Below are positions 1 to 49,169 of a stretch of DNA of 49,169 nucleotides, piece after piece (the first letter of the stretch is position 1; each line of letters opens with the position of its first letter). Made by a program: the position numbers and the translations under genes. The DNA lies in contig JAURGP010000010.1 of assembly GCA_030833725.1 (NCBI GenBank), positions 1 to 49,169 of the forward strand, written 5' to 3'. The notes below the pieces were generated by a model. That model ran no database searches. It saw only the letters and a program-made list of their open reading frames with translations, and had not been told where the DNA came from. The DNA comes from Candidatus Kapaibacterium sp. (GTDB lineage Bacteria > Bacteroidota > Ignavibacteria > Kapaibacteriales > Kapaibacteriaceae).

Positions 1-1
1 C

Positions 2-868
2 GTGCAAGAATGTCTGGTAGCTCAACTGCGGTCACTCCCCCGCAAGAATGCCGCCGAGAAATTGGCGCTGCTGGTGCTCACAAAGGCCTACGAAGCCTTC
101 GCCATGAAACACTACCATGTGATCGAGCGCCAACTTGAGGTTACCGAAGAATACCTGCGCGAGGCCATCGACGTGATACGGCGGTTGAATCCGCGACCGG
201 GTGGTGGTTCGATTGGTCCGGAAGTAAATACGCTGGTCCCTGATTTTTCGGTAGAACGCACGGAAGATCGCACGGACGTGCAAATCACGGTGAACGACAG
301 CCGCCTTCCCACCCTGCGCGTGAGTAACGCCTACGAGAAGTTGAAGCAGGAGTCGAAGAACTACAAGTTCAACAAGGAAACGCGTGAGTTTCTGCGCAAG
401 AAGTACGAGGACGCCAAGTTTCTCATTCAGGCAATCCGACAACGCAAGAGCACGATGCTGCGGGTGATGACAGCCATCGCCGGCTTGCAACACGAGTTCT
501 TCCTCCGCGGACCCGAGCACCTTCGACCGCTGATCTATCGCGACGTTTCTGAAGTGACCGGCCTGGACATCTCCACGGTATGCCGGATTGTGAACGGCAA
601 GTATGTTCAAACCGACTTTGGCACGTTCGAGCTGAAGTACTTCTTCAGCGAGTCGATGGAAACGGCCGATGGAGACGAAGTTTCTACACGCATCATCAAG
701 CAGAAGCTCAAAGAGCTGATCGACGCGGAGAGCAAGAGGAAACCGCTTAGCGACGACAAACTCGGTAGCGAACTCCAGAAACTTGGCTACAACGTAGCGC
801 GACGCACGGTAGCGAAGTACCGCGAGCAGTTGCGTATTCCGGTAGCACGTTTGCGCAAGGAGTTGTAG
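2..868 (+). CDS. rpoN: RNA polymerase sigma-54 factor, C-terminal part (cut by left window edge)
   Basis: Sigma-54 directs RNA polymerase to -24/-12 promoters that need an AAA+ activator. The frame is open from the first complete codon, and its first residues (QECLVAQL) match the interior of RpoN, so the real start lies left of the window and the GTG at position 2 is not a start. The visible 288 residues cover the end of the core-binding region, a helix-turn-helix near residues 175-200 (SEVTGLDISTVCRIVNGK), and the RpoN box ARRTVAKYRE at 266-275, which contacts the -24 element. The stop lies 3 nt from the stop of the convergent nadC. Identity is secure from the RpoN box; no activator gene is seen in the window. 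Confidence 0.95.
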   Translation: MQECLVAQLRSLPRKNAAEKLALLVLTKAYEAFAMKHYHVIERQLEVTEEYLREAIDVIRRLNPRPGGGSIGPEVNTLVPDFSVERTEDRTDVQITVNDSRLPTLRVSNAYEKLKQESKNYKFNKETREFLRKKYEDAKFLIQAIRQRKSTMLRVMTAIAGLQHEFFLRGPEHLRPLIYRDVSEVTGLDISTVCRIVNGKYVQTDFGTFELKYFFSESMETADGDEVSTRIIKQKLKELIDAESKRKPLSDDKLGSELQKLGYNVARRTVAKYREQLRIPVARLRKEL

Positions 869-871
869 GAT

Positions 872-1738
872 CTATCTGGCCGTCCGTGGCACTACCAGCT
901 TCATGGAGATGTCGATTGCCGTTGCACTGTGCGTAATGGCACCCGTGCTGATGTAGTCCACACCGGTCTCGGCGTAGGCTCGAATCGTATCGAACGTGAT
1001 GCCACCACTGGCCTCTGTTTCAATCACACCCTGAACCATCTCTACGCCTTGGGCAACCATCTCCGGCGTGAAGTTGTCGAACATCACGCGCTTTACATGA
1101 GTACTGCGCAAAATCTCGGCAACATCATCGAGCGTCTGCGCCTCTACCTCGATCGCCAACGGAGCACGATGCATCATTTCCTGCACACATGCTTGAATGG
1201 CAGCTGTAATGCCCCCTGCGGCGGTGATGTGGTTATCCTTGATCATCACCATGTCGAAGAGTCCCATCCGGTGATTGACAGCACCACCAATCTGTGCAGC
1301 GTACTTGTCAAGAACGCGCCATCCGGGAATCGTCTTTCGGGTATCCAGAATCTGTGCACGCGTTCCTGCAATCCGCTCTACGTACTGTGCAGTTTTCGTG
1401 GCAACCCCACTCATGCGTTGCAGAAAGTTCAACGCTGTACGCTCTCCACCCAGCAGCGCATGTGCCGGCCCCTCCAATGTGGCAAGTACGGTCCCTGCTG
1501 GAACACGATCGCCATCACGCACCAACTCAACAATCTCCACATCTGCTGAAAACTGCCGGAATACGAGTGACAGCAACGGCATTCCGCATACGACACCATC
1601 CTGTTTCATCAGGAAACGGGCTGAAGCCGACGTCTCCTGCGGAACCGTCATTTCGGTCGTGACATCGCCAGATCCCAGATCCTCGTGGAGTGCAAATTGA
1701 ATCAGTCGAAGAACTGCTGCGTCGGTGAGTTTTGCCAT
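872..1738 (-). CDS. nadC: Nicotinate-nucleotide pyrophosphorylase (carboxylating), quinolinate phosphoribosyltransferase
   Basis: Converts quinolinate and PRPP to nicotinate mononucleotide, CO2 and PPi in de novo NAD synthesis (cytoplasm). The 288 residues are full length for the family. Visible motifs in order: HEDLGSGDVTT near the N-terminus, the RTALNFLQRMSG helix, DTRKTIPGWR (substrate-binding Arg/Lys), GGAVNHRMGLFDMVMIKDNH with the Lys-Asp-Asn-His signature, EVEAQTLDD, and the phosphate-binding EASGGIT and STGAITHSA loops. It is the last gene of the run pfkA-DUF1844-nadK-ade-nadC and starts 15 nt after the ade stop. nadA and nadB are not in the window. Nothing is missing from the active site. 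Confidence 0.96.
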   Translation of the reverse strand: MAKLTDAAVLRLIQFALHEDLGSGDVTTEMTVPQETSASARFLMKQDGVVCGMPLLSLVFRQFSADVEIVELVRDGDRVPAGTVLATLEGPAHALLGGERTALNFLQRMSGVATKTAQYVERIAGTRAQILDTRKTIPGWRVLDKYAAQIGGAVNHRMGLFDMVMIKDNHITAAGGITAAIQACVQEMMHRAPLAIEVEAQTLDDVAEILRSTHVKRVMFDNFTPEMVAQGVEMVQGVIETEASGGITFDTIRAYAETGVDYISTGAITHSATAIDISMKLVVPRTAR

Positions 1739-1753
1739 GATGCGCCGTGGTTC

Positions 1754-3355
1754 CTATACCGTAACAGATACAAACTCGAACTTCTGCCCGTTGAACAAAC
1801 CTTGATCACTGAGCTTCAAGCTGGGGATCACGAGCAGTGCCATGAACGACAAGGTCATGAAAGGGGCTCGCAGCGGCGAGCCACAGGCCTTTGCCTGTGC
1901 ATCCAGCTGGGTGTACTTCTCGGCAACCACATACGCATCCTCCGTGCTCATCAATCCTGCAACCGGCAGCGGTAGGATGTGAACATCGGAGCCATCGGCC
2001 ACACTCAAGCCGCCCTGTTGCGCCATCACCGCATTGATGGCAGCTGCCAGATCGGTGTCGTTTGTTCCTACGGCAATCACGTTGTGGGAATCATGGGCTA
2101 CGCTGGAGGCAAGTGCACCGCGTGTAAGACCCATACCCTTGATGTAGGCGATCGCTGGGGTAGCCGCTGCATACCGATTGACAACCACCAACTTGAGGAC
2201 ATCAGGATCGGATGTTGCTCCGTGGTGCTCCGACGTGACAAGCTGCCCATCTTCGGCCACGATCACGCGGATCGGTGTTCCAGCTTCGATGCCATCAGCA
2301 AGGTCTGCCGGAGTCAGCGTGGAGGAAACGAAGCGATTCAGGACCGTTGACGATCCTCGGGAAAACAATGACTCGCCCCGGCGAGCCACACATTGGCCCC
2401 CTACCCACGTTTCCAACACATGGATCTCGTCGAGACTGTCCACCACAAGAAAGTCTGCTCGGTCACCTACGCGCAGCAGTCCAACGGGTAGTCCATAATG
2501 TTCAACAGGATGCACGCTTGCAGCCCGCAACACATCGTAGAGGTCGTAGCCATGAGAGATCGACGCACGTACATGGCGATCGATATGGCCGCCGAGGAGA
2601 TAATCCGGGTGGGCATCATCACAGCAGAACATCACGCGATCCGGATGCATACGCAGCAGAGGATGCAGCGCATCGTAGTTCCGTGCGGCCGAGCCCTCGC
2701 GGATCAAGATCTTCATGCCAGCAGCGATCTTGTCGAGGGCCTCTTCCAGCGTGAAGCACTCGTGATCCGTGGAGATACCATGTTGCGCGTAGGCCTGTGC
2801 CTGCTCGCCTCGCAACCCCGGTGCATGACCGTCTACCGGCCGGCCGGCCTCACGAGCAACCTGCAGTTTTTCCAGCACCACGGGATCATTGAAGAGTACA
2901 CCAGGCCAGTTCATCATTTCCGACAGATACCTCACCCGCTCATCGGCGAACAGCTCGCGGATGTCGTTGGCGGTGATGTCCGCACCTGCTGTTTCGAAGG
3001 TGGTTGCTGGCACACAAGAAGGTGCCCCAAAGGCAAACGTAAGAGGTACCTGTTCGCCATTGTCGAGCATATACCGGACACCATCCATCCCGCACACATT
3101 CGCAATTTCATGCGGATCGCTCACAGTGGCGATCGTACCATGCGGCATCGCCAGGCGTGCAAATTCTGCTGGCACCAACAGCGACGACTCAATATGCACG
3201 TGGGCATCAACAAAGCCGGGAATCAGGAATCGGTTACTGGTAACCGTTTCGTCCTCGGTCATCCGTGTAATGTGCCCGTCTTCGATTGTAATGGTACCTG
3301 GGAATTGTCGGCGCTCATGAACGTCAACAATGATGCCTTGTAGCGTCTGAACCAT
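1754..3355 (-). CDS. ade: Adenine deaminase
   Basis: Metal-dependent amidohydrolase that turns adenine into hypoxanthine and ammonia (purine salvage). Visible: PGFVDAHVHIESS (metal-binding HxH), ATVSDPHEIANVCG, DGHAPGL, and STDHECFTLEEALDKIAAGM, in the order typical of the Ade/YicP family, followed by the family's C-terminal domain. I start it at the ATG at 3355, whose A is shared with the TGA stop of nadK (TGATG overlap); an ATG 36 bp further upstream would give a longer, unsupported N-terminus inside nadK. The result is 533 residues, within the family range. Translational coupling to nadK is likely. The pairing of purine salvage with two NAD(P) genes is uncommon but the enzyme itself looks ordinary. 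Confidence 0.94.
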   Translation of the reverse strand: MVQTLQGIIVDVHERRQFPGTITIEDGHITRMTEDETVTSNRFLIPGFVDAHVHIESSLLVPAEFARLAMPHGTIATVSDPHEIANVCGMDGVRYMLDNGEQVPLTFAFGAPSCVPATTFETAGADITANDIRELFADERVRYLSEMMNWPGVLFNDPVVLEKLQVAREAGRPVDGHAPGLRGEQAQAYAQHGISTDHECFTLEEALDKIAAGMKILIREGSAARNYDALHPLLRMHPDRVMFCCDDAHPDYLLGGHIDRHVRASISHGYDLYDVLRAASVHPVEHYGLPVGLLRVGDRADFLVVDSLDEIHVLETWVGGQCVARRGESLFSRGSSTVLNRFVSSTLTPADLADGIEAGTPIRVIVAEDGQLVTSEHHGATSDPDVLKLVVVNRYAAATPAIAYIKGMGLTRGALASSVAHDSHNVIAVGTNDTDLAAAINAVMAQQGGLSVADGSDVHILPLPVAGLMSTEDAYVVAEKYTQLDAQAKACGSPLRAPFMTLSFMALLVIPSLKLSDQGLFNGQKFEFVSVTV

Positions 3356-4251
3356 CAGGACAATTCCTTTCGTGTTGCATCGGCGGACCACAAGAGCTTC
3401 TCTCGAAGAAGATCGTAGTAGGTGCTGTCGGCACGTTTGACCAGCTTCAGTGAATGAAGTCCTTTGCGGATGGTCACTGTGCTTCCCGAGCCGATCCTCG
3501 TCACCACACTACCATCGGCCACGACGGTTGCCTCGGCGTGGTCTGCCGCTACAACAAACCGCACTTCGGAGGTGTCAGGCACGATCAGGGGACGCAGGGT
3601 AAGCGTGTGCGGAGAGATGGGCGTAATGCAAAAGACGTCGGCCGACGGCACGACGATAGGGCCACCCGCCGCAAGTGAATATGCAGTCGATCCGGTTGGA
3701 GTGGCAACCATCACGCCATCAGCGCGGTAGTCGGCCATATGATGCTCGTCAACGAACGCGCGAAGTTCCAGCAGATGAGCACCGCCGGCCTGTGTCACCA
3801 GCACTTCATTCACGGCAAATGCCTCCCGACCATCCACCACAACATGAAGCGTAGACCGGTTCACGATGCGATAGGATCCCTGAAGAACCTGCGAGAGTGA
3901 TTCGTCAATTGACTGGGTGGGGAACTCGGCTAGAAAGCCGAGCTTACCCACGTTGACACCCATGATGGGAATGTTGGAGCCACGGCCGGATCCAATCAGG
4001 GTGCGAGCAACATTCAGGAGCGTGCCGTCACCTCCGAAGGTGATCACCATATCGGCGTGCTGCTCCAGCTGTTGGAGCTCACAGATCGACGCAGCGCTGC
4101 TGGCCAGAAGATCAGCGTCAAAGCGGGTAGCCAACGCCGACTCTACAATCACCTGCGAACCAGCAGCCCGTAGGCGCGTCGCGACGTGTTGTGCCCAATG
4201 GATAGCATCAGGTCGATCGGTGTGCGCTACCAGAGCGATGCTACGTATCAT
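3355..4251 (-). CDS. nadK: NAD kinase
   Basis: Phosphorylates NAD to NADP using ATP or polyphosphate. The 298 residues contain the family motifs in order: ITFGGDGTLLNVAR (the GGDG loop with catalytic Asp), GVNVGKLGFLAEF, and the NAD-binding stretch around DGVMVATPTGSTAYSLAAGG, then SPHTLTLRPL. The ATG overlaps the TGA stop of the DUF1844 gene (ATGA), and its own stop overlaps the ade start, so the three are probably translated in a coupled way. One exact copy of the repeated 11-mer GGTAGGGGGCT (4253-4263, minus sense) ends directly beside this start codon. Confidence 0.96.
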   Translation of the reverse strand: MIRSIALVAHTDRPDAIHWAQHVATRLRAAGSQVIVESALATRFDADLLASSAASICELQQLEQHADMVITFGGDGTLLNVARTLIGSGRGSNIPIMGVNVGKLGFLAEFPTQSIDESLSQVLQGSYRIVNRSTLHVVVDGREAFAVNEVLVTQAGGAHLLELRAFVDEHHMADYRADGVMVATPTGSTAYSLAAGGPIVVPSADVFCITPISPHTLTLRPLIVPDTSEVRFVVAADHAEATVVADGSVVTRIGSGSTVTIRKGLHSLKLVKRADSTYYDLLREKLLWSADATRKELS

Positions 4252-4529
4252 GAGCCCCCTACCGACCCTGGAGCCTGATCTGCCTCGTTCTGAACAAAGT
4301 TGAGTTGGAGGGTGCTGATCGTCTGCTGCAGGAATCGCTCATCTTCGCTACTGAGATTCCCGGCGGTCTTCTCCTTGAGAATCTCGAGGATGTCGATCAC
4401 GTAGCGGGCGTGGTCCTGATTGGGCGTGAGTTGGTTGGTGGCCGGGTTGAGCATCTTTCCCAGAGCAACCATGCCCTCCATCTGAAACATCTGAACTAGG
4501 GTAAGAAACGTCGGTTTCATATCGAGCAT
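4248..4529 (-). CDS. DUF1844 domain-containing protein
   Basis: Small cytoplasmic protein of 93 residues, all of it the DUF1844 domain. Diagnostic features are the start FLTLVQMFQMEGMVALGK, the NPATNQ segment, and the helix IDILEILKEKTAGNLSSEDE followed by a C-terminal helix. Its function is unknown; family members are small helical proteins common in Acidobacteriota, Deltaproteobacteria and FCB bacteria. An ATG at codon 4 is an alternative start. It begins 10 nt after the pfkA stop and its TGA overlaps the nadK ATG, so it is co-expressed with glycolytic and NADP-forming enzymes. The final residues VGGS are encoded by the repeated GGTAGGGGGCT word. Confidence 0.85.
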   Translation of the reverse strand: MLDMKPTFLTLVQMFQMEGMVALGKMLNPATNQLTPNQDHARYVIDILEILKEKTAGNLSSEDERFLQQTISTLQLNFVQNEADQAPGSVGGS

Positions 4530-4539
4530 GTGTCGGTGT

Positions 4540-5499
4540 TTAAATCAGTAAGGTGGAGAGGTCTACAAGGTAACCGGGCACCTTCTTGCGTTGTTCCCAC
4601 GTACGCTCCAAGGGGACCTGAACAACGTCGCCCTTATGCAGGCCGATCATGACGTCGGTGGCGCCTTCCATGAGGGCGTCCACGGCAGCAGCTCCGAGGC
4701 GGGCCGCCAGCACGCGATCGCTTACCGTGGGCGAACCACCCCGTTGAATGTGACCAAGAATCGTCACCTTCGACGACAACCCGTACCGTCCCTCGATCTG
4801 ACGGGACAACTCCAAAGCTCCACCCAGTTCGTCGCCCTCTCCTACAATCACAATCGTCCGTTTGTCCAAGCCCTGCGCCACGATGCGCTGGTACAGCACT
4901 TCAACGTCGGTGAGCGTTTCTGGCAGGGCGATAAACTCGGCACCACAGGCAATACCAACATCCATGGCAATGAAGCCGGCGTGCCTGCCCATGACTTCGA
5001 TGAAGAACAGCCGGCCGTGGGAGTCGGCGGTATCACGAATCTTGTCGATGGCTTCTGCCGCTGTGTTGATGGCGGTGTCATATCCAATCGTGACATCGGT
5101 ACCCCACAGGTCGTTGTCGATCGTTCCGGGTGTACCAACGATGGGAATACGATGCTCTTCCCACAGGGCATGAGCACCGTGGAAGGTACCGTCGCCGCCA
5201 CAGGCTACGATGCCATCAATTCCGTGCTTGCGGAGTTGGTCAGCTGCCTTGCTGCGCCCTTCCACCTCCATGAACTCCGGCGATCGACTGGTTTTGAGAA
5301 TCGTGCCGCCTCGATCCAGAATGTTGGCTGTGCGAATGCGATCGAGAACTTCGAAGTGGCCTGCAATCATTCCGGAGTAGCCCCCGATGATGCCGATCAC
5401 TTCCAGACCGCGCTTGTCGGCCACACGCTCGACCGCTCGAACGTGGGCATTCATGCCTGGGGCATCGCCCCCACTGGTAAACACTGCTATGCGTTTCAT
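4540..5499 (-). CDS. pfkA: ATP-dependent 6-phosphofructokinase
   Basis: Phosphorylates fructose 6-phosphate to fructose 1,6-bisphosphate, the committed glycolytic step. The 319 residues match bacterial PfkA length. Motifs: FTSGGDAPGMNAHVRAV at the N-terminus, the ATP loop GGDGTFHGA, TPGTIDNDLWGTD with the catalytic TIDND, EVMGRHAGFIA, and ILGHIQRGGSPTVSDR. TIDND followed by Gly in the GGDGT loop indicates ATP rather than pyrophosphate as donor. It is the first gene of a five-gene minus-strand run and is divergent from the phosphate porin. A TATTTTCG sequence 6 nt before the ATG is one base off the Bacteroidota -7 box. A GTTACA/GTAACA repeat pair lies 26 bp upstream. Confidence 0.95.
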   Translation of the reverse strand: MKRIAVFTSGGDAPGMNAHVRAVERVADKRGLEVIGIIGGYSGMIAGHFEVLDRIRTANILDRGGTILKTSRSPEFMEVEGRSKAADQLRKHGIDGIVACGGDGTFHGAHALWEEHRIPIVGTPGTIDNDLWGTDVTIGYDTAINTAAEAIDKIRDTADSHGRLFFIEVMGRHAGFIAMDVGIACGAEFIALPETLTDVEVLYQRIVAQGLDKRTIVIVGEGDELGGALELSRQIEGRYGLSSKVTILGHIQRGGSPTVSDRVLAARLGAAAVDALMEGATDVMIGLHKGDVVQVPLERTWEQRKKVPGYLVDLSTLLI

Positions 5500-5524
5500 G
5501 CGCAGCGAAAATAGGGTGTGCCAG

Positions 5525-5542
5525 TGTTACAATCAGGTAACA
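5525..5542. promoter_or_regulatory. Candidate Pho box / operator between pfkA and the porin
   Basis: TGTTAC and GTAACA form a perfect inverted repeat with a 6-bp spacer, and the same bases read as GTTACA and GTAACA direct repeats exactly 11 bp apart, the spacing of PhoB/PhoP half-sites. It lies in the divergent 145-bp region between pfkA and the phosphate porin. The assignment to Pho control is inference from spacing and neighbours. Confidence 0.45.
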
Positions 5543-5591
5543 TTCGCATCACGTGCTGAATCTGTTCGTCCCTCTACAGTAGTTTCGCCCG

Positions 5592-5635
5592 CGGTAATGT
5601 TTCGGTAATGTCGTAACAGTTTGTTTACAGTTTCT
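5592..5635 (+). promoter_or_regulatory. Candidate Pho box: four consecutive 11-bp units before the phosphate porin
   Basis: Units begin at 5592, 5603, 5614 and 5625. The first two both start CGGTAATGT; the third and fourth read TAACAGTTTGT and TTACAGTTTCT. The 11-bp period is that of known PhoB and PhoP sites (one turn of DNA per monomer), and GTAACA/TTTACA within the last two resembles the TTAACA repeats of Gram-positive Pho boxes. The array ends 9 bp before the porin ATG at 5645, so binding there could also affect RNA polymerase placement. Confidence 0.55.
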
Positions 5636-5644
5636 TCACACCCC

Positions 5645-6859
5645 ATGAGAACCCTAGTACTCACCGCCGTAGCCATCGCATGCGTGGCACCCCTGACGTT
5701 GTTCGGACAGGCCTCGACACAGTCCACCGGTAGTTTCGACTTCAGCTCCTCGGGCATCGTGTTTCGAACGGCCGATAGTGCGAATGCCATCATCATGCGC
5801 TTCCGGATGCAGAATTGGCTCACGTATAACACTGTGAGCACCAGTGACTTATCCGCGGCAAGCACCGAACTGGTGGTGCGTCGTCTGCGCCTGCGGTTTG
5901 GTGGTCATGCTTTTGATCCCCGGCTTACCTTTAACCTACAGTTATCGTTTTCTCGGTCTGATCAGGACTACTCTGACACCCAGTTCCCCAATATCGTCCG
6001 GGATGCTATGGTGTTCTGGAACTTCTCACCACGCCTGCAGGTAGGCTTCGGCCAGACAAAGTTGCCTGGTAACCGCCAACGGGTGATTTCGTCCGGCGAC
6101 CAGGAAATCGCCGACCGCTCCATCGTGAACGGTGCCTTCAATCTCGACCGGGACTTCGGACTCCAAGGCTTCTGGCAGCCGATTCACGGACCCGTCATCA
6201 TGAACCTCCGCGCAGCGATCTCTTCGGGCGAGGGACGCAACGCACCAACCATCTCGGGTGGAGGTCTTGCCTACACTGGTCGAGTGGAGATCCTTCCGAT
6301 GGGTGCATTCCTCAATGGTGGCGACTACTTTGATTCCGATCTCATGCGGGAACCAACACCGAAACTCTCAGTTGGCGTGAGTGCCCAGTACAACGAGGAT
6401 ATGAACAAAACGCGCGGAGAAGTCGGAAAGGCCCTGTACGCTCCTCGCACGGCGACGGTCCTGTACGCCGATGCCCTGTTGAAGTATCGCGGCCTGGCCG
6501 TGTATGGTGAGTATGCTCAACGCAGTGCCGACGACCCCATCACCGTCAACCCGTCGAACGCCAACGAGAAGCGCGCCGTATTCGTGGGAAGGGGCTATAT
6601 GGCACAGGCCTCCTACCTCCTGCCCTTCAATCTGCTGATTGGTGGTCGGTACGCTGTAACCGAAGCCGGAGATCAGCTTGCCGGTTTGTCCGACTACGCT
6701 CGAGCCACGAATCTGGCGGGCGTACTCACGTACTACGTGAACGGTCATCGTATCAAGACCAATCTCGAACTTGGCATGCGCACAGCCGAAAATCTGAATG
6801 TGCCAGACTCTGAACAGTCGTCACTGTATGGCCGAGTGAATCTGGAGTTCGGTATCTAG
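5645..6859 (+). CDS. Outer-membrane porin of the phosphate-selective OprO/OprP type
   Basis: Predicted 404-residue outer-membrane beta-barrel channel. The ATG at 5645 gives a clean signal peptide (MRTLVLTAVAIACVAPLTLFGQ); a TTG 24 bp upstream in frame lies within the candidate Pho box and is less likely. Visible family features are the RRLRLRFGGHAFDPRL strand, the alternating hydrophobic strands after it, FGQTKLPGNRQRVISSG, which matches the LPFNRQ segment of OprP-type porins, and a final strand ending in aromatic-poor NLEFGI. It stands directly before pstSCAB-phoU, so phosphate or polyphosphate entry is the natural inference; substrate choice cannot be read from sequence. No convincing Shine-Dalgarno sequence precedes it. 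Confidence 0.8.
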   Translation: MRTLVLTAVAIACVAPLTLFGQASTQSTGSFDFSSSGIVFRTADSANAIIMRFRMQNWLTYNTVSTSDLSAASTELVVRRLRLRFGGHAFDPRLTFNLQLSFSRSDQDYSDTQFPNIVRDAMVFWNFSPRLQVGFGQTKLPGNRQRVISSGDQEIADRSIVNGAFNLDRDFGLQGFWQPIHGPVIMNLRAAISSGEGRNAPTISGGGLAYTGRVEILPMGAFLNGGDYFDSDLMREPTPKLSVGVSAQYNEDMNKTRGEVGKALYAPRTATVLYADALLKYRGLAVYGEYAQRSADDPITVNPSNANEKRAVFVGRGYMAQASYLLPFNLLIGGRYAVTEAGDQLAGLSDYARATNLAGVLTYYVNGHRIKTNLELGMRTAENLNVPDSEQSSLYGRVNLEFGI

Positions 6860-6889
6860 TGTTTCCAACTAGTAACATGAAGCCCTGGG

Positions 6890-6897
6890 TATCTTTG
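6890..6897 (+). promoter_or_regulatory. Candidate -7 box (TATCTTTG) for pstS
   Basis: TATCTTTG matches the Bacteroidota housekeeping -7 consensus TAnnTTTG. It lies 36 nt before the pstS ATG in the 74-bp gap after the porin gene. No clear -33 TTTG was found at the usual distance, so the call rests on the -7 match and position. Confidence 0.4.
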
Positions 6898-6933
6898 TGT
6901 TGATCGTTTCTCACCGTCTTTGACCCTGTCATC

Positions 6934-7761
6934 ATGCGTATCCTCCGAACGTTGTCATTGCTGTTGGCAGTATTTACGGCTGCAGCCCTTGCTGCTCCCA
7001 AGGAGCGTATCACCATCAAGGGATCGGATACCATGGTGATTCTCGTGCAGAAATGGAGCGAGCTGTATCCCGGCAAGAATATCGAGTTTCAGGTGACGGG
7101 AGGAGGCTCAGGTACCGGTATTGCAGCGTTGCTCAATGGCACCACCGACATTTGCTCTTCATCGCGCCCCATCAAGCCGAAAGAGGTGGCCATGCTCCGG
7201 GAAAAGTTCAACTACCGGGGAATGGAAGTGCGCATTGCGCGAGACGGCTTGTCCGTGTACGTCAATGAAAAGAATCCCGTCCGATCTCTCACGCTAGAGC
7301 AGGTTCGCCTGATCTTCACCGGAAAGATTCGGAACTGGAAGGAGGTTGGTGGTCCCAACGCTCCGATCATCCTCTACTCACGCGAAAACAGCTCGGGCAC
7401 GTACGAGTTCTTTAAGGAGCATGTACTGAAAAAGCAGGATTTTGCGCCGCAATCACAGCACATGGCTGGAACCGCGGCACTCATCAACGCTGTGTCGAAG
7501 GACCGTAACAGTATTGGTTTCGGCGGCGCTGCCTACCTAGCTGGAGTGAAGGCGCTCTCGATTGCTGTGGATGCTTCCTCTGCGGCCGTTGCGCCGAGCA
7601 AGGAGACGATTCTGGATGGATCCTATCCAATCTCACGCTTTCTGTATTTCTATCTGAATAAGCGCCCAACTGGCTCCATCAAGAAGTTCATCGACTGGGT
7701 GATTTCACCACAAGGCCAGGCAATCGTGTCCGATGTTGGGTACTACCCGATAACGAAGTAA
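6934..7761 (+). CDS. pstS: Phosphate ABC transporter, periplasmic phosphate-binding protein
   Basis: Periplasmic solute-binding subunit that delivers phosphate to PstCA. 275 residues: signal peptide MRILRTLSLLLAVFTAAALA, then KGSDTM (phosphate-binding loop at the first helix), TGGGSGTGIAALLNGTTDI (second binding loop), ARDGLSVYVN, SRENSSGTYEFF (the Arg/Ser/Gly/Thr phosphate ligands) and GTAALINAVSKD. This is the shorter PstS type rather than the 340-residue E. coli type. It heads pstS-pstC-pstA-pstB-phoU with gaps of 5-41 nt. There is no lipobox, so it is probably soluble in the periplasm. Confidence 0.95.
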   Translation: MRILRTLSLLLAVFTAAALAAPKERITIKGSDTMVILVQKWSELYPGKNIEFQVTGGGSGTGIAALLNGTTDICSSSRPIKPKEVAMLREKFNYRGMEVRIARDGLSVYVNEKNPVRSLTLEQVRLIFTGKIRNWKEVGGPNAPIILYSRENSSGTYEFFKEHVLKKQDFAPQSQHMAGTAALINAVSKDRNSIGFGGAAYLAGVKALSIAVDASSAAVAPSKETILDGSYPISRFLYFYLNKRPTGSIKKFIDWVISPQGQAIVSDVGYYPITK

Positions 7762-7769
7762 GGCAACCC

Positions 7770-8852
7770 GTGCTGCACCCGTTTCAACAACCGCAACGTC
7801 GGCCGCTCGAAACCCTCGCGGAATGGTCGATTCGTGCCGTTGCGTCGGTATCGATCGTTGTGATCTTCCTGATCTTCCTCTTTGTATTTCGAGAGACGTT
7901 GTCGCTGTTTGTGTCAACAGACCATGGTCAGCCGGTAGCGGACGACGTCACTGGCCAGATGGACGACGGTCCGGAGGTGTACAACCCACCACAACTTGAA
8001 GATCTCGACGTACCAGAAGTGTACAATCCAGAAACCGGTGGACTACCGGAGACATCCAGTACTGGGCAGCAGCAGGAACAACCAGACGAACGAACCGTGT
8101 GGGAGAAGCTCTTCCATGATGTATGGCAGCCAGTTGGTGAACAGCCCAAGTTCGGACTCCTGCCGTTGATCATCGGCACAGCTAAGACCACATTCATTGC
8201 CATCCTGATTGGTGCGCCGCTGGGTATTCTGGCCGCACTGTACACAGCCTTCTTTGCGCCGCGTCGGTTGCGCAACGTCATCAAGCCGGCCATCGAACTA
8301 CTGGCAGGTTTTCCTTCGGTGGTGATTGGCTTCTTCTGCCTAGTCACAGTAGCCACGTTTGTGCAGGAGACCTTGGGTGTGGAGTTCCGACTCAATGCTC
8401 TCGTAGGGGGCATTGGTCTGTCCTTGGCCGTGATACCCATTGTATACGCCATTACGGAGGATGCACTCAGTGCAGTTCCGAAATCCTTGCGAGCTGCGTC
8501 CCTAGCGCTCGGCTCCAGTGAGTGGCAAACGGCCTACCGCGTGATGCTTCCGGCTGCAGCTCCGGGAGTGATTGCCGCCGTGATTCTTGGAGTCGGTCGA
8601 GCCTTTGGTGAGACGATGATTGCCATCATGGCCACGGGAAATGCCCCGATGGTTTCCTGGGCGGCAGCCACTCCGGCCCGAACATTTGCCGCCACCATTG
8701 GCTCGGAAATGGGCGAAGTGGTGTGGGGCTCGGAGCACTACGGTGTGCTGTTCCTGCTGGGAACACTGCTGTTTGTGGTGAGTTTCAGCTTGAACGCACT
8801 TACAGAGTTGTATGTGAAGAAACGACTGATCAAACGATTCCAAGGGAAGTAA
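7770..8852 (+). CDS. pstC: Phosphate ABC transporter permease PstC
   Basis: Inner-membrane permease subunit. 360 residues starting at a GTG 8 nt after pstS. One transmembrane helix near residues 22-45 is followed by an unusual polar, acidic and proline-rich segment (about residues 50-115) containing two copies of PEVYNP, and then the usual five-helix transport domain, with the EAA-like loop LRAASLALGSSEWQTAYRVMLPAAAPGV and GRAFGETMI. Many PstC proteins have a shorter first periplasmic loop. The insertion could contact PstS or the cell wall, but that is speculation. The permease core looks intact. Confidence 0.94.
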   Translation: MLHPFQQPQRRPLETLAEWSIRAVASVSIVVIFLIFLFVFRETLSLFVSTDHGQPVADDVTGQMDDGPEVYNPPQLEDLDVPEVYNPETGGLPETSSTGQQQEQPDERTVWEKLFHDVWQPVGEQPKFGLLPLIIGTAKTTFIAILIGAPLGILAALYTAFFAPRRLRNVIKPAIELLAGFPSVVIGFFCLVTVATFVQETLGVEFRLNALVGGIGLSLAVIPIVYAITEDALSAVPKSLRAASLALGSSEWQTAYRVMLPAAAPGVIAAVILGVGRAFGETMIAIMATGNAPMVSWAAATPARTFAATIGSEMGEVVWGSEHYGVLFLLGTLLFVVSFSLNALTELYVKKRLIKRFQGK

Positions 8853-8870
8853 CGCCCGCATCTTCTCACC

Positions 8871-9782
8871 ATGAAGCATACCTTCACACAGGATCTCGGA
8901 ATCTCCAAGCGACTGCTGGGCTTCGTTGCCGTGGCAACTGCTGCCACGGCCGCCGTTGCCGTTCTGGGTATTCTGCTTGGCATGTTTGGTCAGTTCCTGG
9001 CCGAAGGTGGTCCCAGTATCACGTGGGACTTCATCACGGACTTCCCGCGCAATAGCAATACGGAGGGCGGTATCTTTCCCGCTCTGGCAGGCACCACGTT
9101 CCTGGTACTGCTGATGACTCTCATGGGCGTGCCCGTCGGCACGGCTACAGCGATCTACCTTACGGAGTTTGCTCGCCAGGATTCACGTTTTGCGCGCAGC
9201 GTGCGCTTTGCCGTTAACACGCTGGCCGGCGTACCTTCGATCGTATTCGGACTGTTTGGTGTTGGCTTCTTCGTGCAATTCGTTGGTGTGGGCATCGATG
9301 CTGCCACCGGTTCTGTTGCGTTTGGGGACGGCTCGCTGTTGTGGTCGTCGGCAACGTTGGCAGTTCTCACACTACCAGTAGTGATTGTGTCCGTTGAAGA
9401 AGCTCTTCGCGCCGTTCCACGTGAGTTGCGTGAGGCCTCCCTAGCACTGGGTGCCACACGTTGGCAGACCATCACCAAGGTTGTGGTTCCGAATGCGACG
9501 TCGGGTATCCTCACCGGTTCGATTCTTGCAGTTGGACGCGGAGCTGGAGAGGTGGCAGCCATTCTCTTCGTGGGCGTTACCTACTCTTCCGAAGTGTTGC
9601 CCTCGGCCGTTACCGACAAGTTCATGCACCTAGGTTACCACCTGTACGTGCTTGCCACGCAATCACCAGATGTTGAGGCTACGATGCCTCTGCAGTATGC
9701 CACCACAATCGTTCTGCTCGCCTTGACGTTTCTCCTGAATTTTACGGCCATCTTCGTTCGGTCACGACTGAGCACGAGATAG
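8871..9782 (+). CDS. pstA: Phosphate ABC transporter permease PstA
   Basis: Second membrane subunit of the phosphate importer, 303 residues with about six transmembrane helices. Recognised from the N-terminal helix [15 protein letters not shown], the [21 protein letters not shown] loop typical of Pst[16 protein letters not shown], and the cytoplasmic EAA motif [28 protein letters not shown], followed by [13 protein letters not shown]. It follows pstC by 18 nt. Its last codons run into TAGCCCCTTAC, a weaker version of the repeated window word. Nothing in the transport domain appears missing. Confidence 0.95.
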
Positions 9783-9823
9783 CCCCTTACGAGATCTACG
9801 AGAACTGCGAGGACTACCCCTCT

Positions 9824-10591
9824 ATGGCAAAGGAATACCCAACGAAAATCAGTGCGCGAGACTTCTCCGTATTCTACGGACCGAAGCAGGCGCTGTTCGA
9901 CATTTCACTTCAGATTCCGCAGAACCGGGTGACAGCTTTTATTGGTCCGTCGGGCTGTGGCAAGTCCACCTTCCTGCGATCGATCAACCGGATGAATGAC
10001 CTGATCGACGGTGCTACCGGACAGGGTGCGCTCACCGTGGATGGCATCGATGTGTACGACAAGAGCGTGAATGTATCGGTGTTGCGACGAAAGATTGGCA
10101 TGGTGTTCCAGAAGTCGATTCCGTTTCCGAAATCGATCTACGAGAACATCACGTACGGTCTGACCCTTCTGGAGAAGGTGTCCCGCTCTGAACTCGACCA
10201 TATCGTAGAGCAGAGTCTCCGACGAGCAGCATTGTGGGACGAGGTAAAGGACCGACTGCACCACTCGGCCATGGGTCTATCCGGCGGTCAGCAGCAACGT
10301 TTGTGTATTGCGCGCGCTGTTGCTGTGAACCCTGAGATTCTGCTCATGGACGAACCGTGCTCTGCATTGGACCCAATTTCTACGGGAAAGGTCGAGGAGC
10401 TCATCACCGAACTCAAAGACACCTACACGATCGTACTCGTAACGCACAATATGCAGCAGGCCGCCCGCGTTAGCGACTACACTGGCTTCTTCCTAATGGG
10501 AAGGCTGATCGAGTTTGATCGCACGCGAACGTTGTTCACAAGTCCGGCAAAGAAAGAAACTGAAGACTACATCACGGGCCGATTCGGCTAA
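9824..10591 (+). CDS. pstB: Phosphate ABC transporter ATP-binding protein
   Basis: ATPase subunit that powers phosphate import; 255 residues, the usual PstB length. Motifs: [19 protein letters not shown], Walker [10 protein letters not shown], the Q-loop region [20 protein letters not shown] (the P-F-P-K-S-I-Y run is characteristic of PstB), signature LSGGQQQR, Walker [14 protein letters not shown] and the switch His in [22 protein letters not shown]. It starts 41 nt after pstA and ends 5 nt before phoU. All catalytic residues are present. Confidence 0.97.
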
Positions 10592-10596
10592 CACGT

Positions 10597-11343
10597 ATGA
10601 ACAAATCCTTTGAAGAGAATCTCGACAAGCTGCGTACCCGCATCATTCGCATGGGCAGCCTGGTAGAGGAACAAGTCGAGTTTGCCATCCGTGCACTGCG
10701 TGATGGCAATGCCGAGTTGGCGCGCATCGTGATCGAGCGCGACGACAAAGTGGACAAACTGGACTTGAAGATCGACAAGCAATGTCAACGCATCTTCGCC
10801 TTGAATCAGCCCGTTGCGTCAGATCTCCGTTTACTTCTGACAGCGATAAAGATCAACAACGAGCTGGAGCGTATCGGCGATATGGCCGCAAGTATTGCCC
10901 ACACGGTGATCAATCGTCCGGAGACAGTTTCCTTGTCCCAATTGGCCGGTGTGGAACGATTGGCCTCGGCCGTCCATACACTGCTCAAGGCGAGCATTGA
11001 TGCCTTCATCAACAACGACCCTGATCTTGCCACACACCTATTGCCGGTAGATTCTTCCATCGACTCGCTGTCCACGGAAACGCAGAGCCGTCTGGCTGCA
11101 CTGATGCAGGAAGATGTAAGCCGCGTTCCAGCTGGTGCCCTGCTATTGATTGCCATCCATAACCTGTCCCGCATTGCCGACCATGCCACGAACATCGCTG
11201 AAAACGTGATCTTCCTCGTGGAAGCGAAACTGGTGCGACATCAAAACGTGGGTGGCGACCCCATGACCATTCGCGACGTGCTCGACGAATCGGATGACGC
11301 ATCGGACGACACGGCTGATGACGCTGCCGACGGCTCTTCGTAG
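10597..11343 (+). CDS. phoU: Phosphate signalling protein PhoU
   Basis: Cytoplasmic helical regulator that links PstSCAB to the PhoR kinase and limits phosphate uptake. 248 residues: two PhoU three-helix repeats, the first with MNKSFEENLDKLRTRIIRMGSLVEEQ and DLRLLLTAIKINNELERIGDMA (metal-binding E-x-x-x-D), the second with HNLSRIADHATNIAENVIF. After about residue 230 there is an extra acidic tail made of Asp/Ala/Ser (DESDDASDDTADDAADGSS), not usual in the family and encoded by near-repeated GATGAC/GACGAC triplet pairs. The gene is the fifth of the pst run and precedes rfbA by 8 nt. Confidence 0.94.
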   Translation: MNKSFEENLDKLRTRIIRMGSLVEEQVEFAIRALRDGNAELARIVIERDDKVDKLDLKIDKQCQRIFALNQPVASDLRLLLTAIKINNELERIGDMAASIAHTVINRPETVSLSQLAGVERLASAVHTLLKASIDAFINNDPDLATHLLPVDSSIDSLSTETQSRLAALMQEDVSRVPAGALLLIAIHNLSRIADHATNIAENVIFLVEAKLVRHQNVGGDPMTIRDVLDESDDASDDTADDAADGSS

Positions 11344-11351
11344 ATTGCGGG

Positions 11352-12233
11352 ATGGAGAGCGTTACAAAAGGCATCATCCTTGCCGGCGGCAGTGGTACGC
11401 GATTGCATCCCATGACCTCTGCTTTTTCCAAGCAGCTGCAGCCGATCTACGACAAGCCTATGATCTACTATCCGCTATCGACCCTCATGATGGGGGGCGT
11501 TCAGCAGATCATGATCATCTCCACGCCTCAGGATACACCGGTCTTCGAGCGCCTTCTTGGCGACGGTTCCCGTTTCGGGATTCACCTGCAGTATGCTGTT
11601 CAGGATCAGCCCAGAGGTATCGCGGAAGCCTTCCTGATTGCCGAGGACTTCATCGGACAGGATAACGTCGTGCTGATTCTTGGAGATAACGTCTTCTACG
11701 GAAAGCTCGACTTTTTGCGCACGGCCATCAACGCACATCGCACAGGAGACCGCGGTGCTACCATCTTCGGCTATCCCGTGCAGGATGCACAGCGATACGG
11801 CGTGGTGGAGATGTCGGCCGACGGTACGGTTCGATCACTCGAAGAAAAACCCGCTGCCCCCCGTTCAAACCTTGCCATTCCCGGCCTGTACGTGTATGAT
11901 TCGTCGGTCTGTCAGATTGCCAAGGGGCTCAAGCCAAGTGCACGGGGTGAACTGGAGATTACCAGTGTCCACCAGGCCTATCTAGATCAAGAACGTCTCC
12001 ACGTGGAGTTGATCGGTCGTGGCATCGCGTGGTTGGACACGGGTACACCAGAAAGCCTGCTTGAAGCAAGCACATTCATCCATGCGATCGAGAAACGTCA
12101 GGGCCTGAAGATTGGGTGTTTGGAGGAGGTTGCCCTTGCTCGAGGATATCTGACTACAGAAGCTTTCAAAGCGTCGGTAGAACAGTTGCCGGCCTCGCCC
12201 TATCGCGAATACTGTGAGAGACTACTGAACTGA
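11352..12233 (+). CDS. rfbA: Glucose-1-phosphate thymidylyltransferase
   Basis: Makes dTDP-glucose from glucose 1-phosphate and dTTP, the first step to dTDP-rhamnose and other deoxysugars. 293 residues, as in RfbA/RmlA. Motifs: GIILAGGSGTRLHPMTSAFSKQLQPIYDKPMIYYPLS (nucleotide-binding loop and catalytic Lys/Arg), LILGDNVFYG (metal-binding Asp), EEKPAAPRSNLAIPGLYVYD, RGELEITSVHQAYL and WLDTGTPESLLEAS. rfbB, rfbC and rfbD are not nearby, so the pathway partners must lie elsewhere. Its stop overlaps the nhaA start (TGATG). Its position behind phoU could place it under phosphate control. Confidence 0.95.
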   Translation: MESVTKGIILAGGSGTRLHPMTSAFSKQLQPIYDKPMIYYPLSTLMMGGVQQIMIISTPQDTPVFERLLGDGSRFGIHLQYAVQDQPRGIAEAFLIAEDFIGQDNVVLILGDNVFYGKLDFLRTAINAHRTGDRGATIFGYPVQDAQRYGVVEMSADGTVRSLEEKPAAPRSNLAIPGLYVYDSSVCQIAKGLKPSARGELEITSVHQAYLDQERLHVELIGRGIAWLDTGTPESLLEASTFIHAIEKRQGLKIGCLEEVALARGYLTTEAFKASVEQLPASPYREYCERLLN

Positions 12234-13576
12234 TGGCTAAGGCTGCAAAACTTCGCGACTTCACGACGGTGGTTCAATCGTCGTTCCAAGAATTCTTCCA
12301 GCGGTCATCGTCGGCAGGAATCGTGATTCTCATCGCGACGGCTGTGGCGATGCTGTGGGTCAACTCGCCCTGGGGTGAGAGCTACACGCACCTTCTGCAC
12401 GAACACGTCCACATTGCAGCGTTCAACCAGAGCTTTACGTTCTCGATCGAATATGCCGTAAACGATGGCTTGATGGTGATCTTCTTCCTGCTGGTTGGTC
12501 TGGAGATCAAGCGAGAGATGCTCATCGGCGAGCTCTCAACGCGTCGCAAGGCCATTCTGCCGATGATTGCTGCGCTTGCCGGTATGATCGGTCCCGGATC
12601 GATCTACGCGCTGTTCAATCTCAACTCCGGTTTCTCCCATGGCTGGGGTATTCCCGTTGCTACGGATATCGCCTTTGCCCTGGGCGTACTGGCCTTGCTG
12701 GGTAATCGCGTTCCCCTTTCGCTGAAGGTGTTTCTCGCAGCGCTGGCTATCGTTGACGACCTCCTTGCGGTGTTGGTGATTGCGATCTTCTACACGGCTT
12801 CCCTCAACACCATTGCACTCTCACTGGCTGCCTTGTTGGTTGCCCTGCTCTACATGGGGAATCGTCTCGGCATCCAGTCGGTCAAATTCTACGGCTTCCT
12901 TGGCTTTTTCCTGTGGCTTGCCGTGCTGTATTCCGGCATTCACGCCACGATTGCCGGAGTCCTCCTAGCACTCACCATCCCTGCAGATGCGCGCATTGAC
13001 ACGTCGCTCTTTGTACGAAAGGCACGGAGTGTGGTTGATCGACTCGCCGCGACCTCCGACGACACCGAGCCGCACAGTGTGCAGTACGATCAGGTTCAGG
13101 CCCTCGAGGACATGTGCGAGGGTGTGCAGTCACCGCTGTCACGCATTGAACACGGCCTCTCGCCATGGGTGTCCTTTCTGATCATGCCGATCTTCGCTCT
13201 GGCAAATGCCGGTGTACTGCTGCAGCCGGAATTGATCGTGGAGTTGGCTGATCCCGTTGGTCTAGGGATCATCCTGGGATTGTTCCTGGGTAAGCAGCTC
13301 GGTATTTCACTTGCGGTATGGGGCTCTGTGAAGCTGGGTATCGCCGACCTCCCTGAACGCGTCACGATGAGGCAGCTCTACGGTGTGGCCGTGCTGTGTG
13401 GAATTGGCTTTACGATGGCGCTGTTTGTTGCAAACCTTGCCTTCCCTGGTTCTGAAGTACTCTCGCTTGCAAAACTGAGTGTCTTGGTTGCCTCGACGCT
13501 CTCGGCGGTGATTGGCTCGGCGATGTTGTATCGCTGGTTGCCACCAGCGCGCACGGAGGCCGTTCGTGGAAGCTGA
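12233..13576 (+). CDS. nhaA: Na+/H+ antiporter NhaA
   Basis: Inner-membrane antiporter that exports Na+ or Li+ in exchange for protons. 447 residues, longer than the 388 of E. coli because of an inserted cytoplasmic segment near residues 255-300 (acidic, RLAATSDDTEPHS) between two transmembrane halves, a feature of long NhaA forms. Motifs: DGLMVIFFLLVGLEIKRE (pH-sensor region), ATDIAFALGVLALLG, and AIVDDLLAVLVIA with the two adjacent Asp residues that bind the cation. The ATG shares its A with the rfbA stop. The end overlaps the next gene by 11 bp. Confidence 0.95.
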   Translation: MAKAAKLRDFTTVVQSSFQEFFQRSSSAGIVILIATAVAMLWVNSPWGESYTHLLHEHVHIAAFNQSFTFSIEYAVNDGLMVIFFLLVGLEIKREMLIGELSTRRKAILPMIAALAGMIGPGSIYALFNLNSGFSHGWGIPVATDIAFALGVLALLGNRVPLSLKVFLAALAIVDDLLAVLVIAIFYTASLNTIALSLAALLVALLYMGNRLGIQSVKFYGFLGFFLWLAVLYSGIHATIAGVLLALTIPADARIDTSLFVRKARSVVDRLAATSDDTEPHSVQYDQVQALEDMCEGVQSPLSRIEHGLSPWVSFLIMPIFALANAGVLLQPELIVELADPVGLGIILGLFLGKQLGISLAVWGSVKLGIADLPERVTMRQLYGVAVLCGIGFTMALFVANLAFPGSEVLSLAKLSVLVASTLSAVIGSAMLYRWLPPARTEAVRGS

Positions 13577-14966
13577 GCGGGTACTACGACGCACCAACGT
13601 CCTCCTGCGTCGACTCGGCAGAACACTGTCGGCACTGATTAACCGCGCAACGCTATATCGGTTTACGGATGATGCTCTCCTACTCAGCAGTGCGCTGGCA
13701 GGTATTGTGGTAGGTCTGGCCATTGTAGTGTTCCACAAAGTGCTTGAACTGTTTGAGCTTGGATGGCGCATGCTGTCGCCTGAGGCCTGGCAGGCAACAG
13801 GTATTGACCACCTGTCGTGGACTACGCTGTTAGTACCGCTGATTACGGCTGCCGGTGGATTTGTTGTTGGCTTGCTGAAGCGATCGGTCCTGTTTCGCGA
13901 CGTACACCACCGCGGCTTGCACTCCGTGTCCGAGTCGCTGAGCGAGAAGGCGAGCCCCCTCACATGGAAACACTCACTGCATGCAATGATTCTCTCGAGC
14001 GTGTCGATTGCCTCGGGTGGTGGCGCGGGACGAGAGGCACCTACCGTGATTCTGGGAAGTAGCGTGGCATCTGGCTTGGCGCGCCTCGGCCAACTGGATC
14101 GCCGTCATATTCGGGTGCTTGGTGCCGCCGGCGCTGCAGCTGCGATTTCAGGAATCTTCAATGCTCCCCTGGGTGGCATCCTGTTCAGCGTGGAAGCCAT
14201 TACTGGCGAGTTACGCGCACGAACATTTCTTCCGATTGTGATTGCCTCGGTGCTGGCCACCACCACGGTTCGCACGATTCTTGGAAACGATCCTCTGCTG
14301 GTTGCTCCGCTGGAGCATGGCGTCTCGTTGATCGACTACCCTCTCCTGGCGATTGCCGGGATCTGCAGTGCCTTCATTGCGGCCTACTACCTGCGCACGT
14401 ACCGTAGCACCTTCAAACGCACAGCTGTTGGGTTACAGAGCATACCGGAGCTTGCCCGCCCTGCCCTTGGCGGGTTGCTGGCAGGACTGCCGCTGATGGT
14501 GCTTCCGTGGTTACTCGAAACCACCTACCGACCCATCAACATGGCACTGAGTGGATCGATGAATCCCACGTGGTGGGTGGGGATTCTCCTGGCTACCGCC
14601 ACCATCATTCTCAAACCGATCACTAATGCTGTTACACTGGCCTCGGGTGGCGAGGGGGGCACACTTGCTCCGGCGATGAAGGTTGGAGCACTCTTCGGCT
14701 TTGTGTTTGGTACCCTTCTCAGTTTGGTACTGCCAGAGACGTCCGTAGGATTGTATGCCATCGTGTGCGCCGGTGCCGTACTCTCCGGCTCCTTCCGTGC
14801 ACCACTCACCGGTGGTCTTCTGCTGTTTGAAGTGTCCGGCAACTACGAGTTGCTGCTACCACTGCTGTTCTCTGCTGTTGTGTCCGTGTACATCATCCGT
14901 CGGTTGGGCGTAGCAACCTTCAACCCGCTGGATGATCTTGATACCCAAGTCTCACGCTCCCAGTGA
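13566..14966 (+). CDS. ClC-family chloride channel/transporter
   Basis: Ten-to-twelve-helix membrane protein of the ClC family, 466 residues, without C-terminal CBS domains. I take the GTG at 13566 (VEAERVLRR) as start, 11 bp inside the end of nhaA; a TTG at 13512 would overlap nhaA by 65 bp. Visible: [12 protein letters not shown] with the gating Glu at residue 157, and [14 protein letters not shown] around 198-211, then [14 protein letters not shown]. In the E. coli antiporter the last motif ends in Glu-Glu, the second being the internal proton glutamate; here that position is Ala 211. The usual GSGIP selectivity motif is not recognisable (HRGLHSV instead). The ending overlaps a convergent ferredoxin gene by 15 bp. 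Confidence 0.85.
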
Positions 14967-15341
14967 GGGCGGTAGCCGGTATTGCTCCACTGGACGTCCA
15001 CCGATAAGGTGCTCCTGGATAATGCGCTCCAGCACTTCTGGCGTGCAAGAGTGGTACCAGATACCTTCGGGATACACTACAGCAATTGGCCCCATCACAC
15101 ATACACGTAGACAGTTAGCCTTGGTGCGGAACACCTTCCCCGGTGTGGCCAGCTCAAGTTTGTTAAGCCGATCCTTGAGGTAGTCCCACGCTGCCAATCC
15201 CTCGTCCTTGGAGCAGCACTTCGCCGAGGTCTGATCAGCACAGAGAAAGATGTGATGCTGGTGACTGCCAAGACCAAGCGTCTCTGTTTTCGTTGCGAGG
15301 AGATCTACCTTGTTCTGTGCCATGCTCTGTGTCATGTTCAA
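14952..15341 (-). CDS. Thioredoxin-like [2Fe-2S] ferredoxin domain protein
   Basis: 129-residue cytoplasmic protein of the thioredoxin-like 2Fe-2S ferredoxin family (as in NuoE-like domains and Aquifex-type ferredoxins). [15 protein letters not shown] supplies the first cysteines and [20 protein letters not shown] the second pair, the spacing expected for a [2Fe-2S] cluster; the tail [24 protein letters not shown] is the family's C-terminal helix. Such proteins are electron carriers of mostly unknown partner. The ATG overlaps the MscS stop (ATGA), so it is the last gene of the long polA-to-ferredoxin run. It overlaps the ClC gene end by 15 bp. Confidence 0.88.
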
Positions 15342-16402
15342 TGTATCTGATCGGTGCCGGACGCGATGTGGACTGTTCGAGTTGGGAAGGCAAACTGGAC
15401 ATTACTCTCGGCAGCGGCTTTCATGATGGCCAAATTGAGTTGATGGCGCGACTCCATCTCCTCGCGCCACGATGGCACCTCGAAGTAGGTGTTGACCATC
15501 ACGTTCAAGCTGGATGCATCGTACGTGTGAAAGGCAACAATCGTCTGGGATGGATCCTTCAGGGTTGTGGGATGGTTCATTAGCACCTCACGAAGCGTGC
15601 GCACAAATGTATCCACCTGTTCCGGCGTGGAGTCGTACTGAAGACCCAGCATGGTCTGATAGCGACGCATCTGCCGCAGGCCCATGTTGTCTACGGCCAT
15701 ATCGGCCAGCTTCCCGTTCGGAATCGAAATCACGCTGTTGGCAAACGTCCGAATACGCGTGCTCCGGAACCCAATAGCTTCTACCGTGCCATCGTGTCCA
15801 TCTACCCTGATCCAGTCACCAATCTGAAAGGGGCGATCCACAAAGATCATGGCCGAACCGAACAGGTTAGCGATGGTGCTCTGGGCGGCAAAGGCGAAGG
15901 CAATGCCGCCGATCGACACTCCGGCAAGAATCGCCGTGACGTTGAAGTTCCATGACTGCAGGAGCACCACCAAGCCAAAGAGCACCATCAGAAACTTGGC
16001 AGCTTTTTCCACCAGTGGCACAAGTGCATCATCTACTGGCGAATCTGTGCGTGCCGCCCGTTGCCGCAGCCGGAACCACAGCACGTCAGATAACCGAAGG
16101 ACGATCAGAATCGAGGATAAGATTGTTAGACCGTCGAAGCCAAACTGGAGATACTGCTCCCAAGCCTCTGGTACGCCGGCAAATGGAAGGACGACGCGCG
16201 ATAGCGCCAAGGCCAGGACAACTGCCAGTGGGCGTTGTGCCGTGTGGATGATTGGTGCCAGTTCGGCCGTAGCATTCCACGTGCGAAACAAACGGCCAAA
16301 GAGCTTCAGCAGGATCCAGCTCAACACCCAACCGATGGCAACGCTACCTGCCAGAATCCCGGCGATCACTCCAACCGATTGTATGTCGACGTTTCCCATC
16401 AC
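15338..16402 (-). CDS. Mechanosensitive ion channel of the MscS family
   Basis: 354 residues with about five transmembrane helices before the MscS pore and a cytoplasmic beta/alpha domain. The pore helix and start of the beta domain are clear: [23 protein letters not shown], then [31 protein letters not shown] and [14 protein letters not shown]. It opens in response to membrane tension to release solutes on osmotic downshock. It lies between thrS (ATGA overlap) and the ferredoxin gene (ATGA overlap), so the three are probably translationally coupled. No extra regulatory domain is visible. Confidence 0.93.
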
Positions 16403-18336
16403 GTGATAGACGACTCCTGTCCGGGTTGATTCAAACGCATGAACAACGCGTCCACGTCAGCAATCGACATCAGGCCCAGATCACCTTTGCCATGCTGTCG
16501 GACGGCAGCGGCATTCTGATCGATTTCCTTGCTCCCAATCACCAGGGCGTAGGGGACCTTCTTCTGCTCACTCTCGGCAATCTTACGATTGATCTTCTCG
16601 TTGCGAAGATCCACATGCACGCGCAGCCCCTTTGCCTCGAACTCTGCAGCAATGTCCTGTGCAAAGGACCGATGAGCATCTGCAATCGGCAGGATCGATA
16701 CCTGCACCGGTGCCAACCAGAACGGGAAGTTCCCGGCGTAGTGCTCAATCAGGATCGAGATGAAGCGCTCCATCGATCCAAACGGAGCACGGTGGATGAT
16801 CACTGGGCGGTGTTTCTGGTTGTCGGCGCCCATGTACTCCAGGTTGAACCGCTCGGGCATGACGTAGTCTACCTGCACAGTCCCTAGTTGCCATTTACGG
16901 CCAATTGCATCACGGACGATGAAGTCGATCTTTGGACCATAGAATGCTGCTTCGCCCTCACCGATAAAGTACTCCAATCCCATCTCGTCGGCAACTTCCT
17001 TGATCTCGCGTTGGGAGCGCTCCCAGAGAGCCAAATCGCCACCATATTTTTCGGAATTGTCGTCACGGAAACTCAATCGCGTGGAAACGTCCATGTTGAA
17101 GGTGCGGAACACCAGCTGCGTGAGCTCCACCACATTCTTGATCTCTTCCTTGAGCTGATCTTGCGTGCAGTAAATGTGGGCATCGTCCTGCGTGAATCCC
17201 CGCACACGACTCAGTCCGTTCAACTCACCCGACTGCTCATACCGATACACGGTGCCAAACTCCGCCAGTCGCACTGGCAGATCGCGGTAGGAATGGGGCT
17301 TGTTGGCATAGATCTGGTGGTGGTGCGGACAGTTCATCGGCTTGAGCAGGTACTGCTCGTCTTCCACCGTGATGGGATCGTACTGAGAGTCGGCGTAGTA
17401 TGGATAGTGGCCCGATGTCTTGTACAGTTCCAGATTACCGATGTGCGGAGTGATCACTTCCTGATAACCACGCTTCTTCTGTTCATCACGGAGGAAGGCT
17501 TCAAGGCGACGGCGCAAGGTGGTTCCATTCGGCAACCACACGGGCAAGCCCCCTCCCACCATTGGCGTGATGGTATAGATTTCCAGCTCCTTGCCCAGCT
17601 TGCGGTGATCCCGCTTTTCGGCCTCCTCACGCTGATGCAGAAACTCTTCCAGCATTTGCTTCTTGGGGAAGGTTACGCCGTAGATGCGCGTGAGCTGCTT
17701 GCGCGATACATCACCACGCCAGTAGGCGCCAGCCACACTAAGAAGTTTCGGAAACTTCAAGTGTCCCGTATGTGGCACGTGCGTTCCGCGGCATAGGTCG
17801 GTGAAGTCTCCTTGTCGGTAAAACGTTACCTCCTGGCCCTTCAGTCCATCGAGGAGCTCCAGCTTATACTCATCACCTTTTTCGGTAAAGTAGTTCACAG
17901 CGTCCTGCCAAGTGATCTCAATCCGCTCGTAGGCCGACTCACGCTTGGCCAACTCCTTCATCTTCTCTTCGATGGCCGGCAGGTCGTCCACACTGATACG
18001 AGTATCACCGGGAAGGTCGACGTCATAGTAGAAGCCGGTCTCGATGGGCGGACCTATACCAAACTTGATGCCGGGATAGAGCCCTTCCAGAGCCTCGGCC
18101 ATCAAGTGGGCCGACGAGTGCCAAAAGATCTCCTTGCCTTCATCATCGGAGAAGGTCACGATGCGCACGCGAGCGTCGGACTGTATGGGCCGCGACAGGT
18201 CGTATGGAGCGTCGTTCACCATGATACCCAGAGCGTTGCGCGCCAGGCCTTCGGAAATGTCGGTAGCGACCTGCATGCCCGTAACCCCAGCAGGGTACTG
18301 CCGCACGTCGCCATTGGGAAGCGTAATCGAAATCAT
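16399..18336 (-). CDS. thrS: Threonine--tRNA ligase
   Basis: Charges tRNA-Thr; class II synthetase of 645 residues. Domain order: TGS (1-60), the editing domain with HSSAHLMAEAL (HxxxH) and YYDVDLPGDTRIS, LCRGTHVPHTG, the catalytic core with zinc-binding Cys in MNCPHHHQIY, motif 2 (EFGTVYRYEQSGELNGLSRVRGFTQDDAH read in pieces) and motif 3 (HRAPFGSMERF), then the anticodon-binding domain. I choose the ATG at 18336 (MISITLPNGDVRQYP); a TTG two codons earlier is possible. A TAACTTTG box ends 3 nt before this ATG and includes the stop codon of the preceding gene. No T-box or leader hairpin is seen. Confidence 0.97.
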   Translation of the reverse strand: MISITLPNGDVRQYPAGVTGMQVATDISEGLARNALGIMVNDAPYDLSRPIQSDARVRIVTFSDDEGKEIFWHSSAHLMAEALEGLYPGIKFGIGPPIETGFYYDVDLPGDTRISVDDLPAIEEKMKELAKRESAYERIEITWQDAVNYFTEKGDEYKLELLDGLKGQEVTFYRQGDFTDLCRGTHVPHTGHLKFPKLLSVAGAYWRGDVSRKQLTRIYGVTFPKKQMLEEFLHQREEAEKRDHRKLGKELEIYTITPMVGGGLPVWLPNGTTLRRRLEAFLRDEQKKRGYQEVITPHIGNLELYKTSGHYPYYADSQYDPITVEDEQYLLKPMNCPHHHQIYANKPHSYRDLPVRLAEFGTVYRYEQSGELNGLSRVRGFTQDDAHIYCTQDQLKEEIKNVVELTQLVFRTFNMDVSTRLSFRDDNSEKYGGDLALWERSQREIKEVADEMGLEYFIGEGEAAFYGPKIDFIVRDAIGRKWQLGTVQVDYVMPERFNLEYMGADNQKHRPVIIHRAPFGSMERFISILIEHYAGNFPFWLAPVQVSILPIADAHRSFAQDIAAEFEAKGLRVHVDLRNEKINRKIAESEQKKVPYALVIGSKEIDQNAAAVRQHGKGDLGLMSIADVDALFMRLNQPGQESSIT

Positions 18337-18339
18337 GTG

Positions 18340-18347
18340 CAAAGTTA
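18340..18347 (-). promoter_or_regulatory. Candidate -7 box (TAACTTTG) directly before thrS
   Basis: Matches TAnnTTTG on the minus strand and ends 3 nt before the thrS ATG. Its first three bases are the TAA stop of the upstream methyltransferase gene. It would give a leaderless thrS transcript inside the operon. Confidence 0.45.
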
Positions 18348-19529
18348 CGGAAGCCCTGGCGCTTCAGCCTCGGCTCTTCTCGTCCCCGAATACAACTCGT
18401 ATTCGAAGAGACGGCATTCAACATCGGCCGACCAGAACGGCGTCTTCTTCGAGGAAGCCAATCCAACCTTCTTTGCCAGCTGCAGATTACCAGTGAAGAT
18501 GTATCCGGTATAGCCCGTGCAGGCCTGCTTGAACCAGTCTCCAATGGCTGCATAGGTTTCTACCAACTCCGACTCGACGCCCAGACGCATACCGTACTCG
18601 GGGTTGAGGATCACGATGTCGTGGCCGCTCGGCTGCTTAGGAAGTCGTGGTAGGGGGCTTTCGCGAAAGTCGCACACCGTGAAGCGCACATCGCGTCCCA
18701 CACCTGCCGCAATCGCATTCTGTTTGGCCTTATCCACTACCCAGCCATCGTTATCGCTGGCAACAATCTGCATACCCTCGGGCAACCGCTGGTGGGCCTG
18801 CTTGCGGGCCTGCATACGGGCCTCGTTCCATGCCTTGACATCCGTCGGGAGAAGGTGCAACAATCCGAAGTTGCTGCGTAGGGTACCTGGGGCAATGTTC
18901 CGCGCCATCAGTGCAGCCTCGATGGCAAGTGTACCGCTACCACACATGGGATTGATCACGTGGCCAGCCCCCTTCCATACCGTACTCATCAGGACCGCTG
19001 ATGCCAGCGACTCGCGAAGTGGGGCTTTACCAGGATGCTTTCGGTAGCCACGATCGGATAGCGGCGTACCAGATGTGTCCACGTACACCATGCAGGTGTC
19101 ATCATGCCAGTAGAGAAACACCACGCTGCGATCGGTTCGAGGGCCGGCATCCGGACGACTTCCGTGCACATCACGCAGGCGATCGACAACGGCATCCTTG
19201 CACTTGAGGTTCGCAAATGCGGTGTTGGTAATGCTGGGTGTGCGGATACTGCTGATCACGCTCAGGTAGCCATCTACGGGAATCCACTCTTCCCATGCAA
19301 CCGTGTGGACGGCATCGTACATCTCCTGCGCTGTACGTGCAGGAAACGACCCTACACGCCATAACACCCGATGCGCCGTGCGCAGCCAGAGGTTAAGGTG
19401 ATAGCATGCCTCATATGGAGCGTCGATCTCTACGCCGGCCGGAAGCACCGACGTGACGGTATAGCCAAGGGCGCGCACTTCTTCGGCGAGCAGGTGCGGA
19501 AGCTCCCGCGGACAGGTAACGAGAATCAT
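18345..19529 (-). CDS. THUMP-domain RNA methyltransferase (RlmL/YpsC-like, N2-guanine type)
   Basis: Predicted SAM-dependent methyltransferase acting on 23S rRNA, 394 residues. The start at 19529 (MILVTCPRELPHLLAEEVRALGY) matches family N-termini and lies just after the stop of the preceding gene; an ATG 27 bp earlier would overlap that gene. Domains: ferredoxin-like/THUMP (about 1-155), then the methyltransferase with NPMCGSGTLAIEAALMARNIAPG (SAM motif I), IVASDNDGWVVDKAKQNA and the motif IV sequence ILNPEYGMRLG. Most relatives have NPPYG at motif IV; the Glu in place of the second Pro is unusual and might alter activity. The stop TAA is part of the thrS promoter-like box. Confidence 0.85.
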   Translation of the reverse strand: MILVTCPRELPHLLAEEVRALGYTVTSVLPAGVEIDAPYEACYHLNLWLRTAHRVLWRVGSFPARTAQEMYDAVHTVAWEEWIPVDGYLSVISSIRTPSITNTAFANLKCKDAVVDRLRDVHGSRPDAGPRTDRSVVFLYWHDDTCMVYVDTSGTPLSDRGYRKHPGKAPLRESLASAVLMSTVWKGAGHVINPMCGSGTLAIEAALMARNIAPGTLRSNFGLLHLLPTDVKAWNEARMQARKQAHQRLPEGMQIVASDNDGWVVDKAKQNAIAAGVGRDVRFTVCDFRESPLPRLPKQPSGHDIVILNPEYGMRLGVESELVETYAAIGDWFKQACTGYTGYIFTGNLQLAKKVGLASSKKTPFWSADVECRLFEYELYSGTRRAEAEAPGLP

Positions 19530-19536
19530 GCGCTGA

Positions 19537-21045
19537 TCACTTACTGATAATGACAAACTCCACCCGACGATTCATCTGACGACCTTCGTCGGTGTCGTTT
19601 GTGGCGATGGGTTTGCTCTTGCCGTAGCCCTTAGCCAGCAGTCGCTCTTCGTTGATGCGGCGCATCTCTACGAGGTAGGTTCGCACAGCTTCAGCTCTCT
19701 GCCTTGAGAGGCGCTCGTTCAAGGCATCATTGCCACGGGCGTCGGTATGACCGGCAATCTCTACGCGCATTGTAGGCGTAGTGGTCATGGCTTGGGCAAG
19801 TCGGTCGAGTTCAGGATAGGACTCCGGACGCAACTGAAACTCGTTGCGGTCGAAGAAGATGTTGTTAAGCTGCACCACGGCACCCTGTTCAATCGGCACG
19901 AGGTAGAGATCCTGCGTACGTTCATTGAACTCTGTGACGTCCGTAAGGTCTAGGTTCTCGTTCACCGAGAGATAGCCTTCGGCCGTTGCTCGGAAGCCAT
20001 ACCGCTCTCCGGACGGCAGTGCAATCTTGTAGGCACCGGTGGTTGGCGTTGAGCGAGCGGTGCCTACTTCCTTGCCTTTTGGCAAGAGTTCGTAGGAGAT
20101 CGTTGCTTCAACTGGTTTACCGGTGACTTTGTTCAACACCCTGCCCGACACCATCGTCACCGGTCGTGGGCGGGCCACTTCCGGAAGCTTGATGCGGAAG
20201 ATGTCACCGGCACCGTACGTGTTGGTGTACGACACATAGTAGGCATAGGCGCCATCAGCAGGAATGGTGTAGTACAGGTCCCAACCGGACGTGTTGATCG
20301 TTGGACCAAGGTTTTCCGGCGTGCTCCAATTCGTCCACGTGGAATCGAGACGTCGGGTGACGAAGACGTCGAAGGCTCCAAAACCTCCATGGCCGTCCGA
20401 GGCAAAGTAGAGTGAGGTGTTATCAGAGGCAAGAAACGGCGTTACCTCACTTCCGCTGGAGTTTACCGCCGCTCCCATGTTGAGGGGCTCCGACCATGTG
20501 CCATCACTCTGCACAAACGACACGTACAAATCCTTGGCACCCTTGGAATCCTCTCGATCAACGGTCATCACCAGAGTCTTGCCATCGTTGCTCAGGGCAA
20601 ACTCTCCGTAGCGGTCGTTGTTGTAAAAGTTCTTGATGGTAAGGGGCTGTGGCGTGCTCCACCCGGATGCCGTGCGGTAGGCCATGGCTACACTTCGGGG
20701 CTTGGACCGACCATCGCTATACCCATCCCCCACCAGTGCGGTGTTCCCGTCCGGTGTGATTGAACACAGGTAGTTGTTGTCCCGGTTGTTCAGGGGAATT
20801 CCGATGTTCACCGCCTCGCCCCAGGTGCCATCAGCCTGCAACTCGCTCAACCAGATATCCTGACGCCCCCCACCGAAGTTTTCAGGCGCGTGGCTGCGGC
20901 AGAAGTACAAGGTTTTCCCATCTGGTGAAATCACCGGAAGGATGTCGTCATACTGACTGTTCACGGCAGGCCCGAGATTCTCGGGTTGGGCGTGCGCAGC
21001 TACGGAAGCTGCGCACAACAGGATAACCAGAGCGAGGTGCTTCAT
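19537..21045 (-). CDS. OmpA-family outer-membrane protein with PD40 propeller and carboxypeptidase-regulatory domain (PorE-like)
   Basis: 502 residues. Order: signal peptide MKHLALVILLCAASVAAHA; WD40-like PD40 repeats over about residues 25-285 (e.g. PVISPDGKTLYFCRS, SITPDGNTALVGDG, ALSNDGKTLVMTVD, PFLASDNTSLYFASDG); a carboxypeptidase-regulatory-like domain (SGRVLNKVTGKPVEATISYEL); and a C-terminal OmpA domain (NIFFDRNEFQLRPESYPELD, IAGHTDARGNDALNERLSRQRA, GYGKSKPIATNDTDEGRQMNRRVEF) that binds peptidoglycan. PorE of the type IX secretion system has the same order preceded by TPRs, which are absent here. With several T9SS cargo genes in the window, a role in anchoring that machine to the cell wall is plausible but not shown. 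Confidence 0.88.
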   Translation of the reverse strand: MKHLALVILLCAASVAAHAQPENLGPAVNSQYDDILPVISPDGKTLYFCRSHAPENFGGGRQDIWLSELQADGTWGEAVNIGIPLNNRDNNYLCSITPDGNTALVGDGYSDGRSKPRSVAMAYRTASGWSTPQPLTIKNFYNNDRYGEFALSNDGKTLVMTVDREDSKGAKDLYVSFVQSDGTWSEPLNMGAAVNSSGSEVTPFLASDNTSLYFASDGHGGFGAFDVFVTRRLDSTWTNWSTPENLGPTINTSGWDLYYTIPADGAYAYYVSYTNTYGAGDIFRIKLPEVARPRPVTMVSGRVLNKVTGKPVEATISYELLPKGKEVGTARSTPTTGAYKIALPSGERYGFRATAEGYLSVNENLDLTDVTEFNERTQDLYLVPIEQGAVVQLNNIFFDRNEFQLRPESYPELDRLAQAMTTTPTMRVEIAGHTDARGNDALNERLSRQRAEAVRTYLVEMRRINEERLLAKGYGKSKPIATNDTDEGRQMNRRVEFVIISK

Positions 21046-21051
21046 GCGGAA

Positions 21052-21663
21052 TTACTTCTTCGTGATCGTCATCTCGATCTTCTCCAGTGGATTGTCGCGA
21101 CCGTCACGAGGACTGTTCACGATGGCATCGGCAACTTCCATTCCACTGATCACTTCACCGAAGGCCGTGTACTGATTGTCCAGCCAAGGTGAGTCGGCCA
21201 CGCAGATGAAGAACTGACCGCCAAAGCTGTTGGGGTCGTTGGTGCGGGCGGCCGAAATCACGCCACGGGCATGCTTGCGATCGTTGAACTCCGCATCAAC
21301 CTTCTCGGGGTATCCGCCAGAGCCCCATACCTCACGAGGACGGTCCTTAGAGTTTGGATCGCCGCCCTGAATCATGAAGTTGGGGATGACACGGTGGAAG
21401 GCCGTCTTGTTGTAATAGCCTTCTGCCACACGAGCGTCAAAGAAGGCACAATGCTTGGGAGCGACCTCTGGCCAAAGCTTGATCACCATTTCTCCGAGCT
21501 CAGTATTGCCTTGCACCACCTTGATCACGTACATGTATTCTGATGTCATCGTTGCACTACCTGTTGTTTTCTTCTTGGTTGTTTGGGACGTCTGACCGTA
21601 CAGGGACCCTGCCTGTACCATCGTGAAGAGAACCGACCATGCCAGCATATACACTATGCGCAT
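21052..21663 (-). CDS. Secreted cyclophilin-type peptidyl-prolyl cis-trans isomerase
   Basis: 203 residues: signal peptide MRIVYMLAWSVLFTMVQAGSLYGQ, a short Thr/Lys linker, then a complete bacterial cyclophilin domain. Catalytic region: FHRVIPNFMIQGGDPNSKD (active-site Arg and the Phe/Met/Gln set), then FGGQFFICVADSPWLDNQYTAFGEVISGMEVADAI. It assists folding of exported proteins in the periplasm. It lies 33 nt after a gene that itself carries a cyclophilin domain fused to UppP, so the two probably arose by tandem duplication, and 6 nt before the PorE-like gene. No lipobox, hence probably soluble. Confidence 0.93.
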   Translation of the reverse strand: MRIVYMLAWSVLFTMVQAGSLYGQTSQTTKKKTTGSATMTSEYMYVIKVVQGNTELGEMVIKLWPEVAPKHCAFFDARVAEGYYNKTAFHRVIPNFMIQGGDPNSKDRPREVWGSGGYPEKVDAEFNDRKHARGVISAARTNDPNSFGGQFFICVADSPWLDNQYTAFGEVISGMEVADAIVNSPRDGRDNPLEKIEMTITKK

Positions 21664-21696
21664 CGCTCACAACTCCTGTTGACTATAAATGGAAGA

Positions 21697-23172
21697 CTAC
21701 TGCTTTCGTATCGAGTATACACGGATAGGACGCTTGGGCAGCCCATCGCCATCTCCCAGAACACCGGGTTCGACATCTACGCTGCCAATGGCATCCACCA
21801 CATCCAGTCCGTCGATCACGCGCCCAAAGATCGTGTATTGTAGCGGAAGTGTGGCTGCCGAATCCAAGCACACGAAGAACTGACTCGTGCCGGTACCTGG
21901 CGCCGGCTTGCGAGCCATGGCTACAACGCCATGCACATAACCCATCTTGGCCGATTTCGTTTCGGGATCGAGTTCTTCGGCAAGGGGCTCACCCGATGCA
22001 GTTTGCCCTCCTCGCCCCCACTCCCGGCGTGCCTTCCGCTCCCGCGTCTTGCGGTCTCCCATCTGAATCACGAAATGATGCGCTACACGGTGAATCAGGA
22101 TACCGTCGTAGTACTTCTTGGCAACAAGACCCAGAAAGTTCTCTACGGTGTTCGGTGCGTCCGTTCCATACAAACCGATCGAAAAGGATCCCATCGACGT
22201 CCGCACAACCACCTCGTCCGTAATGTCGGCAAGATGATCGTTGGTGATCTCAAGTGCTTCGTTGATGGCCGGCGGCTGGACCTGTTCCTTTTCGACGCTG
22301 TCGCCGCCAGACGGTGACGGCGTCTCTGACTGTGGAGAACACGACGTGAGGAGAATCACCGCACCCAAGGCTACGCGGTACAGCACGAACGACTTCAAGC
22401 TATGGTTGCGCAGGTATCGCAGCAGAAAGGCAATCGACCAGTAGCCACTCACGCCGGCTGCAACGGTAGCTGCTAGCAGCTCGGCCCCTCCACGATCCCA
22501 TTGAAGATGGTCGAGCTCGCCAATGAACTCCAACAGACCTGCACCGCCTATGGCCGGGATCGACATCAAAAACGAAAACCGTGCCGCATGCTCCCTGGTA
22601 AGCCCCCTGAACAGTCCAGCCATGATCGTTGTGCCACTGCGAGACGATCCCGGCACCAAGGCCAGCACTTGGGCACAGCCGATCAGGATGGCATCCACCA
22701 CCGTCATCTGCGAGGACGTCTTTGTGAACTTGGCTGTACTATCGGCCCACCAGAGAAGGGCACCTACACCAATCAGTCCCGTTGCAATCACGGACATTTC
22801 CTTGGTCACCGACCCTTCGATCACATCCTTCAATGCAAGGCCTACCACCACAATTGGGATTGTACCGACAAGTATGAACCATCCCATCCGGGCATCCGTA
22901 CCTTGCTTTGAAATAGGCTTTCGGCCCGAGCCAACATTCTCGCCTACAAATGCACGGAGAATCGAAGTGATATCCCTGCGGAAGAAAACAAGAACTGCCA
23001 GAAGTGTCCCGAGCTGGATGGTGGCCATAAAGGCAGTCCACCGTTCAGGATGTGCCGGATCGATCACGTCAAGCCAGGCGGCTGCAAGCGTCAGGTGGGC
23101 AGTACTGGAAATCGGGATGAACTCCGATAATCCCTGGATCACGCCAAGCACGATGGCAACAAGCATAGTCAT
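21697..23172 (-). CDS. uppP: Fusion: undecaprenyl-diphosphatase (UppP/BacA) joined to a cyclophilin domain
   Basis: 491 residues in one open frame. Residues 1 to about 275 are a complete UppP, which dephosphorylates undecaprenyl diphosphate for cell-wall lipid recycling: Q13-G-L-S-E17 with FIPISSTAHL, P174-GSSRSGTT, and the last helix FVLYRVALGAVILL. Residues 320-491 are a cyclophilin (ILIHRVAHHFVIQMGD, GTGTSQFFVCLD, YTIFGRVIDGLDVVDAI). Between them LLTSC (Cys 278) is a lipobox followed by a Ser/Pro/Glu-rich linker. Basic residues R252, R255, K260 before the helix put the cyclophilin outside the cytoplasm. An in-frame TTG at codon 259 (22398) would give MKSFVLYRVALGAVILLTSC, a good lipoprotein signal, so a separate internal product is possible. 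polA ends 3 nt upstream. Confidence 0.88.
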   Translation of the reverse strand: MTMLVAIVLGVIQGLSEFIPISSTAHLTLAAAWLDVIDPAHPERWTAFMATIQLGTLLAVLVFFRRDITSILRAFVGENVGSGRKPISKQGTDARMGWFILVGTIPIVVVGLALKDVIEGSVTKEMSVIATGLIGVGALLWWADSTAKFTKTSSQMTVVDAILIGCAQVLALVPGSSRSGTTIMAGLFRGLTREHAARFSFLMSIPAIGGAGLLEFIGELDHLQWDRGGAELLAATVAAGVSGYWSIAFLLRYLRNHSLKSFVLYRVALGAVILLTSCSPQSETPSPSGGDSVEKEQVQPPAINEALEITNDHLADITDEVVVRTSMGSFSIGLYGTDAPNTVENFLGLVAKKYYDGILIHRVAHHFVIQMGDRKTRERKARREWGRGGQTASGEPLAEELDPETKSAKMGYVHGVVAMARKPAPGTGTSQFFVCLDSAATLPLQYTIFGRVIDGLDVVDAIGSVDVEPGVLGDGDGLPKRPIRVYSIRKQ

Positions 23173-23175
23173 AGG

Positions 23176-25956
23176 TTAGTGTGCCTCATACCACGATTGT
23201 CCCCAACCCGTATCCACAACAATCGGCACACCTTCCAACGGCAGTGCACGCTCCATCTCTTCTCTCACGAGCGTGGTGACCTGCTCACGCTCATGTTGAG
23301 GAACTTCCAGCAGGAGCTCATCATGAACCTGCAGCATCAGCAGCGCCTGCACCTGCTCGCGACGCATGCGCCGATCCACGTTGATCATGGCGATCTTCAT
23401 CATGTCGGCTGCGGTACCCTGAATCGGCATGTTTACGGCTGCGCGCTCCGCGGCTGCTTGTAACTGTCGGTTCTGACTATTAATGAGTGGGAATAGTCGG
23501 CGTCGACCACGCAACGTAGTAGCATATCCGCGATCGCGGGTTGTGGCAATGGTGGTATCGATGTAGTTCTTGATCCCAGGATACTTCTCGAAGTACTGTG
23601 CAATAATCTGCTGTGCTTCGTGACGTGGCAAGCCCAACTGTTGCGCCAAGCCGAAAGCCCCCTGCCCATACATGATGCCGAAATTGACCGTTTTGGCAAT
23701 CCGGCGTTGGTCACTCGACACCTCATGCATTGGCACGTCAAACAGCGTTGCCGCAGTGGCAGCATGCACGTCGGCACCCTGAGCGAATGCCTCCAACAAA
23801 CTGGCGTCACCAGACATCGAGGCCATGATACGCAGCTCGATCTGGGAGTAGTCTGCCGAGAGAATGCACCATCCCTCACGCTGAGGCACGAAGGCCTTGC
23901 GGATCTGCTGACCGAGCTCGGTGCGAACGGGGATGTTCTGGAGATTCGGCTCTGTGCTGGACAGTCGCCCCGTTGCCGCTACAGTCTGGTTGAAGGTCGT
24001 GTGCACACGCCCAGTGTGCGGGTGGATCATGCGAGGAAGTGCTTCAACGTACGTCGATCGGATCTTCTCCACCTGGCGATAGTCCAGAACCATGCGGGCA
24101 ATGGGAAAGGTCTCGGCCAGCTCGTTCAGCACACTACTGTCGGTGGAGTATCCCGTCTTGGTTTTCTTCGCAGCTGGCAGCATCATCTTGTCGAACAGGA
24201 TGGTACCCAGCTGCTTCGGCGACGAAATCGTAAACTCCTCACCCGCTTCGTGCCAGATTTCTTGCTCGAGTCTTCGTGCCTCCGATCGCGTGAAGTCAGC
24301 GATGGTCCCCAAGGCTTCCGGGTCGACACAGATCCCGTTGTACTCCATGGTCACCAGCACCGATACTGCCGGAAACTCAATCTGCTGTGCCAACTCTACG
24401 AGAGCTGCACGCTCCAGCTCCGGCCGCAGAGCATGTGTCAGTTGAAGAGCAACGTCGGCGTCCTCGCCGGCGTACTCGGTGACCACACTCGGATCAACCT
24501 CGCGCATCGAGATCTGCTCACTACGCTTTTCACCAATGAGCGACGTGATGGAAATCGGTCGATACTGCAGCCAACGCTCAGCCAGTGCATCCAGGTTGTG
24601 CTTCTGGTCGGGATCGAGCAGGTAGCTGGCCAGCATCGTATCAAAAACAATAGGGCAGAGATCAACATCATACCGACGCAGGACCAGAGCATCGTACTTC
24701 AGGTTCTGGCCTACCTTGCCGATGGATGGATCCTCGAGCAGTGGCTTCAGCGCATGAATCACTTCGTGCACCGGTAGACCGTGGCGGTCGTCATTGCCAA
24801 ACAGGCTGGCCGCAGCATCACCCGTGGAATTGTCGTCGACGTCGATGTACCAAGCGCGTCCCGGACGATCGCTCAGGGCCACGCCTACAATCTCGCAGCG
24901 CATGGCATCCAAACCAGTGGTTTCGAGATCCACACTCAGCTCGGTACATCCCTTGATGTGTTCGAGGACGTCGTGCAACGCACCGGGCGTATCAACCAGG
25001 GTGTAGTCGTGATCCACATCGGAGAGTGTCCGCAGCTGGTTTCCATTCGTAGCGTCGATACCGATGTCCACACCCGAGTGCTGGGCGTAATCGGCGAATT
25101 TCCGGCGTAGGGAATGGAAGTCGAGTTCCTGACAGAGCTGATCCAGTGCCGTGTAGTCCATAACCTTGCGGGTCAGGGCTACTCGCTTTGCATCGATAGG
25201 TACATCTGTGTGGATCGTTACCAGCTGTTTGGAGAGGAAGGCCATCTCGCGGGAGGCCTCCAGCTTCGACTTGAGCGAGGCTTTCTCCACCTGGTCTAGA
25301 TGCTCATAGACCTTCTCGAGAGACCCAAACTGCTCAATCAGCGGAATGGCGGTTTTTTCTCCAACACCCTTTACCCCAGGTACATTATCGGAGGCATCTC
25401 CGATGAGAGCCAGAACGTCGATAACGTGCTCGGGACCAACGCCAAACTTCGCACGCACCTCCGAGGCCGTGTACACATCGTACTCTCCTACGTTCTTACC
25501 CGGACGAAGGATTGACACCTTATCGGTGACCAGCTGGAAGTAGTCTTTATCCGATGTGACACACAAAATCTTGTGGCCGTCGTGCGACTCTCGCCGTGCA
25601 ATCGTACCGATGATGTCGTCGGCCTCGAACCCTGGCAGCTCCACCTGCTCCAGCCCCATGGCGGTAATCAAACTCTTGATGCGTGCCAATTGGGGAACAA
25701 GGTCATCCGGAAAGGCGTCACGGTGAGCTTTGTACTCTGGATACAATTCGTGCCGAAAGGTTGGCTGAGCCGTATCGAACACCACGGCAATCGCATCGGG
25801 ATCATGCTTGTCCAGCAGGGACGTCAGAATGTTTGCAAAGGCAAACACGGCGAACGTTGGTTCACCCGTCGCCGACTTCATTCCCGTACGCTGCAGAGCG
25901 TGATAGGCGCGAAACACCAGCGAAAAACCATCAATCAGGATGAGAGGTCCAGGCAT
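23176..25956 (-). CDS. polA: DNA polymerase I
   Basis: Fills gaps and removes RNA primers. 926 residues with all three domains. The 5'-nuclease (about 1-290) has ILIDGFSLVFRAYHAL, GFEADDIIGT, TSDKDYFQLV and GDASDNVPGVKGVGEKTA. The 3'-5' exonuclease (about 340-530) appears active: VDLETTGLDAM (Exo I), GQNLKYDALVL (Exo II) and YAGEDADVALQL (Exo III). The polymerase has ADYSQIELRIMASMSGD (motif A), RRIAKTVNFGIMYGQG (motif B) and LQVHDELLLEV (motif C). It heads the long minus-strand run that continues into uppP after 3 nt. TAACTTGA lies 3 nt before its ATG, a weak version of the -7 box seen elsewhere. Confidence 0.97.
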   Translation of the reverse strand: MPGPLILIDGFSLVFRAYHALQRTGMKSATGEPTFAVFAFANILTSLLDKHDPDAIAVVFDTAQPTFRHELYPEYKAHRDAFPDDLVPQLARIKSLITAMGLEQVELPGFEADDIIGTIARRESHDGHKILCVTSDKDYFQLVTDKVSILRPGKNVGEYDVYTASEVRAKFGVGPEHVIDVLALIGDASDNVPGVKGVGEKTAIPLIEQFGSLEKVYEHLDQVEKASLKSKLEASREMAFLSKQLVTIHTDVPIDAKRVALTRKVMDYTALDQLCQELDFHSLRRKFADYAQHSGVDIGIDATNGNQLRTLSDVDHDYTLVDTPGALHDVLEHIKGCTELSVDLETTGLDAMRCEIVGVALSDRPGRAWYIDVDDNSTGDAAASLFGNDDRHGLPVHEVIHALKPLLEDPSIGKVGQNLKYDALVLRRYDVDLCPIVFDTMLASYLLDPDQKHNLDALAERWLQYRPISITSLIGEKRSEQISMREVDPSVVTEYAGEDADVALQLTHALRPELERAALVELAQQIEFPAVSVLVTMEYNGICVDPEALGTIADFTRSEARRLEQEIWHEAGEEFTISSPKQLGTILFDKMMLPAAKKTKTGYSTDSSVLNELAETFPIARMVLDYRQVEKIRSTYVEALPRMIHPHTGRVHTTFNQTVAATGRLSSTEPNLQNIPVRTELGQQIRKAFVPQREGWCILSADYSQIELRIMASMSGDASLLEAFAQGADVHAATAATLFDVPMHEVSSDQRRIAKTVNFGIMYGQGAFGLAQQLGLPRHEAQQIIAQYFEKYPGIKNYIDTTIATTRDRGYATTLRGRRRLFPLINSQNRQLQAAAERAAVNMPIQGTAADMMKIAMINVDRRMRREQVQALLMLQVHDELLLEVPQHEREQVTTLVREEMERALPLEGVPIVVDTGWGQSWYEAH

Positions 25957-25976
25957 GGCTCAAGTTAGGGAGGTCG

Positions 25977-25984
25977 TACATTTG
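25977..25984 (+). promoter_or_regulatory. Candidate -7 box (TACATTTG) upstream of terC
   Basis: Exact TAnnTTTG match in the 51-bp gap between the divergent polA and terC genes. It ends 3 nt before an ATG that opens a seven-codon reading frame, and 23 nt before the terC GTG. Confidence 0.45.
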
Positions 25985-25987
25985 CTC

Positions 25988-26011
25988 ATGCATTTGCGTG
26001 AGGAATTGTGA
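25988..26011 (+). CDS. Possible seven-codon leader peptide overlapping the terC start
   Basis: ATG CAT TTG CGT GAG GAA TTG TGA encodes MHLREEL and stops at a TGA that overlaps the terC GTG (GTGA). The ATG is 3 nt after a TAnnTTTG box, the arrangement seen at other starts in this window. It could couple translation to terC, or simply be chance; the same bases also supply GAGG as a Shine-Dalgarno sequence for terC. Confidence 0.25.
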   Translation: MHLREEL

Positions 26012-26961
26012 TCGAACTTGCTGAGCTCCTGCCCTGGGCGGGCTTCCTTCTGGTAGTCACCATCTTACTGGCGCTGGACCTTGGTGTGTTCAATCGAACA
26101 CCCCACGTGGTGAAGCTCAGCGAAGCACTAGGCTGGGTTGTAGTATGGGTAAGTCTGGCGCTGGCCTTCAACGGCTACGTGTACTACTCGCGCGGACCGG
26201 AGGCCGCCACGGAGTTCTTTGCCGGCTACCTATTGGAACAGTCGCTGTCCGTGGACAACATCTTCGTGATCATCTTGATTCTGCGATACTTCAAGGTAGC
26301 CCCGCAGTATCACCACAAGGTGCTGTTCTGGGGAATCATTGGTGCCGTTGTCATGCGCGGCGTGATGATCGGCGTGGGTGCGGCGCTGATTCATGCCTTC
26401 GACTGGATCTTCTACGTGTTTGGCGCTTTCCTGATCTTCACCGGGATCAAGATGGCCTTCTCTTCCGAGGAGGCGGCCGACATGGAAAACAACACGGCCG
26501 TAAAGCTGTCCCGCCGGTTCCTTCGGATTACCAACGAGTACCATCAGGATCAGTTTTCCGTAATGAAGGATGGCGTGCGGTACTTTACACCCCTCTTCGT
26601 CGTGCTGCTTACGATCGAGTTTACGGACCTGATCTTTGCCGTCGACTCCATCCCGGCCATCTTCGCCATTACCGACGACACCTTCATCGTGTTCACGTCG
26701 AACATCTTTGCGGTGATGGGCTTGCGATCAATGTTCTTTGCCGTATCGGGTGTGATGAACCTGTTCCACTACCTGAAGTACGGACTGAGTCTGATCCTGA
26801 GTTTTATCGGCGTAAAGATGTTCATCAGCAACTGGTACCACATTCCCGTGGAGTATGCCCTCGGTACCATTGCCGTGATCCTAGCCATCTCCATTGTGGC
26901 CTCGATCATGTTCCCGGCTAGCGACCACAATGCGGACACCTCGGATGATCAGCATCCGTAG
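26008..26961 (+). CDS. TerC/Alx-family integral membrane protein
   Basis: 317 residues, about eight transmembrane helices. Recognised from WAGFLLVVTILLALDLGVFNR at the N-terminus, EFFAGYLLEQSLSVDNIFVI with the conserved acidic residue in SVDN, and TIEFTDLIFAVDSIPAIFAIT with the second S/D-rich signature. Members are linked to tellurite resistance, alkaline response (Alx) and manganese export; which applies here is unknown. The start is a GTG preceded by GAGG. There is no room for the Mn/pH riboswitch often found before alx. The 3' end overlaps the convergent potassium channel gene by 44 bp. The C-terminus is hydrophilic and Asp-rich. Confidence 0.92.
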   Translation: MIELAELLPWAGFLLVVTILLALDLGVFNRTPHVVKLSEALGWVVVWVSLALAFNGYVYYSRGPEAATEFFAGYLLEQSLSVDNIFVIILILRYFKVAPQYHHKVLFWGIIGAVVMRGVMIGVGAALIHAFDWIFYVFGAFLIFTGIKMAFSSEEAADMENNTAVKLSRRFLRITNEYHQDQFSVMKDGVRYFTPLFVVLLTIEFTDLIFAVDSIPAIFAITDDTFIVFTSNIFAVMGLRSMFFAVSGVMNLFHYLKYGLSLILSFIGVKMFISNWYHIPVEYALGTIAVILAISIVASIMFPASDHNADTSDDQHP

Positions 26962-27718
26962 GGGGCTTTTTCCAGACGAGTTCGGCGAAACCACTCACGA
27001 GAATACCCGTTGGAATGGCAAACAAGCCTAGACCGAGAACCGCTGTCAGTGCACCCAGTACCTTACCGAACGTGGTCACGGGATAGACGTCGCCATATCC
27101 CACGGTGGTAATTGTCATGGCCGACCACCACATCGTGGCAGGGATACTGTGAAACTTGTCCGGTTGAGCTACACTCTCGGCGTCGTACATCAGCGCCGAC
27201 GACAGTACCAGAAGAAACGAGATAAAGAACACTGAGCTTACCAGTGGATGTCGCTTGGCAACAACCACCTCACGAATCATCTGCAGTGCTTGAACATATC
27301 GCGAGAGTTTGAGCAGTCGCGTCAGCCGCAACAGACGGGCCAGCCGAAGAGTGCGGAGAGAGTATCCGAAGAACGGCACCACCGATGGCAGAATTGCCAA
27401 CACATCGATGACTGCCATTGGCGTGGTAACGTAACGCAGTCTGCCCAGTACCGGATGATCATAGCGGGGATCTTCAACACAGGACCACAGACGCAGCAAG
27501 TACTCCGCAACGAAGACCACCACAACAAGGAGATCGATGCGCACGAGCCACGAGCCATAGGACTGGCGAATCTCAGGTATCGATCCCACGATGACCACTG
27601 CTACCGAGGCAACAATGACGGTGATCAGCGTCCACCGAACCAAGAGTGCAGAGATAGCTGGACTCCGCTCATCCAACATTGCGTACGTCCACTGACGGAG
27701 CGACCGATACTTCGACAT
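26918..27718 (-). CDS. Voltage-gated potassium channel (six-helix type)
   Basis: 266 residues with S1-S6. The voltage sensor S4 has Arg or Lys at every third position (LRTLRLARLLRLTRLLKLSRY), and the selectivity filter TTVGYGD with following YPVTTFGKVLG identifies a K+ channel of the Kv/KvAP type. S1-S3 acids are present (IDLLVVVVFVAEYLLRLW). The last residues CPHCGR contain a CxxC pair, a half zinc-ribbon, odd at the end of such a channel. Its 3' end overlaps terC by 44 bp; its ATG is only 18 bp from the divergent lipoprotein start, so the two promoters must overlap the opposite coding ends. Confidence 0.93.
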   Translation of the reverse strand: MSKYRSLRQWTYAMLDERSPAISALLVRWTLITVIVASVAVVIVGSIPEIRQSYGSWLVRIDLLVVVVFVAEYLLRLWSCVEDPRYDHPVLGRLRYVTTPMAVIDVLAILPSVVPFFGYSLRTLRLARLLRLTRLLKLSRYVQALQMIREVVVAKRHPLVSSVFFISFLLVLSSALMYDAESVAQPDKFHSIPATMWWSAMTITTVGYGDVYPVTTFGKVLGALTAVLGLGLFAIPTGILVSGFAELVWKKPPTDADHPRCPHCGR

Positions 27719-27724
27719 ACCACC

Positions 27725-27732
27725 TACCTTTG
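27725..27732 (+). promoter_or_regulatory. Candidate -7 box (TACCTTTG) directly before the NlpC/P60 gene
   Basis: Exact TAnnTTTG match ending 4 nt before the GTG start at 27737, within the 18-bp gap between two divergent genes. It would yield a leaderless or nearly leaderless mRNA. Confidence 0.45.
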
Positions 27733-27736
27733 TGAT

Positions 27737-28216
27737 GTGAACACAGCGAATCTACATGTTCAGCCGTTGCTAGCGCTGGTTGCTGCTGTTTGTATCGCAG
27801 TTCTCTCAAGCTGTGCATCTGCCTCGACTTCAGCCTCGACTTCAGCGTCGACTTCAGCGTCGACACCATTGTTGAGCTATGCCAGCGAACTTGATGGCAC
27901 ACCGTACTGCTATGGTGGGGCAACCACGGACTGCTTTGACTGTTCAGGGTTCGTCACTCACTGCTACCAGAAGTTCGGGCTGTCACTGCCCCGAACCACG
28001 TCAGAATTGTATGCCATCGGTGAGCGAGTGATTGATGGTCTTCGTCCGGGGGATCTCGTGTTCTTCAACACAAACGGTCGATCGGTATCCCACGTTGGCA
28101 TCTACCTCGGCGATGATCGGTTCATCCATGCCTCCACATCTCGTGGCGTCATCACCTCGATGCTGACCGAGCGATACTGGCAGCAGAGGTATCTGGGTGC
28201 CCGCCGCCTCCCGTAG
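27737..28216 (+). CDS. NlpC/P60-family cell-wall endopeptidase lipoprotein
   Basis: 159 residues. The GTG at 27737 gives a lipoprotein signal ending VLSSC (lipobox, Cys about residue 27), then a linker of four ASTS/ASTP units, and then the NlpC/P60 cysteine peptidase domain, which cuts D-Glu-linked peptides in peptidoglycan. The catalytic Cys lies in DCFDCSGFV, the His in SVSHVGIYLG and the third residue in FIHAS; PRTTSELYAIGERV and LRPGDLVFFN are conserved. The frame is open further upstream, but that extension runs antisense through the potassium channel gene and lacks homology. Start choice is supported by the -7 box and the signal peptide. Confidence 0.9.
   Translation: MNTANLHVQPLLALVAAVCIAVLSSCASASTSASTSASTSASTPLLSYASELDGTPYCYGGATTDCFDCSGFVTHCYQKFGLSLPRTTSELYAIGERVIDGLRPGDLVFFNTNGRSVSHVGIYLGDDRFIHASTSRGVITSMLTERYWQQRYLGARRLP
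27821..27868 (+). repeat. 12-bp tandem repeat, four units, in the lipoprotein linker
   Basis: Units GCCTCGACTTCA (twice), GCGTCGACTTCA and GCGTCGACACCA encode ASTS ASTS ASTS ASTP. In-frame gain or loss of units would only change linker length between the lipid anchor and the peptidase. Confidence 0.9.
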
Positions 28217-28373
28217 CCTCCCGTAGGCTGCCAACATGACATGTCATCTTGCCCTAGATGGCGCATTCCAGACGTTGCACATGCCAGAATGGCAGCATTT
28301 GATGTTTGGCACGGTTTTCCGAGACATCATTTCCGTACCCAAAAACGAACATTTGAACCCGAAAGGAATACCA
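28217..28373 (+). promoter_or_regulatory. dnaK leader/promoter region with two inverted repeats
   Basis: The 157-bp gap before dnaK holds a perfect palindrome ATGACATGTCAT (28236-28247) and TGCCA-GAA-TGGCA (28282-28294). Neither is the CIRCE element, and I see no clear sigma-32 or sigma-54 promoter. GAAAGGA about 9 nt before the ATG is a plausible ribosome binding site, one of the better ones in the window. Either repeat could be an operator for heat-shock control; unproven. Confidence 0.35.
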
Positions 28374-30266
28374 ATGGGAAAAATTATCGGAATCGACCTC
28401 GGAACAACGAACTCCGTGGTTGCCGTGATGGAAGGCACCTCACCGGTCGTGATCGCTAATAGTGAAGGCGGTCGGACGACTCCATCCATCGTAGGCTTTA
28501 CCAAGGGTGGTGAGCGCCTGGTTGGTCAGGCTGCAAAGCGCCAGGCCGTTACCAACCCGTCGAACACGGTTTACTCCATCAAGCGCTTCATGGGCCGTCA
28601 GATGGCCGAAGTCAGCGAAGAGTCCACGTCGGTACCCTACAACGTGGTAGCGGGCGACAACAACACCGCTCGTGTGGACATTGATGGCCGTGTGTACTCT
28701 CCGCCTGAGATCTCGGCCATGATTCTGCAGAAGATGAAGCAAACCGCCGAGGAGTACCTAGGCGAGAAGATCACGGAAGCGGTGATCACCGTTCCAGCCT
28801 ACTTCAACGACGCCCAGCGTCAGGCTACCAAGGATGCAGGCGAGATTGCCGGTCTTACGGTAAAGCGTATCATCAACGAACCAACCGCAGCTGCCCTGGC
28901 CTATGGCCTAGACAAAAAGGGTGTGAACCAAACCGTTGCCGTCTATGACCTGGGCGGTGGTACGTTCGATATCTCCGTACTCGAGATCGGCGACGGTGTG
29001 TTTGAAGTGAAAAGCACCAATGGTGACACGCACCTCGGTGGCGACAACTTCGATCATCGTCTGATCGAGTTCCTGGCCGATGAGTTTCAGAAGCAGGAAG
29101 GGATCGATCTCCGCAAGGATGCCATGGCACATCAGCGTTTGCGCGAAGCTGCCGAGAAGGCCAAGATCGAACTCTCCGGTGCCTTGCAAACGGACGTCAA
29201 CCTGCCGTTTATCACAGCAACGCAGGACGGACCAAAGCACCTCAACGTGAACATCACACGTGCCAAGTTCGAGTCGCTCTGCTCCGACCTCTTCGATCGG
29301 TCGCTAAAGCCCCTTGAAGCCGCACTCCGCGATGCCAACCTTACTCCATCACAGATCGATGAAGTGATTCTGGTAGGGGGCTCAACGCGCATTCCGAAGA
29401 TTCAGGAACTGGTCAAGAACTTCTTTGGCAAGGATCCATCGAAGGGTGTGAACCCCGACGAGGTTGTTGCCATTGGCGCTGCCATTCAAGGTGGAGTACT
29501 GGCCGGTGATGTAAAGGACGTGTTGCTGTTGGACGTAACGCCACTGTCGCTTGGTATCGAAACCATGGGTTCGGTGATGACCACCATGATCCCGGCCAAT
29601 ACGACGATCCCCCACAAGAAGACGGAAACGTTCTCTACAGCATCCGATAGCCAACCCAGTGTGGAAATCCACATCCTGCAGGGCGAGCGTCCGATGGCCT
29701 CCGACAACAAGACCCTCGGCAAGTTCCACCTGGACGGTATCCCACCGGCACCGCGGGGAGTCCCGCAGATCGAGGTCACCTTCGACATCGATGCCAACGG
29801 TATCCTGAGCGTTACTGCAAAGGACAAGGCTTCCGGCAAGGAGCAGAACATCCGCATCACGGGTTCCAGCGGTCTGGACAAGTCCGAGGTGGAAAAGATG
29901 AAGCGGGAAGCCCAGGAACATGCCGCAGAGGACAAGAAGCGCAAAGAGGACATCGAAGTGAAGAATCAGGCCGACAACCTGATCTACAGCACCGACAAGC
30001 AGCTCAAGGACTTCGACGACAAGCTGGATGCCGACACCAAGGACCGCATTACCAAGGCTAAGGATCGTCTCCAAGATGCTGTGAACAACAACCCTGCCGA
30101 CGTGCGTCCGGCCATGGATGCACTGAATCAGGTGTGGAGCGAAGCGTCGACGAAGATGTACGAGCAGAGTGCCGCCAGCGAACAGGCCGGAGCTGAGCAA
30201 CCCTCTGCCGAAGCCGACGCTGGTGTTGAAGATGCCGACTTCACCGTTGTGGACGACCAGAAGTAA
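28374..30266 (+). CDS. dnaK: Chaperone DnaK (Hsp70)
   Basis: ATP-driven protein-folding chaperone, 630 residues. I use the ATG at 28374 ([21 protein letters not shown]); the open frame upstream lacks homology. Hsp70 signatures: GIDLGTTNS (phosphate 1), [21 protein letters not shown] (phosphate 2 region), [23 protein letters not shown] (signature 3), [20 protein letters not shown] and the substrate-binding domain with [18 protein letters not shown]; the tail ends [11 protein letters not shown]. The VGG of signature 3 is encoded by an exact copy of GGTAGGGGGCT (29372-29382). dnaJ and grpE are not adjacent, and a strong terminator follows, so dnaK is probably a single-gene unit. Confidence 0.98.
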
Positions 30267-30317
30267 CATCAGCCACCCAGCCTGAGCCCAACACGCTCCG
30301 GCAAGTAAGCATACCAC

Positions 30318-30361
30318 AAGCCCCCTTGCAACCTGCATGCGAGGGGGCTTTGTGTTATTTT
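30318..30361 (+). terminator. Rho-independent terminator after dnaK
   Basis: A 13-bp stem pairs 30318-30330 with 30338-30350 (one G-T wobble) around a 7-nt loop, followed by a T-rich stretch (TGTGTTATTTT). The two arms contain AGCCCCCT and AGGGGGCT, that is, two facing copies of the octamer repeated through the window. Confidence 0.88.
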
Positions 30362-30366
30362 CCCAC

Positions 30367-31416
30367 ATGGTAACTACTCGGTCTCGCGTTGTAGAGCTCA
30401 GTGAGCACTCACCCGTTCAAGTGTTCGGATTTGTTGGCATTGCCCTAGGGGTTGCCACACTCCTGTTCATGTTTGTCGCCTCTCCGTTGTTGGAGCTGTT
30501 TTTCGAGAACTTCTTGCGCAGTGCCGTTGTGCGAGATGGCTCGGCTGTCGTGTACCGAATTGCGGAAAACCGACAGGACGAAATCCTTGTCACATCTCCG
30601 TACACCACGTGGGCCTTGGTTGACCCCTTCACGGTTGGAAGGCTACCGTCTGTCCGTGTGGACGACCAGGGAACGTTTGTACAGCCCTCATACCGTGCCG
30701 AGTACGTCTTTCGGCCGTTCATCGCTCTGGCTCCCTTCACGCTGGTAGGGGGCTTTGCCTTCGCTGCCCTGCTCACCACGTTGCTCGGTGGACCCCTCGG
30801 TTTCCTCTCCCAGAAGATTCAGCGGGAAGTGCTTGTCGCGTTGGACCGCTTAGCCCTGGCACAGTTTGGTGAGCATACACCGCAGGAGGTCCAGCAGCTT
30901 CAGAAGGATCTCCTTCGCGCAGATGTTCGCAGGCTCCATGACCTGGCCGATGTGTACGGTGTGTCGTTCAGCGATCTTGAGTTGCTTCAGCAGGCTGTGC
31001 TGTGGATGGAGGCATCCGGTGCAACAAGAATTCGCCGGTCGCTGGTAGCGATCAAGTTCTACATGCGCGAGTACTTCACGGATCGCTACGCCAACACGAT
31101 CCTTGGACTGGTGTACATGGGAGCTGCCGTGTTGATCATTGTGATTGGCATTCGCGGATTGAAGTTTCTACCGGCCACCGATCCGAGCGTAGTGCTGAGT
31201 GCCTTGGCGCTGGAGTTCATGCTGCTGATCACGTATGCGGCGGTATTGATGTACGGACGCACTGAGGAGAGCCCGGGTCTTCGCATTCAGGGAGTGGGGT
31301 CGGGGGCAGCGTCGCAAGCAGCGTCGGAAGGTGATCGTGAATCTGAACAGCTCCTCCGGGCCTTTCTCGCGATCCGTCGGTCAGGTCCGGATCGTTCGCA
31401 GGGAGAACGGTCATGA
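30367..31416 (+). CDS. Membrane protein of unknown function, coupled to the following ATPase gene
   Basis: 349 residues; I do not recognise the family. The ATG at 30367 is 6 nt past the dnaK terminator tail, and TATTTTCC ends 3 nt before it. Helix 1 spans about residues 20-45, helix 2 about 115-140 (PFTLVGGFAFAALLTTLLGG), and a pair lies near 245-300 (ILGLVYMGAAVLIIVIGIRGL and LSALALEFMLLITYAAVLMY). Between helices 2 and 3 is a charged, probably helical cytoplasmic stretch (QKIQREVLVALDRLALAQFGEHTPQEVQQLQKDLLR read in parts). The C-terminus is polar and charged. The TGA overlaps the next ATG (ATGA), so it is co-translated with a STAND-type ATPase; a membrane sensor or anchor for that ATPase is a reasonable guess. 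Confidence 0.7.
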   Translation: MVTTRSRVVELSEHSPVQVFGFVGIALGVATLLFMFVASPLLELFFENFLRSAVVRDGSAVVYRIAENRQDEILVTSPYTTWALVDPFTVGRLPSVRVDDQGTFVQPSYRAEYVFRPFIALAPFTLVGGFAFAALLTTLLGGPLGFLSQKIQREVLVALDRLALAQFGEHTPQEVQQLQKDLLRADVRRLHDLADVYGVSFSDLELLQQAVLWMEASGATRIRRSLVAIKFYMREYFTDRYANTILGLVYMGAAVLIIVIGIRGLKFLPATDPSVVLSALALEFMLLITYAAVLMYGRTEESPGLRIQGVGSGAASQAASEGDRESEQLLRAFLAIRRSGPDRSQGERS

Positions 31417-34400
31417 CGATTCCCGGAAGAGAAGATCTCGCGCAGGTTCTCAACCGCGCACTGGCCGAGGTGCGCAGTGGTCGCGGCTCGCTGCTGTTCC
31501 TTCGTGGTGAGGCTGGGATGGGAAAGTCGCACGCAGTTACTGCACTCGCCGAAGCGGCGAAATCAACAGGACAGCCGTGCGTCCGCGTGGATTGCACACC
31601 TCCGATCGGTTCGATCCAGGTGGCCTCCATTCAACCTCTGCAACCCTTCGGACGAGCAATCGAACTTCTCTACATGGAGAGTGAGCAGGCAGCAAAGAAA
31701 CGCCTGGCAATGAACATTGGCATGTCGCTGCTGGCTTCGCTACCGATTGCCGGCGACATCTTCTACGCCGTAAAGGCCATCACGCAGGACGTCGATGAGT
31801 ACAAGCGAGAAACTGCTGCACTACAGCAGAAAAAGCGAACGGCCGTGGTGGAGTGTGTGGACGCTCTGGAGCGCGCGGCACAACAACAACCGTTTGTACT
31901 CCTCGTAGATGATGCCCATTGGTCCGACCCCCAGAGCATCGAGGTCCTCCGCATCCTTGCAGCGCGGATCTCGGAGATTCCTCTACTGTTGGTCTGCACG
32001 GTAACCTCCAGTCTTGCCGAGCGCGTGAACCTGCCCCTGGCTAGCCTCCTTCGCGATGTGCCGTCCCACGTACACAACCTGGTGCCTCTCACGCGTCAGG
32101 GCGTAGACGACGTTTTGGCTGCACTGGCGCCGATCATCGTTGCCACAGAACAGCAACGTGTCTTCTTGTTCGATCGCACAGCTGGCAGTCCAGGCATTCT
32201 GTTGGAGTACGTAGAGTACCTGCGTCGCACACAGCAGATCGATGCGGATGGATCCATTGCGTCTTCGGCCTTGGATGACCAAGGTCTGAAGCTGAGCGAT
32301 CATCCAGCAACTGACATGCTCCTGCATGATGTACCGACAGATGATGCCATGACGCTAGCCCTGTGTGCCGCTGAGGGTAGGGAGTGCACGGCCTTCATGG
32401 TTGCTGCGCTGATGAATGTGGACGTGCTTACAGCAATACGCACGCTGCGACGCATCGAACACAGTACGGGCATGATTCGCAGCCTTGGCATGCGAACACG
32501 CTATGGTGTGAAGACCACCGTGTATGAGTTCACCCAATCCGTGGCCTACACGTTCTTCCTGCACTATCCGGAGTACGAAGAGCGGCGCCACCTCCATCAG
32601 CGCATTGCGGAGATCCTCACCCGTGAACACGATGCAGCAGCTCTTCAGGAGGTACGCCATCAGTTGGCGGCCGTGATAGCCGCGCATAGTCTAGAGATCG
32701 ACGACACCGTAACGGCGGCACGCATGCTCCAAGAGAGCTACGATGGCTGCCTCCAGTTTGGAAGCCCGGAAACGGCACGTCTCATTCAGCAGGATTTCCT
32801 ACTCCAACCCACCTTTGCAGATCTGCGCATCGCACCAGACACGAGCACAGAGTCGTCGACGGATTCCGGTGTACCAGTGGCCATCAACCAACAGCTTCGT
32901 TCGGCTGCTACCGCCCTACTCGATGGTGTGGCTGATCGATGTCTGAGCTTGGCACGCGTGGTACTCGACCAACCATCGTGCACCACGTCCGAGCGTGTGG
33001 AAGCACTCTGCCTTGCTGCACGCGCGTGCAGCGAGATTGGTGCCTCTGCTGATGCCATGGCCTACGTTGATGAGGCTAGTCAGTTGCCGGATGTAGGAAT
33101 GCGCGATCAGTGCCTTCTCTTGAACGTACGAGCGGTACTGGCGATGCACTCAGGTGATGTGGAGATGGCGCGCATGCTTCTGCACGATGCCGCGCAGTTT
33201 GCCCAACGCCTCTCGGCCTCCAGCAGAATACTTACGCTAGGGAACATCATGCTTCTTCAGCGGCAGGCCGGCGAACCCGTTCAGGAACAGTTTCAGCGCA
33301 CAGTCCGGACGCTGGTTGAGGATCGGTCGTGGTCGGGATTCAAGCAGGATTTATCGTCGGCACTAACGATGATTGCCTCCGTTCTGCTGTTGGTGGTGGG
33401 TGTAGGCATCAGTCGCGCCCAAGCCCCCTTCAATCCGCACGAGCGTTTGATGGAGCGGGCTCATCCCACACCGGTGGAACGAGCAGACCGGATGAAGGAA
33501 GAGATGCCGCTCGTACCGCTGATCCCACTGATCGATGAATCAGCTGTCTTCCCATCGATGTTCACCAATGTGCTCATGATCACCGAAGAGAACGATCCTC
33601 TGCCGGTGCAGAATGAGTCCTCGATTGCGGTGAACCCTCTAAACCCCCGAAACCTCATTGGATCGGCCGTCGACTATCGCAATAACTCGTCTACCAAGGC
33701 CTACTACAGCAGCGATGCTGGTCGTACGTGGAGTAACGTGGATCTTGGCCAAGCCCGCCCGGGATGGAGGTCCTCGAACGACCCATCGGTGTGTTTCGAT
33801 CATCTGGGAAGGGGCTACCTGTGCTATGGCGGCTTCAACCGACAGGGAAATGCTCAGTTCGGCGAAAACGGTGTATTTGTGTCGATGACCGACGACGGCG
33901 GTGCCACATGGGCAACGACGCACATTGCCGTGATCATTCACACGGGACAGCAAACGGCTGATAGTGCGTTCGAAGACAAGTACTACATCCACGCCGACAC
34001 GGCCCAGTCATCACCGCACCGGGGCAACCTGTACATCCCGTGGAAGCGTGTGATCAATAGCGACTCCTCCACACAGATCGTGATTGCCCGTAGTACTGAC
34101 CGCGGACTGACATGGCTTCCACCAGTGGCTGTCAGTGACCGGTTTTCCCAAACCAGCGAGCATCCAACGTTTGGTCAGAGTTTCCCCCTTGCCCGCACTG
34201 GCCCGGATGGCAGCGTGCACCTCGTATGGAACTCCGGTACCGAGCAGGCAATTCGCTATGCTCGCTCTACCGACGGTGGTGAATCCTGGACGGAGCCACG
34301 GATTCTACACCGATACAATGCCTTCGGAACGAAGAGCGAGGTTGCGGGGAACGTGAATTCACGCGTGAAGGGTGTGGTCCGTGCCGAGGCGTATCCTACG

Positions 34401-36242
34401 CTGGCCATCGATAACACCGGTGGTCCGTTCAACGGCAATCTGTACTTGTGCTGGTCGGCCGATAGCATTCCCAACATCCACATGTCGCGTTCTACGGACA
34501 ACGGCCAGACGTGGTCGGATCCAATGATGATCCACCCGGATGACCGCTTCGATCAGTTCTGGCCGTGGACGGCTATCGATCCGACAACCGGAGATGTGGC
34601 TACGATGTACTTCGACAGCCGCGACGACTCGGCGAACATTCTCGTGAATGCCTATGTGAGTCTGTCCACGGATGGTGGAAGCACGTGGATCGATCGACGT
34701 GTAGGTGACGATCAGAACGACCTCCGTCGGAATCCGTTTGCTGGCAACACCTTCGCTGGCGACTACAACGGTTGCGATTTCTACAACGGCATCGTCTACC
34801 CATCGTGGATCGATACCCGATTCACAAGTCCTACGAACAACTCCGATAACGACGTCTTCACGGCCATCGTGAACACGCGTGCTCCGGAAGCCCCTTCCAC
34901 CTTCCGCGCTATCACCCTTCCTGACGCTCCTACGAGTATTGACCTCATATGGTCGGCCGTCGACAAGCGAACATTTGGTGAGCCCCTTGCCAACAGCGAA
35001 GCCGTCTTTGTCCTCGAGCGTGAGGGCACAAGAGTCGCGGAGCTGCCATTGTCGACACTCACCTACCTCGACACAGGCCTAACGATTCACCGCGAGTATC
35101 GGTACACACTGCGCGTGATTGCTGGAACCGATACCAGTGCACTGCGACACGCTTCAGCCTACGCTGGAGGATCTCGTCAGCCTGACCGGCCGAGGATCGT
35201 TGCCCTGCAGGGCCAGGAGGACGGCAGCATTCTTGTGACGGCTACCCTCCCAACCCGTCGACTGGATGGCACCACTCGCCTGTTGAATCTCGCAGCCGTG
35301 ACCATCCACGCTGGTGCCTACACGCAGGAGTTCACTGCTGCCGTGCAGGACACGGGCCGTACGATGGAGTTCCGCGTACAGGCCCCAGCCGATGGATGGT
35401 ATGCGGTTGCTGCGCAGGTGATGGATGCCAACGGTGAGGAGAGTCCACGCACGGACTCCATGATGACCTTCACGGGTTCCCTTGACTGGCGTCGTGAATC
35501 CTTCGACACCATGCCCAATCTGTATGTGATCAGTGGGCCGTGGGATCGCGTGACCAACTTTGCCTACTCTGAGCCGGGCTCCCTTCACGATACTCCGCAG
35601 GGCGACTATGCTGCTCGCTCCCGAGATACGGTCGTGCTCTATCCGCATCGCATCGCTCCCCCACGTGGTAGTGCCGGTGTACTTTCCTACCGCATCGCGG
35701 CCTTCTTCAAGGATCGCGACTCCGCCATCGTAGAGTACGCCTGGGACGCTGCCGGCCCCTGGATTCTAGCAAAGGCCTACAACGAAACAACGTACTCCCG
35801 GTGGAGCAATCCACTGTTGGGCGACGATGCCTGGCTGTACGATGCCATCGTCCTTGAACACCCTGCCGGTCAACAGCCGGAGAACGAGGACACGGTCTAT
35901 GTGCGCTTGCGCACCTACGCCAACATTACGGGCCAGTCCGATGGCCTCTACATCGACGACATCTCGATCGATGTGACGTCGTCGGTTCAGAGCAGCTCTG
36001 CGACAATCACCAGCGTCTATCCGCAACCAGCACGCACCCACGTCGTTGCCGACCTCTCTAACGAGCTGTTGGTCGATCACTGCGAATTGATCGATCTCAC
36101 TGGCTCTGTGGTCATCTCACCGTGGCAACAAACTGGCCGCACGCTCCTCCTGGATGTCCGTAGTGTCCCATCCGGCGTGTACACCCTGATCGTTCGCACG
36201 GGGCGCACACTTCAGCGCAAGAGCATTCAAGTTCTTCGGTAA
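31413..36242 (+). CDS. Giant fusion ORF: STAND/AAA ATPase with helical repeats, then secreted Asp-box protein with T9SS sorting domain
   Basis: 1609 residues without a stop. Part A (1 to about 640): Walker A GEAGMGKS at 32-39, Walker B FVLLVDDAHWSD at 161-172 (the DDAHW form of STAND/MalT-like ATPases), a winged-helix-like region near 330-400 and helical TPR-like repeats (about 530-640). Part B: a signal-peptide-like helix at 653-674 (MIASVLLLVVGVGISRAQA), then six Asp boxes (SSDAGRTWS, TDDGGATWA, STDRGLTWL, STDGGESWT, STDNGQTWS, STDGGSTWI), fibronectin-like domains, and a final T9SS type A sorting domain (VYPQPARTHVVADL ... SGVYTLIVRTGRTLQRKSIQVLR in parts). A cytoplasmic ATPase joined to an exported cargo is implausible as one working protein; an internal start at M653 (33369), a deletion fusion or an assembly error are alternatives. 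Confidence 0.75.
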   Translation: MTIPGREDLAQVLNRALAEVRSGRGSLLFLRGEAGMGKSHAVTALAEAAKSTGQPCVRVDCTPPIGSIQVASIQPLQPFGRAIELLYMESEQAAKKRLAMNIGMSLLASLPIAGDIFYAVKAITQDVDEYKRETAALQQKKRTAVVECVDALERAAQQQPFVLLVDDAHWSDPQSIEVLRILAARISEIPLLLVCTVTSSLAERVNLPLASLLRDVPSHVHNLVPLTRQGVDDVLAALAPIIVATEQQRVFLFDRTAGSPGILLEYVEYLRRTQQIDADGSIASSALDDQGLKLSDHPATDMLLHDVPTDDAMTLALCAAEGRECTAFMVAALMNVDVLTAIRTLRRIEHSTGMIRSLGMRTRYGVKTTVYEFTQSVAYTFFLHYPEYEERRHLHQRIAEILTREHDAAALQEVRHQLAAVIAAHSLEIDDTVTAARMLQESYDGCLQFGSPETARLIQQDFLLQPTFADLRIAPDTSTESSTDSGVPVAINQQLRSAATALLDGVADRCLSLARVVLDQPSCTTSERVEALCLAARACSEIGASADAMAYVDEASQLPDVGMRDQCLLLNVRAVLAMHSGDVEMARMLLHDAAQFAQRLSASSRILTLGNIMLLQRQAGEPVQEQFQRTVRTLVEDRSWSGFKQDLSSALTMIASVLLLVVGVGISRAQAPFNPHERLMERAHPTPVERADRMKEEMPLVPLIPLIDESAVFPSMFTNVLMITEENDPLPVQNESSIAVNPLNPRNLIGSAVDYRNNSSTKAYYSSDAGRTWSNVDLGQARPGWRSSNDPSVCFDHLGRGYLCYGGFNRQGNAQFGENGVFVSMTDDGGATWATTHIAVIIHTGQQTADSAFEDKYYIHADTAQSSPHRGNLYIPWKRVINSDSSTQIVIARSTDRGLTWLPPVAVSDRFSQTSEHPTFGQSFPLARTGPDGSVHLVWNSGTEQAIRYARSTDGGESWTEPRILHRYNAFGTKSEVAGNVNSRVKGVVRAEAYPTLAIDNTGGPFNGNLYLCWSADSIPNIHMSRSTDNGQTWSDPMMIHPDDRFDQFWPWTAIDPTTGDVATMYFDSRDDSANILVNAYVSLSTDGGSTWIDRRVGDDQNDLRRNPFAGNTFAGDYNGCDFYNGIVYPSWIDTRFTSPTNNSDNDVFTAIVNTRAPEAPSTFRAITLPDAPTSIDLIWSAVDKRTFGEPLANSEAVFVLEREGTRVAELPLSTLTYLDTGLTIHREYRYTLRVIAGTDTSALRHASAYAGGSRQPDRPRIVALQGQEDGSILVTATLPTRRLDGTTRLLNLAAVTIHAGAYTQEFTAAVQDTGRTMEFRVQAPADGWYAVAAQVMDANGEESPRTDSMMTFTGSLDWRRESFDTMPNLYVISGPWDRVTNFAYSEPGSLHDTPQGDYAARSRDTVVLYPHRIAPPRGSAGVLSYRIAAFFKDRDSAIVEYAWDAAGPWILAKAYNETTYSRWSNPLLGDDAWLYDAIVLEHPAGQQPENEDTVYVRLRTYANITGQSDGLYIDDISIDVTSSVQSSSATITSVYPQPARTHVVADLSNELLVDHCELIDLTGSVVISPWQQTGRTLLLDVRSVPSGVYTLIVRTGRTLQRKSIQVLR

Positions 36243-36269
36243 GGGGCTTTGGGTGAGGGGGCAGCTCAG

Positions 36270-37346
36270 TTACTCCCCCTTCATCCCCTTCAACTCGAAA
36301 GAAATCTTCGTGCCAATGTTGGGTTGACTCTCTACCGTGAGGGTCGCGTTGTGTGCCTCGAGGATGTGCTTCACGATCGCAAGGCCAAGGCCGGTGCCTC
36401 CTACGGCGCGGGAGCGGTCCTTGTCCACGCGGTAGAAGCGTTCGAAGATGCGGTTGATGGAGTCGGCGGGAATTCCTACGCCTGTGTCTTCTACGGAGAT
36501 GCGCACACGGTCGTTGAGCGCAGACCCGTGTACGGTGACAGTTCCCCCATCGCGGTTGTACTTGATGGCATTGTCAATCAGGTTTGTCATCACCTGAATC
36601 AGACGCTCTTTGTCTCCAAACACCGTAAGTGTTGTGCCGGCTGGTACATCTAGGACTACGGACACATTGCGCTGGGTTCCTCGAATCTCCATGGTGTGCA
36701 CAAGATCGTGCAGGAGATCCGCCATGTCGAAGTATCGAAAGGACATGCGCAGTTCGCCACTCTCGATGCGAGAGATGTCGATGAGATCACTGAGGAGCGC
36801 GTTCAAACGAAGGGCGTTTTGATAGGCCTTTTCGAGAAACTGTCGGCTGACCGATGGATCGTCCAGCGCACCGTCAATCAGAGTTTCGAGGTATCCCTGC
36901 ACGGAGAAGATCGGTGTGCGAAGCTCATGCGATACGTTGCCGACAAACTCGCTGCGGACGCGCTCGAGGCGTTTCATTTCGGCGATGTCTCTGGTAGCCT
37001 TTTCGGCCAGCGTATTGATGGCCGTGGCAACATCGGCAATCTCTGACGTGGCCAGTGCAGGCACGTCGATCTCTGACTGCTGAGCCCCCTGCACGATGGC
37101 TCGTGTAGCCTCCTGGATGCGCTGTAGCGGCTCGACCACATGGGTTCGCACGATCCTCTGGACGCTGAGATACATCATGGTACCGCCCAAGACCATCACC
37201 GTAATCAGCAGCGTTACGGTGAGGGGCGAGATCGCACTCATGGAATCCGTGACGATCAGCACTGCAGATACTCCGAGTGCCATGATGATCGTGCTTGCAG
37301 CGATACTGCGGGACAGTACGTGCGATGCCGTTCTGCGAGGTGACAT
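36270..37346 (-). CDS. phoR: Sensor histidine kinase, PhoR-like
   Basis: 358 residues: two transmembrane helices (about 15-35 and 40-60) with almost no periplasmic loop, HAMP (about 61-115), phospho-acceptor His 140 in NVSHELRTPIFSVQGYLETL, then the ATPase with N box LTNLIDNAIKYNRDGG, G1 DTGVGIPADSINRIFERFYRVDKDRS and G2 GGTGLGLAIVKHI. The FERFYRVDKDRSR sequence and lack of a sensor domain fit PhoR of the phosphate system, which senses PstSCAB-PhoU rather than a ligand. It follows the regulator gene by 9 nt. The name is inferred from architecture and the pst-phoU genes 25 kb away, not proven. Confidence 0.8.
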   Translation of the reverse strand: MSPRRTASHVLSRSIAASTIIMALGVSAVLIVTDSMSAISPLTVTLLITVMVLGGTMMYLSVQRIVRTHVVEPLQRIQEATRAIVQGAQQSEIDVPALATSEIADVATAINTLAEKATRDIAEMKRLERVRSEFVGNVSHELRTPIFSVQGYLETLIDGALDDPSVSRQFLEKAYQNALRLNALLSDLIDISRIESGELRMSFRYFDMADLLHDLVHTMEIRGTQRNVSVVLDVPAGTTLTVFGDKERLIQVMTNLIDNAIKYNRDGGTVTVHGSALNDRVRISVEDTGVGIPADSINRIFERFYRVDKDRSRAVGGTGLGLAIVKHILEAHNATLTVESQPNIGTKISFELKGMKGE

Positions 37347-37355
37347 GCCTCCAAG

Positions 37356-38066
37356 TTAGGAGACTTGTTCGCGAAAACGATACCCGACGCCCTTGACGGT
37401 TTCAATCCACGAGGAGTAGTCGCCGAGTTTCTCGCGAATCTTCGAGACGTGTACGTCCACGGTTCGGTCGATGACGTAGACACTCTCTCCCCAAATGCGA
37501 CGCAGGAGCGACTCTCGCGTGAAGACCTTTCCACTATTAGCGGCAAGGAAAGCCAGCAGTTCGAACTCCTTCTTGGGAAAGAAGATTTCCTTTCCCTCGA
37601 TCTTGACCGTATAGTTCTGGCGGTTGATCTCCAGAACACCTACGCGCAGTACCTCGGGAACGGCAATCGTTTCGGTCCGGACCGTCTCACCACCACGGCG
37701 CAGAATCGTCTTGACTCGCGCAATCAGCACGCGAGGACTGATGGGCTTTTGAATGTAGTCGTCGGCACCCAGTTCCAAGCCGAGGATCTGATCGATCTCA
37801 CCGGACTTTGCTGTGAGGAACATGATCGCGGAGGTGGATGTCGCAGCATTCTGTCGGAGCGATCGACATACCTCAAAGCCATCCATGCCAGGCATCATAA
37901 TGTCCAGGATGACCAGATCGGGCAGGTGCTCGAGCGCACGCTGCACTGCCTCTGTTCCGTTACTCGCCGTGACGACCGTATAGCCTTCTTTGCTCAGGTT
38001 GTAGGAGATGAGATCTACAATGTCCTGTTCGTCGTCTACAACAAGTATCTTCTTTTCCAGTGCCAT
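37356..38066 (-). CDS. phoB: Response regulator, PhoB/OmpR type
   Basis: 236 residues: receiver domain with acidic pair D11-D12, phospho-acceptor D55 in LVILDIMMPGMDGFEV, FLTAKSGEIDQILGLELGADDYIQKP with the conserved Lys, and a winged-helix DNA-binding domain (about 135-233) ending SSWIETVKGVGYRFRE. This is the PhoB/OmpR class. It is transcribed before the kinase gene. A perfect palindrome CCTCTATAGAGG (38077-38088) sits 10 bp before the ATG, and TAAC/TTAC repeats 11 bp apart lie further upstream, so it may control itself. Its TAA stop is part of TAACTTGG, which stands 4 nt before the kinase ATG. Confidence 0.85.
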   Translation of the reverse strand: MALEKKILVVDDEQDIVDLISYNLSKEGYTVVTASNGTEAVQRALEHLPDLVILDIMMPGMDGFEVCRSLRQNAATSTSAIMFLTAKSGEIDQILGLELGADDYIQKPISPRVLIARVKTILRRGGETVRTETIAVPEVLRVGVLEINRQNYTVKIEGKEIFFPKKEFELLAFLAANSGKVFTRESLLRRIWGESVYVIDRTVDVHVSKIREKLGDYSSWIETVKGVGYRFREQVS

Positions 38067-38076
38067 AGCAGCCGTC

Positions 38077-38088
38077 CCTCTATAGAGG
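38077..38088. promoter_or_regulatory. Perfect 12-bp palindrome before phoB
   Basis: CCTCTATAGAGG, 10 bp upstream of the phoB ATG. It could be an operator or, in mRNA, a small hairpin near the ribosome binding site (GAGGGA on the coding strand). Short palindromes also arise by chance. Confidence 0.35.
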
Positions 38089-38125
38089 TGGAGGTAGTTC
38101 CCAAAACTATGGCCGGGGTGGCATC

Positions 38126-38152
38126 ACATTACCGTAAAATACTCGTTACATT
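38126..38152 (-). promoter_or_regulatory. Candidate Pho box between phoB and the divergent T9SS protein
   Basis: On the minus strand the sequence contains TGTAACGAGTA followed by TTTTACGGTAATG, with TAAC and TTAC exactly 11 bp apart, and it includes CGGTAATGT, the same 9-mer that opens the first two units of the porin Pho box. It lies in the 124-bp divergent region and could serve both genes. Confidence 0.45.
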
Positions 38153-38190
38153 GGCTCTGCGAAGCCGCTTCAGACGTTGTATTTTACTGC

Positions 38191-41100
38191 GTGTCTACCC
38201 TGCAACGATCGATGTTCTTCGTGCTGTCGGCTGCCATCCTGTGTGCGATGGCGGGCGAGGTTGTTGCACAGCGTCGGTCGTGGAACTGGTACTTTGGCGA
38301 CCGAGCCGGCATCACCTTTCGCAATGGAGTCGTAGAGCCCCTTACCGATGGCGTACTACAAACGGACGAAGGCTGCGCGACGTTCTCCAACCCAGCCAAT
38401 GGGCAACTCTGGTGCTACACGGACGGCGTTACGGTATGGAATCGGAACCATGAACCCATGCCGAATGGTAGGGGGCTTAACGGTGACGCCTCCACGAGTC
38501 AAAGCGCGCTGATCGTCCAGATGCCAGGCACCACCAACAGATTGGTGATTATCACGCCTGCACCCATTACGTCGAGTGATCCCGGATCGAGGTGCTTGTG
38601 TTTGATGTACTCCATCGTGGACATGCAGGCCGACGGTGGCTTGGGTGACGTGGTGGAGAAAAACGTGGTACTTATCAGCGATGTGACGGAGCATGTCACA
38701 GCTACTGCCACCTGTGATGAGTCTGGTTGGTGGATCATCGCCCGTAGGAGCTCGCTGTCGGAGTTCGTCAGTTTTCGTCTTACGGCCACCGGTTTCGATC
38801 CCGTGCCGACGATTTCTCCAGCCGGCACACTGCCAGCCATTCGCGACGTTGGACAGATGCACACCTCACCGGATGGCCGAAGGCTTGTGATCACAGCTCC
38901 GTCGGGTGAAGCCCATCTGTATCGGATTCTTCGCACCACTGGCCGTCTCTACGATGGAATCAGCCTGTTTGCTGGAGAAGGTGTTGGTACCACCTACGGT
39001 GCAGCGTTCACGACCAACAGCGCCTACGTCGTGGTTGGTGCCACGGAGTCGGGCCTGCGCAACGGTACGGCGTTGTACCGTTTTCGAATCGATCGCGATG
39101 CCGCCAGTGCCATTCGCGCTTCACGTGAGAACATCGGCTTTGTTCCTGGCGTACCCAAGTATGCGGCCCTGCAGCTAGCCTCCGATGGTAATATCTACGT
39201 GGCAAAACCCGACCAGCAACATCTGGCTCGCGTTACTGCGGCGCAATCACCCACCCCTGTGGTCGAAGACAATGCCGTCACCCTATCTGGAACATGTAGA
39301 ACCGGCCTTCCGAACATCGTTGGCTGGTTGTTCGGTTCGCATCCGCCAGGCGACCAGACCTGCGCTCTGCCAGATGCATTGGTAGGTGATACCACGATCT
39401 GCGTAGGATCGTGCGTAACGCCCCTGTCGCGCTCTGTAGGCGCGATCACCGGCTGGGAGTGGTCGATACCGGGTGCTGTGCCAGCCACAAGCGCCGATCG
39501 TGCGCCACAGTTCTGCTTCCCCGATCCTGGCAGGTTTGTGGGTACGCTTATCGTGGAAAATGCCAGTGGACGGGACACCACCACGTTCACCATCCTTGTG
39601 CGAACAGGACCGAACATCGACGTACCGTCAGAGGTGGAGATCTGCGACGGCGATACGATTGGTATCACGGCTAATGGTGCAGCCACCTATCAGTGGAAGC
39701 CAAGCATTGGCGTATCGGACCCTACATCACAGAGCCCGTTGTTCTTTCCGCGCACAGAAACCGTGTACACCCTGATCGGCACCGATGCTCTGGGTTGCGT
39801 GGATTCCACCACTGTTCGCATCAAGGTCGTCCGGCTGACGGCAGGACCGGACCGCGTGATCTGTCCCAGAGATATCGTACAACTCACGGCCGACAGCGCA
39901 GACACCTACCTGTGGCAGCCATTGGACGGGTTGTCGGATCCCACCGTGCGAAGCCCCTTCGCGTTTCCATCCGCTTCAACAACGTACACCGTACAGATGA
40001 CACGTGGCGGATGTACCGTGGTTGATACCGTGCAGGTCGAAGTGTCGTCGGCGCTTGCGGTGGAGATTCAAGCACCGGCCCAAGCCTGCGAAGGTGCACG
40101 CGTAGAAGTTCGCGTTCCCGACGCATTCGATACCTACCGGTGGTCGGGTGATGGTGTCGAGCCCTCTGACAGCTCCCGCACGTGGGTGGTGGTGCAGGCC
40201 AATGGACGCATCGTCGTCGAGGTGTCTTCTGGCAACTGTACCGCTATGGATACTGCCGTGATCGCCATTGGTGGCGGACCAACCGTAACTGCCAGCAGCG
40301 ACACAACCGTCTGTGCCGGCGAGCGCGTGGAGCTTACAGCTCAGGCTTCGGAGGGAACCGTCATCTGGACAACCCGTGCCGGTGTCGTGATTGGATCGGG
40401 ACCAACGGCCACTGTGCAGCCGACGATCACAACCACCTACGTCGCGACGGTGAGCACGAGCCCATCCTGCGTTGGCTTTGATACGGTGGTTGTCGTAGTG
40501 CGGGACGGTCCGGTGATTTCTGCTGGTCCGGATCTAGGCGTGTGTCGCGGAGATGCTATTCTGATCCAAGCGCAGGGTATTGCTGACAGCTACCTGTGGC
40601 AACCCACTGATGGACTCAGCAGTGCGACCGTGATGGCACCGGTCGCCCAACCAGACCGCACGACCACGTACATCGTGATGGCCGAGCGCAACAACTGCAT
40701 TGCCTACGATACCGTTGTGGTGGAGGTCTCCGAGGGCACGGTATCGGTAGCTGGGGGCACAACAATCTGCATTGGCGAAGAAACCCAACTGATTGCCTCG
40801 GGCAGCAGCCGGTATGAATGGTCTCCGGCCGATGGCCTCAGCGATGCCACCATCGCAAATCCACTGGCAAGCCCCTTAACCACCACCACCTATCGTGTAG
40901 TGGGAAGCGATCGCTTCGGCTGTGTCGACACGGTGTTTGTAACGGTATCGGTACTTGATACGCTGGGGCTCACACTGCGCGTGGGCGAAGTGGTTGCCGA
41001 GGCAGGCGCTACGAATGTTGGTATTCCCGTGTTCGTAGACGTAGACGCCGGATCACTTCCCGTGCGCATTGATGAGCTTCGCGCCACGTTGGTGTTTGAT

Positions 41101-41667
41101 GCTAGTGCCTTCATCCCCGATTCTGCCGAGCGCGGACTGATTGTGACCAGTCAGCGAGGGACGGAGCAGCTTGTGTACCTGCTCATGCGGGACATTCCGA
41201 TTGTGACAACAGGGCAACGCATCACGCAGATTCGCGGCACGGTACTCCTGAGCTCTATCAGTACCGTTCCGTTGCGATGGGAAGATGTGTCGTGGTCGGG
41301 ATTGACGTGCCCTCGTGAGGAGACGATCAGTGGCCGGCTCCTCATCACCGGCTGTAATATCAGGAATCGCGCTGTGCAGCTCTTTGCTCCTACCACGGTG
41401 CAGGTGGTGGCACGATCCTCCGACGACGTCATCGAGGTGACGATTGAAGGGGGCGAGCCGGGAGAGTTTCAGGTAGCGGTGGTATCTGTCAGTGGTCAGG
41501 TTCTTACCACCGAGGTGATTCGGCGGACTCTGGATCAGACTCCGGACCAGCGTACACCGCATACCGTTACACTTCGTATGCACGATCTGGCCAGTGGCTT
41601 GTACTACATCACCACACGGACGCCATCCGGAGCGCACACAGTGCCCGTTGTGTGGATGGAAGAGTAG
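38191..41667 (+). CDS. Secreted T9SS cargo protein with PKD domain and SprB-like repeats
   Basis: 1158 residues. A GTG start at 38191 or the ATG at 38212 gives signal peptide MFFVLSAAILCAMAGEVVAQ. Residues 28-400 resemble the N-terminal module of gliding-motility-associated proteins (WYFGDRAGITFRNG, LTDGVLQTDEGCATFS, YTDGVTVWNRNHEPMPNG). A PKD-like domain follows (AGAITGWEW...FPDPGRF), then about five Ig/SprB-type repeats of 80-90 residues, several with YLWQP.DGLSDPT and CVDTV patterns. The last 90 residues are a T9SS type A sorting domain ending LASGLYYITTRTPSGAHTVPVVWMEE in parts. It is probably carried to the surface by the type IX system. TATTTTAC ends 3 nt before the GTG. A shared Pho box with phoB is possible. 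Confidence 0.85.
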   Translation: MSTLQRSMFFVLSAAILCAMAGEVVAQRRSWNWYFGDRAGITFRNGVVEPLTDGVLQTDEGCATFSNPANGQLWCYTDGVTVWNRNHEPMPNGRGLNGDASTSQSALIVQMPGTTNRLVIITPAPITSSDPGSRCLCLMYSIVDMQADGGLGDVVEKNVVLISDVTEHVTATATCDESGWWIIARRSSLSEFVSFRLTATGFDPVPTISPAGTLPAIRDVGQMHTSPDGRRLVITAPSGEAHLYRILRTTGRLYDGISLFAGEGVGTTYGAAFTTNSAYVVVGATESGLRNGTALYRFRIDRDAASAIRASRENIGFVPGVPKYAALQLASDGNIYVAKPDQQHLARVTAAQSPTPVVEDNAVTLSGTCRTGLPNIVGWLFGSHPPGDQTCALPDALVGDTTICVGSCVTPLSRSVGAITGWEWSIPGAVPATSADRAPQFCFPDPGRFVGTLIVENASGRDTTTFTILVRTGPNIDVPSEVEICDGDTIGITANGAATYQWKPSIGVSDPTSQSPLFFPRTETVYTLIGTDALGCVDSTTVRIKVVRLTAGPDRVICPRDIVQLTADSADTYLWQPLDGLSDPTVRSPFAFPSASTTYTVQMTRGGCTVVDTVQVEVSSALAVEIQAPAQACEGARVEVRVPDAFDTYRWSGDGVEPSDSSRTWVVVQANGRIVVEVSSGNCTAMDTAVIAIGGGPTVTASSDTTVCAGERVELTAQASEGTVIWTTRAGVVIGSGPTATVQPTITTTYVATVSTSPSCVGFDTVVVVVRDGPVISAGPDLGVCRGDAILIQAQGIADSYLWQPTDGLSSATVMAPVAQPDRTTTYIVMAERNNCIAYDTVVVEVSEGTVSVAGGTTICIGEETQLIASGSSRYEWSPADGLSDATIANPLASPLTTTTYRVVGSDRFGCVDTVFVTVSVLDTLGLTLRVGEVVAEAGATNVGIPVFVDVDAGSLPVRIDELRATLVFDASAFIPDSAERGLIVTSQRGTEQLVYLLMRDIPIVTTGQRITQIRGTVLLSSISTVPLRWEDVSWSGLTCPREETISGRLLITGCNIRNRAVQLFAPTTVQVVARSSDDVIEVTIEGGEPGEFQVAVVSVSGQVLTTEVIRRTLDQTPDQRTPHTVTLRMHDLASGLYYITTRTPSGAHTVPVVWMEE

Positions 41668-41713
41668 TCACGCCTGCTGCGGCTTGCCTGCTGGGGCCTC
41701 GAGAGCAAAGTCC

Positions 41714-41721
41714 TATTTTTG
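41714..41721 (+). promoter_or_regulatory. Candidate -7 box (TATTTTTG) before the TonB-dependent receptor
   Basis: Exact TAnnTTTG match ending 5 nt before the ATG at 41727, in the 59-bp gap after the preceding gene. Another example of the near-leaderless arrangement. Confidence 0.5.
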
Positions 41722-41726
41722 AGGCT

Positions 41727-43841
41727 ATGCTGCGCTCAACACTCCGAGGCCTCCTACTTGTTGCACTGGCAAGCCCCCTGCTCCAAGCTGCTGATCAGGA
41801 TTCGCTGCGTGCCCGACAGGTAACCGATAGCCTCCGTACCGTAGAGTCGAAACAGGTGGTCGTGACCGGTACCCGTAATGAGGTGCTGCTCAAGGACTCG
41901 CCCGTGCGTGTTGAGGTGATTGGTAAGGAAAAGATCGCCACCACGGCGATGGTAAGCCTGGGTGACATCCTCAAGGAGCAGACCGGACTTCTCATGACCG
42001 GTGCCGTACGGACCGGAGTGCAGATGAATGGCCTTGGGCCGGACTACACCATGATCCTGATCGATGGTCAGCCGATGGTAGGACGCGTAGCTGGAGTGCT
42101 GGATCTTGATCGTGTCTCGGTTGGCAATATCGAGCGCATCGAAGTGGTGAAGGGACCCATGTCGAGCATGTTTGGCAGTGAGGCACTGGCTGGGGTGATC
42201 AACATCATTACCGCCACACCTGATGACGGCCTCACGGGATCGGCAACGGTACAGGCGTTAACGCGCGGACCAGTGGACTCCCGCGTGGAACTGGGCTATC
42301 GACGTGGTGATCTGCAGCTCTCCGGTTTCATGAACTACCGCACGGCGGCAGCGTTTGATCTGCCACTGGATACCCTCTCGATCCCGTACTCCGGATACCA
42401 GGACGCAACGATCCAAGCCAAGGTGGAGTACCGAGCAAGTCAGCACTGGAAACTGCGAGGATGGATCCGTGGATTTGGCACCGAAACGAGTGGCACCTTC
42501 ATTGAGAGTGTGTTTGGTCAGATTGCCTCGAACACCGGTAGTGTGGTGCAGTCCGACCTCTCCGGCACACTTGGTGCCGAGTGGGTGAAGGGTCGTGCTC
42601 GTCTTACGCTCACGGCCTATGCCTCTGCCTACAACGAGCGCTACAACTTCGACGTTGCTCAGGGTACAGCTGGCGAAACCGATGATCTGCTCCGACGCAT
42701 TGCACGCATGTATGCGCAGTACGACCTGGTGGTGGGTGAAACAAATCGTATGACGGTAGGGGGCGAGTTTCTGTACGACGACATTGCCGGCACTCGGTAC
42801 GAAGATCCTCAGACTTCCGGCAGCAGTCCCTTCTACCGCACCGGTGTGGCCTTCGCTCAATGGGAGGGACTACCAACAGACTGGATCTCCTACGTGGTGA
42901 GCGCGCGCTTCGACGGCAACAATGTGTTTGGCGAGGCTCTAAGCCCTCGGTTCTCAGTCCTCTGGAAGCCAGGCGAGCACCTGCGCGTATCGGGATCGAT
43001 CGGTACGGGATTCAAGGCACCAGACTTCCGCCAACTGTTTGTGACCTTCTCCAATCGTCTGGCTGGTGCAGGGTACGACCTGATCGGTGCAGCGCGACTG
43101 GGCAACAATCTGGAACCGGAAAGGAGCGTATCCTACGACCTCGGCCTGAGGTATGAGGATGGTCAGCGCGACCTCTCCAGTACGGTCTCGATTCTGTACT
43201 CGGGAGAGCTGCGTGCCTACCGCAACGACCTTCGAAACCTGATCGAGTTCTACCTTGCCGGCGAGGTTGACGGGCGTAACGTCTACAGTTATCGGAACCT
43301 CACCAGCGTGTACACGCAGGGCATCGAAGCAAATCTTCAACTCGCCGTTGCCCTAGCAGAAGTTGGGACTTTCTCCGTTCAGGGTGGATACCAGTTCCTC
43401 GATGCAAAGGACGTGCAGGTACTCGAGGCCATCGATCGTGGCCAGGCTGGCACCATCGACGAACAACTCACGCGCGAGAACTACGGCGGCCTTTGGAATC
43501 GCTCTCGCCACAGTGGCACGCTGCGGTTCCAGTTCGACAGCGATAACCACGACTGGAGTGCCAACGTCCGCCTGCAATTCATCGGTCGCTATGGCGACGA
43601 ATCGCTCGATCGCAACGGTGTGGTCATCAGCGATCCTGCGCGCAAGGTCCTGGATCGTCCGGACGAATACGTCGATGGTTATACAGTCATCAATCTTGCT
43701 GCTACACGTAGCTTCGACGTAGGCAGCTTTCGCATCAAGGTAGGCGCTGGCATGAACAACGTGCTAGACCGGTTTCACCCTACGTTGATCCCTGGGTTGG
43801 TAGGACGACAGTTCTTCGTCCAGACAGCCCTCTCGTTATAA
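41727..43841 (+). CDS. TonB-dependent outer-membrane receptor (BtuB/CirA-like)
   Basis: 704 residues. The ATG at 41727 gives signal peptide MLRSTLRGLLLVALASPLLQA; the frame is open 75 bp further upstream but that part has no signal. TonB-box-like QVVVTGTRNEVLLKDSPVRVEVI leads into the plug domain (GDILKEQTGLLM, GLGPDYTMILIDGQPMVGR, IERIEVVKGPMSSMFGSEALAGVINIIT), then a 22-strand barrel ending GRQFFVQTALSL, with terminal Phe/Leu as usual. It lacks the carboxypeptidase-like N-terminal domain of SusC proteins, so it more resembles receptors for vitamin B12, haem or siderophores. Substrate is unknown. One near-copy of the repeated word (GGTAGGGGGCG, 42755) lies inside. Confidence 0.93.
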   Translation: MLRSTLRGLLLVALASPLLQAADQDSLRARQVTDSLRTVESKQVVVTGTRNEVLLKDSPVRVEVIGKEKIATTAMVSLGDILKEQTGLLMTGAVRTGVQMNGLGPDYTMILIDGQPMVGRVAGVLDLDRVSVGNIERIEVVKGPMSSMFGSEALAGVINIITATPDDGLTGSATVQALTRGPVDSRVELGYRRGDLQLSGFMNYRTAAAFDLPLDTLSIPYSGYQDATIQAKVEYRASQHWKLRGWIRGFGTETSGTFIESVFGQIASNTGSVVQSDLSGTLGAEWVKGRARLTLTAYASAYNERYNFDVAQGTAGETDDLLRRIARMYAQYDLVVGETNRMTVGGEFLYDDIAGTRYEDPQTSGSSPFYRTGVAFAQWEGLPTDWISYVVSARFDGNNVFGEALSPRFSVLWKPGEHLRVSGSIGTGFKAPDFRQLFVTFSNRLAGAGYDLIGAARLGNNLEPERSVSYDLGLRYEDGQRDLSSTVSILYSGELRAYRNDLRNLIEFYLAGEVDGRNVYSYRNLTSVYTQGIEANLQLAVALAEVGTFSVQGGYQFLDAKDVQVLEAIDRGQAGTIDEQLTRENYGGLWNRSRHSGTLRFQFDSDNHDWSANVRLQFIGRYGDESLDRNGVVISDPARKVLDRPDEYVDGYTVINLAATRSFDVGSFRIKVGAGMNNVLDRFHPTLIPGLVGRQFFVQTALSL

Positions 43842-43861
43842 CGGCGTATGTTAAAGAGGTG

Positions 43862-44347
43862 TTAGACGGGCTTGAACCCTTCAAACGCCTGCTGACAGGC
43901 GTTGCAGTAATGCAGCGATCGGCACAGCGTTGGGCCAAAAGGAGACTTCATCGTGGTGTTCCGGCTGCCACAGTACGGACAGGCTGTATTGTTCAGGACA
44001 TCCAGATGAAGTTCAACGGTGGTGTCGAAGGGTTCGGGTGGTGCCAACCCGTGCTTCAGGAGCATCTGCCGACCGTGTTCGGTTAGGCGGTTCGTTGTCC
44101 ACGGCTCGTCGAAGTTGACCTCCACAGTCACCTTCTCTACACCAATGGCTCGCACAGCCGCTTCGGCCTCAGACCGCATGACGTCGATGGCAGGACATCC
44201 TACGAACGTAGGCGTCATCGTTACGCGGACGGATCCATCTTCTGCCACCGTCACACCGGTAATCACTCCCATGTCCACGAGGGACAACGTGGGAATCTCC
44301 GGATCCATCACGTGCGTAAGGGCTTCCAGGACATCCGTGCGCGTCAT
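43862..44347 (-). CDS. paaD: Phenylacetyl-CoA epoxidase-associated protein PaaD (MIP18/DUF59 family)
   Basis: 161 residues from the ATG at 44347 (MTRTDVLEALTHVMDPEIP); an earlier in-frame ATG at 44362 overlaps paaC. The N-terminal MIP18 domain (DPEIPTLSLVDMGVITGV, TPTFVGCPAIDVMRSE) is followed by a C-terminal zinc-ribbon-like part with CPYCGS and CNAC pairs, the form specific to PaaD. PaaD is needed to mature the di-iron phenylacetyl-CoA epoxidase, probably in metal-cluster assembly. Its start follows the paaC stop by 8 nt, and the 11-mer GGTAGGGGGCT fills this junction (44350-44360). The 3' end converges on the TonB receptor gene, 20 nt away. Confidence 0.9.
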   Translation of the reverse strand: MTRTDVLEALTHVMDPEIPTLSLVDMGVITGVTVAEDGSVRVTMTPTFVGCPAIDVMRSEAEAAVRAIGVEKVTVEVNFDEPWTTNRLTEHGRQMLLKHGLAPPEPFDTTVELHLDVLNNTACPYCGSRNTTMKSPFGPTLCRSLHYCNACQQAFEGFKPV

Positions 44348-44355
44348 TGAGCCCC

Positions 44356-45108
44356 CTACCATTCGGCCGATGGATCGATGCGGTACACCTCGGTCATCTC
44401 GTCCAGCATCGGCTGCAGGTACTCGGTATGGAATCCCTTGCGACCACCCAGCATCGCCGCAGTATCAGTTGGAACAACCAGTGTTGCCTTGGCACAGATA
44501 TCGGCAACAGAGGCACGCCAAGCATCTTCAAGAGCTTGCTCACCCGGGAAGACTCCGTCGGCGCTCAAGGCCGCATCGTCATCCTTTGGATCGAACATTC
44601 CCAGTGCATACGGCCAGGCTTCGTTCAATGCCGTCTGCATCCGCGCCTTACTCTCTTCGGTACCCTGGCTTGACAACTGAATGATCCACGTCTGCGCATG
44701 GTACAAGTGGTACTTCAGCTCGCCGTGCACCTTGCGGGCAAGTTTGGCAAGGGGCTCAACGGTGCTCTTTCCCAACATGCCATAGCGGAGGTATTCGGCC
44801 GTATCGAAGAGGAAGTGCCGCACGAGTGAGAAGTCGTACTCACCGTTTGGCAGCTCTACGAACTGGCAGCAGGTAAACGTTGCCTCGTTTCTTCCAAATG
44901 CTTGAGCGTCGGGTACTGGAGCTTCAAACTGATCGTGTAGAATCTGGTACAGCGCCTGAGCATGTCCCAGCTTATCCTGCGCAATCGAGGAAAAGGCAAT
45001 ATCCTCTTCGAGAAGCGGACCCATACCGGTCCACTCTGAGTGACGGTGTGCCAGGATGAGTTCATCATCAGCCATGCGAAGGATCAGTCGCTGCGTGGCA
45101 GTACTCAT
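44356..45108 (-). CDS. paaC: 1,2-phenylacetyl-CoA epoxidase subunit PaaC
   Basis: 250 residues, all-helical ferritin-like fold. Recognised from ADDELILAHRHSEWTGMGPLLEEDIAFSSIAQDKLGHAQALYQIL, which is close to the PaaC consensus, and the later GMLGKSTVEPLAKLARKVHGELKYHLYHAQTWI (quoted in part). PaaC is the structural partner of catalytic PaaA in the oxygenase that epoxidises phenylacetyl-CoA. Its ATG overlaps the end of paaB (4 bp, ATGA) and its TAG stop is in the GGTAGGGGGCT word before paaD. paaA and the reductase paaE are not in the window. Confidence 0.9.
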   Translation of the reverse strand: MSTATQRLILRMADDELILAHRHSEWTGMGPLLEEDIAFSSIAQDKLGHAQALYQILHDQFEAPVPDAQAFGRNEATFTCCQFVELPNGEYDFSLVRHFLFDTAEYLRYGMLGKSTVEPLAKLARKVHGELKYHLYHAQTWIIQLSSQGTEESKARMQTALNEAWPYALGMFDPKDDDAALSADGVFPGEQALEDAWRASVADICAKATLVVPTDTAAMLGGRKGFHTEYLQPMLDEMTEVYRIDPSAEW

Positions 45109-45509
45109 GATTGGTGCTCCTCGCCTTGGGTGTTCTGCGCCTTCTTGAAAGCGTCTACCTTATTACGCACCATGTAGGCGGCAACGTCGCGATACTTCTT
45201 CTCGGGTGTGGTTTCAAACACGTCGGCATCACCCGACGACATGGTAATCACGTGAGCCGTGCTCACCACCCACAGGTTATGCGTTTGCCCTCGGCGTGCA
45301 TACTGCTCCTTAGCCAGCAGCAGGGCCAGCTCGGGTGTTGGTGCATGCACAGAACCTACGTGCACGTGGTGGGCCCCACTCTTGGGCTGGTGAAAGACCT
45401 CGTAGGTCTGAAACTGGTCCATCTCTGGTGTGATGACCTGCTCTGCAGGGGCATCGGCCTCGATAGACAGGCGCGTCACGCGCGGGTCGAGGGAAATGAT
45501 CGTTGCCAT
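45105..45509 (-). CDS. paaB: 1,2-phenylacetyl-CoA epoxidase subunit PaaB
   Basis: 134 residues. Residues 34-105 match PaaB (QTYEVFHQPKSGAHHVHVGSVHAPTPELALLLAKEQYARRG and NLWVVSTAHV in parts), the small subunit that bridges PaaAC dimers. The first 33 residues (MATIISLDPRVTRLSIEADAP...) are an extension not usual for PaaB. The ATG at 45509 is 5 nt after a TAACTTTG box that contains the stop of the upstream T9SS gene. In most genomes paaA precedes paaB; here a T9SS cargo gene does, so the operon begins with paaB. Confidence 0.88.
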   Translation of the reverse strand: MATIISLDPRVTRLSIEADAPAEQVITPEMDQFQTYEVFHQPKSGAHHVHVGSVHAPTPELALLLAKEQYARRGQTHNLWVVSTAHVITMSSGDADVFETTPEKKYRDVAAYMVRNKVDAFKKAQNTQGEEHQS

Positions 45510-45514
45510 AGGTA

Positions 45515-45522
45515 CAAAGTTA
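45515..45522 (-). promoter_or_regulatory. Candidate -7 box (TAACTTTG) directly before paaB
   Basis: Minus-strand TAnnTTTG match ending 5 nt before the paaB ATG; its TAA is the stop codon of the preceding T9SS cargo gene. The arrangement is the same as at thrS. Confidence 0.5.
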
Positions 45523-47853
45523 ACGAACGACCAGCACGGGATATGTACGCACGTACTGGTTGTCCACGGTGACGATCAGCTGGTACATGCCCGACGGCAG
45601 TTCACTGGTGTCGCAGCGCAACACCTGTTGATCACCGCTCACGGCAACATCCAGAATACGGACCTGCCTGCCAACGGCGTTCAGCAGAACACTTTGTACA
45701 GAGGCAGGAGCGGGAACGGGCGGTGTGATCCCCATTTCAAAGCCATCGGTGGACGGCATCGGAAAGGGGGCTGATAGGCGATGGGCTGTCCCGGCACGGT
45801 ACACAACCGCTGCTACAGGAACATCGCACCGTGACGAACTCTCAAACAGAACCTCGGCACCTCGTGAACGAACGGGCACGATGGTTGGCGAACAGGTGTC
45901 CGACAGCACAAGTGTATCCCGAACCAGACCCGTATCGATGGCCGCACAGCAGACTTCCAACTCCGCTTGTCCCAACGGTGCAATCGTAAGTGGGAACTGA
46001 CTCAGAGGCACACTGCAGTACACGTTGCCCAACATCGTTGGTGATGTGATCACCAGGTTCTCGGCCGTAGATCGATTGCGAATGAGCAGTGTTGTGCAGG
46101 ACAGACTGCCCACCGGATGCTCGGGAACGACTACCTCATTGCCTGTCGAAGAGCCCGTGGATTCCACAATCTCGATCTTGTTCCGGGTATTCAGCACTTC
46201 CACGGTAACTGGCTGGGACGTACCCACACAGCCGAACGCGTCCACGACCGTTACGGTATACGACCCTGCCTCCCCCGTGGTGATCTCCTGCGACGTTGAT
46301 CCATTCGACCATCGATAGGAGACAAAACCAGGCGGTGCCGACAGCGTGATTGTTTCATCCAGACAGAGCGTCGTTCGGCGGTTTGCCGTGATCACGGGGT
46401 TGGGCGTGGGGTGGACGGTGATCTGTACAGGTTGCGACTCTTTCACACATCCACTAATGTCCACCGCCGTAATCGTGTACAACCCCGATGAGTCCACGGT
46501 GATGGACGAACCAACATCTCCCGTAGACCACTCCGTACGAAGGAAGGTGCCTCGTACCGTAAGCGTAACGGTTTCGCCTTCGCACACTTCGGTGGCTGAA
46601 GCCTCAACTGTTGGAGTGTCTCCGTGCTTCAGGCGAACTCGCACAGTATCCATGGAAGTCTCACACGTGAACTTGTCATAGGCCTGTACAATGTAGTCGC
46701 CTTCGGCAGTAAGAATCCTACCCTGCGACGTTACGCCATCACTCCAGGTGTACGATGTAAATCCACTGTTGGCTTCAACGTACAGCGAGTCGCCATCACA
46801 GAGCTCCACGACGGGCTCGGGTGGCGAGATCATCACTTTGCGCGACGAAGCGCCAAAGTTGGTTCGGTAGATGCCCTCTCCGCACACCCAGCCAAGCGTG
46901 TCACTGATGAACCAGATATCGTCCATGCTACCGTTGATGCCGCAGTTCCGCAGCTCCCACGAGATACCTGCATCGGCAGTGTAGTACACTGCAGCGCCAT
47001 CTCCAGCTGCCCATGCTGTGCGCTCATTCAATAGAAAGGTACCGAACATGTTGGCCGGCACCTGCGTCTCGCGGAAGGTTCTCCCACCGTCTACGGAGAA
47101 CCGCATCGAACCGATACCTCGCGTTTGACCGTCGCAGTCCAATCCGGAGGTGGGTAGAAGTATGCTGTTCCGGAAGACCGACAATTCCTCCGTCCACACT
47201 CGGGTACCGGTTTGCGAGAACACGTCCCATGTCTGGCCAAAGGTGGTAGTGCGCCACAGTACGCCCGAGCTTACGGCAAAGCCAGTTCCATTATCGTAGA
47301 GAATGGCATCCGACAGGCCGCTGTTGGGCACGTCACCGTAGTAAACCGTCCAGCTATCGCCACCGTCCGTCGTGTGGTAAAAGGCCTGCAACCCAGTGGC
47401 ACAGCCCCCTACCAGGTACACACCTACATTCTGATTCAGGAAGTAACAACCCCATCCCTTTTCACCGTTGGGATCGCGAGGCGTGATATCGCGCCAGGAC
47501 GCACCACCGTCGTCGGACCGGTAGATCCCGGCGGGCCCAGACACATAGCCTACCTGTGGCGTAAGGAATTGGACGTGCTCGAGGAAGTCACGTGACGTTC
47601 TCGAGCCCTGCCATGTTTGTCCACCATCTGTGGTGCGCACCACATAGCCCTCCATGCTGCACGCCCAGCCATACTGCGGATTGCCGGGTAGAAACATGAT
47701 GTCGAGATAGTACCCGGCACTGTAGGGGGCTGGCAGCGTGGATGGAATCCACTGTGCGTACGCCGTTGGTTGCATGCACACTCCTGCCACGATACTGATG
47801 AACAGCGTCGATACCACGTGGCGTAGAAATTGAGACAGGAGTTGAAACAACAT
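45520..47853 (-). CDS. Secreted YCF48/BNR-type propeller protein with Ig-like domains and T9SS sorting domain
   Basis: 777 residues. Signal peptide MLFQLLSQFLRHVVSTLFISIVAGVCMQPTAYA in part (hydrophobic core about 13-30). Residues 35-335 form a propeller with Asp-box-like motifs RTTDGGQTW, RSDDGGASW, HTTDGGDSW, RTTTFGQTW, SVDGGRTF and TADAGISW. Three Ig/SprB-like domains follow (CDGDSLYVEANSGFTSYTWS, CEGETVTLTVRGTFLRTEWS, CLDETITLSAPPGFVSYRWS starts), then a linker domain and a C-terminal T9SS sorting region ending SGMYQLIVTVDNQYVRTYPVLVVR in parts. It is a probable surface or released protein; ligand unknown. It starts 12 nt after the 277-residue T9SS gene, so they form one unit. It contains one exact and one near copy of GGTAGGGGGCT. 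Confidence 0.86.
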   Translation of the reverse strand: MLFQLLSQFLRHVVSTLFISIVAGVCMQPTAYAQWIPSTLPAPYSAGYYLDIMFLPGNPQYGWACSMEGYVVRTTDGGQTWQGSRTSRDFLEHVQFLTPQVGYVSGPAGIYRSDDGGASWRDITPRDPNGEKGWGCYFLNQNVGVYLVGGCATGLQAFYHTTDGGDSWTVYYGDVPNSGLSDAILYDNGTGFAVSSGVLWRTTTFGQTWDVFSQTGTRVWTEELSVFRNSILLPTSGLDCDGQTRGIGSMRFSVDGGRTFRETQVPANMFGTFLLNERTAWAAGDGAAVYYTADAGISWELRNCGINGSMDDIWFISDTLGWVCGEGIYRTNFGASSRKVMISPPEPVVELCDGDSLYVEANSGFTSYTWSDGVTSQGRILTAEGDYIVQAYDKFTCETSMDTVRVRLKHGDTPTVEASATEVCEGETVTLTVRGTFLRTEWSTGDVGSSITVDSSGLYTITAVDISGCVKESQPVQITVHPTPNPVITANRRTTLCLDETITLSAPPGFVSYRWSNGSTSQEITTGEAGSYTVTVVDAFGCVGTSQPVTVEVLNTRNKIEIVESTGSSTGNEVVVPEHPVGSLSCTTLLIRNRSTAENLVITSPTMLGNVYCSVPLSQFPLTIAPLGQAELEVCCAAIDTGLVRDTLVLSDTCSPTIVPVRSRGAEVLFESSSRCDVPVAAVVYRAGTAHRLSAPFPMPSTDGFEMGITPPVPAPASVQSVLLNAVGRQVRILDVAVSGDQQVLRCDTSELPSGMYQLIVTVDNQYVRTYPVLVVR

Positions 47854-47865
47854 GTCGTCCTGAAC

Positions 47866-48699
47866 TTATCTGATGATCACGGCACGCCCCATCACTCTGG
47901 TATTCCTACCAAGGATGGCTACAGAGTAGGTGCCTGGTGGCACGGGCGTACCGTCGTTGGTCCGACCGGCCCAGACGAACTCCACCAGCTGCATATTGGA
48001 GGCAGTGGTGGTGCTGAAGACGCGTTCTCCTGTGGGGCTGGTGACCACCACCTGGACGACGTCATCCAGCGTAGCAGCCGAGACCGTGACGTCTCCGTGT
48101 GCTGGAACAGGATACAACCGTACTGCCGGAACAGCTGCCATTGGTTCGTTCACCGATACAGACGGTGATACGGTAATCTCGATCGGGTCCAGCCAGTTCC
48201 ACTCATCGCCAGACGTGCCACCATTCCTGTTGACGGCGTTGGCAATGGCGTGCAAGTAGTACGTTCCCTCGGTACGAGGTGCTGTCCACGTAAACTCGAA
48301 GGTCACGACGCCTCCGGAGCCACTACGTGGACTTGAGTGGGTGAGCTGTCCTTGCGTAAGTCGAAGCCCTCCATTGTTCACAGCAGCAAGTGTTCCAGCT
48401 GCGTCTGTACCGTTACGCTCTGAGTTCACAGAGATGTTGGCACCAGCAAAGGACAAAGAATTGTGCTCGATCCTCAGCGTCAATGAAATGGTGCCACCAA
48501 GTTGAACGGCCAGTTTACCATCAACGGCTTGTGGTACGGTTACGCGCGTGCGCGCTGATGGACTACCGCCGTGACAACCGCCAGGCCCACAACCTGCAGT
48601 ATTCAACGTGGTGCGGCGGGTGATACCGCTGGAACTGGCCAGGGATGCTGTACTGAGGATCACCATCAGTGCAGCGATGATTGTTAGGGTGTGCTTCAT
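47866..48699 (-). CDS. Secreted protein with CxxxxCH motif, choice-of-anchor-type domain and T9SS/FlgD-like C-terminus
   Basis: 277 residues from the ATG at 48699 (signal peptide MKHTLTIIAALMVILSTASLA); the open frame extends 66 bp upstream through a promoter-like box and terminator tail, so the shorter form is preferred. After the signal, TAGCGPGGCHGG resembles the Cys-His cluster at the start of choice-of-anchor V/Reelin-like domains of FCB secreted proteins; it has CxxxxCH, not the CxxCH of a normal haem site. A beta-sandwich (about 45-180) follows, then a FlgD/T9SS-type C-terminal domain (RLYPVPAHGDVTVSAATLDD, PPGTYSVAILGRNTRVMGRAVIIR in parts). Function unknown. Confidence 0.82.
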   Translation of the reverse strand: MKHTLTIIAALMVILSTASLASSSGITRRTTLNTAGCGPGGCHGGSPSARTRVTVPQAVDGKLAVQLGGTISLTLRIEHNSLSFAGANISVNSERNGTDAAGTLAAVNNGGLRLTQGQLTHSSPRSGSGGVVTFEFTWTAPRTEGTYYLHAIANAVNRNGGTSGDEWNWLDPIEITVSPSVSVNEPMAAVPAVRLYPVPAHGDVTVSAATLDDVVQVVVTSPTGERVFSTTTASNMQLVEFVWAGRTNDGTPVPPGTYSVAILGRNTRVMGRAVIIR

Positions 48700-48703
48700 T
48701 GTC

Positions 48704-48711
48704 CAAAAGTA
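48704..48711 (-). promoter_or_regulatory. Candidate -7 box (TACTTTTG) before the 277-residue T9SS gene
   Basis: Minus-strand TAnnTTTG match ending 4 nt before the ATG at 48699 and lying just past the terminator of the preceding gene, where a new promoter is expected. Confidence 0.55.
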
Positions 48712-48724
48712 CCAGTGTTCTACA

Positions 48725-48762
48725 TAAAAAAACGAAGGGCACACCGTGCGGTGTGCCCTTCG
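48725..48762 (-). terminator. Rho-independent terminator (minus strand)
   Basis: Perfect 13-bp stem pairing 48733-48745 with 48750-48762 around a GTGC tetraloop, followed on the minus strand by seven T residues (48732-48726). It terminates the partial T9SS gene that ends at 48802. Confidence 0.93.
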
Positions 48763-48767
48763 CAAGA

Positions 48768-48797
48768 GTCAGCTGGTTGTCGTCAGCTGGTTGTCAG
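48768..48797. repeat. Short tandem direct repeat between T9SS gene and terminator
   Basis: GTCAGCTGGTTGTC occurs twice in direct succession in the gap between the stop at 48802 and the terminator hairpin. It looks like a small tandem duplication without obvious function. Confidence 0.6.
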
Positions 48798-48801
48798 TGG
48801 A

Positions 48802-49169
48802 TTACTGACGAACCACGCGTACCGTCCAGCGGTGGTTCTCGGTGCTCACAACTACGTTGTAGACACCACTAGCGAGCGTTCCCATGTCGATCGACGAGGA
48901 GAACGTACCACCATTTGCGATTTCACTCATGTTCATCACCGTCTCACCGAACATGTTCACCAGTTCGATCTTCACATCGCCGGTGACGTTTACGTCGCCC
49001 TTGATCGTGAACTGACCGTTGGTTGGGTTCGGGAAGACAACGATTGCAGCACCAGCTACAACGTCCTCGTCAACACTCGTGAGGATCACGTCGAAGCCGT
49101 CCGATACCGAAGAGCAACCATTTGCATCCGTGATGCGGACGAAGTAGGTGCCTGGCTCGTTGACGGTGA
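48802..49169 (-). CDS. T9SS type A sorting-domain protein, C-terminal fragment (cut by right window edge)
   Basis: The minus-strand frame is open from the window edge to the TAA at 48802, about 122 residues. The first part (NEPGTYFVRITDANGCSSVSDGF in pieces) is the end of an SprB-like/Ig repeat; then an acidic linker (SVDEDVV), and a textbook T9SS type A sorting domain: VVFPNPTNGQFTIKG, VKIELVNMFGETV, ASGVYNVVVSTENHRWTVRVVRQ. The start lies outside the window, and the GTG at 49089 is internal. It is followed by a strong terminator. It is the upstream neighbour of two further T9SS cargo genes. Confidence 0.88.
   Translation of the reverse strand, partial: TVNEPGTYFVRITDANGCSSVSDGFDVILTSVDEDVVAGAAIVVFPNPTNGQFTIKGDVNVTGDVKIELVNMFGETVMNMSEIANGGTFSSSIDMGTLASGVYNVVVSTENHRWTVRVVRQ

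Follow-up and report, generated by a model that had tools for sequence, protein, structure and literature searches.

In Bacillus subtilis, PhoP recognizes TTAACA-like units; some of its sites are in transcribed DNA or in reverse orientation, and sites are found inside the phoA and pstS coding regions. Phosphorylated PhoP can also repress, as described for tagAB in the accessible part of PMC6232261, which provides a precedent for negative action by a Pho regulator. Pho boxes are built from at least two 11-nt units, the sequence of which differs from one species to another, and E. coli PhoB uses such 11-nt units before pst, porin and regulator genes, much as at the locus described here (PMC4415409, accessible part). 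The accessible text of PMC1906773 places the E. coli Pho box 10 bp upstream of the -10 element and describes the cyanobacterial SphR box (CTTAACCT, 8+3 bp), which resembles our sites in its TTAAC-type units and 11-bp period. A search of titles and abstract openings, with most subscription journals outside its reach, returned no Pho box in Bacteroidota or Kapabacteria and no PhoB site downstream of a start; as far as this search reached, the lineage consensus, the spacing rule and the downstream array reported below are undescribed.

We studied a porin promoter in a 49,169-base stretch of DNA (the window; features in Table 1). The Pho-type unit of its lineage, TGTTACnnAAT / GTAAC, differs from the CTGTCAT of E. 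coli and is closer to the cyanobacterial box (PMC1906773, accessible text), the second half of the motif learned from phoB promoters being TTTAACC here. Also unlike in E. coli, the pair is nearly palindromic, stands 38-40 nt before a TAnnTTYG box and is joined, downstream of the porin -7 box, by an extra inverted array. The SphR box belongs to another phylum and has three tandem upstream units where two are seen here, and no downstream array is described for cyanobacteria in the accessible text of PMC1906773. From the PhoP sites of B. subtilis the locus differs in promoter type and unit, and in having, within a single porin promoter, both a site in activator position and a downstream array at a set distance from each other. 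Our main reading, to which we assign a probability of roughly 45%, is that this promoter carries two sites for the same regulator: an activating Pho box (site A) and a downstream array that would damp transcription.

Table 1. Features of the porin and regulator loci, in coordinates of the window.
Feature	Position	Strand	Description
pfkA, divergent	4540-5499	-	PF00365 E 1.5e-98; -7-like box TATTTTCG at 5506-5513, minus strand
Site A	5524-5545	-	Near-palindromic candidate Pho box GTTAC-N6-GTAAC, core 5526-5541; predicted at about -68 to -47
Porin -7 box	5580-5587	+	TAGTTTCG, Bacteroidetes-type TAnnTTTG one base off; conserved block
Units 1-2	5592-5613	-	Minus strand CATTACCGAAA-CATTACCG; strong Pho-type site, rank 3 of 98,296, 19.8 bits
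Array C	5613-5640	-	Units 3-4 with a third, weaker unit; a triple 11-bp array following the -7 box, conserved
Porin_O_P outer-membrane porin	5645-6859	+	PF07396 E 1.5e-8
Pho-type site before pstS	6857-6878	+	Rank 4, 12.05 bits; -7 box TATCTTTG at 6890-6897
pstS, pstC, pstA, pstB, phoU	6934-11343	+	Pfam and NCBIfam
PhoR/PnpS-like sensor kinase	36270-37346	-	Adjoins regulator; HAMP, HisKA, HATPase_c
PhoB-like OmpR-family response regulator	37356-38066	-	PF00072, PF00486; best NCBIfam model PhoB NF053854
Regulator's own Pho-type site	38132-38153	-	Rank 2, 20.0 bits, window excluded from training

The gene names given in the original prediction for the region downstream of the repeats (a phosphate porin, pstSCAB and phoU) were right, the products being Porin_O_P, PstS, PstC, PstA, PstB and PhoU. 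The porin occurs in 54 of 123 genomes of the order, including all 23 of the family to which the window belongs (f1), and those relatives among 16 GTDB loci that bear a name belong for the most part to Candidatus Kapaibacterium or Ignavibacteria assemblies, while a few carry other labels. A regulator pair of the PhoB/PhoR type is encoded at 36270-38066. Because the regulator stays below the curated equivalog cut-offs for PhoB (251.1 of 270 bits for NF053854, 231.2 of 296.2 bits for TIGR02154), we call it PhoB-like; the kinase reaches 301.3 bits with the PnpS model, below its cut-off of 400.

Four 11-bp units can be read directly before the porin (CGGTAATGTTT at 5592, CGGTAATGTCG at 5603, TAACAGTTTGT at 5614 and TTACAGTTTCT at 5625), and the porin ATG at 5645 lies ten bases past position 5635. 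The near-identical pairs that had been noted here are real, with 9 of 11 bases shared by units 1/2 and likewise by units 3/4, while units 2/3 share only 3 of 11. The TAA/TTA cores stand at 5595 and 5606 in one pair and at 5614 and 5625 in the other; the spacing is 11 bp inside each pair and 8 bp from one pair to the next, and this phase shift of 3 bp means that we are looking at two tandem pairs, not at a single four-unit array. Two consecutive 11-bp pairs of at least 9/11 identity occur at this one place in the window, against an expectation of 0.0 per window in 200 first-order Markov simulations. A weaker fifth unit, TCACA at 5636, keeps the phase of units 3-4 and coincides with the conserved third unit of relatives. 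What had been proposed as one four-unit Pho box is therefore better described as two pairs: units 1-2 have no counterpart in the other 19 of the 20 aligned f1 promoters and look like an insertion private to the window's genome among them, and units 3-4 belong to a conserved array. The tandem 11-bp organization of a Pho box is found in units 1/2 and 3/4, and in relatives array C consists of three units in direct repeat. Searched in the window's genome, the exact pattern of units 3-4 matched once, at the site itself, so that in this form it does not recur across the genome. A functionless repeat made by chance or slippage would fit the presence of units 1-2 in this genome only; the simulated expectation, the conservation of the array in relatives and the match to an independently learned motif make such an origin highly improbable.

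This motif was learned from 37 phoB upstream regions of seven families of the order, with no porin promoter and no window DNA among them, which avoids circularity in scoring porin sites. The underlying 38 phoB upstreams comprise 20 from the 23 f1 genomes (19 plus the window; G012, G014 and G015 are missing) and 18 usable starts from outside f1, where 20 of 40 genomes with a match were taken (L172 and L173 dropped out); one training row, L171, has no site. The motif is 22 bp long (~ATGTTACCrAATTTTAACC), and the top four of the 98,296 positions scanned in the window are site A (23.7 bits on the minus strand, 11.6 bits on the plus strand), the window's phoB promoter, units 1-2 on the minus strand and the pstS promoter, with the next unrelated site at 6.8 bits. 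In 40 simulated windows the best score was at most 19.2 bits (median 11.7), so that none reached 19.7 bits; of 100 column-permuted matrices, 1 reached that value. Scores of at least 12 bits are expected 0.4-0.7 times per window; the score before pstS is not significant alone and draws its support from the orthologues, since a site stands before pstS in 17 of 21 f1 loci, the window included (the starts of L006, L015 and L021 are misassigned and scored as misses, although L006 does have one once its stretch is placed manually). The Pho box assignment holds up in that the repeats match a motif derived independently from phoB promoters and also present before pstS, and in that the regulator has an orthologue in 23 of 23 f1 genomes. 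On these grounds, the repeats are very probably binding sites for the PhoB-like regulator.

The first TAnnTTYG after the motif follows at 38-40 nt in 25 of 38 phoB promoters, where shuffled tails give an expectation of 0.04. In 30 of 38 the spacing deviates by no more than about 1 nt from 39, 49.5 or 60, which would correspond to whole helical turns as for an activator that needs to face the polymerase. At the regulator's own promoter in the window, the site lies 40 nt before TAGTTTTG (38102-38109). The lineage Pho consensus can be written as approximately WTGTTACSnAATnGTAAC, a testable proposal for a mostly uncultured order, and its placement, 38-40 nt ahead of TAnnTTYG or farther away by whole helical turns, is a rule that can be used to predict phosphate genes in that order.

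Bacteroidetes-type sigma-A -7 boxes are present in these promoters as TAnnTTYG, with the porin box of the window one base off. In Flavobacterium psychrophilum, the corresponding TAnnTTTG box lies at -12 to -5 (PMC9723704, accessible part), and transferring this position to the window puts the porin start at about 5592 and the repeats from about +1 onward. We are confident, short of certainty, that the porin -7 box marks the transcription start site in this way. A site upstream of it exceeds the 95% null in 19 of 22 f1 porin promoters, 16 times on the plus and three times on the minus strand, the latter all in the window's genus (these counts cover 22 of the 23 genomes, as the upstream region of G017, locus L009, consists of N). 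Its distance to the porin -7 box is exactly 39 nt in 14 of the 22, 49 nt in one and 53-54 nt in four, all of the window's genus (54 nt in the window), while A is absent in three. For G012 the -7 position was set at -73 (better -100), which affects the split into upstream and downstream sites and leaves the site scores unchanged; for G009 it was -49 in the site count (better -45), and the spacing and identity figures use the better values for both. A model built from 50 f1 sites without window DNA (R3) finds its best match across the whole genome of the window at site A (E 0.0067). It is site A, upstream of the -7 box, that occupies the activator position, and not units 1-4; this Pho box at 5524-5545 is absent from the original prediction.

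Since the porin shares its intergenic region with pfkA throughout f1, adjacency cannot separate the two genes as owner of these sites, and no more than 12 nt separate site A from the pfkA box in the window. The sites might accordingly serve divergent pfkA, or another regulator of the same protein family. The distance of A to the pfkA -7-like box nevertheless ranges from 12 to 92 nt in the 16 promoters where both were found, whereas its spacing to the porin box is fixed, and the same motif precedes phoB and pstS, so that we consider this explanation improbable. The fixed spacing to one box and variable spacing to the other make A most simply the Pho box of the porin, and ownership by pfkA is disfavoured for the same reason. 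Judged from sequence and spacing, site A is likely the activating Pho box of the porin promoter and probably the switch. A separate observation is that pfkA and the porin are divergent neighbours throughout f1, so that a glycolytic gene and a phosphate uptake gene stay together more stably than expected.

The original prediction had instead taken the repeats themselves for the activating box, which would place the start site further downstream. They match the phoB motif and are the repeats nearest to the porin gene, but they lie 12 nt or more downstream of the TA of the -7 box, and they are inverted relative to the gene, as the array is in 16 of 16 promoters. The array moreover ends 4-10 nt before the ATG, which leaves no room for a -7 box, and it is preceded by the conserved TAnnTTYG, whose distance from A is fixed. 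Activation from the repeats in this manner is therefore distinctly improbable.

Across 20 aligned f1 promoters, three blocks are conserved: A (~CAATGTTACcGAAaGGTAAC), the TAnnTTYGC box and C (~ GTAACAnTTnn-CTAACAATTTC-ATAACA), the last a run of three 11-bp direct repeats not far from the start codon. For 14 promoters of standard layout, one per genome, comparison in pairs gave an identity of 0.79 for the -7 box, 0.69 for C (after realignment on the first unit) and 0.74 for A, a figure favoured by the choice of these promoters for having A at the standard place; identity is 0.32 in the spacer and 0.26 and 0.33 in the outer flanks, 0.33 being the value of the leader after C. C starts 12-14 nt after the TA of the -7 box in these 14 promoters, or at about +1 if TA is at -12. 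A site downstream of the -7 box exceeds the 95% null in 16 of 22 f1 porin promoters, always on the minus strand, so that the lack of conservation at orthologous porins on which the original prediction would have failed is not observed. The downstream site is oriented opposite to A in 13 of the 16; the others include the window, with A on the minus strand, and G014, which has no A, and A is on the plus strand in G009 to G010 and the rest. The phoB matrix gives array C only 6.2 and 4.0 bits, and units 3-4 (6.2 bits, rank 10) score near the best unrelated site of the window scan. Model R1 matches the window with E 4.0e-4, but the window is among its 14 sequences. All matches of a C model with E <0.09 fall within the porin promoter, and some of them are site A read on its opposite strand. 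The downstream array was seen at the porin gene alone, and no downstream partner of A-type sites was recognised at the phoB and pstS promoters of f1.

The two-site layout is not obligatory and is labile in some lineages, as a downstream site without A (G014), A without a downstream site (G012 and G015), a weak downstream remnant of 2.5 bits (G016) and the lack of both sites at the porin (G011 and G013) indicate. Outside f1, 21 porin promoters were tested, and a convincing site was found in G030 (family f4) only (p 0.003). Candidate 11-bp TTAAC repeats at family f6 porins did not hold up, all 10 of the f6 promoters that were tested giving p 0.29-0.94, and G110 (p 0.007) and G111 (p 0.003) of family f9 are not counted because the matched stretch overlaps the -7 box.

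Under our two-site reading, the phosphorylated regulator would bind A upstream of the -7 box and recruit polymerase, as it would be expected to do at pstS and at the promoter of its own gene. The repeats, which run in inverted orientation from about +1 to +49, would be bound by this regulator too, and once occupied, covering the start site and the first transcribed bases, would hinder initiation or promoter escape. Porin expression would then be capped once the regulator is abundant; an inverted array over the start combined with a regulator gene that has its own site predicts induction followed by a cap. If the array is such a brake, one regulator would both induce and cap an abundant outer-membrane pore. 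Leader RNA structure gives no competing explanation: none was found, the leader being less stable than all 200 shuffles, and so unusually unstructured an RNA argues against an RNA device.

The downstream array could alternatively be an accessory activating site, where bound regulator would help A by bending the promoter or by loading it, in the manner of the PhoP sites within the phoA and pstS coding regions of B. subtilis. Its fixed place at 12-14 nt from the -7 box and its retention in G014, where A is gone, are consistent with this idea; it would nonetheless cover the start site, is oriented opposite to A in most promoters that have it and has no recognised counterpart at f1 phoB and pstS. 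Against the two-site reading, in turn, the window departs from most relatives in that its site A is 54 nt away from the -7 box and has its higher score on the minus strand. Given this placement and the labile layout, and with only the geometry of the array pointing to a negative role, we put the chance that it lowers transcription at slightly less than even, and we regard accessory activation as rather unlikely. More tentative than the negative role itself is its full form, in which an activating box at a fixed helical position upstream of the -7 element and an inverted three-unit operator starting at about +1 would bracket the promoter and, in a porin-specific arrangement conserved in Kapabacteria, let rising PhoB-phosphate first switch the porin on and then throttle it.

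Beyond the porin, the motif is common to the phoB and pstS promoters and to TonB-dependent receptors in the window's genome (G000) and in G015, and the regulon search with R3 yielded, besides such receptors, a protein that recurs and matches no Pfam family. The second-best R3 match in G000 (contig 26, E 0.5) stands before a TonB-dependent receptor (L133 1723-1744; ~8222-8243), scores 19.7 bits with the phoB matrix and is part of an 11-bp-spaced GTAAC/ATAAC array; the first pass of this search covered 150 of the 185 candidates in G000, so that weaker sites could have been overlooked. Another TonB-dependent receptor, in G015 (L220), is preceded by a double site. R3 hits inside genes, such as L221, look like chance.

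Several further observations concern other promoters of the order. The pstS upstreams of L010, L014, L016 and L004 have a likely -7 box TAAATTGC or TAATTTGC, one base shorter than TAnnTTTG, which resembles the SM5 motif TAnnTTGY of F. psychrophilum (PMC9723704, accessible part). A Pho-type site precedes a related-looking exported protein in three genomes of two genera (L204 1502-1523, L195 1501-1522 and L208 1502-1523); this protein has 383 aa in L204 and L195 and is partial in L208, the L204 and L208 copies are without Pfam match, and an acyl-CoA dehydrogenase gene lies on the other side of the site in L204 and L195. In L038, L047, L051, L042 and L039, finally, GTTAC-N6-GTAAC stands at a fixed distance before TAnnTTCG, ahead of the same small gene.

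Follow-up and report, generated by a model that had tools for sequence, protein, structure and literature searches.

A UppP-cyclophilin fusion with a conserved lipobox at its junction in a Kapaibacterium-like family: a candidate lipoprotein-type polyprotein

UppP serves in the recycling of undecaprenyl pyrophosphate, and peptidyl-prolyl isomerases help envelope proteins to fold. The lipoprotein enzymes Lgt and LspA have N-terminal signal peptides as their known substrates, and it is at the N-terminus of a protein that lipoprotein signals are looked for and annotated. A polytopic protein of the membrane can nevertheless share one chain with a periplasmic protein: the cytochrome b/c1 polyprotein encoded by Bradyrhizobium fbcH is cut at an internal signal sequence. 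To our knowledge this is the nearest mechanism to what we propose for the fusion described here. The fbcH cut, however, uses a site of the signal peptidase I type and a dedicated internal signal, whereas the UppP-cyclophilin fusion has a lipobox and a helix shared by both parts. No precedent of the fbcH type turned up in the papers searched, a set outside which most subscription papers lie. Nor did the searches of these papers bring up a case of a UppP-cyclophilin fusion (in agreement with the first-pass annotation, which knew of none), of an internal lipobox or of LspA acting on polytopic proteins. What is new is the helix that the two halves share, with its lipobox; the halves themselves are of known kinds.

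In a signal embedded in the membrane, the lipobox cysteine is recognised by Lgt and the cut by Lsp falls before it, both on the periplasmic side (PMC8048626). For E. coli BacA (UppP; PDB 5OON, 6CB2) E21, S27 and R174 have been named as active-site residues, and both termini are placed in the periplasm by the positive-inside rule, although earlier models differed (PMC5852022).

The fused gene, its domains and its spread

The fusion gene is located in a window of 49,169 nucleotides (the whole stretch of DNA that was analysed) and reads through 491 codons without an internal stop (Table 1). An uninterrupted frame with complete UppP and cyclophilin domains had been annotated at first pass, and both frame and profile matches bear this out. 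Pfam BacA (PF02673) matches residues 6-272 over its whole profile (257/257; E 1.8e-79; 267.5 bits, cut-off 33.4), and the NCBIfam UppP profile TIGR00753 scores 223.1 bits against a cut-off of 217.5. Pro_isomerase (PF00160) follows at residues 321-486 (profile 2-155 of 159; E 2.7e-35; 122.4 bits, cut-off 21.7).

Table 1. Positions in the window of the fusion gene, its parts and its neighbours
Feature	Position	Strand	Evidence
uppP-cyp fusion gene (491 codons and a stop codon; ATG at 23172, last base of the stop at 21697)	21697..23172	-	ORF; Pfam/NCBIfam; 20/23 family genomes
UppP/BacA part, residues 1-277	22342..23172	-	Pfam BacA at full length; 5OON alignment, active-site residues
Last UppP helix, residues 260-277, with a proposed second role as lipoprotein signal peptide	22342..22395	-	Model; invariant residues
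Lipobox LTSC, residues 275-278, proposed site of Lgt lipidation and of LspA cleavage before C278	22339..22350	-	Conservation in 20/20 fused proteins
TTG codon 259, candidate nested start, judged unlikely as a start	22396..22398	-	Codon and SD survey, 20 fused genomes
Hypervariable linker, residues 279-318	22219..22338	-	Alignment; pLDDT
Cyclophilin (peptidyl-prolyl isomerase) domain, residues 319-491	21700..22218	-	PF00160; fold match
Second, separate cyclophilin with apparent secretory signal peptide	21052..21663	-	ORF; Pfam; family loci
polA, upstream neighbour	23176..25956	-	Pfam DNA_pol_A

Alignment to 5OON shows that the UppP part keeps the motifs of the E21/S27/R174 type (QGLSEFIPISSTAH and PGSSRSG), and that the position equivalent to E17 is occupied by Q. 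The AlphaFold2 model (alignment of 29 sequences; mean pLDDT 86, pTM 0.60) consists of a high-confidence UppP with its last helix at residues 260-277, a stretch that is predicted to be disordered (residues 279-306, pLDDT under 50) and a cyclophilin from residue 319 onwards. Residues 1-278 superpose on residues 5-273 of 5OON with a Z-score of 34.5 (rmsd 3.1 over 261 residues), and the cyclophilin domain matches the fold of cyclophilins with a Z-score of about 22. The last UppP helix is LKSFVLYRVALGAVILLTS, directly followed by C278. Since the helix ends at residue 277 and the alignment to 5OON runs up to residue 278, the UppP part is complete before the cysteine, and a cut at this point would leave a C-terminus like that of the E. 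coli protein. The likeness to E. coli UppP thus comprises the full-length domain, the fold, the active-site motifs and the periplasmic C-terminus; the fusion protein differs in its Q at the E17 position and in running on past the last helix, via the lipobox, into the cyclophilin. Four PAP2-family proteins above cut-off are encoded in the same genome, so UppP may not be its sole C55-PP phosphatase.

All 23 genomes of the Kapaibacterium-like family encode the uppP and cyclophilin pair. A single open frame of at least 488 codons is found in 20 of them, including the genome of the window, and their match to the window protein starts at residue 1 or 4 and ends at residues 489-491 (58-69% identity for the relatives). 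The remaining three (G008, G010 and G011) have two genes. Outside the family no full-length unbroken fusion frame was seen in 123 genomes of the order, in a class-wide sample of 391 or in a phylum-wide sample of 395 genomes. Here a cyclophilin often lies 3' of uppP; in several genomes it keeps the uppP frame but comes after a stop, and hence is a separate gene. The gene fusion is real and conserved: the architecture recurs as an unbroken frame throughout most of the family.

The fusion gene begins 3 bases after the end of polA. As annotated before, a second cyclophilin comes directly after it; this protein of 203 amino acids starts 33 bases past the fusion stop and has counterparts at the 3' side in nearly all family loci. 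In one of these (L035:5567-6226, UBA7675) the second cyclophilin is lipoprotein-like (LVLGCSG), while its counterpart in the window carries a plain secretory signal. TAnnTTTG is the -7 promoter box of Bacteroidota. In 14 of the 23 family genomes (loci L004, L006-L008, L010, L013, L015, L016, L018-L021, L024 and L025) it is found 11-20 bases ahead of the uppP ATG, where its density in the loci would predict 0.08 occurrences. The window's own copy is without the exact motif. Judging by this box, the fused gene may be transcribed from a promoter of its own at the end of polA, with an mRNA that is almost leaderless; this agrees with the absence of Shine-Dalgarno (SD)-like motifs at the uppP start in any of the genomes.

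The junction helix and its lipobox

The LLTSC that ends the last UppP helix had been read as a lipobox, and LKSFVLYRVALGAVILLTSC is indeed found at this place. The cysteine is present in all 20 fused proteins, and the residue before it is G, A or S in each of them. The distance from the arginine of the YR motif to the cysteine is 12 residues in 19 cases and 14 in one, and F262, Y265, R266 and G270 are invariant. The cysteine codon is TGT in some fused genomes and TGC in others. Past the cysteine about 35 residues lead up to the cyclophilin without a single invariant column. A pattern like PS00013 is found in 20/20 fused proteins and the stricter [LV][ASTVI][GAS]C in 12/20; the remaining eight carry F or A at -3. 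Among 85 different C-termini of unfused UppP, none has a cysteine within 26 residues counted from the motif. Judged from this pattern of conservation, the lipobox is under selection.

The fused proteins show an invariant lipobox cysteine, a hydrophobic segment and a positively charged n-side, as lipoproteins do. They have no N-terminal signal peptide; the lipobox follows a polytopic protein, with its cysteine at residue 278 of 491. Because it is internal and is not preceded by a conserved internal start, we do not file the fusion protein as an ordinary lipoprotein but propose a lipoprotein-like processing.

Split relatives and the origin of the junction

In the three split genomes UppP stops about 18-20 residues past the FxxYR motif, and the cyclophilin has a signal peptide and a lipobox of its own at its start (e.g. 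MRSRFGIVLVLATIAVMCGC in G008). In G008 and G010 the cyclophilin start and the UppP stop overlap in the sequence ATGA. Several other families of the order have this plan as well, with a cyclophilin lipoprotein in, for example, G041, G056 and G053 (MQRWWLILFCCVVAC, MRYLFLLSFLIVVIIQSC and MPWWSVLIVAVLFGAC, respectively). Overall, in split members and in the wider order where checked, the gene after uppP usually encodes a cyclophilin lipoprotein that has a signal peptide of its own. These proteins share with the fusion the cyclophilin, the gene order and a lipobox before a variable linker. They differ in having their own start and signal peptide, whereas in the fusion the signal would be the last helix of UppP.

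Four genomes of one genus (G096-G099, loci L115-L118) have after uppP a cyclophilin whose signal is without a lipobox, which places it nearer to the second cyclophilin than to the lipoprotein one. In three of these four it shares the frame of uppP, from which a single TAA separates it.

In the fused genomes the FxxYRxxxG half-helix of UppP passes directly into the last residues of a lipoprotein signal (LLTSC, LLTAC, LFTSC, LLAGC and similar). The ancestor may have had uppP followed by the overlapping or adjacent start of a cyclophilin-lipoprotein gene with its own signal peptide. A deletion or joining of frames would then have merged the start of the last UppP helix (FxxYR..G) with the end of the signal peptide of the cyclophilin, so that one helix came to replace both. 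Such a joining deletion would be a simple explanation of the fused junction.

The phylogenetic analysis does not single out one history. In the joint tree the split pair G010/G011 is nested among the fused genomes and a single fused clade is rejected (p 0.019), but neither domain on its own rejects it (0.218 and 0.104). As far as these trees go, they would allow one origin of the fusion, two origins or one re-split. The genus g4 contains both a split member (L022, G008) and a fused one (L005, G013), and would be a good place for dating the fusion.

Proposed processing and alternative readings

We consider the fusion protein to be best explained as a polyprotein that is lipidated by Lgt and cut by LspA, with free UppP and a cyclophilin on a lipid anchor as the products (probability roughly 0.65). 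The chain of 491 amino acids would insert into the membrane, after which Lgt would put diacylglycerol on C278, as the lipobox suggests. LspA would then cut between S277 and C278 and leave a UppP that ends like the E. coli protein. The same cut would free a periplasmic, lipid-anchored cyclophilin that is possibly transferred to the outer membrane. Beyond equal dosage no functional link between UppP and cyclophilin would be needed. The wider idea is that a transmembrane helix inside a polytopic enzyme serves as a substrate of Lgt and LspA, with one helix being both part of the UppP structure and a cleavable signal and each chain giving two mature proteins; in our estimate it has somewhat better than even odds. 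If true, the lipoprotein machinery accepts internal helices, and predictors that consider only the N-terminus overlook such lipoproteins. A lipobox at the end of UppP throughout a family would also be a natural test of how far LspA can reach helices that are packed within a membrane protein, and the locus a clear example of adjacent genes fusing via one shared helix.

LspA is encoded in 23/23 family genomes and Lgt in 22/23. The draft genome of the window itself (G000) gives no match to Lgt (PF01790); since the 22 relatives do have it, this is probably a gap in the assembly.

The unbroken frame in 20/23 genomes would also fit a stable fusion that remains uncleaved, in which UppP carries a permanently tethered periplasmic cyclophilin at the sites of lipid-carrier recycling, perhaps lipidated at C278. 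The periplasmic C-terminus of BacA is on the correct side for this and the linker of about 40 residues is flexible. Such tethering, however, leaves unexplained why an invariant cysteine and a small residue before it are kept in a junction that otherwise drifts, and why the same cyclophilin is lipid-anchored in the split relatives, and we regard it as unlikely. The full lipobox in every fused protein instead speaks for cleavage, by which the cyclophilin would be set free. As a consequence, of the earlier suggestion of a true fusion that tethers the isomerase to UppP, the fusion stands but the tethering is not favoured. It might also be argued that the cysteine is kept for another reason (e.g. 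a disulfide or a metal site) and that the resemblance to a lipobox is incidental, given a second invariant cysteine at residue 435 of the cyclophilin part. This seems very improbable: the small -1 residue, the hydrophobic run and the fixed distance to the arginine are conserved as well, and in split relatives a cyclophilin of the lipoprotein type occupies this point. A joining of two genes by assembly or sequencing error has nothing but the draft status of the assembly in its favour, and its chance is close to nil. For the first-pass annotation, relatives with separate genes would have suggested an indel; three relatives are split, though an indel in the window's assembly is excluded by the open frames in 20 family genomes. 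These are divergent genomes with differing sequences at the same junction and with both cysteine codons, and one of them (G004) is a single contig.

The remaining alternative is a nested gene, in which a second start at codon 259 gives a separate cyclophilin lipoprotein and the helix does double duty at the DNA level. The in-frame TTG reported at first pass is present, and codon 259 is ATG, TTG or GTG in the window and 15 other fused genomes, which gives a plausible n-region. Over the 20 fused genomes, however, the counts are 11 ATG, 4 TTG, 1 GTG and 4 CTN, the last not being a start, and three genomes (G017, G006 and G016) are without any in-frame ATG, GTG or TTG 14-36 codons before the cysteine. 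SD-like motifs precede codon 259 in 0/20 fused genomes, against 13/19 at the next gene, though the uppP start has none either, and no TAnnTTTG box lies within 200 bases upstream of it in any genome. The split genomes carry an ATG at position 259 too, even though the frame ends some 20 codons later. Moreover, a nested start would not prevent the full-length chain from being produced. We therefore consider this reading quite improbable. An internal start may be used in some species, but it cannot account for the family-wide lipobox. The proposal that the final UppP helix doubles as a lipoprotein signal hence holds up for one polyprotein, with its lipobox in 20/20 fused proteins, and not for two genes.

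Elsewhere in the window (27248-28216, plus strand) an NlpC/P60 protein has a lipobox-like LSSC that is directly followed by a short tandem repeat of serine, threonine and alanine (ASTSASTSAST).
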